A DNA stretch of 32,857 nt from NCBI GenBank assembly GCA_017447745.1, contig JAFSMW010000171.1:1-32857 (forward strand), in the 5' to 3' direction. Below the pieces are notes generated by a model that saw nothing but the letters and a program-made list of their open reading frames with translations, was not told where the DNA came from and searched no databases. The position numbers and the translations under genes were made by a program. Positions 1 through 32,857 of the stretch are shown one piece after another. Each line of letters begins with the position of its first letter. Position 1 is the stretch's first letter. The DNA is from Thermoguttaceae bacterium. Lineage in GTDB: Bacteria; Planctomycetota; Planctomycetia; Pirellulales; Thermoguttaceae.

Positions 1-2
1 CG

Positions 3-308
3 GTTGCCGATTTGAACCGTCGGCTGGACAGAAGCCGTCGGGATTGGCTCAACGACATTTCCGACCCGTCGCCGACGGTACCCGCCGGCGTGCGTAAATC
101 GAAAATTCGCCTGAGCGTTTTAATGGCGCGCTCGTCCATTACAGTTGAAGACTTGCTCCAGCTCTCCCCGGGCGACATCATCGCCACAGACCAGAGCGCC
201 GATTCTCCGATTGAAGTCTATATTCAAGACAAACTCAAGTTCCTCGCCGCCCCCGGTCAGCTCCACGGTCAAAAGGCAATAGAAATTCTGTCCTCGCCAG
301 AAAACTGA
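3..308 (+). CDS. fliM: Flagellar motor switch protein FliM, C-terminal part (5' end outside window)
   Basis: The reading frame is open from the left edge, so this is the end of a gene that starts upstream; the first in-window TTG is unlikely to be the true start. The last ~65 residues match the FliM/FliN (SpoA) C-terminal domain: MARSSITVEDLLQLSPGDII, then a hydrophobic strand and a KFLAAPGQLHGQKAIEI segment that corresponds to the family's K-x-R-G-x-P-G-x-x-N/G-x-x-A-V-x-I pattern. FliM sits in the C-ring of the flagellar motor and binds CheY-P. The preceding residues (RSRRDWLNDIS) fit the linker from the middle domain. It could instead be another SpoA-domain protein, but the R-S-S-I-T-V-E-D-L-L start is FliM-like. 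A small hairpin with a T-run follows. Confidence 0.8.
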   Translation, partial: VADLNRRLDRSRRDWLNDISDPSPTVPAGVRKSKIRLSVLMARSSITVEDLLQLSPGDIIATDQSADSPIEVYIQDKLKFLAAPGQLHGQKAIEILSSPEN

Positions 309-343
309 AAAGAAACGGCGCAAATCGTGACATTTTTCGGAGT

Positions 344-379
344 GTGAGAGGGAAGCGTTAGCGGAACTCTCGCTTTTTT
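344..379 (+). terminator. Possible rho-independent terminator after fliM
   Basis: GTGAGAG (344-350) pairs with CTCTCGC (367-373, one G-T wobble) and is followed at once by six T. It lies 36 nt after the fliM stop. The 13-mer GCGGAACTCTCGC inside it (361-373) recurs exactly at 5927-5939 in the terminator of the giant gene. A second perfect hairpin, GCGAGC-GAA-GCTCGC, follows at 383-397. Confidence 0.5.
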
Positions 380-405
380 GTAGCGAGCGAAGCTCGCCAT
401 TTTTT

Positions 406-507
406 AACACGAAAAACACAAAATAAGCGAAATATACGAAATATACGAAATCTAATTTTTTCGTCTTTTTCGTTCTTTTCGTGTCGTTCGTGTTTTTCGT
501 GTTTTTA
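406..507. repeat. Long imperfect inverted repeat with ~9-bp periodic arms
   Basis: The left arm (406-451) and right arm (453-507) are A/T-rich and built from CGAAA/ACACGAA units (for example ATACGAAAT twice). The outer 14 nt AACACGAAAAACAC are exactly inverted between the two arms. The AraC-family gene on the minus strand ends within the right arm: its TAA stop (505-507) runs directly into the repeat. It resembles the heptamer hairpins further right in plan but not in unit sequence. It may act as a terminator-like structure between the convergent fliM and regulator genes. Confidence 0.6.
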
Positions 508-1671
508 CATCTTCTCGCCGCCTCTGTATCGACCGGGCGAGCAGCCGATTTCCCTGGTAAAAACGCGGGTGAAATATTCGACGCTGTTAAATCCGGCGGC
601 TTCGCTGACCGCTCTGAGAGAAATTCTGGAATCCAGCAGTAGTTGTTTGGCAACGGTCATTTGCATGTTAAGAATAAACTGCTGCGGCGTTGCGCCCAAA
701 AGACGTTTGAACTCTCTTTGCAGTTTGCGAATCGAAATATTAACGTGATTCACAACGTCTTCCGGTTTAATGCCGTTCGAGATGTGTTCGCGAATATAGG
801 CAATCGCCTCTCGAACGTCTTCGTCTTTAATAGCGGTAATATTGCTCGACTGCCGAACCTGAACGTGGGACGGCGGTAAAAAGATCGGTTCAAACGCCTT
901 TTCTGGGCAAGCCATCTTTTGTTCCAGCAGTTGAGCGGCAACCATTCCAAACTGAACCCCGTTTTGCTCTACGCTCGACAGGGGCGGAGAAAGCGCCTCG
1001 CAGAACCAGCGGTCGTTTTCGTTTCCCACAACGGCAACGTCTTCCGGGATTCGCACGCCGGCGTCGAGACAACATTCATAAAACCGTTTCGCCTGAATGT
1101 CCTGACCGAGAAGGATTCCGCATGGTTTGGGCAGTTTTATAATCCAGCTGATTGTATCGCGTTCCTGTTTTGACGTCCAGTTCGGCAGAAGGAAATTCCC
1201 CGAATGACGCGAGGGAATAAATTCGGAATAGAAAAAACCGGCTTGACTGACAAGCTCTTTAAAGGCGTTCGTTCGCCGAACAGACCAGATGGCGCGAACG
1301 TCGCTAAACGCCCCGAAGTTTTCGATGCCGCGTTCCCGAAAATGATCAAAGACCATTTGGCTCAACGCCGTTTCGTCAATTAAAACGTCCTGCGGCGCGC
1401 CGTATTCGCCGACCAGTTCGACAACCGGAACGCGTAGCTGCATGAGCTTTTGAGCGAATCGACGTTCAAACGTCCGGCTGATTACCCCGTCGACGTCAGA
1501 CGGAATCGTTTCCAAATGCACCGGGTCAAAACAGCCGCGCTGACGGAAATCCAGACGCCAATGCCGTTCTAAAGCGTATTGAGCAATTCCTTCAACAATA
1601 CTGCGTCCAAAATGATTGGTCGTTTCGACGACGAGGAAGATTTTACGATACGGTTTAATCTGAATGGACAT
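505..1671 (-). CDS. XylR-like AraC-family transcriptional regulator
   Basis: A 388-residue DNA-binding regulator with an N-terminal periplasmic-binding-protein-like sensor domain (about residues 8-270; motif KIFLVVETTNHFGRSIVEGI at its start) and a C-terminal AraC helix-turn-helix pair in the last ~100 residues (second helix around AVSEAAGFNSVEYFTRVF). This is the XylR architecture, in which the sensor binds a sugar. The start is placed at 1671 (MSIQIKPYRK) rather than the in-frame ATG at 1761, because that upstream ATG falls inside a promoter-like TTGACA/TACAAT pair and the extra 30 residues do not resemble the family. It is divergent from the fucosidase gene, so control of that gene, possibly by a released sugar, is the likely role (inference). 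The stop codon runs into a repeat arm. Confidence 0.85.
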   Translation of the reverse strand: MSIQIKPYRKIFLVVETTNHFGRSIVEGIAQYALERHWRLDFRQRGCFDPVHLETIPSDVDGVISRTFERRFAQKLMQLRVPVVELVGEYGAPQDVLIDETALSQMVFDHFRERGIENFGAFSDVRAIWSVRRTNAFKELVSQAGFFYSEFIPSRHSGNFLLPNWTSKQERDTISWIIKLPKPCGILLGQDIQAKRFYECCLDAGVRIPEDVAVVGNENDRWFCEALSPPLSSVEQNGVQFGMVAAQLLEQKMACPEKAFEPIFLPPSHVQVRQSSNITAIKDEDVREAIAYIREHISNGIKPEDVVNHVNISIRKLQREFKRLLGATPQQFILNMQMTVAKQLLLDSRISLRAVSEAAGFNSVEYFTRVFTREIGCSPGRYRGGEKM

Positions 1672-1743
1672 TGGAATATATTCGGAAAACCGGAAAACAG
1701 GGAAACGTTCGGCGGCGAGGCTGGGAACAGCTCCGCCCTCTCT

Positions 1744-1780
1744 ATTATAATTGTATCGCATAATCGAACTTTTTTGTCAA
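1744..1780 (-). promoter_or_regulatory. Sigma70-like promoter of the XylR-like regulator
   Basis: Read on the minus strand, TTGACA (1775-1780) is followed after 19 nt by TACAAT (1750-1755), with TATAAT just beyond (1744-1749). It overlaps the in-frame ATG at 1761, which is why the coding start is placed downstream at 1671. Prediction from consensus only. Confidence 0.45.
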
Positions 1781-1792
1781 TCCGTGTCGCAT

Positions 1793-1851
1793 TTGTACAA
1801 GATTTTGGCGCGATTATACACCCTTCAATTCGATAGAATTTCTTGTATAAT
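1793..1851 (+). promoter_or_regulatory. Candidate operator half-sites and promoter of the fucosidase gene
   Basis: TTGTACAAGA (1793-1802, containing the palindrome TTGTACAA) and TCTTGTATAA (1841-1850) form an inverted pair (9 of 10 positions). The second overlaps a TATAAT box (1846-1851) with a weak TTCAAT -35 (1824-1829, 16-nt spacer). The pair lies between a divergent AraC-type regulator and its presumed target, so it is a plausible binding site. This is inference; AraC proteins more often bind direct repeats. Confidence 0.4.
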
Positions 1852-1943
1852 ATTATTTAGAAAAAACGTGAACGGAGATCAGCGTAATTAAGACGCTGTA
1901 ATTCCATATCTTCTTTTCCTTCCTTTAACCCCGTAGAATTCCA

Positions 1944-4900
1944 ATGATTGCCAAAAGATTGATTACTGTTGTTTTGAGTTTGCTGGCGGCGGTTCTTCCG
2001 GCGGTTTCCCATGCGGAGCCGACGGCGGAATATTATCAGCAGCGCGCCAACGAGTTAAAAGACCTCAAATGGGGCATGTTCATTTGCTGGTCGTTTAGTA
2101 CGTTCTCCGGAACGGAATGGACAGACCCGGCGGGAAAAACGCCGGAATTCTTCCAAGCGACAAACGTCGACACCGACCAGTGGGCGCGAACGGCAAAAGA
2201 AGCCGGAATGGGATACATTCTCTTTTTGGCGAAGCACCACGACGGCTTCTGCTTGTGGGACACGAAGACGACCGAGTTCAAGTCGACCAACTCCCCGCTG
2301 AAAAAAGACGTCCTGGCGGAGCTGAGAAAGTCCTGCGACAAGTACGGAATCAAGCTGGCGTTGTACTTTTCGGAAGGGGACTGGAACTGGCCCGGCGGAG
2401 CGTATCGAAACAACAAGTCCGTCAATCCGGAAATGAAAAAGGCGCAGCTGAAAGAACTGCTCACCCAGTACGGCGAGATTGAATACATCTGGTTTGACCA
2501 CGCAGTCGGAACGGGCGGGCTGTCGCACGACGAAACGACGGCGTTTTGTCACGAAGTTCAGCCGCATACACTTATCGGATACAATCACGGCGACTGCTCC
2601 GGGGAAGTCCGCATTGGCGAACGCGGCAAGCCGTCTGCTTTAGACGACGCCTCCGGCGCCGGGTACAACCATCAAGCCGCGTCGTACGACAAATATCTGG
2701 TTGCCGAGTTCACCTACCCGATTCTGCCCAAGCACGAGGGCGGCGCGTTCTGGTTCTATTCTCTCCCCAAACATGACAACCTCTGCACGGACGCTCAAAA
2801 GATATATCACGATTACCTCGGCGCCGTCAAATACGGCAACATCTTCAGCATTGACGTCGGTCCCGACTACAACGGCAGACTGCGCGACATTGACGTTAAA
2901 ACGCTGCAGCAGGTTGGGCGGATGATCAAAGAAGGACAGTTCCTCGATACGAGTTGCGAGTTGCGAGTTGCGAGTTGCGAGAAGACAGCGCAAAGCGGCG
3001 ACTCCATCAATTGGGAAGAATTTCTTTCTCGTCAAGACCTCATCTGGGAAGTCCTGCCGGATCATTACGAGAAAGCCTCGTTTTTGGGCAACGGTCTGAT
3101 GGGATCGATGATATACAAACGTTCTGATAACGAGATTTCGTTTGCCGTCGGTCGAACGGATATTACAGACCATCGTCTGGGGAACTTCCGCATTCCGGTT
3201 GGACGCTTGCTGTTGAAAACCAAAGGGAAAATTCTCGACGGAACGGCGCGTCTGGATTTATGGAACGCAGAAACACGCTTTGAAGTCGAAACGACCGCCG
3301 GTCTGATTCGGTTCCGCGCCCTTGTCCTGTCACAGGAGATGGCGCTGATTATTGACGTCGAACGGCTCGAAGGCGAACAGGAAGCCGCTTTTGAATGGGA
3401 ATCGGACGAGCCGCTGGTCTATCGAACCAAAAGAGCGAATATCTTTCCTGACCCACTCAACCCGCCGGTGGAGTTTAAAAAGGACGGCGATATTTCGTAC
3501 TCCATTCAAAACCGCGTCGCAGGCGGGCAGTTCTCCGCCGCCTGGATGGAACGTCCGGTTCAAGGCGCTCACGCCCCGCGGACGCAGGTAATTCTTTCCC
3601 TTATTGACACGTTCCCGGAAACGACCGCGTCACAAATCGCCTGCGACACCGTTAAACGCGTTGCTGCGGAGGACTGGCAAAAGCTCATTTCCGAACATCG
3701 CGCCTGGTGGCACGGGTATTATCCAAAGAGCTTCGTCTCCGTTCCGAACTCTCAGATGGAGAGCTTTTACTGGATTCAGATGTACAAGCTCGCCTGCGCG
3801 ACCCGTCCTGACCGTCACGTTATCGACCTGATGGGACCGTGGTACTGTCCCACCGTTTGGGCGAAAATCTGGTGGAATCTCAATATTCAGATTTGCTATC
3901 TGCCTGTTTATACGTCCAATCATTGCGACCTGGGCGAATCGTTTACCAACCTCATCGACAAGAATCGGGCGAACCTGGTCGCCAACGCCAAGCTGCTGTA
4001 TGGAATCGACAACGGCGCGACGCTCAACCATACGACCGATAACGACTGCGTGAGTGAAAACTATGCCGGCTACCTCAATCCCGGCGACTTCACCTGGGCG
4101 CTGCATAACTACTGGCTTCAGTATCGGTACACGATGGACAAGTCCTATCTGACAGACCGGGAGAAACACGCCTTTTTCGACATGCTCAAGGGGTCGTTCA
4201 ACGTCTACACGCATATTTTCCAGAAGGAAGCTGACGGCAAATATCACATTCCGACAATGCGGTCGCCCGAGTACCCCGTCATGGCGCGGGACACGAACTA
4301 CAACATCGGGCTTATCCGCTGGCTTTGCGAACGGCTGCTGGAAGTCAATCGGGAATGTAACTTTAACGACCCGCAGGCGGAGCAATGGCAGGACGTTCTG
4401 GACAACTTGGTTGACTATCAGGTTGGAAAAGACGGCTTTTTAATCGGCGCCGACGTCCCGCAGACGGTTTCTCATCGGCACTGGTCGCACATGCTTCAGG
4501 TTTGGCCGCTGTGCAACTATACCCCGGAAGACCCGCAGCGTCGGGCGTTGATTAAAAAGACGATGGATCACTGGACGACCGTCGAGGGCGGCAAACAGAT
4601 GTTCGGCTGGTCGCAAGCCGCGGCGGCGAGCATTTACGCTATTTTGGGCGAAGGCGAAAACGCCCGCGATTATCTTTTGAAACATCACAACAACCGACGA
4701 TTCGTTCGCTGCAATACTCAGTATTACGAGGGCTGGCCGGTAATTGAATGTTCACACGTTGCCGCCCGCGCCTTGCAGGAAATGCTCATTCAGTCGTGGG
4801 GAAATCAGATTCGCGTGTTCCCCGCCATTCCCGCCGACTGGAAAGAGACGTCTTTTGCTAACCTGAGAACGGAAGGCGCGTTTCTCGTCTCTGCGATTCG

Positions 4901-5561
4901 CAAAGACGGCAAAATGTCCTGGATTAAAATTGAGTCCCTTGCCGGGGAGGAATGTCGAGTCGTTCCGAACTTTACAGGCGAGTTCCAGTCGTCCGCGCCG
5001 GACAAGATTCACGACCTCGGAAACGGCTTGTACAAAATCGATCTGAAACAGGGAGAATCCGTTACTCTTTGGCAGGGCGACGAAAATCAGACCGTTGCGC
5101 CTGTTACAATGTCCGACGATCAGAAACCCAATTTCTGGGGCGAAAAGAAACCGGAAAAGATCAACATTAAGGCAAGCCTGTCGTATAACAAACCGTTTAA
5201 GGCGTCCAGCAACTGGGATTCCGGCGCGTACAGCGTCGCCTCGGCGTTCGACGGGAATCTGGTTTCTCGCTGGGGCGCCAAACCCCGCTCCCGTTCCGGC
5301 TGGATTGAAGTTGACCTGACCGAACCGAAGGAAGTCAAAAAGGTTGTCATATCCGAAATCGCCTATCCGAGAACGCGCCAGTTCAAGATCGAAGTCCGAT
5401 CCAGCGAAACGGACGAATGGCAAACCGTTTATCAGGGAACGACCATCGAGAAAGCGAACTTTACGATTCAGTTTGAGAAACCCGTAACAGCGCGCTTCGT
5501 CCGTCTGAACATTCTCGAAGCCACGGAAGTCCCGACGATTGAAGAGTTCACGGTATTCTAA
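1944..5561 (+). CDS. Secreted multidomain alpha-L-fucosidase: GH29 + GH95-like + F5/8 type C (CBM32-like)
   Basis: A 1205-residue exported enzyme with a signal peptide (residues 1-24, cleavage after SHA). Residues ~28-335 are a GH29 alpha-L-fucosidase barrel: LKWGMFICWS, FLAKHHDGFCLWDT and YIWFDH, where D185 sits at the usual WFD nucleophile position. Residues ~357-1060 resemble GH95 or another (alpha/alpha)6 enzyme, with SFLGNGLMGSMIY like the GH95 PLGNGRLGAM start and a long Trp-rich helical region. Residues ~1063-1205 are a discoidin-like F5/8 type C domain typical of CBM32 sugar binding. GH29 and GH95 use different mechanisms (retaining and inverting), so one chain may remove fucose in different linkages. 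The inter-domain linker holds a GAGTTGC tandem repeat. Assignment of the middle domain to GH95 is less certain than the other two. Confidence 0.85.
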   Translation: MIAKRLITVVLSLLAAVLPAVSHAEPTAEYYQQRANELKDLKWGMFICWSFSTFSGTEWTDPAGKTPEFFQATNVDTDQWARTAKEAGMGYILFLAKHHDGFCLWDTKTTEFKSTNSPLKKDVLAELRKSCDKYGIKLALYFSEGDWNWPGGAYRNNKSVNPEMKKAQLKELLTQYGEIEYIWFDHAVGTGGLSHDETTAFCHEVQPHTLIGYNHGDCSGEVRIGERGKPSALDDASGAGYNHQAASYDKYLVAEFTYPILPKHEGGAFWFYSLPKHDNLCTDAQKIYHDYLGAVKYGNIFSIDVGPDYNGRLRDIDVKTLQQVGRMIKEGQFLDTSCELRVASCEKTAQSGDSINWEEFLSRQDLIWEVLPDHYEKASFLGNGLMGSMIYKRSDNEISFAVGRTDITDHRLGNFRIPVGRLLLKTKGKILDGTARLDLWNAETRFEVETTAGLIRFRALVLSQEMALIIDVERLEGEQEAAFEWESDEPLVYRTKRANIFPDPLNPPVEFKKDGDISYSIQNRVAGGQFSAAWMERPVQGAHAPRTQVILSLIDTFPETTASQIACDTVKRVAAEDWQKLISEHRAWWHGYYPKSFVSVPNSQMESFYWIQMYKLACATRPDRHVIDLMGPWYCPTVWAKIWWNLNIQICYLPVYTSNHCDLGESFTNLIDKNRANLVANAKLLYGIDNGATLNHTTDNDCVSENYAGYLNPGDFTWALHNYWLQYRYTMDKSYLTDREKHAFFDMLKGSFNVYTHIFQKEADGKYHIPTMRSPEYPVMARDTNYNIGLIRWLCERLLEVNRECNFNDPQAEQWQDVLDNLVDYQVGKDGFLIGADVPQTVSHRHWSHMLQVWPLCNYTPEDPQRRALIKKTMDHWTTVEGGKQMFGWSQAAAASIYAILGEGENARDYLLKHHNNRRFVRCNTQYYEGWPVIECSHVAARALQEMLIQSWGNQIRVFPAIPADWKETSFANLRTEGAFLVSAIRKDGKMSWIKIESLAGEECRVVPNFTGEFQSSAPDKIHDLGNGLYKIDLKQGESVTLWQGDENQTVAPVTMSDDQKPNFWGEKKPEKINIKASLSYNKPFKASSNWDSGAYSVASAFDGNLVSRWGAKPRSRSGWIEVDLTEPKEVKKVVISEIAYPRTRQFKIEVRSSETDEWQTVYQGTTIEKANFTIQFEKPVTARFVRLNILEATEVPTIEEFTVF
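2951..2981 (+). repeat. In-frame GAGTTGC heptamer array inside the fucosidase gene
   Basis: Four full and one partial copies of GAGTTGC, encoding CELRVASCE at residues ~338-346, exactly in the linker between the GH29 and GH95-like domains. The same array occurs in the pyrD insertion at 15880. It is followed by CAGCGCAAAGCGG, which contains the CGCAAAGCG core of the intergenic hairpin elements. No inverted partner arm is present. Confidence 0.9.
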
Positions 5562-5562
5562 C

Positions 5563-5784
5563 GGCGAGGCGCCGCTCCCAATCCGCGCTGCCGCGTGCCT
5601 GCCAATAATCGCTCCCGTTGGTCGCTTTGATTATTGCTAATACTATGTTTACCTCCCCTTACTAAAGTTTTTTGGAAAGGGGAGTTTGAGGGGAAGAACC
5701 TTTTTTTCAAAAAAGGGCGGCGAGGCGCCGCTCCCAATCCGCGCTACCGCGCGCTTACCAATAATCGCTCCCGTTGGTCGCTTT
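5563..5784. repeat. Direct repeat pair (about 66 bp each) in the fucosidase 3' intergenic region
   Basis: Copy 1 is 5563-5628 and copy 2 is 5719-5784. Both begin GGCGAGGCGCCGCTCCCAAT and end in CGCTCCCGTTGGTCGCTTT; they differ mainly over about 7 nt in the middle. Each starts with a GGCG-AGG-CGCC hairpin. Copy 1 begins 2 nt after the fucosidase stop. A related GCGGCG-AGA-CGCCGC hairpin abuts the stop of the last kinase gene at 32678. Between the copies is a stretch with CTCCCCTTACTAAAG and a near-inverse AAAGGGGAG. Confidence 0.8.
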
Positions 5785-5799
5785 GTTCCCTCTTAATCA

Positions 5800-5861
5800 A
5801 ACTTGAAAAAACTTCCCTAAAAGGTCGTCAGCTTGCTGGCGACCGAAAGTTTTTTCAAGTT
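5800..5861. repeat. Perfect nested cruciform
   Basis: AACTTGAAAAAACTT (5800-5814) is perfectly inverted at 5847-5861. Within it lies a second stem, GGTCGTCAGC-TT-GCTGGCGACC (5823-5844, one wobble pair). It lies in the 434-nt gap between the convergent fucosidase and giant-protein genes, where a strong structure could stop transcription from the plus strand. Confidence 0.8.
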
Positions 5862-5900
5862 AGGGACGACGAGACGCCGCAAGCGGCTGCTTAAAGTTTT

Positions 5901-5939
5901 AAAAACAAAGCGAGAGTCCCGCGGGTGCGGAACTCTCGC
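5901..5939 (-). terminator. Rho-independent terminator of the giant FN3 protein gene
   Basis: On the minus strand GCGAGAGT (complement of 5932-5939) pairs with ACTCTCGC (complement of 5910-5917), with inner CCGC/GCGG pairs, followed by TTTGTTTTT. It lies 57 nt after the stop of the giant gene. The GCGGAACTCTCGC side is identical to 361-373. Confidence 0.75.
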
Positions 5940-5995
5940 CTGTGAATAACATCGCTTTACTTAATCCCACGCGGGATTATACTTGCTTTCTATGC

Positions 5996-8900
5996 TCATG
6001 CGGCGTGACGCCAATCAATGTCGTCGCTCCAAAGTTCGTTCATAACGTCGGCAACGGTCTTGGAGTCCGCTTCCGCCGTCTGTTCTTCTTTGCTTTCCTC
6101 TTTCTTGGCGACCGCCTTGGTCAGCATGACTCCACTGGTCATACGGTTGTTTTCGCTCATGAACGGATAGATGTCTGAAAGTCGATCCGCCTGATCCCAT
6201 TCGTAGTTGTACTCGAAATCGTCCAACAGGTAGGATTCTTCTTCCTCTTCGACAATCTGTTTGATTGCCGCCGGGGTCGGCAGAGCCGCGGGTTGAGCGA
6301 CCGGCGTATCGCCGCAGGTGCAGACGATAATCGAGTAGTCCACTCGCCAGTCGCCCGCCTGAGATTTGCCGTTGTTGGTGTCGCGAGTCAGCATTTCGAG
6401 GTCGTGATCGCAGTTCTTGCCGTCAACGTTGAAGTCGACAAAGTCCGGATCGGCTTCCGTATAGGCGGCGTAGTCGGATTCGTCGAAGTTGTCGATAACG
6501 CCGTCGTCGTTGAGGTCGAAAATAACCGGGACGATGTCGGTAATCCAAACGTCGTTGAACTTGACCAGTTTCGGAGCGTCAACGCCGTCTTTGTAGGAGA
6601 CAACCAGATAGCCGTCAACGTCGGTCAGAACCAGATCGTCTTCGACGCCGTCGAGAGCAATGCCGTTTTCGTCGTCGTTGCCGTCAGCCTGAGATTTCGG
6701 CGTGAGCTTGATCTGAGCCAACAGAGCGTCTTCGTCGTCGCCATAGTTGTAGTCGACGTCAACGGTGATTGTAACAGTCGTTCCGTCATCGGAAACGTCA
6801 ACCGTGGTTCCCGGCAGGTCGAGAACGCCGCCGACTTCGTAGTTTTCGTTGATTTCGATGGTCGCAACCATTTCGCGTCCTTCAACCAGACCGACAATGT
6901 CGCTTGTCCAGAGTTCCAGGAACGCCGGCGTCCATTCGTCAATCTGCGGAACGCTTTCTGGCTTCTGCGTGTCGGTCGCGTTGGACTTGGTTGTAACAAC
7001 AACGGCGTCAAGGTCAATCTGAACCAGTCTGCAGGTCAGGCGGGTCGGGTTGGAATCGGTGTAATGATCGCCGTCGCCGATCGCGGTAACCTGAATTTCG
7101 TAGGTGGAGGCGTCGATAACGTTTTCAATCGCGAAGCTGAGTTCGTCAGCGTCGAGAACGCCGGAAGTATTCCAGGAGGAATTAGAGCCGGAAATGCGCC
7201 ATTTGACCTGGTAGCCAGAGGCGTTGTCGACCGCGTCCCAAGAGACACTGATGCCGCTGTTGGAGCTGGTTGGAGCGGCTTTGCCGTCGGGCGAATCGAG
7301 CTTGATCTTGTCGGTCGTCGCGCTGGCAAAGTTGGAGTACGCTTCTTCGTGGTCAACGTCGGCGTCGTCCGGATAGGCGATAACCTGGAAGGTGTATTCA
7401 ACGCCCGGTTCCAGACCTTCAAAGACGGCTTGCGAATCGGTTGTGATGTAGTAATCTTCGCAGTCGTCCCCGGCGATGCTTGTCCAGGTGTATTCAACCT
7501 TGTAGGAAGCCGCGCCGTCAACGTCGTCCCAATCAACGGTAATCGTCTGACCTTCGGCTTCGGCGGTGATAACCAGATTGTCGGTAATCGGGGCAACCGC
7601 CCAAGTCGTGGCGACGTCAAACGCCGGTTCGGCGTCGATGTATCCGTCCGCTTCAGCAAACAGAGCGAAGGAGTAGGTCGTTTCGGCTGTCAAGCCTGTT
7701 ACGTCAATCGAGTAAACGCCGCCGGCGAGCGCAACGTCGGTCAGGTCGACTTCCGTCCAGGTTTGAGGATCGAATTCGTTGGTATCGCCTTCGGTGTAGA
7801 ACAGCGAGTAGTAAACGTCAGACTGCGCGCTGACAGCGTCCCAGGAGACAGAGATAACCTGCGTTCCAGCCGCTTCGGCGTCGACGTCGGCGGTCAGTTT
7901 GTCCCAAGTCTTGACGTTTCTCAGGTACGCCCATTCGGAGTTGCCGTCTTCGCCCTGAGCGCTGATTGCTTTGACGCGAATCTGGTAAGTCGTATTGATG
8001 GCGCCGTCGAAGGAGTCTTCCGTCTCTTCGGTTTCAATCTGGTTAGACCAGGTGGAAGAACCGGTGGCGCGATACTGCCAGACATAGTAATCGACGTACG
8101 GCAGGTCGCCTTCAGGGCTAACCCAGCTGGCTGTAACAGTAGTTTCTTCGACGTCGGCAGCCAAAGACTGAATCGTGAGTTTGCGCCAGGTCTGGGCTTC
8201 CGCATCGGCGCTGTCGCTTTGCAGCAGGACGCGTCCGTCAGCGGTCGTTCCGCCGTTGGCGTAAATCTCGAATTCGTAAAGCGTGTCGCTGTTCAAGCCG
8301 GTAACGGTTGCGGTGCAGGCGGCGTTGTTGACAACGATTGAAGCGCCTTGCGGCAGCGTGTCACAGGTTACGGTGTAGCCGAATTCCGCGCCGTCGACAG
8401 CGTCCCACGTTACCAGGATTGACGTTGTGCTGGTCGCGACAGCGTCGGCGTTGGCGGGTTGAGCCAGTTGATCGTTGGTGTAAATCGGGTCGAGCGTGTC
8501 GATGCCGGAATCGACGGATCGATCGTCAATTCCCAGAGCCTGGATGCTGAACGTGTACTGCGTGCCGGAAGTCAAGCCGGTAACGATGCAGCTGGTTTCG
8601 TCGGCGTCAACGAAGATAACGGTTTCACCGTCGTTCGTGTCGGTCGTATAGGAAATGCGATAGGCGTCGACGTCGGCGGAATCGTTGGCGTCCGTCCAGA
8701 CCAGTTCGATTGAGCTCATGGAAATCGCGCCCAGTTCCAGTTCCGGAGTGAGCAGCTGAATCCAGGTCGTGTCTTCGTTGGAATCGACAGCGGCGGAGGA
8801 GCCTTCAAACGTGTCGGCATCAGAGCTGAAAGCGTAAATCTTGAAGTAGTACGTGGTGTCTTCGTTCAGACCGGTGAACAGGAAGGATTCGCCGGTAATG

Positions 8901-11900
8901 GATTCGTCCTGACCCTTGACGGCAAACAGAGCGTCGTCGTCAGCCGTGTAAGCTTCGATAACGTACCAGTAGGTGTCGTCAGCGTCGGCGGCTTCTTGCC
9001 AGTTCAGTTCAATCTGGTGCAAGCCGGTGGCGTCGGCAATGAGAGTAGTCGGCGCGTACGGGGCTTCCTTGGTCGTGGCGTCGGCAGCGTCGGAGAATTC
9101 CGAAACGAGCATGCCGCCAGCGTTGCCGGATTCGGACAACGTCTGAACGATGAACGTGTAGGCGGTTCCCGGTGTGAGGTTTGTAACAGTGTATTCGGTA
9201 GCGTCGGTGGTGTAATAGGTCCAATCGTTGCCAAGCTGAACGCCCAAACGATAGCCGGTAACCCAGTCGTTATCGACAGCGTCCCAGGTAACGACGATTT
9301 GAGTGGATCCGTTGACTCCGTCGTTGACCGGCGCCGCTTCCAGATTCTCCGGAGCTTCCAGGCGCTGGAGCGTCAAGGACGCGGTATCGGAGCTGGCGTA
9401 ATTTTCGCTCTGATCGCCGCGGGCGTAGACGGTAATAGTCGTGGAGGCGTCCGTTGCGATTTCGTCCGTTGTGAGGTAGGTTTCGTCCTGAGCGTTGCCG
9501 TCGACAACGTATTCAACAGCGTGATCAACGTCGTCCCAGGAAACGACTGCTGTGCCGTCCAGGTTGTCTTCCCACTGAAGTACCGGAGCGTCAACGGCTG
9601 TCGGCGTAACGCCGGTCGCGGTGGCGCTGGAAGGAGCGTAAACCTGTTCTTCGCCTTCGGCGATAATCTGGAACGTGTATTCTGTGGAAGCGTCCAAGCC
9701 GGAAATGATAACGGAATCGCCGTCGAATTCCAGACCCAGTTCCGGGAAGTTGTCTTCGGTCAGTTCGACGAAATCGGTTCCGTCAAACATGTACAGCGTA
9801 TAGTCAATCGCTTCGTCCGGCAGCGTCCAGGAAACTTCGAGCGTATCGGTTGTGAATTCTGTTACAAAGACGGAATTGACGTCCAGTTCGGGCGCGTCGA
9901 GCTGAATGAGCGTGGAGAACGCCTTCGGATCGCTCCAGTCGGAATCGACGTACAGACGAGAGTTGCCAGTCGCCTTGACTCGGAACAGGTATTCAGTCGC
10001 TTCATCTAGGCCGGTAACGCCGAGCGTGTTGTCGTCGGAGTAGAAGACCTGAGCGTCCGTCCAGTCCGGTCCAACGGTGGGATCGGGCGCAACAATCATT
10101 TCGATAACGTAACGGGACGCGCCGTCGGATTCAGTCCAGCTGATGTCGAGAGTGGTCAGCGAGTTCTCGAATTCGTCGTTGATAACCGGGATGTCGAGAA
10201 CGGTCTTGGTAGATGTAACAGCGGTAACCCAATCGGAGTTAAGCAGGTAATCGTCGCCTTCGCCGGTGTATCCGTATTCGCTCAAAGAACGCCAGTTGAT
10301 CGTGTATCCTACGCTTTCTTCCAGGCCGTTGATCGTGTAAGCAGCGCCCCAAACGCCCTTCTTTTCGGAAAGGGTAACGCCGCCGTCGCCCGGTTCAACG
10401 TACAGAGTTGTAACAGCATCGGGGTCGTCGGTGGGATAGTAAACGATTTCGTACGCGACAGCGCGCGGGTCAGTAACCCAGGTGATAGTAATAGCCGTTT
10501 CGGACTGCGGAGCGGCTTGCGGGTACTTGGGCGTCCAGATCTGTTCGCGAGTGGTTTCCTGAGTCGAAACCCAATCGGCGGAATCCAGATAATCGATTCT
10601 ATCGCCAATGCCAAAGACGGCGAAGTCGTACAGCGTTCTGCCCGGTTCCAGACCTTCGACGGTCCAGGTGTAACGCATCGTGTCAGCGTCGTAGGTAACG
10701 CCGTCCGGCAGATTGTTCATGTTAAACGGCGTGTCGATAACCGTCCAGTTGGCGTCTTCGTCAGCGTCGGAGGCGAGCTTGTAGCGAACCATGTACGTAA
10801 CCAGGTCGCTTTGAATTTCTTCGGAACCCCAGGAGAAATCGATTGCCGTCAAACCGGCTTCGTCGGGCTGAGCCAACGCGGACGGAGCGAGCGATTCTTC
10901 GTTGAGACGAACGGCGTTCGATTCAACCGCGCCGATATCGACAACGTCGTTGATAATGCGGTCGGTTCCCAACAGGTCAAGGGACATGTCAACCAGCAGG
11001 TATCGAGACGCGTAATCGCTAACGAAATCGTTGTTGCCAGCGTCGACAATATTGACGTTGTCCGCGTAAATCTTGTAGTTGCCGTCGGTGAAGGTTCCTT
11101 CTTCAGCGTCCCAGAACGGGAAGATTTCCGTCCAGTCTTCCAGAGTCGTCAGGTTATAGTTATAACCTTCTACGTCGTCGAAGTAAAAACCGCTGCGGAC
11201 GAAATCTGTTTCGTTGTAAATCGTGTTGACGACGTACCCCTCTGAACGATAGAGAGAAATCGTATCGAGAATCGTCGAGTTGACGATGAACGTGTCTTCC
11301 CAGCGGGCGGTCAGACCGGTTGCTTCTGCGGTCAAGCCTGTGTAATTGTCGTCCTGAGAATTGACGTCGCCGTATTTTGTCGCGGCAGTCGCTTCCTGAC
11401 CGTAAATGAGCGTGGAGAACAAGACGGTCGTAGCGTTGTCGGCGTAAATGCCGGCAATGGTCGCGCTGACGTCGCCGTGCTTGGAGTAGGCGTCAAGCGT
11501 GTTTTCCGCAATGACGGTGCGGGAGACAGCCGTTCGACCGGAGGTTTCTTCGCCGTTTCCTTCCGTATAAACGACGGCAAAGGTGGCGTTGACGTCTCCG
11601 TGAACGGCGTTGACAGTAACAGTGTTGTTGACAAATCGGCTGTTGACGATTTCTGTCACGCCGCCGAGGTTGGCGACAGCGGCAATGGTAACGTTGAGAT
11701 TTGCATCGTCGTAATCTTCAAATTCGTAAGCGCTGAAGTCAAACCAAATATTCTCGAACGCGCAGTCTTCCAGATACAGGTATCCTTCGTTGACAATCAA
11801 AGCGTACGTGTTACTGTCGCCGTAGCTGTCTTCCGGAGCGAAGCCGAAATCGCCGGTGAACGTTACGCCCGTCAGGCTCAAAGCGCCGTCGTTGACAATG

Positions 11901-12904
11901 TCGAGGTTGTTCAGTTCGACGTTGTCCGTTGACAGGACTCCGTTTTCTGTAATAAGCAATTCAACGCCAGAGAGCGTCAGATTTTCCAGTGTAACAAACG
12001 AATCGACGGTAATTCCGTAGTTGTAATCGGAGGTGATGACGATGCCGTTTCCGTCAAGGACTGTGAATTCGCCGAAGTACAGGCTGTCCTGCATGACGAA
12101 CTCGTCGCCTTCGTCATTGCCGACAAATTCAAAGGCTTGCGCCAGAGTTTTATAGGAGTTTCCTTCGGCGTATTCGCGATAGGTCAAGCCAGAGTAGTTG
12201 TCCATCGCTTCACGCAGGGAAATGACGCCGTCGGTAGCGTCGTAGGAATCGGCTTGAAGGTCGTCGGTCGTGTTGATTTCAATCGTATCGGTCATGCCGC
12301 GGAATTCCCACGCGCTGTCGTAGATCGTTTCGCCGTCTTGAACGAGCTGAATTCGACCGCCGTTGCGGGTCGTCAGCTTGAGCGTTCCGTTGGTTTCGTC
12401 AAACGAGCCGTCGCCGGTCAGGTTTAGAACAACGGAAATGCCGTTAGCGCGAATGTTCAGATTGTTGTCCAGAGCGACGACTTCATCAATATTGAAAACG
12501 TAATCGCTCTCGCCGTCCGGCAGTTCGCCCAGAGTGGTTTTGGAGAGATCGACGAGCGTCAGCGGGCCAAGCGTAATGTCTTCTTCCGGCTCCGGCATGT
12601 CGAAAGTCGTGTTCGCGTAGGAGAGCGCTTCCTGGAGAGAAATCAAGCCGTCCGTCTCGTCAACGGTGGATTCTGTCGTAGTTACAACCAGCGACGGCGT
12701 TTCCCAGGATTCGTCCCAGACAACCGGTTCGTCCGCCATGGCGGGAGCGAGCTGACCAGAAATGTTGATGTCTGACGGATCCAAAACCAAATCCATTGCG
12801 ACGGTCAGCAGCTGACGTTCTTCCAACGATTCTAACTGAAGCGTTCGCTTGAAGTTGTGAGCGGTTGAGCGGCGATTGTTTTTAAACAACGAAAAAATAC
12901 TCAT
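5996..12904 (-). CDS. Giant secreted/surface protein: LEPR-XLL-type N-terminus, beta-helix-like region, ~13 fibronectin III repeats, calcium-loop C-terminus
   Basis: A 2302-residue acidic protein. The start at 12904 is preferred over an in-frame ATG at 13024 because a GGAG lies 9 nt upstream and it puts LESLEERQLL at residues 24-33, as in planctomycete LEPR-XLL proteins. Residues ~90-660 resemble a beta-helix/SLREA-type region (TDGLISLQEALSYA, ATDGVISLREAM, closing with VVDIGAVESN). About 13 FN3-like repeats follow (~675-1960; recurring SWDAVDxAxxY and GLxxxTxYxFxV patterns). The C-terminal part carries acidic EF-hand/dockerin-like loops (DLNDDGVID near residue 2128, DFNVDGKNCDHD), then a Glu-rich tail. 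A structural or adhesive role outside the cell is likely. The LEPR-type motif is known from the phylum; its exact function is not established here. Confidence 0.85.
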   Translation of the reverse strand: MSIFSLFKNNRRSTAHNFKRTLQLESLEERQLLTVAMDLVLDPSDINISGQLAPAMADEPVVWDESWETPSLVVTTTESTVDETDGLISLQEALSYANTTFDMPEPEEDITLGPLTLVDLSKTTLGELPDGESDYVFNIDEVVALDNNLNIRANGISVVLNLTGDGSFDETNGTLKLTTRNGGRIQLVQDGETIYDSAWEFRGMTDTIEINTTDDLQADSYDATDGVISLREAMDNYSGLTYREYAEGNSYKTLAQAFEFVGNDEGDEFVMQDSLYFGEFTVLDGNGIVITSDYNYGITVDSFVTLENLTLSGVELLITENGVLSTDNVELNNLDIVNDGALSLTGVTFTGDFGFAPEDSYGDSNTYALIVNEGYLYLEDCAFENIWFDFSAYEFEDYDDANLNVTIAAVANLGGVTEIVNSRFVNNTVTVNAVHGDVNATFAVVYTEGNGEETSGRTAVSRTVIAENTLDAYSKHGDVSATIAGIYADNATTVLFSTLIYGQEATAATKYGDVNSQDDNYTGLTAEATGLTARWEDTFIVNSTILDTISLYRSEGYVVNTIYNETDFVRSGFYFDDVEGYNYNLTTLEDWTEIFPFWDAEEGTFTDGNYKIYADNVNIVDAGNNDFVSDYASRYLLVDMSLDLLGTDRIINDVVDIGAVESNAVRLNEESLAPSALAQPDEAGLTAIDFSWGSEEIQSDLVTYMVRYKLASDADEDANWTVIDTPFNMNNLPDGVTYDADTMRYTWTVEGLEPGRTLYDFAVFGIGDRIDYLDSADWVSTQETTREQIWTPKYPQAAPQSETAITITWVTDPRAVAYEIVYYPTDDPDAVTTLYVEPGDGGVTLSEKKGVWGAAYTINGLEESVGYTINWRSLSEYGYTGEGDDYLLNSDWVTAVTSTKTVLDIPVINDEFENSLTTLDISWTESDGASRYVIEMIVAPDPTVGPDWTDAQVFYSDDNTLGVTGLDEATEYLFRVKATGNSRLYVDSDWSDPKAFSTLIQLDAPELDVNSVFVTEFTTDTLEVSWTLPDEAIDYTLYMFDGTDFVELTEDNFPELGLEFDGDSVIISGLDASTEYTFQIIAEGEEQVYAPSSATATGVTPTAVDAPVLQWEDNLDGTAVVSWDDVDHAVEYVVDGNAQDETYLTTDEIATDASTTITVYARGDQSENYASSDTASLTLQRLEAPENLEAAPVNDGVNGSTQIVVTWDAVDNDWVTGYRLGVQLGNDWTYYTTDATEYTVTNLTPGTAYTFIVQTLSESGNAGGMLVSEFSDAADATTKEAPYAPTTLIADATGLHQIELNWQEAADADDTYWYVIEAYTADDDALFAVKGQDESITGESFLFTGLNEDTTYYFKIYAFSSDADTFEGSSAAVDSNEDTTWIQLLTPELELGAISMSSIELVWTDANDSADVDAYRISYTTDTNDGETVIFVDADETSCIVTGLTSGTQYTFSIQALGIDDRSVDSGIDTLDPIYTNDQLAQPANADAVATSTTSILVTWDAVDGAEFGYTVTCDTLPQGASIVVNNAACTATVTGLNSDTLYEFEIYANGGTTADGRVLLQSDSADAEAQTWRKLTIQSLAADVEETTVTASWVSPEGDLPYVDYYVWQYRATGSSTWSNQIETEETEDSFDGAINTTYQIRVKAISAQGEDGNSEWAYLRNVKTWDKLTADVDAEAAGTQVISVSWDAVSAQSDVYYSLFYTEGDTNEFDPQTWTEVDLTDVALAGGVYSIDVTGLTAETTYSFALFAEADGYIDAEPAFDVATTWAVAPITDNLVITAEAEGQTITVDWDDVDGAASYKVEYTWTSIAGDDCEDYYITTDSQAVFEGLEPGVEYTFQVIAYPDDADVDHEEAYSNFASATTDKIKLDSPDGKAAPTSSNSGISVSWDAVDNASGYQVKWRISGSNSSWNTSGVLDADELSFAIENVIDASTYEIQVTAIGDGDHYTDSNPTRLTCRLVQIDLDAVVVTTKSNATDTQKPESVPQIDEWTPAFLELWTSDIVGLVEGREMVATIEINENYEVGGVLDLPGTTVDVSDDGTTVTITVDVDYNYGDDEDALLAQIKLTPKSQADGNDDENGIALDGVEDDLVLTDVDGYLVVSYKDGVDAPKLVKFNDVWITDIVPVIFDLNDDGVIDNFDESDYAAYTEADPDFVDFNVDGKNCDHDLEMLTRDTNNGKSQAGDWRVDYSIIVCTCGDTPVAQPAALPTPAAIKQIVEEEEESYLLDDFEYNYEWDQADRLSDIYPFMSENNRMTSGVMLTKAVAKKEESKEEQTAEADSKTVADVMNELWSDDIDWRHAA

Positions 12905-13506
12905 GGCGATGTTCTCCGAAGGGGTTGTAAATTGAAAATGTTTTGTGATTTGCGTGAGTGAATACGATGGCTTGGGATAAAATCCTGACCGGCGCGGACC
13001 AGGCGCTAAACAGTCAAGACTCAAATGTTCACCTGTTTACCAATAGCCACGGCGGCGCCAATATTGCGCTTGTGGTACTTTACCCCGAAACGCCATTTGG
13101 CGCAATATCAATTTTCTACTTCCAGAATAAAAATCGATTTTTTCAGAAAATTTTCTGTGTGTTCCCCAATTTCTAATATATAACGAGATAAAAATGATAG
13201 CTAGAGCAGTATATTTACATATTTTGCCGAGCATATATGGTATTATTCTGCTGCTTATTCATTATTTCAATGAAATGAGGTTGCCCATTTTAACTTATTT
13301 TCTTAAATTTCTTTCAAAATATTCGCTGCGTTCACTTGTATAAAAAGAAATTTAGTTTAAAATATAGGGAGTATAGATAGACATTTTGAAATTTTACAGT
13401 CAAAATGTCGATGTAAGAATTACTATTCAGGATTCTGTTGTCGATTATTCGTCAGCGGGAATTCTGTTAGTTTCGGCGTCAAAACGGAGAGAGCAACCGA
13501 AAATAA
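12905..13506. other. Intergenic region between divergent giant gene and kinase gene
   Basis: About 600 nt, A/T-rich in the right half. ATATTGCGC (13061-13069) is inverted at 13100-13108, a possible regulator site upstream of the giant gene. AAAATCGATTTT and CAGAAAATTTTCTG palindromes lie near 13125-13160. A weak kinase promoter candidate is TTGTAT (13336-13341), 16 nt, TAAAAT (13358-13363). No convincing gene, tRNA or other RNA was seen. Confidence 0.4.
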
Positions 13507-14379
13507 ATGAGTTCAGGAAATAAACTTACGAAGTCGTTCGTTGGCTCGTACTGCTTGGTGAAGTTGATAAACACCGGACAGTCGTGCCAGTTATGGCAGG
13601 CGCAAAATCCGAAGACGGGGCAGTTTGTCGCGCTCAAGCGTCTGTTACCGGAGCGACGTCGAGTTACCGAAGAAATCGAACTGCTCAAAAATGAGTACGC
13701 TGTCGGCATTAAGCTCAAGTCGAAGCTTTGCCTTACACCGATTGAGTTTGCAACGGATAGCCGCGGCGATCCCTTTTTGGCGTTGGAATGGTTTACCGGC
13801 GTAAGTCTGAAAACGCAGCTCGAAAGCGGTATGAAGCACTTGGGCTGGCGTCTCCCAGACGTTATTCCTCAGATGGTTCAAGCCTTGGCGGACGTGCATA
13901 AAAAAGGTTATGTCCATCGAGACGTTAAACCATCCAACTTTATGCTTAACGCAGACAACGAAGTTCGTCTTATCGACTTTGCCATTGCGCTAAAGGTCGG
14001 TTTTTTTGCGTCGATGTTTCGAGGCAAACTAAAAATTCAGGGAACTCGCAGCTACATGTCGCCGGAACAGATCCGGGCGCTGCCGTCTTTGGATACGCGA
14101 GCGGACATGTACAGCCTGGGCTGCACATTTTTTGAACTGTTTTCCGGGCGTCCTCCGTACGTTGGAGGTCGAGATGAAGTGCTTCAAATGCATTTAACCG
14201 GACCTGTTCCCAGCGTGATTGAGCATAACGGGAACGTTTCAAAGCCCTTTAACGACGTTATTCGTAAAATGATGAGCAAAAATCCTGACAACCGATTCAA
14301 GTCCATGTCGGAACTGCTCGAAGCGTTAAATAAAATCAAACTGTTTATTCACACACCATTAAAACCATTGGAAAATTAG
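13507..14379 (+). CDS. Small Hanks-type Ser/Thr protein kinase with DFA instead of DFG
   Basis: A 290-residue cytoplasmic protein that is almost entirely a kinase domain (residues ~15-278). Visible elements: VALK with K44, the catalytic loop HRDVKPSN (H137-N144), SPEQ activation-segment end (~185-188), and DMYSLGCTFFELFSGRPPY in subdomain IX. Departures from consensus: the glycine-rich loop is degraded (INTGQSC), and the magnesium-binding motif is DFA (D157-F158-A159). D139 and K44 remain, so activity is possible but not certain. No membrane segment or sensor domain. The stop codon TAG is part of the first AATTAGC unit of the following heptamer hairpin. The nearest neighbour in the same direction is accA; no functional link is evident. 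Confidence 0.85.
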   Translation: MSSGNKLTKSFVGSYCLVKLINTGQSCQLWQAQNPKTGQFVALKRLLPERRRVTEEIELLKNEYAVGIKLKSKLCLTPIEFATDSRGDPFLALEWFTGVSLKTQLESGMKHLGWRLPDVIPQMVQALADVHKKGYVHRDVKPSNFMLNADNEVRLIDFAIALKVGFFASMFRGKLKIQGTRSYMSPEQIRALPSLDTRADMYSLGCTFFELFSGRPPYVGGRDEVLQMHLTGPVPSVIEHNGNVSKPFNDVIRKMMSKNPDNRFKSMSELLEALNKIKLFIHTPLKPLEN

Positions 14380-14450
14380 CAATTTGCAATTAGCAATTAC
14401 GCAAAGCGCTTCAATAATTGCTAATTGATAATTGACAATTGCTAATTATT
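14374..14450. repeat. Heptamer hairpin element 1 (AATTAGC family)
   Basis: The left arm (14374-14399) is built of AATTAGC/AATTTGC units, the core is CGCAAAGCG (14400-14408), and the right arm (~14411-14450) is the inverse, AATTGCT/AATTGAT/AATTGAC. The kinase stop codon lies in the first unit; the accA ATG is 7 nt beyond the right arm. Confidence 0.85.
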
Positions 14451-14457
14451 TACTCCC

Positions 14458-15420
14458 ATGCCTATTCCCGAATTTTGCCTGTCGTTTGAACGTCCTATAT
14501 ACGAACTGGAATCGCAGATCAGCGAGCTGAACGAAAAAGCGGCTAATTCTCCCGAAATGAAAGAGACGCTCACTCGCCTTCGCCGCGAATTAATCGAACT
14601 GAAAAAGAACGTCTACGCTAATTTGACACCGTGGGAAACGGTTGAAACGTCCCGCCATCAGGACAGACCCTTGGCGGGCGACTATATAAACCTCTGCTTT
14701 GACGAGTTTGTTGAGCTTCACGGGGATCGCTTTTTCGGAGACGACCATGCGATTAAAACCGGCTGGGCGAAACTGGACGGTCAGAAAGTAATGGTAATCG
14801 GTCAGCACAAAGGACGCGGCATCGCCGAGAAAAACGCCTGTTCGTTTGGATGTCCGCACCCTGAAGGGTATCGCAAAGCCATGCGAAACATGAAAATGGC
14901 GGCGAAGTTCCACATGCCGATCATCTGCTTTATCGATACGCCAGGCGCATGGCCGGGAATCGACGCTGAAGAGCGCGGGCAGGCGTGGGTTATTGCCGAG
15001 TCCATGTTCCTCATGTCACAGCTGGCAACGCCGATTATTTGCGTCGTGATTGGAGAAGGCGGGTCTGGCGGCGCTCTGGCAATCGGCGTCGGAGACAGAA
15101 TCGCTATGCTGGAGAACTCATATTATTCTGTGATTAGTCCGGAAGGCTGCGCGGGAATTTTGTGGAAAAGCGGCGAGTTCAAACAGGAAGCGGCGCAAGC
15201 CCTCAAAATGACCGCCAAAGACCTCATGCGGCTTAAGGTAATTGACGCTGTTATTCCGGAACCGCTTGGCGGAGCCCATCGCGATGCGCCGGTTATGGCG
15301 TCCAACTTAAAACTGTATTTGAAAAACACGCTCCGAGAATTGCAGCGAATCAAGCCGGACGTATTGGTTGAACAGCGTTACGCCAAATTCCGAGCCTACG
15401 GAGTTTTTATTGAGAGTTAG
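14458..15420 (+). CDS. accA: Acetyl-CoA carboxylase carboxyltransferase subunit alpha
   Basis: A 320-residue cytoplasmic enzyme that, with AccD, transfers the carboxyl group from carboxybiotin to acetyl-CoA to make malonyl-CoA for fatty acid synthesis. The whole chain matches AccA: the N-terminal helical part (FERPIYELESQISEL), RHQDRPLAGDYI, the crotonase-like core with GQHKGRGIAEKNACSFGCPHPEGYRKA, IDTPGAWPGIDAEERGQ, GEGGSGGALAIG and SPEGCAGILW. Length is normal for the family. No Shine-Dalgarno is visible before the ATG. It is bounded on both sides by heptamer hairpins, and its TAG stop is directly followed by ATAGGCA units. Confidence 0.97.
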   Translation: MPIPEFCLSFERPIYELESQISELNEKAANSPEMKETLTRLRRELIELKKNVYANLTPWETVETSRHQDRPLAGDYINLCFDEFVELHGDRFFGDDHAIKTGWAKLDGQKVMVIGQHKGRGIAEKNACSFGCPHPEGYRKAMRNMKMAAKFHMPIICFIDTPGAWPGIDAEERGQAWVIAESMFLMSQLATPIICVVIGEGGSGGALAIGVGDRIAMLENSYYSVISPEGCAGILWKSGEFKQEAAQALKMTAKDLMRLKVIDAVIPEPLGGAHRDAPVMASNLKLYLKNTLRELQRIKPDVLVEQRYAKFRAYGVFIES

Positions 15421-15421
15421 A

Positions 15422-15515
<94 letters not shown>

Positions 15516-15519
15516 TACA

Positions 15520-16533
<1,014 letters not shown>

Positions 16534-16536
<3 letters not shown>

Positions 16537-16705
16537 GCAGTAGGCAGTAGGCAATAGGCAGTAGTTAGTGGTAAGTGGAAAGTGGTAAGTGGTTAGTGGT
16601 TAGTAGGAACGGCGCTTGCGTCCTTACCACTTACCACTAAAAACTTACCACTGTTTTTCGCTTGCGTCCTAAGCGCTAAGCGCTAAGTACTTTTATGCAC
16701 TCGTA
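16534..16705. repeat. Composite heptamer element 3 (TAGGCAG array plus TTAGTGG/TAAGTGG hairpin)
   Basis: A TAGGCAG array (from the pyrD stop, 16534-16563) runs into TAAGTGG/TTAGTGG units (16564-16607), the core GGCGCTTGCGTCC (16611-16623), inverted CTTACCA units (16624-16652), a second CGCTTGCGTCC (~16659-16669), and TAAGCGC twice. The TAGGCAG part has no inverted partner here, so this is a composite or partly deleted element. Confidence 0.85.
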
Positions 16706-16718
16706 ACTAGCAACTATC

Positions 16719-17621
16719 ATGAAACGTATATTATTCATCATTGCAACATTGCTCCTCTCCGTTCCGGCGCTGGCTCAAGACGCGGAAAACGGTTTGACGG
16801 TTTTAATGAACAAACACGGTATAGCGTACTCGTCTGCTCAGCTAACGCCGACGATTTGCGCTCTGTGCGGCGTTCCGGCTTCGCCAGACTGTGTCGCCCA
16901 GCCGATTGGGTTTATCCGCACTGCGGCAAAAAGCAAGCCGACGATGGAAAAGGCTCTTATCTTCTGCCCGGACGCGACAGGGAAATTCCTTGTTGACAAA
17001 TACCAGGCGGACTGGAAGCCCGTTTACGACGTCTCGACGTACGTTGTAACGTCTGCCAACGTCCTGCCGAGTGTAACGCCCGTCTGCTTCGGCGCGATTT
17101 TTACAGGCTGCCCGCCGGAAGTTCACGGCATTCTCAAGTACAACGATAAATACAATCCCAATCCGATTAAAGTCGAAACCCTGTTTGACGCCTTTTCCAA
17201 AGCGGGAAAGAAATGTGCCGTTATCGCAGAGAAAAACTGCAGCATTGACCTCATTTTCCGTGGACATCAGGCGGACTTCTACACGACAAAGAATTCGGAA
17301 GAATCCGTGGCGACCGCCAAGAGACTGATTCAGGAAAACAACTACGATTTAATAGTCTGTTACGACGGCAATTACGATTCGACCATGCACGCCAACGGCG
17401 TTTTTGCCGAGAAGTCGCTTGAAGCGATGAAAGATTCGATTCGATATTATACAGAACTGGTTGAAGTCGCCGACCAGGCGTGGGCGGACAAGAATTACGT
17501 CTCCGTTTTCAGCCCCGACCACGGCGCGCACGACGTCAAAGCAGGCAAAGGAACCCACGGTTCCGACATGGCGTGCGACGCTATCGTCAACTTCTTCTAT
17601 CGCCTTCGATACAATAAATAA
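16719..17621 (+). CDS. Secreted alkaline-phosphatase-superfamily (nucleotide pyrophosphatase/phosphodiesterase-like) hydrolase
   Basis: A 300-residue protein with a signal peptide (MKRILFIIATLLLSVPALAQ, residues 1-20). The metal and nucleophile pattern of the alkaline phosphatase superfamily is visible: PDATG (D85), SVTP with T120 as likely nucleophile ahead of GAIFTGCPPEVHGI, YDSTMHANG (D220, H224), SPDHGAHD (D267, H268) and GTHGSD (H280). This fits hydrolysis of a phosphate mono- or diester, or a related ester, outside the cytoplasm; the substrate cannot be read from sequence. It is short for a phosphodiesterase/NPP and lacks a large cap domain. It follows pyrD across a composite repeat and converges on an AraC gene through a shared hairpin. 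Confidence 0.75.
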   Translation: MKRILFIIATLLLSVPALAQDAENGLTVLMNKHGIAYSSAQLTPTICALCGVPASPDCVAQPIGFIRTAAKSKPTMEKALIFCPDATGKFLVDKYQADWKPVYDVSTYVVTSANVLPSVTPVCFGAIFTGCPPEVHGILKYNDKYNPNPIKVETLFDAFSKAGKKCAVIAEKNCSIDLIFRGHQADFYTTKNSEESVATAKRLIQENNYDLIVCYDGNYDSTMHANGVFAEKSLEAMKDSIRYYTELVEVADQAWADKNYVSVFSPDHGAHDVKAGKGTHGSDMACDAIVNFFYRLRYNK

Positions 17622-17663
17622 TAAGGCTAAGATAGCCGAAGATCTTTATAAATCCTGGGGCAT

Positions 17664-17702
17664 AAAGCGTTCCGGTCGTCCCGTTACGACCGGAATTCGC
17701 TT
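17664..17702. terminator. Bidirectional hairpin between convergent genes
   Basis: TTCCGGTCGT (17670-17679) and ACGACCGGAA (17686-17695) form a perfect 10-bp stem with a 6-nt loop, extended by AAGCG/CGCTT after a small bulge. The last codons of the minus-strand AraC gene form one arm and its TAA stop is in the loop. Only short T-runs follow on either strand. Confidence 0.65.
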
Positions 17703-18631
17703 GGCGTTTTATCTAACATCCGTTTGAAAACGCGCGCCATGTGAACGTAACTCGGAAACCCCGCCATGAGCGCAATTTGCTCTATTTTTATGTTTGTCTG
17801 CTGTAAGAGAGTTATCGCCCGATAAATTCGGCAGCGATGGATCTCGTCACGAATTGTTCTGTGGAGTTCTTTATTGAAATATCGTTCCAGCGTCCGACGC
17901 GTAACGCCCAATTTGCTCGCCAAACGTTTTATATCAATTTCCTGATGTCCCCAGTTCCAAATCTCCCGACACGCCATTTGAATTATCTGCGTAGCGGCTA
18001 ACGAATTGGAAGCTGGAATTTGCGCGTTAAGTTCGTCTCCCCAATCTTCATTTCCTGAACCTGAAAGCTGAGCGCTTTGTACAGTTCCTATTTCAATGAG
18101 TATACCCAACAAATCCGTCGCATATAACGGCGAGTTTACCTGAGGCGAATCCAGAACCTTGCTGCACAGCTGTTCCATTCGACTTTTAATTTTATTGCCA
18201 GACGATAACGTATTGACAACGGGGCGTCGAGGATCAAGAACGCCGTTTTGCGTTAATGAATGAATATACGGACCGTTTGCCGTTATCCAGACGTCTTTCC
18301 AGCCAACGTCCTTGTCGGGAATAAGCTGATGTTCAGAGCCAGGAAAAAGAATAAACAGGTCGCCTTTTTTTACCGTCAGACAGCCGCCCAAGTCGGAGAT
18401 GTATTCCCCAGCTCCGTCTGCGATATATATGAAAACGTATTCCGGAAGAATCCGATTTTTATACTGTTCCAAACGATACAGTTCAGGACGTCCATCATTA
18501 ATAAAAGCGCGTCCTGGCTGCATATCGTCATACCCTGCCCCGGTAACATACAGATTCCATTTCAGTTCTTTTTCTGAAATCGGGAGGAAATTGGCTCTGG
18601 ACGGCGAGGCATTTGGGTGAAAAAAGCTCAC
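17684..18631 (-). CDS. AraC-family transcriptional regulator with cupin-like N-terminus
   Basis: A 315-residue regulator. The first ~150 residues look like an AraC arm/cupin ligand-binding domain (YIADGAGEYISDLGGCLTVKKGDLFILFPGSEHQL). The C-terminal ~100 residues are an AraC double helix-turn-helix, with RLASKLGVTRRTLERYFNKEL and IALMAGFPSYVHMARVFKRMLDKTPSEFR. It starts with GTG at 18631, overlapping the TGA of the upstream ATPase gene by 4 nt (GTGA), so translation is probably coupled. A sugar-type ligand is usual for this family but no target operon is adjacent. A regulator coupled to a GspE-like gene is odd and may mean co-regulation or only shared transcription. Confidence 0.88.
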   Translation of the reverse strand: MSFFHPNASPSRANFLPISEKELKWNLYVTGAGYDDMQPGRAFINDGRPELYRLEQYKNRILPEYVFIYIADGAGEYISDLGGCLTVKKGDLFILFPGSEHQLIPDKDVGWKDVWITANGPYIHSLTQNGVLDPRRPVVNTLSSGNKIKSRMEQLCSKVLDSPQVNSPLYATDLLGILIEIGTVQSAQLSGSGNEDWGDELNAQIPASNSLAATQIIQMACREIWNWGHQEIDIKRLASKLGVTRRTLERYFNKELHRTIRDEIHRCRIYRAITLLQQTNIKIEQIALMAGFPSYVHMARVFKRMLDKTPSEFRS

Positions 18632-20871
18632 TTGGCTTCAAGAATCCGCTTCAATTCCTGAACGGACGTTATTCCTTTTGCAACAAGCACATAACCTTCT
18701 TCTCTCAAAGAACGGTTTCCGTCTTTAGCCGCCGCCTTTTGAAGCAGTTCCAGTTTGGGAGCTTTTCTCAAAACTTCCTGAACTGTCGGACCGACAAAGA
18801 GAACTTCCGTAATTGCCGTTCGTCCCTTGTATCCAATGCCGTGACATTCAGAGCAGACTTCTTCGCCTTCCGCGGGTTTAGCTGGGGGCTGATAAAGCGT
18901 AACCTCTCGTCCGGCGGGGAATCCCAACGCCTGAGCCAGCGCCGGCGACGCCTTAAAGGGCTGTTTACAATGATTGCACAGCTTCCGAACCAAACGTTGA
19001 CAGACAACCACTTTAACGTAATCGGCAAATTTTTCTCTCGATATCGGATTGCCGTCAGCGTCTTTCAAGATAAGCATTCGGAGCAACGCTTCCGAGGCGT
19101 CTTGAGCGCGAACGGTTGTAACAATCAGACGATCGTCCATTGCCATTTCCTTGAAACATTCAGAAAGAATGGCGCCGTCCAAATCCTGAATTACGGACAC
19201 CGCCGGTTCTTTAAGGAAGAATCGCTTCATGACGTCCCTAATGGAGTCCGAGTCTGAATACGTGGTAACAGGAATGTTTTCGACAACCTCGTGCGGATTG
19301 GATTCCTTGTCCAACTGAGCATACTCTCTTTGGAACCGGTCGGTTTTATTCAAAGCGACGCTGAGCGTTGTTTTCATGCCGTTGCCGACAGGCGCCGAGA
19401 AAATCAATATTCCCTTGGGAAGGTCGAACATGGGCTGAACCCTTTCAGCCAGTTTGTCTCGCATGCCGATGTCTTCCAGAACGTGGAAATCCATTTTGGG
19501 AGCGGAAAATTTAATCAGAACCCGTTCTCCGGTTTGAGTTCCCTGGGAGGTAACGGTAATAATGGCCTTTCGTTTTCTTTCCTCTGGCTGAGGCAAATCT
19601 TCTTTCGCCCTTCGCAGCTCTTCTTTTAGCTTGCGACGTTCAACATAATTTTCATCGCTGTCCTCTTCCATGAGTTTGTCATATCGTTCCTGCATTTGAC
19701 GAATCGCCAGACGTTCGTCCGGGAAGTCGTATTGATACGTAAACTCCACTTCGCATTCGCCAGACTGCTTTGTGCGTCGGTCTTGCGGATTCATGCCGCA
19801 CAGAATTTTCAGAGCTTCCAGAGCCGGATCGGCGGTTTCTCGTTCCATCTGCTCGCCCGGATGCCAAACCCCGTCAAGAAGATGTTTAACTGCAACGCCA
19901 TTAGGAACAAAATCCAGCATGGACGCTTCCGGCTGATTGGTCATCAACTCCGCAATCATTTTTCGCGCTTCCATAAAGCCTTCATGAGCGTGAGCCTGAA
20001 TTCGACGCATTTCTCTCTGACGTTCAATCTTGGTGTATGACGTCAACGTCGCCGGGCAGCCGGTTGTAAACTTGTCTTTCGCTTTCGGGTCAACCTTGAC
20101 GCCAATTTTGCTTATTCTTTCAGCAAAGAAATGACGTAAGTGCTCCCGGGTAAATACCATGTCTGCCGGGTTCATGTCTTCGTTGCGATAACGAACGTAC
20201 ATCACAAACGGAACCAGATACGCCAAAATAACGAGCGTTATTCCCAGCCAGTACCATGGCAAAAGCAGCGCGACGGCAAACGCCCCCACGAACGCTCCAA
20301 CCGCAATCGCATTCCACTTTCTCCAGTCCTTTTTGAACTGAACGGCGTCAGCGCTAAGCCAGTCTGTTGACTTCACCCAAAGCAGATAGAAGACTAACAA
20401 CACTACGATTTTAACTATGTTGAAATATCCGCCGCCTTTCAGTTTGACAGACTTTAACGGAGCGCCCGGATCCGCCGCAGGCTTTTGTTCCGCCTCCTCT
20501 GAATCAGAACCCTCTTCATTCGCTTCGGCGTTTTCCGCATTACCCTCCGGATTTTCAGAATCAGCAGCAGACGCGTCCGGATTCCCGTTTTCTTCCGTCG
20601 TTTGAGCTTCTTCGTTCGCTTCGGCGGCATCGGGAGCCGGCTGTTCAACGGCGTCATGAAAATCTGCTGGCGCCTCATCTCCCAACGACGGATGATCTGA
20701 ATTGTCAGCCGCGCCTTCGTTATCAGTCGCTGGCGCGCCCTCTTCCGCAACTTGCGTCGACTCGTCGTTCAGTTCATCAAAAATTCCAGCAGCGTTTGAA
20801 GTCGACGCCTGAAGCGACAAAAACATCGCAACAGCTATCGTAAAAATCAAATGGATAAAAAAACGTTTCAT
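18628..20871 (-). CDS. Membrane-anchored, divergent GspE/PilB-family ATPase with disrupted P-loop
   Basis: 747 residues. Order: signal-like segment (1-28), acidic Ala/Glu/Asn-rich stretch (30-135), hydrophobic segments (~150-166 and ~187-228), then a GspE/PilB-like domain (~240-747). The late part is recognisable: VVCQRLVRKLCNHCKQPF with C632/C635 and CSEC (C673/C676) as the zinc tetracysteine, then GIGYKGRTAITEVL. The usual GPTGSGKTT P-loop reads APVGNGMKTT (493-502), with Met between the last Gly and K500. The Walker B site reads VIQDLDGAI instead of VGEIRD. It is therefore either a non-canonical or a regulatory paralogue. It is followed by an overlapping AraC gene and preceded by pilT on the same strand. 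A signal peptide on this cytoplasmic ATPase family is unexpected. Confidence 0.8.
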   Translation of the reverse strand: MKRFFIHLIFTIAVAMFLSLQASTSNAAGIFDELNDESTQVAEEGAPATDNEGAADNSDHPSLGDEAPADFHDAVEQPAPDAAEANEEAQTTEENGNPDASAADSENPEGNAENAEANEEGSDSEEAEQKPAADPGAPLKSVKLKGGGYFNIVKIVVLLVFYLLWVKSTDWLSADAVQFKKDWRKWNAIAVGAFVGAFAVALLLPWYWLGITLVILAYLVPFVMYVRYRNEDMNPADMVFTREHLRHFFAERISKIGVKVDPKAKDKFTTGCPATLTSYTKIERQREMRRIQAHAHEGFMEARKMIAELMTNQPEASMLDFVPNGVAVKHLLDGVWHPGEQMERETADPALEALKILCGMNPQDRRTKQSGECEVEFTYQYDFPDERLAIRQMQERYDKLMEEDSDENYVERRKLKEELRRAKEDLPQPEERKRKAIITVTSQGTQTGERVLIKFSAPKMDFHVLEDIGMRDKLAERVQPMFDLPKGILIFSAPVGNGMKTTLSVALNKTDRFQREYAQLDKESNPHEVVENIPVTTYSDSDSIRDVMKRFFLKEPAVSVIQDLDGAILSECFKEMAMDDRLIVTTVRAQDASEALLRMLILKDADGNPISREKFADYVKVVVCQRLVRKLCNHCKQPFKASPALAQALGFPAGREVTLYQPPAKPAEGEEVCSECHGIGYKGRTAITEVLFVGPTVQEVLRKAPKLELLQKAAAKDGNRSLREEGYVLVAKGITSVQELKRILEAK

Positions 20872-20878
20872 GGATTGT

Positions 20879-21064
20879 TAGGGAATAGGGAGTGGGGAAT
20901 AGGGAGTGGGGAATAGGGAATAGGGAGTAGGGAGTGGGGAGAAGGGAATAAGTTATTAGTGGTTAGTGGTTAGGACGCAAGCGTTCATCTAACTTACCAC
21001 TTACCACTTACCACTTACCACTCTCTAAACTATTACCTATTCCCCATTCCCTATACCCTATAAT
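20879..21064. repeat. Nested heptamer hairpin element 4 (TTAGTGG inside GGGAATA/GGGAGTG)
   Basis: The outer left arm has GGGAATA/GGGAGTG/GGGAGTA units (20879-20950) and the outer right arm is the inverse, CCTATTC/CCCATTC/CCTATAC (~21030-21064). Between them sits a complete second element: TTAGTGG units (20955-20973), core GGACGCAAGCG (20973-20983) and inverted CTTACCA units (20990-21022). The pilT stop adjoins the outer right arm; the GspE-like ATG lies 8 nt from the outer left arm. Confidence 0.9.
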
Positions 21065-22206
21065 TACAAAATACCCGGGGCTTTAACTTCAATGCCCTTG
21101 ATCGCCATTTTGAGGGCTTCCTTGTTGGGAGCGACTTCCATGGCGGTTTCGCGGTCAATGAGCTCTGCGTCAATTAGGTCTTTGAGACTCTTGGTAAAGT
21201 CCTGCATGCCCTCTTCGTATCCGATTCGAATCGCATCCGCCAGCTTTTCGTCTTCCCCTTCGAGAATCAGCTTTCGAATGGTCGGGTTGATCATCATGAT
21301 TTCGCAAGTCGGGACGCGCTGAACGCCTTCTCGAATGGACGGCAGCAACTTCTGAGCGACAATCCCCTTGAGATTAAACGCCAAGGCGGAACGCAGCGCA
21401 CGATGCATGTTTTGTGGGAACAAGTCGAGAATACGGCCAATTGTCGACGGGGCCGTGGAAGCGTGGATCGTTCCGAAAACAAGGTGCCCGGTTTCGGCGG
21501 CGTGAATGGCGGTTTCGAACGTTTCACGGTCTCGCATTTCGCCGACGAGAATAATATCCGGGTCTTCACGAACCGCGTGCTTCATCCCGGTCATGAAGTC
21601 GATGACATCCTGACCGATTTCTCGCTGGTTGATCAGGCACTTGTCTTCAGTAAACGTGAATTCGATCGGGTCTTCCAGCGTCAAAATGTGTTTCTTATAT
21701 CGATGGTTAATCCAGTCCAGCATGGACGCGATGGTCGTACTTTTTCCGGAACCGGTAATTCCCGCCAAAAGAACCATGCCTTGTGAGAACTTGCACAATT
21801 CTTCCAAAACCTGCGGCAAAAACAGCTTTTCAAAGACCGGAATCGAGTTGTTGACCTTTCGGGCAACCAGTCCCAGACGTCCCATCTGATTAAGAATGTT
21901 TACACGAAAACGCCAGACAAGATCGTCCACTTTGACAATATGAGCGAAGTCCGCGCCGCCGGTTTCCTGAAGAATCTTGCGGTTGCGTTCGTTCATGAAC
22001 TCGTACAGAATTCGGTCCATTTCGTCTTCGTCAATCGGACCGCGATTGAGAGCCTGCAGCGCTCCGGCGACGCGAAGCATCGGCGGACGCCCTACTTTGA
22101 GGTGCAAGTCGCTGCCCTTGCATTTAACCAGAGCGCGAAAGAGACGGTCAATTTCGTATTCTTCTTTCCGAACATACGGGGGAATATTACTGGGTTCTGA
22201 TGACAT
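21064..22206 (-). CDS. pilT: Type IV pilus retraction-type ATPase PilT
   Basis: A 380-residue hexameric ATPase that depolymerises type IV pili at the inner membrane. The N-terminal PAS-like part (GSDLHLKVGRPPMLRVAGAL, ~31-50) is followed by Walker A GITGSGKST (149-157), the acidic box ILTLEDPIEF, Walker B DIILVGEMRD (217-226) and the His box HLVFGTIHAS (241-250), all canonical. The C-terminal AIRxG stretch is less typical than the AIRNLIRE of proteobacterial PilT. Length is slightly above the usual ~345-370. It lies directly upstream of the divergent GspE-like gene on the same strand, so the two may serve one pilus machine. No pilin or PilB is visible in this window. Confidence 0.93.
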   Translation of the reverse strand: MSSEPSNIPPYVRKEEYEIDRLFRALVKCKGSDLHLKVGRPPMLRVAGALQALNRGPIDEDEMDRILYEFMNERNRKILQETGGADFAHIVKVDDLVWRFRVNILNQMGRLGLVARKVNNSIPVFEKLFLPQVLEELCKFSQGMVLLAGITGSGKSTTIASMLDWINHRYKKHILTLEDPIEFTFTEDKCLINQREIGQDVIDFMTGMKHAVREDPDIILVGEMRDRETFETAIHAAETGHLVFGTIHASTAPSTIGRILDLFPQNMHRALRSALAFNLKGIVAQKLLPSIREGVQRVPTCEIMMINPTIRKLILEGEDEKLADAIRIGYEEGMQDFTKSLKDLIDAELIDRETAMEVAPNKEALKMAIKGIEVKAPGIL

Positions 22207-22221
22207 GAGTATTGAATAAAG

Positions 22222-22336
22222 TTAGGAGTGAGGAGTGAGGAGTTAGGAGTTGGACAGCAGTGGTAAGTTTTGAGTGGTAAGTGGTAAGGACGCAAGAGCT
22301 GCTTACCACTAACTACTGCTTCTTGCCTACTGCCTA
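22222..22336. repeat. Composite heptamer element 5 between hisF and pilT
   Basis: GAGGAGT/TTAGGAG units (22222-22250) are followed by AGTGGTA units, the core GACGCAAGAGC (~22289-22299), inverted CTTACCACTAACTACTG, and CTTGCCTACTGCCTA. The hisF stop TAG on the minus strand is the first three bases of a TAGGCAG unit. The GAGGAGT arm has no inverted partner. Confidence 0.85.
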
Positions 22337-23104
22337 TATTCTGACAGGAACGCCCTGTTCCTGCAAATATTGTTTTGTTTCTTTAATTGTATATTGTCCA
22401 AAATGGAACATTCCCGCCGCTAACACGGCGTCAACGCGGGCTTTTTTGACGGCGTCCGCCATGTGCTGTGGACAACCGGCTCCGCCGCTGGCGATAAGCG
22501 GAATTCGAACGGCGTCGCGAACGGCGCGGGTTATTTCAAGGTCGTAGCCGTTGCGCGTTCCATCGGCGTCCATGGACGTCAAGGTAATTTCGCCAGCTCC
22601 AAGTTCTTCAACTCGCCTTGCCCATTCCACCGCCTGAAGCCCGGTTGGCGTTCGACCGCCGTTGATATACACTTCCCAAAACTCTTTGCCATCTTTGACA
22701 ACGCGTTTGGGATCTATATTGACAACAATGCACTGCGACCCAAATCGCTGCGCCGCATGACGAATGAATTCCGGATTTTTACACGCTATGGAATTGAGCG
22801 ACACTTTATCGCACCCGGCGTTGAGCAGCTGACGAATATCGTCCAGAGTCCGAATTCCGCCGCCAACGCAAAGAGGCATAAAACACTCTTCAGCCGTTCG
22901 GCGAACGACGTCTACCATAATATTGCGGTTGTCGCAGCTGGCGGTGATGTCGAGAAACATCAGTTCGTCCGCCCCGTCCTGTTCGTATCGTTTAGCGACT
23001 TCTACCGGGTCGCCAGCATCGCGAAGGTTAACGAAATGAGTTCCCTTAACAACGCGTCCTGCATTGACGTCAAGACACGGGATTATTCTTATGGTTAACG
23101 GCAT
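22334..23104 (-). CDS. hisF: Imidazole glycerol phosphate synthase cyclase subunit HisF
   Basis: A 256-residue (beta/alpha)8 barrel that, with HisH glutaminase, converts PRFAR plus ammonia to IGP and AICAR in histidine synthesis. Diagnostic parts: [16 protein letters not shown] (catalytic D12), [37 protein letters not shown] (catalytic D131), [13 protein letters not shown] and PLIASGGAG. Length and motif spacing are normal. No hisH or other his gene is adjacent. The coding region is intact up to VPVRI, where the TAG stop is supplied by the adjoining TAGGCAG repeat. Confidence 0.97.
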
Positions 23105-23112
23105 TATAGTTG

Positions 23113-23210
23113 GGTTAGGGAATAGGGAGTAGGGAATAGGGAGTGGGGAGTTTTAAAATTCGCCGTAGGCGAAATACGATTCCCTATTCCCCATTGTCTA
23201 TTCCCTTATT
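23113..23210. repeat. Heptamer hairpin element 6 (GGGAATA/GGGAGTA family)
   Basis: The left arm has TTAGGGA/ATAGGGA/GTAGGGA units (23113-23150), the core is the perfect mini-hairpin TTCGCC-GTA-GGCGAA (23159-23173), and the right arm is the inverse, TTCCCTA/TTCCCCA/TTCCCTT (23179-23210). It lies just upstream of the hisF ATG. Confidence 0.9.
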
Positions 23211-23594
23211 ATAATAGTTTACGACGAAAAATAGAAATAGTCAACGGGGGTTATAGCGAAAATTTCCCAAAAAACTTATTTCTTCAGTCTATTTTTTAAG
23301 ATATTATTATTATTTTTTATTTTTCTCCTGTACAAATCTGGATTTTTTCTGTAATTATGTTATAATTGGATATATAATGTATGTATATTTTATATTGGAT
23401 AAACAGGGCAGAATCCTCTATTGGCAAAAATATCATCGGTCGAAATTCGTTTGATGCGCCTTTTTGCATTCTTCCCATAATTTATCCTTTGGCTTGACTG
23501 TATATCCATATTTCATAAAACTATCGTTTTGAAAGTTGAGAATTGAGATTTAACTTTTCAAATTCACAGCTTTCTACAACCCAATTTCATTGCC
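23211..23594. promoter_or_regulatory. A/T-rich upstream region of the lipoprotein gene, with promoter candidate
   Basis: Strongly A/T-rich with no gene seen. The best promoter is TTGACT (23494-23499), 16 nt, TAAAAC (23516-23521), placing transcription about 70 nt before the ATG at 23595. TATAAT also occurs at 23361-23366 without a good -35. The hisF promoter on the other strand should also lie here. Assigned by consensus only. Confidence 0.35.
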
Positions 23595-25748
23595 ATGAAA
23601 CCCACCATTAGAATTTTACTCGTCCTTTTGCTGGCCTTGGGAGTCTGCTTTAGCGGCATTTCCTGCGATTCTCCCCAAAAACCAAAGAAGCGCTCGTCTT
23701 CTAAAAAGAAAGAGGAAAAGAAAAAAACTCCTCCTAAGCCTGTTGTGGAAGAAATTCCCGTTGTTCCCGTCAAGCCGCCTCTGCCCCAAGATTTGAAGAC
23801 CTGGGGTAAAAAAGACTTTTTCCGCGCACGCGAAGAAGGCGACGACCGTCTTGACGAAGCCTGCGCTCTGCTTGGCGCGCCGTTTGAAAACAAGCCGTCT
23901 GCTGTCGGCGCGGTTGAAATCCTCCGATCCATTCTCACGCCTCTGCCAATTCCGGAAATGCCAGATATTCCCAAACCTGTGAAAACGGAAGACATGACGT
24001 CACAAGAGTTTAATCGTCTGGAACTAGCGTATAAAAAGAAAATCAAAGAGGAAGAAGATAAAATCAAAAACATTCCCAAACTCAATTCTCGAACGATTGC
24101 TGCAATTATCGAGATTTTAGGACAAAACGGAGACGATGCCGCCTGGAAACTTCTGGTTGACCTTGTTCAGCGGCGACAAACCGTTGACGACGACACCGAT
24201 ATCGAGAAAAATGTCGTTCAGACCATTCTTTCTCACCCCCGAAGCAACAACCTGGATTTGATTTTCCAGATGATTACACAGCCCTCTGTTTTCCTTAAGC
24301 CGGTTATTCCTCTTAATGAAGAAAGAGGAAAACGACGCATTACGTCAACGCAAGTTCGAACTATGGCTATCGAATGGATGAAAAAGTATTCTGATCCGGA
24401 ATTCCGTGAACGCGTTACAGATTACCTTTTAGCTCATCCTGAAGATCGCGAACTGAAAACTCTGGCTGTCCCATACCTTATTTCCGGACTGGTGGGCAAT
24501 ATTCGATGCATGCATAAAATTTACATGTCGCCCAACTTCCTCAATCAGGTAGACCGCGAAAAAGTGGAGCGTCTTTTCCTCAATTGCTCTGCCGCTGCGT
24601 TTGCCTCAATCACAAACCAGGTTTCAAAGTCTGGAAAGCCAACCCCCGACGAAGTCTTTAAAGAGCTGTCAATGAGTGTGTTTGATCAACAGCTCAATGA
24701 CGATTCAAATGTTGCATCTAACGCTGAAAACAATGCGGACGAAGCAACTGAAGAAACTGCTCAAGACAACGCCAATCCAGAATCATATACTGAAAATCCC
24801 GCTACTGAAAACGAACAACCTGAAAAGGGAACGTCTTGGCGAATTCAGCCTTACGTTGACACTCAAATCAACGACGCATATAAATTAATGGCCTTCCATC
24901 CGGAATATGCAATCATGATTCTGGACGTCGTTTGGCAAAACGATTTTATTGCTCGTCAAAAGCAATCGTGGGAAGGCAAAATGGAATTTAAAAACAGAGA
25001 AGACCCCACTGCCAGATTCCTCTTGGCTCTGCCATTGGCTGGTCAGCGACAGTACTGGGACGATTTTTTCACAAGCGCTTATCAGAACGGGCCGCTCGTT
25101 ATCGACAAAATCCCGCTCATGGGATACATGCCTACCGACTTCGGTCTGATTTTGGAACTGAAAAAAATCAAACGCAACGTTCTCCCGCCATCTCAACAAA
25201 AGAAACCGACTTCCTCCAAAAATTCTAGATACAACGCTGCTAAACAGCGGCAAATTGAACTTCAGGGCGCTTGGATGGAATTTGTACGTCTGGCTGTTAA
25301 AATACAAATGGACCGCTGCGCCAACGCTGCCGCGGTTCAAAAAGCAAAACAGATTAATGTCGATCAACTCAAAGCTAGAACCCCGTTTACCATTCCGGAA
25401 GGCGCTCACGTTTTGAGTGAGTATCACATGATTTTACCGAATGAATATACAAAAAATCTTCAGGGTATTCAAATTGATCCGGTTGAAATTCACTACGTTC
25501 AATTCCAGTGGGACGTTCCGGCAATGACGATTCCTTCAAAAGTCAAATATAAAGAGGCAACGGCTAAAATGCGGTTCAATACGCTCCGTTCGTCCGATAT
25601 GGGATCGCTTTGGTTTGAATACACCAATCCGGAATGTACAGAATCGTTTGATATTCGCATCCCCGTTGTTGGACAGTCAAAAGAGGACTTGAAAGAATAT
25701 CCCAAGGGACCGGTTCAAGTCATGTCGATTCGCGTTCGTTCAAACTGA
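23595..25748 (+). CDS. Large exported protein of unknown function, probable lipoprotein
   Basis: 717 residues; family not recognised. It begins with a hydrophobic signal segment (5-20) ending near C24 in SGISC, a weak lipobox because -3 is Gly. A Lys/Pro-rich linker follows (28-65), then a mostly helical body with repeated pairs of helices (~95-370) that could be a HEAT/TPR-like solenoid, an acidic Asn/Glu-rich low-complexity stretch (~370-420), and a C-terminal half without Cys pairs or obvious catalytic motifs. The likely place is the outer face of a membrane or the periplasm. It is a single-gene unit with its own promoter candidate and a strong terminator, convergent with the DUF58 gene. 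No function is proposed. Confidence 0.8.
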   Translation: MKPTIRILLVLLLALGVCFSGISCDSPQKPKKRSSSKKKEEKKKTPPKPVVEEIPVVPVKPPLPQDLKTWGKKDFFRAREEGDDRLDEACALLGAPFENKPSAVGAVEILRSILTPLPIPEMPDIPKPVKTEDMTSQEFNRLELAYKKKIKEEEDKIKNIPKLNSRTIAAIIEILGQNGDDAAWKLLVDLVQRRQTVDDDTDIEKNVVQTILSHPRSNNLDLIFQMITQPSVFLKPVIPLNEERGKRRITSTQVRTMAIEWMKKYSDPEFRERVTDYLLAHPEDRELKTLAVPYLISGLVGNIRCMHKIYMSPNFLNQVDREKVERLFLNCSAAAFASITNQVSKSGKPTPDEVFKELSMSVFDQQLNDDSNVASNAENNADEATEETAQDNANPESYTENPATENEQPEKGTSWRIQPYVDTQINDAYKLMAFHPEYAIMILDVVWQNDFIARQKQSWEGKMEFKNREDPTARFLLALPLAGQRQYWDDFFTSAYQNGPLVIDKIPLMGYMPTDFGLILELKKIKRNVLPPSQQKKPTSSKNSRYNAAKQRQIELQGAWMEFVRLAVKIQMDRCANAAAVQKAKQINVDQLKARTPFTIPEGAHVLSEYHMILPNEYTKNLQGIQIDPVEIHYVQFQWDVPAMTIPSKVKYKEATAKMRFNTLRSSDMGSLWFEYTNPECTESFDIRIPVVGQSKEDLKEYPKGPVQVMSIRVRSN

Positions 25749-25770
25749 CCTGAACAATTGTCTATCAGCC

Positions 25771-25816
25771 GCCAGCCGTTAGCAGGAAACGCCTGTTTAA
25801 CGGCTGGCTTTTTTTA
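25771..25816 (+). terminator. Strong rho-independent terminator after the 717-residue protein
   Basis: GCCAGCCGTTA (25771-25781) pairs with TAACGGCTGGC (25798-25808), with an inner AGG/CCT pair, and is followed by seven T. It lies 23 nt after the stop. Confidence 0.9.
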
Positions 25817-25818
25817 TG

Positions 25819-26751
25819 CTATTTTCTTAACCCCAAGGCTTCCAGACACGCTTGCGTTGCAGGCTGATCGCAGTAGACGTTTTGGAACTTCGCGCCATAA
25901 CGAAGACTCCATTTTTTGATTCGTTCTGTATTTTCGTTGAACTTTTTCTGAAAATACTTCAGCTGGGCTTCTGTAATCGTCAGATTCCAGCTTTTGCCTG
26001 TTTCGGCGTCGACGACGGTAATATCGCCATACAGACCGACGCCGCGTTCGAAATCGGAATACAGTCGTAAAACTCGCGGCAAATACCCCGCCTGCTGAAG
26101 TAACGACAGCCCCTGCGGGAACGAATCGTCGTACATGTCAGTAAGAATCAAAACTACGCCTTTATGAGCGTCAAGCTGAACGAGCTTTTGAGCGGCATTT
26201 AAAAACGACGTCGCTTTCTTCGATTCCGTTTCCGTTGCATCCCGGAAGAATTTGAGCGCAAAACCGATGTCGCCTTCTGCGCCGATAGCGCGTTGAGCCG
26301 GTTGAAGCTGATCGTCGTACGAGTAGACGTTCACCTGATTGTTTCTTCGCGCCGAGACAAATGCAAGAATCGCAGCCAGGCGAATTGCCGTATCCAGTTT
26401 GGACGTTACAGCGCGCGGCGGAACAAGACGCATGCTTTCGGACTTGTCTACTAAAATATGACAATACTGTCGAGCGGAGGATTTATATTCTCGAACCAGC
26501 AGTTCGTCCATGCGAGCGCAGTATCCCCAGTCAACGGAATGAAGGTCGTCTCCGGGAGCGTAATCGCGATAACCCGTAATTTCTGTTCCGCCTGCAATGT
26601 TGCGATGGGGCGTTTGATATAAAATATCGCCGCTTTTATCCGCAGAAGGCGCACACGATGCGTAAACAGACTCGGCTATTTTGGCGCACAGTCGCATTTG
26701 GCGTTCAAAACGTTCGTCAAACAGCGGGATTCGGGAAAGGAAATCTTTCAT
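25819..26751 (-). CDS. DUF58-domain protein with MIDAS-like (von Willebrand A) motif
   Basis: 310 residues, no membrane segment. The DUF58 signature is clear: GTEITGYRDYAPGDDLHSVDWGYCARMDELLVREY (two parts, residues ~55-89), followed by a vWA-like fold with the metal site DKSES (D102, S104, S106) and LILTDMYDD near residue 205. Such proteins are usually encoded next to a MoxR AAA+ ATPase and act in chaperone-like complexes for assembly of membrane or metal proteins. Here moxR is absent: upstream on the same strand is only a heptamer hairpin, and the flanking genes face other ways. Transcription starts beyond or within the nested repeat at 26763-26862. Role unknown. Confidence 0.88.
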   Translation of the reverse strand: MKDFLSRIPLFDERFERQMRLCAKIAESVYASCAPSADKSGDILYQTPHRNIAGGTEITGYRDYAPGDDLHSVDWGYCARMDELLVREYKSSARQYCHILVDKSESMRLVPPRAVTSKLDTAIRLAAILAFVSARRNNQVNVYSYDDQLQPAQRAIGAEGDIGFALKFFRDATETESKKATSFLNAAQKLVQLDAHKGVVLILTDMYDDSFPQGLSLLQQAGYLPRVLRLYSDFERGVGLYGDITVVDAETGKSWNLTITEAQLKYFQKKFNENTERIKKWSLRYGAKFQNVYCDQPATQACLEALGLRK

Positions 26752-26762
26752 GGGAAGGAAGG

Positions 26763-26862
26763 GGGAGTTGGGAGTAGGGAGTAGTTACAAGTTTTAGTGG
26801 TTAGTACGCAAGCGCTCATCTAACTTACCACTTACCACTAACTACTTGCCACTCCCTTATTT
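26763..26862. repeat. Nested heptamer hairpin element 7
   Basis: Outer GGGAGTT/GGGAGTA units (26763-26785) are paired with ACTCCCTTATT at the far end (~26851-26862). Inside are TTAGTGG units, the core ACGCAAGCG (26806-26814) and inverted CTTACCACTTACCACTAACTA. This is the same nesting of the same two families as at 20879-21064, but shorter. Confidence 0.85.
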
Positions 26863-26926
26863 TAATCCATTTGAACGAATTTGTCCACAGGGATAAGCGT
26901 TTTTTTTAGAATTTTTGGGTTCATTC

Positions 26927-26994
26927 ATAATTAGGAATTACGCAAAGCGCAGCTCGAAGACAATTCCGCATTCAGAATTCAGAATTCCGAATTA
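26927..26994. repeat. Heptamer hairpin element 8 (GAATTCA family)
   Basis: The left arm is short (AATTAGGAATTA, 26929-26940), the core is CGCAAAGCG (26941-26949), and the right arm has ATTCAGA units ending ATTCCGAATTA (~26962-26994). The arms are unequal, suggesting loss of units on the left. The surrounding region (26863-27060) shows nothing else that can be supported. Confidence 0.7.
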
Positions 26995-27075
26995 AAAATA
27001 ATTACGAACCAAATTCGCATTTTTTTCGTAGTAAGCATTAACGTTTAATATGGTTTATTCAGGCGTATACCACTC

Positions 27076-27173
27076 GACAAGGTCGGTTCCTGATTGGACG
27101 TGTGTAGCTCCGAATAAAGCTTTTTCGGAGGCATAACCTTGTCCTACTGCCCGCGCGGCGTCGCGCTGGGTAG
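27076..27173 (+). ncRNA. Candidate structured RNA or 5' leader upstream of the PDZ lipoprotein gene
   Basis: GACAAGGT (27076-27083) pairs perfectly with ACCTTGTC (27136-27143). This closes a domain that contains the hairpin CTCCGAA (27108-27114)/TTCGGAG (27124-27130). A second hairpin follows: CTA/TAG, CCC/GGG and GCGCG/CGCGC (27144-27173) with loop GGCG. It is G/C-richer than its surroundings and lies 50-150 nt before the PDZ gene, with no T-run after it. It could be a stable small RNA or a cis leader. I do not recognise the family. Strand is assumed from the downstream gene. Confidence 0.35.
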
Positions 27174-27222
27174 CAAACGTCAATAAATCAGAGAATACAA
27201 ATTTTACGGAGTTTTTATTATC

Positions 27223-28314
27223 ATGAAAAAAATGTTCGGTTTGTGCGCCGTAATTACGCTTATTGGCTGCGGCGTCGTTTTTTCAGATGAAGTCAAATCA
27301 ATTGTAGAGCAAAACGATTCCCCAGACGCCGCTAAAGCTGTCGATTCTGCAATCAGCGCTTCAGAAGCTCAGCCCGTTCAGGAAGCTCTGCCAGAAGAAG
27401 AGGCAGCGCCAAAACAGGAAGCGCTTCCAGAACAGGCAGACTCTTCGGTTCCCGCTCAATCAGAAATCATAGAAGAATCTCTCTCGGAACCCTCTCAGAC
27501 CATTCAGCCGGAAACCCCTGTACAGTTTATCATTGGGGTCATTGCATCGCCGGTCCCGCCGATGGTTCGAGCGCAGATCAATTTGCCTGGAGATTCCGGA
27601 TTGTTTATTCAAACAATTAAACCCAACGGACCAGCCGCCAAAGCAGGCGTTCTTCCGTACGACATTATCGTCTCAATTGACGGCGTTGTCGTTTCTGACT
27701 CAAACGACCTCGCTGCTGAACTTCAAAAAGCTGCTGGCAAACCTCAAAAATTAACGGTCTTACGTCAAGGAAAAGAACTGACTTTAGACATTACCGCTCA
27801 GCCGGCAGAGGCGCCTCGCCAACCTCACAGTCTGCTCAATGGAACTCAAATTATCCCAGCGCCTCAGCCCTTTATTGATCCCTTGGCTCCCAATTACGAC
27901 CCGGATGAAGACGAAGACGAACCAGCATTCCCCAGATTTCAACGCTTCATGGATCGTCAGCGTCAGCAAATGGAAATCATGCGTCAACGCATGGAAGCCA
28001 TGGAAAACGCCATGCGTCAGGGCATGCCTGGGTTTATGCCATTCCCCGGTCCTGATCCCCAAGCTCCAATGCCCACGCCAGCTCCCGCTCCCAACGGCGC
28101 TTTGACTCTGCCCCCGCCGCAACTTAACATTCCAAACGGGCAAGCTCAAACCAATTCTTTTTCCGTTCAGATTCAAAAGAATGGAAACGCCCCGGCTGTC
28201 ATTAAGGTTCAGGATAACGATGATGAATACATTGTCGACGAAAACACCATTGATCAGCTGCCCGAAAACGTCCGAAAACGTCTGAATTTTAAAGTTCAAA
28301 CCGACGATAAATAA
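27223..28314 (+). CDS. PDZ-domain lipoprotein
   Basis: 363 residues. The signal segment ends in LIGC (C16), a good lipobox, so the protein is probably lipid-anchored outside the inner membrane. A Glu/Pro/Ala-rich linker (~25-100) is followed by one PDZ domain (~103-188; GLFIQTIKPNGPAAKAGVLPYDIIVSIDGVVV), a Gln/Met/Arg-rich helix (~245-268), a Pro-rich spacer and a short C-terminal domain (SFSVQIQKNG...VRKRLNFKVQ). No protease domain is present, so it likely binds C-termini of other envelope proteins. ACGGAG lies 11 nt before the ATG, one of the few clear Shine-Dalgarno sites here. A hairpin with a T-run ends the unit. Confidence 0.82.
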   Translation: MKKMFGLCAVITLIGCGVVFSDEVKSIVEQNDSPDAAKAVDSAISASEAQPVQEALPEEEAAPKQEALPEQADSSVPAQSEIIEESLSEPSQTIQPETPVQFIIGVIASPVPPMVRAQINLPGDSGLFIQTIKPNGPAAKAGVLPYDIIVSIDGVVVSDSNDLAAELQKAAGKPQKLTVLRQGKELTLDITAQPAEAPRQPHSLLNGTQIIPAPQPFIDPLAPNYDPDEDEDEPAFPRFQRFMDRQRQQMEIMRQRMEAMENAMRQGMPGFMPFPGPDPQAPMPTPAPAPNGALTLPPPQLNIPNGQAQTNSFSVQIQKNGNAPAVIKVQDNDDEYIVDENTIDQLPENVRKRLNFKVQTDDK

Positions 28315-28351
28315 TCGTTTCAAACAGTAAACACAACATACAATTGCTGGA

Positions 28352-28428
28352 GTGGTTGGTTTTCAACGCAAAGCGGAAAAGAAAAATACGTTTCTTGACC
28401 GCTAAATGTTGAAAACTGACCACTTTTT
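28352..28428 (+). terminator. Inverted repeat with CGCAAAGCG core, probably terminator of the PDZ gene
   Basis: The arms 28352-28376 and 28399-28423 are inverse over 25 nt with a few mismatches (shared GGTTTTCAAC / GTTGAAAAC). The left arm ends in ACGCAAAGCGG, the core seen in the heptamer hairpins. Five T follow directly. It therefore belongs to the hairpin family and has the shape of an intrinsic terminator. Confidence 0.7.
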
Positions 28429-28478
28429 CTTTGCCATCCTCTTGTCATCTCTCTTTAAATTGATTATACTATTATATT

Positions 28479-29267
28479 ATGAATATAGCTCAATTCATCG
28501 AATCGTTTCTCGAACCGTTTGCTCCGCTGAAATTGGCAGAGGACTGGGACAACGTTGGTCTGCTGTTAGGTCGACGCAACAAGACGGTTAAACGGATTAT
28601 GACCTGTTTGACTGTAACGCCTCAGTCCGCCCAGGAAGCCGTCGACAAACGCGTCGATTTAATCGTTTCCCATCACCCCGTTCTGTTTCGAGCGGTAAAA
28701 CGCCTCACGGACGAAACGCCCGAGGGCGCCATGCTGCTCAATTTAATCGAACACAACGTTGCCGTTTACGCGCCGCATTCGGCGTTCGACTCCGCCATAA
28801 ATGGAATCAACCAGCGCATTGCCAAAGGCGTTGGGCTGAAAAAAATTAAATCGCTGCAGGTTTTAGACGAACAGACAGGAGTCGGAATCGGTAGAATTGG
28901 TCAGTTGTCCAAACCGACTAAACTGAAGGATTTCGCCGCTAAAGTTCGCGATTTCTTTGGCGGCGTCGACATTGACCTTGTCGGAAAGCCGGACGACCTC
29001 GTTCACACCGTAGCTGTTACATGCGGAGCCGCCGGATCGCTTTTTGACCTCGTCAAACAAGCCCGCGCTGACGCCCTGATTTTAGGCGAAACGATGTTCC
29101 ACACATTTCTCGACGCTCAGGCGAACGGCGTCACTTTGATTCTGCCCGGGCATTACGCAACAGAGCGCTTTGCCTGTAAAGCCTTGGCGGAAGAAATAGC
29201 TCAAACGTTCCCCGAACTCGACGTTTTCGCTTCCTCTGCTGAAAAGCCGCCTGTTTGGCGTTTATAA
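28479..29267 (+). CDS. Nif3-like dinuclear metal center protein (DUF34/YbgI family)
   Basis: 262 residues of a hexameric cytoplasmic protein that binds two metal ions. The conserved metal ligands are all present: LIVSHHPVLF (H65, H66), YAPHSAFDSA (H100, D104) and GHYATE (H225, E229); the N-terminal DWDNVGLL is also typical. Length matches the short form without the inserted domain. The biochemical role is not settled; annotations as GTP cyclohydrolase I type 2 exist and should not be taken as proven. It heads a tight plus-strand group: 19 nt to the HtrA-like gene, 26 nt to the next and 15 nt to the kinase, so co-transcription is likely. No Shine-Dalgarno is visible. Confidence 0.92.
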   Translation: MNIAQFIESFLEPFAPLKLAEDWDNVGLLLGRRNKTVKRIMTCLTVTPQSAQEAVDKRVDLIVSHHPVLFRAVKRLTDETPEGAMLLNLIEHNVAVYAPHSAFDSAINGINQRIAKGVGLKKIKSLQVLDEQTGVGIGRIGQLSKPTKLKDFAAKVRDFFGGVDIDLVGKPDDLVHTVAVTCGAAGSLFDLVKQARADALILGETMFHTFLDAQANGVTLILPGHYATERFACKALAEEIAQTFPELDVFASSAEKPPVWRL

Positions 29268-29286
29268 CCCTTGATTTATTTTACTC

Positions 29287-30282
29287 ATGAACCTGAAATA
29301 TTTTGCAATTTTGTTGATTGTCCTGCTTTTATCAGCGTCGACGTTCGGACAACAAGCGGCGCTGGAAAAGACGCTGCCTAAAACCGTCAAGATTTACGGC
29401 GTTGGCGGCTTGGCAGGGTTTGACGACGCCCAATCGGGAATACTCATTTCTGATTCCGGACACATCCTCACCGTTACCGGTTCTGTCCTTGACGAAGATC
29501 CAATCAACTGTACGCTTAACGACGGTCAAAAATTCACTGCCAAGCTCGTCGGCGTCAATCCGAAGCTGTCAATAGCCGTTTTGAAAATAGACGCTCAAAC
29601 GCCGGACTATTTCGACCTTTCCGCCGCCCCTGTTCCAGTTGCCGTTGGACGCCCGGTTTTAGCAATAACCAATCTCTACAGCGTCGCGACCGGAAACGAA
29701 CCGATGAGCGTTCAGCACGGCATCGTCTCCGCCATAACTCCGTTAGAAGCGCGGCGCGGAGCGTTTGTCGCCGGATTTAAGGGCGACGTCTATCTCATCG
29801 ACGCCATTACCAACAACCCCGGCGCGCCCGGCGGCGCTCTTGTCGACTACAATGGCGCGTTTCTCGGCTTGGTTGGTAAACAGCTCAAAAGCACGACGCA
29901 GTCTGTTTATATCAACTTCGCCATGCCGCAGTCTGCGCTCAGTTCCGCCGTTCAAGACATTTTAGACAAGAAAACTCAAAAAGCTGGACAGCAAGACGAA
30001 GTCGCAAAGCCCGCTGATGCTTGGACTCCAAACAAACTCGGATTTCAGCTCACGCCAGACGTTTTGCCCCTTACGCCTGCATACATCGATTCCGTTCGGG
30101 CCAACAGTCCTGCCGCCAAAGCCGGGCTGACGTCAGACGACTTTATTGTCATGGTTAACGGAAACGTCGTCAAAGACGTAAAGTCGTTGAAATCCGCACT
30201 GGAAAAGATTGACGTAGCCGATCCTGTCGAGCTGCTCATTTTAAGAAAAGACGAATTTCAGACCATTCGAATCACAAATTAA
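29287..30282 (+). CDS. Exported HtrA-like pseudoprotease with PDZ domain
   Basis: 331 residues with a signal peptide (1-21, SASTFG). The trypsin-like HtrA fold is recognisable: SGILISDSGHILT (50-62), KLVGVNPKLSIAVLKI (86-101), the inter-strand VQHGIVSAI and a GG-A-L-V-D segment (182-187), then a PDZ domain (~250-331; SPAAKAGLTSDDFIVMVNGNVV). The catalytic triad is absent: the His position of ILTNNHVV reads ILTVTGSV (G65), the Asp of DIAVLKI reads SIAVLKI (S95), and GNSGG reads GAPGG (P181). It is therefore most likely a binding or regulatory protein rather than a protease. Sits between the Nif3-like and UPF0173 genes in one tight group. Confidence 0.85.
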   Translation: MNLKYFAILLIVLLLSASTFGQQAALEKTLPKTVKIYGVGGLAGFDDAQSGILISDSGHILTVTGSVLDEDPINCTLNDGQKFTAKLVGVNPKLSIAVLKIDAQTPDYFDLSAAPVPVAVGRPVLAITNLYSVATGNEPMSVQHGIVSAITPLEARRGAFVAGFKGDVYLIDAITNNPGAPGGALVDYNGAFLGLVGKQLKSTTQSVYINFAMPQSALSSAVQDILDKKTQKAGQQDEVAKPADAWTPNKLGFQLTPDVLPLTPAYIDSVRANSPAAKAGLTSDDFIVMVNGNVVKDVKSLKSALEKIDVADPVELLILRKDEFQTIRITN

Positions 30283-30308
30283 CCCCTAACATCCAATACA
30301 TCGTTCCC

Positions 30309-30986
30309 ATGAAACTAACCTGGCTCGGACACGCCTGTTGGCATTTGAACGTTGATGGAAAGTCGATTCTTATCGACCCGTTCTTTGCGTCGGAATCCAT
30401 TCGCAAAATTGGCGAAGCGTTGCCGGTCGACTACATCCTTTGCACTCACGGACACGCGGACCACTGTTCTGACGTCGTCTCGATTTGCAAGCTTCATCCC
30501 AGCGCTGTTTTAATCGGCTGTTTCGAACTGGTCAACTGGTTCGGGAAAAAAGGCGTCCGTTCAGTAGAACCAGGCAACCCCGGCGGAACGATCAAGACTT
30601 CTTTCGGTTCCGTTACATTTACGTTTGCATCTCATTCCAGCCAAATGCCAGACGGTTCTTATGGCGGAATTGCCGTCGGGTTTGTCGTCAACACAAAAGA
30701 GGGGTCCGTCTACGTTGCGGGCGACACCGGATTTTTCAGCGATATGGAATTCATCGGACGACTTGGACTCAAAGCCGCTATCGTTCCCATTGGAGATCGC
30801 TTTACCATGGGGACGGAGCAAGCGCTTGAGGCGATTAAACTTCTCAAACCCGAGATCGCCATTCCATCACATTACAACACCTGGGCGCCAATCCAGCAGG
30901 AACCGGAATTGTGGGCAAAGGACGTTCAAAACCAAACATCCTCTCAGCCTCTGGTATTTCAACCCGGAGAAAGCAAAGAACTCTAA
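30309..30986 (+). CDS. UPF0173 metal-dependent hydrolase (metallo-beta-lactamase superfamily)
   Basis: 225 residues, cytoplasmic, with the zinc-binding signature THGHADH (46-52), an N-terminal KLTWLGHACWHL typical of the family, GDTGFF near 139-144, and PSHYNTW near 191-197 as later metal ligands. Family length is about 225-230, so the protein is complete. Members hydrolyse ester or phosphodiester bonds; the true substrate is not known. It is 26 nt after the HtrA-like gene and 15 nt before the kinase gene, which suggests an operon. Confidence 0.92.
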   Translation: MKLTWLGHACWHLNVDGKSILIDPFFASESIRKIGEALPVDYILCTHGHADHCSDVVSICKLHPSAVLIGCFELVNWFGKKGVRSVEPGNPGGTIKTSFGSVTFTFASHSSQMPDGSYGGIAVGFVVNTKEGSVYVAGDTGFFSDMEFIGRLGLKAAIVPIGDRFTMGTEQALEAIKLLKPEIAIPSHYNTWAPIQQEPELWAKDVQNQTSSQPLVFQPGESKEL

Positions 30987-31001
30987 CGTTTTAATCGCGT
31001 C

Positions 31002-32678
31002 ATGGAACAACAGCAAATTGGAAAATACGTTATTGACAGGACAATTGGACGCGGCGGCATGGGCGTCGTCTACGCAGCGCACTCTACAGACGTAGCCGAT
31101 TTGAACCCGCTTACCGGCGCGGTCGAAGAAGTCGCTGTGAAAACCCTGACTCTTCACTCCTCCGAACCGGAAGAACGAGCTCAGGAGATTCAGCGTTTCG
31201 ACAAGGAAATTACCGCTCTGCGAATGATCGATCATCCCAACGTCGTTCATATTCTTGGCTTTGGCGTTGAAGACGAGCTGATGTACTACGTCATGGAACT
31301 GGTCGACGGTAAATCGCTTCACGACGTCATTAAAAAAGGAATGCTCTTTTCCTGGGTTCAGACGCTGGCAATCGCCAAACAACTTGTCTCTGCCATTTCC
31401 TACGCTCACGCTCGAGGAATCATTCACCGTGACATCAAGCCGGGCAACATCATCATTTCCAATCCCGAATCCCCTTCCCCAACGGTTAAACTGACGGACT
31501 TCGGCATCGCTCGCGTCTTTTCCAGCCAACAGCTTACCGGCGCCGGATCGGTAGTCGGGACTGTTCAGTACATGGCTCCAGAACAGGCGCTGGGAAAACC
31601 CGTTACAACGTTGGCAGACCTGTACGCCCTCGGCGCGGTCTTCTATACGCTCATGTGCGGACATGCTCCCTTCTTGGGAAAATCTCTGCCAGAGATACAA
31701 AGAATGCATGCCGAAGAACAGCTCGTTCCGCTAATTCGCGACGGAAAGGATCTTCCGATTCCCCAGGATTTTCAAAACATCCTTAATCGTCTGCTGGAAA
31801 TTCAGCCGGAAAAACGAATCCAAACCGCCAGCGCCCTGCTCCGTCAGCTGGACGCTATCGAATATATCGAAGATGCAACAGTCGAACTGAGTGATTCGCA
31901 ATTAAGCGATACGGAACCGGATATTATCGAACAACCTCAGCCAAAACCGGTTATGAAAGGCAGTTCATACGTTAAAGTTGAACCGATTCAGGAACGAACT
32001 CCTCAACCGTCCTCCTTCTCATGGCCTGCAGCTCTGGGATGGACGATAGCGCTTCTCGGATTCATAGCAGGGCTGGTTTATTTCCTGCAACCGCTCACTG
32101 CTGACAAACTCTATGACAGAATCAATCAAAGCCGTCTGTTCGACAAGGAATCGGCTTATAGCAATATGAACGAATTTCTCAATCGCTTTCCAGACGACAA
32201 ACGAACGGAAACAATTCTCCTCTGGCAAGAAGAATACGATATTGAACGATTTCAGAAGCGGGTTCAATCCCGCATGATCGGAACCGGCTCATGGTCGCCG
32301 AATTCCGAGTTGGAACGCCAATATTATAAAGCCATGCAGTCTACAGAAACATCGCCGAAAGACGCATTAATCGAATTGAAAGCTATAGATCATTTTTATT
32401 TAATCCCCTCCTATAAATCTGACATGGGAAAGGATGAATACGACAAACGCATCTGTCTGCTGGCTGTTAAAAAACAGATTGACATTATGGAATCCCGTTT
32501 GGAAGCCGAAATCAAACCTTTGCGAGAAACTATCGAGCGAAGAATTGAGGATGCTAAAAAGCTTAAACAAACAAATCCGGAACAAACGAAAAATATCGTC
32601 AAAAGCATTATTCTCCTTTACGAATCGGACGAAAACGTTTCCGATCTGGTTGAAGAAGCTAAAAAGCTGATTGAATAG
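31002..32678 (+). CDS. Transmembrane Hanks-type Ser/Thr protein kinase
   Basis: 558 residues. An intact kinase domain covers ~8-285: glycine loop GRGGMG (16-21), VAVK with K47, E69 in helix C, HRDIKPGN (H142-N149), DFG (D166-G168), MAPEQ (191-195) and DLYALGAVFYTLMCG. An acidic/Pro-rich juxtamembrane linker (~286-340) precedes a single membrane helix (~342-362). The C-terminal ~195 residues are outside the membrane, helical and Lys/Glu-rich, with no recognised sensor domain. This is the PknB-like plan: an outer sensor and an inner kinase. The stop codon abuts a GCGGCG-AGA-CGCCGC hairpin. It is the last member of the tight four-gene group that begins with the Nif3-like gene. Confidence 0.93.
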   Translation: MEQQQIGKYVIDRTIGRGGMGVVYAAHSTDVADLNPLTGAVEEVAVKTLTLHSSEPEERAQEIQRFDKEITALRMIDHPNVVHILGFGVEDELMYYVMELVDGKSLHDVIKKGMLFSWVQTLAIAKQLVSAISYAHARGIIHRDIKPGNIIISNPESPSPTVKLTDFGIARVFSSQQLTGAGSVVGTVQYMAPEQALGKPVTTLADLYALGAVFYTLMCGHAPFLGKSLPEIQRMHAEEQLVPLIRDGKDLPIPQDFQNILNRLLEIQPEKRIQTASALLRQLDAIEYIEDATVELSDSQLSDTEPDIIEQPQPKPVMKGSSYVKVEPIQERTPQPSSFSWPAALGWTIALLGFIAGLVYFLQPLTADKLYDRINQSRLFDKESAYSNMNEFLNRFPDDKRTETILLWQEEYDIERFQKRVQSRMIGTGSWSPNSELERQYYKAMQSTETSPKDALIELKAIDHFYLIPSYKSDMGKDEYDKRICLLAVKKQIDIMESRLEAEIKPLRETIERRIEDAKKLKQTNPEQTKNIVKSIILLYESDENVSDLVEEAKKLIE

Positions 32679-32827
32679 CGGCGAGACGCCGCTCTAGTTG
32701 GAGTGCGACGGCTTGCCGTCGCTTTCAGAAAACGCTGGACGTGTGCATAACACACAGACAAAGCAGAAAACCGCCCTTGGATGTAGGTAAGGTCCCTTAC
32801 CTACAACTTGACGGCGGCGCCGTCAAG
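32678..32827. repeat. Cluster of short perfect hairpins after the kinase gene
   Basis: Four perfect stem-loops in 150 nt: GCGGCG-AGA-CGCCGC (32678-32692, sharing the G of the stop TAG), GCGACGGC-TT-GCCGTCGC (32705-32722), TGTAGGTAAGG-TC-CCTTACCTACA (32782-32805) and CTTGACGGC-GGC-GCCGTCAAG (32807-32827). A weaker GTGT/ACAC lies near 32740. None is followed by a long T-run. The first resembles the start of the direct repeats at 5563 and 5719. No gene was seen up to the window end. Confidence 0.8.
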
Positions 32828-32857
32828 GAAAAAGCGGAAGCCTCCAAAAATCTCAAG

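Follow-up and report, generated by a model that had tools for sequence, protein, structure and literature searches.

Nested heptamer-repeat hairpins in a Thermoguttaceae genome: comparison of related species suggests replacement of the hairpin middle between retained outer arms

Comparison of tandem heptamer-repeat elements in a Thermoguttaceae bacterium and its relatives suggests that a hairpin within a hairpin arises by swapping the middle of an older hairpin, the outer arms of which are retained. The window analyzed here (the whole stretch of DNA studied, 32,857 nucleotides) contains at positions 20879-21061 two GGGARTR heptamer arrays (family A) that are inverted relative to each other and enclose a complete TTAGTGG hairpin (family B), as seen from the sequence, its inverted repeats and its tandem arrays (Table 1). 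This composite occupies the interval that separates two T2SSE-family (PilT/PilB-like) genes, both on the minus strand (21064-22206 and 18628-20871); position 21064 is the stop of the neighboring gene, and the outer right A arm stops at 21061. A single fold of the minus-strand transcript of 20879-21061 pairs both sets of arms, with an energy of -75.1 kcal/mol compared to -44.6 +/- 3.9 for shuffled sequences (z -7.85). An earlier note had described this place as a hairpin within a hairpin with both pairs of arms still matching, and the sequence, inverted repeats, arrays and fold all bear this out. For a second composite the same note had claimed the same arrangement at 26763-26862. The order is again A outside B at 26763-26858, but the arms match only in part, since the outer right arm is cut to a short remnant, and the element folds less strongly than the first one (z -2.61). 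The A arms, e.g. at 20881-20950, carry a GGG run every 7 bases, and by analogy these runs could form G-quadruplexes, which have been shown for related repeats (PMC4692102).

Table 1. Positions of heptamer-repeat features in the window
Feature	Position	Strand	Remark
First composite, outer left arm, family A, about 10 GGGARTR heptamers	20879-20949	+	first 4 units match the G001 orthologue
First composite, inner B unit, whole	20950-21022		
First composite, inner left arm, family B, AAGTTAT and TTAGTGG heptamers	20950-20973	+	
First composite, B-unit core GACGCAAGCGTTCATCTA	20974-20991	+	identical core in many B units
First composite, inner right arm, family B, ACTTACC heptamers	20992-21022	-	
First composite, junction CTCTAAA	21023-21029	none	common to other A(B)A copies
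First composite, outer right arm, family A, 4.5 heptamers	21030-21061	-	unit number and GGGGAAT unit as in the G001 orthologue
Second composite, outer left arm, family A	26763-26784	+	
Second composite, B hairpin	26794-26853	+	left arm 26794-26805, core 26806-26822, right arm 26823-26853
Second composite, remnant outer right arm ACTCCC	26851-26856	-	about 6 bp
Simple A hairpin, ordinary TTCGCC..GGCGAA-type loop	23116-23206	+	un-nested form
One-sided composite, C arm outside B hairpin	16534-16666	+	
Mosaic of G, B and C arms	22220-22336	+	
Simple C hairpin	15421-15515	+	G003 site empty
Simple E hairpin	14374-14450	+	also in G002
D array and C hairpin, in frame in dihydroorotate dehydrogenase gene	15879-15982	+	absent in G002 and G003

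The short tandemly repeated repetitive (STRR) sequences of cyanobacteria are tandem heptamer repeats, and in the STRR-like manner tandem heptamer arrays are far above chance here. Repeat counts were taken from sampled stretches totaling 416 kb of the source genome (G000), where 125 exact period-7 tandem runs were found, compared to none in a Markov shuffle, and thus the arrays are not a chance product. The period-7 repeats of these 416 kb fall into approximately 91 clusters. Read on the left arm, the main families fit the formula AG-N5: A (AGGGAAT), B (AGTGGTT), C (AGGCAGT), D (AGTTGCG), E (AGCAATT), G (AGGAGTG), and H (AGTAATT). Four units is the most common arm length (median 28 nt). As for terminal inverted repeats of the MITE kind, the picture is mixed: the arms are inverted in 96 of the 97 opposite-strand neighbor pairs (96 inward and one outward), but 27 of these 96 join unlike families; the other 69 are same-family pairs, compared to 17.5 expected by shuffling, so that matched hairpins are the rule. 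Stacked arms also exist, e.g. C+ A+ B+ core B- E-. A strict 7-nt register at all family switches was considered and holds only in part: offsets 0 and 4, that is, a kept register or an AGT overlap (the latter spotted post hoc), account for 20 of 29 same-strand family junctions. The TTCGCC..GGCGAA loop is identical at many A elements, and A arms with a loop of their own are widespread. Two arrays of 9-nt repeats lie in inverted orientation at 406-503 (ACGAAATAT / TTTTTCGTG) and look like a heptamer hairpin with period 9, and a similar period-9 inverted array was found within a heptamer site in G003.

The earlier note had proposed the inside/outside order of composite elements as a test. Whole-genome pattern searches in four related species (G000 and its relatives G001, G002, and G003) yielded 30 distinct sites with A outside B, as counted after manual merging of overlapping hits (6 in G000, 16 in G001, 0 in G002, and 8 in G003), and no A hairpin inside a B hairpin in any of the four genomes. 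The reverse pattern gave three matches, all rejected because they are not A hairpins within B hairpins. The order is consistent in this sense, but the 30 sites are not independent, since the inner B unit is itself a dispersed copy. This unit, 73-78 nt in length, is approximately 89-96% identical between loci, with identity up to 94-96% at several unrelated ones, and near-identical B units occur at unrelated loci within A arms, within C arms, or in neither. In G000, B units are mostly solitary in unique DNA. By eye, approximately 23 of 52 touch other heptamer arms; 5 of these are matched on both sides, 3 are unmatched on both sides, and 15 are one-sided.

The order of events can be approached through orthologous sites. 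We extracted 128 alleles of 40 loci from up to four species (G000-G003), which gave 78 comparable pairs; many of the compared composite loci were picked by similarity to 20879-21061. At the latter site, the A arms recur in G001 with an ordinary A loop between them; G002 carries a different heptamer element there and G003 an unrelated repeat, so the direction here rests on two species. At locus 5, A(loop)A is the state of both G003 and G002; in G001 the same arms enclose B, giving A(B)A, and nothing of the loop remains. All four species lie at almost the same distance from one another, and the least supported split is that of G000+G001 versus G002+G003. Because G002 and G003 are thus not favored as sisters, the A loop is probably ancestral at this locus. 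Part of the match between A arms is expected from family membership, since the A heptamers have few variants.

Counted over all pairs, an edge is kept and the core changed in 12 of 78 at the middle threshold (8 loci), compared to 3.5 expected from non-orthologous controls, and in 15 compared to 7.1 at the loosest threshold; both edges are kept around a changed core in 3 pairs, compared to 0.26 in the controls. The reverse state, a kept core with both edges changed, was observed in 0 of the 78 orthologous pairs. Taken alone, the 15:2 ratio of pairs with a kept edge to pairs with a kept core is weak, since the controls lean likewise (286:63); what carries the claim is the excess over these controls. 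The pair thresholds were fixed after a first look, and pairs within one locus are non-independent. In 50 of 78 pairs neither edges nor core are in common; complete turnover is thus frequent and could mask other routes. One gene gap often holds a wholly different hairpin family in each species, e.g. at 16534 and at L077:6358. An element replaced by half is seen in G001 at L071:3377, where an A left arm with an A loop is joined to the C right arm of the relatives.

The earlier note had left two options for the nested elements, insertion into a hairpin loop or growth of new arms from the core outward. What survives of them is that the inner part is probably newer: the outer arms persist around differing insides, and no pair keeps its core with both edges changed, which together disfavor outward growth. 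Plain insertion into the loop does not quite fit either, as the loop is gone and not split. The absence of a loop remnant and of a target duplication, the mosaic junctions, and the mostly one-sided B contacts point to loop replacement or exchange rather than clean insertion. The whole account that we prefer, in which the A arms are older than the B unit, the A loop was replaced by B, and the exchange was anchored in the arms, has in our judgment about an even chance of being correct, judged from the sequence comparisons above. It would start from a simple A hairpin with tandem A arms around the TTCGCC..GGCGAA-type loop. A complete B unit of 73-78 nt would later take the place of this loop, the switch lying at the arm/loop boundary or close to it. 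The swap may proceed via ectopic recombination, gene conversion or template switching, for which the heptamer arms could supply homology or microhomology, being alike across loci and with AGT/TAG words common to the families. One switch point would then produce a half-replaced element with unlike arms, and two switch points a nested element.

Targeted transposition is a possible, if doubtful, alternative, in which B would be a MITE-like unit moved by a putative transposase with a preference for hairpin loops or AGT/TAG words, and the A loop would be lost during insertion or afterwards. Such a unit would be dispersed, of fairly constant length and mostly alone in unique DNA, as B is; several heptamer-element loci have precise empty sites; and approximately 23 of 52 B units touch heptamer arms though heptamer elements make up only an estimated 2% of the DNA. 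However, an excess of abutting repeats, the expected trace of target-site duplication, is absent for the A, B and E hairpins and weak for C, the A loop is unsplit both at locus 5 and at the 20879-21061 site, one-sided composites are the majority, and the six Y1 transposase genes (PF01797) of this genome adjoin other repeats. The transposase search was confined to this Y1 type; each of the six genes lies amid its own palindromic repeats of other sequence, and we rejected them as the mobilizer of the heptamer hairpins for this reason. No heptamer hairpins were found beside the Y1 genes in 3-kb loci, save a short A-like remnant downstream of one. At one of these loci (L125, G000:C90, Y1 gene 10037-10384), a REP-like element CCGTGGGTTAAAACCCACGG..GAACCGCTAACGCGGTTC stands in tandem on both sides of the gene; copies of it also occur inside heptamer elements (L065:8204-8371, L071:10572-10760, L072:15682-15930, and L080:8501-8680). 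The other five Y1 genes, at L124, L126, L127, L128, and L129, are each surrounded by palindromic repeats of their own sequence. A history of loss, in which A(B)A is ancestral, spread as a whole and later lost B in the relatives, seems improbable. Junction words such as CTCTAAA are indeed common to A(B)A copies at several loci, which implies that composites, or at least their insides, spread. The relatives, however, show the ordinary TTCGCC..GGCGAA loop and no bare deletion, and deletion of B cannot rebuild a loop, which moreover is present at locus 5 in two species not favored as sisters.

Two further explanations invoke growth of the arms. If a putative template-repeating polymerase added heptamers to both 3' ends of a break in a telomere-like manner and the ends were joined at the core, the 96:1 inward polarity, the unlike-family arms, the one-sided stacks, and the outer-before-inner order would all be accounted for; yet complete units, alike in core and arm variants, turn up again at unrelated loci, which requires copying of units, and we regard such inward growth as very improbable. 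Addition of new arms outside an older B hairpin is scarcely credible: the outer arms do vary in length (10 units on the left and 4.5 on the right at 20879-21061), and locus 15 has a shared core with one differing outer arm, but edges are kept above control and cores with two new edges are missing from the 78 pairs, A arms are widespread with their own loop, and locus 5 contradicts it. It is also unlikely, in our estimate, that a dedicated system builds or edits the hairpins, whether by templated AG-N5 addition from both sides of a break or by site-specific core exchange at the arm/loop boundary; templated addition of the telomere-like kind, if true, would produce both the inward polarity and the unlike arms.

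Whatever their origin, 18 of 98 heptamer elements lie deep within long ORFs, and 32.5% of the remaining ones have a start codon at most 20 nt away, compared to 6.6% of random non-coding windows, with start-codon positions derived from ORFs and not from annotation. The elements are thus mostly intergenic and near start codons, as are the STRR-like repeats described previously (PMC4679880). At 15879-15982, the dihydroorotate dehydrogenase of G000 carries an extra peptide with the reading frame kept, and G002 and G003 have a few residues at this place. Another heptamer array lies in frame within a gene at 2950-2981, and at L077:6837 the species bear different heptamer families at one position of a coding sequence. 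Since the elements are approximately 5-fold enriched near start codons and some are inside genes, their turnover may rewrite leaders and protein linkers.

The A-hairpin pattern was found in 2 of 392 genomes of the phylum and the C-hairpin pattern in 1 of 147 genomes of the order, the source genome included, using strict patterns that miss diverged forms; the system thus appears nearly genus-specific in the sampled genomes. The sole other genome of the phylum sample with an A-type hairpin (L231, G239:C117:931-982) belongs to a distant planctomycete, the assembly of which measures 2.2 Mb. Among named genomes, the exact B core occurs only in two Thermoguttaceae MAGs, RGIG7588 and RGIG2232, and the host genus includes Thermoguttaceae MAGs from ruminant gut. 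No Rfam match was obtained anywhere in the window. The segment 27075-27167, a stretch of approximately 92 bases located upstream of the ORF at 27223, recurs in related genomes in dozens of copies with 84-91% identity and likewise has no match in Rfam.

Heptamer repeats are known in scattered bacteria, and some copies of the Rickettsia palindromic elements lie in frame within genes, adding a peptide. The in-frame element at 15879-15982 with its empty orthologues behaves similarly, which is a likeness of behavior and not of membership, as the present elements have tandem heptamer arms and most copies are intergenic. The REP/REPIN sequences associated with RAYT (Y1) proteins are likewise dispersed intergenic hairpins (PMC3733652, PMC3116915), and the source genome has such systems; however, the link to Y1 is lacking, since its Y1 genes adjoin other palindromes. 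In architecture, the BOX elements of Streptococcus pneumoniae are similar: they are small, composite and interspersed, with co-folding outer modules around an inner part that varies, and they affect neighboring genes when transcribed (PMC3049150). The outer modules of BOX are fixed, whereas here every part, outer or inner, consists of heptamer arms and can be interchanged. Heptamer repeats of the TAACTGA type have been described in Beggiatoaceae, Cyanobacteria, and Bacteroidetes (MacGregor 2015, PMC4679880), where the count for the BOGUAY genome is 169 direct sets and a single indirect one, and GGGNATC-type repeats in Xanthomonas and Nostoc (Rehm 2015, PMC4692102). The G-rich repeats of the latter study appear similar to family A. 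In a search whose coverage of subscription journals was thin, we found no literature on such repeats in Thermoguttaceae, nor any description of nested exchange among inverted and interchangeable heptamer arms. With the published heptamer repeats the present ones share units of 7 nt in few to many copies, a mostly intergenic location, often just upstream of start codons, and a patchy distribution; they differ in forming inverted pairs around a conserved core, in having many interchangeable families, and in being stacked and nested. As the four related species provide sites with kept outer arms and an exchanged inside, the succession of steps behind a nested repeat can here be read rather than guessed.
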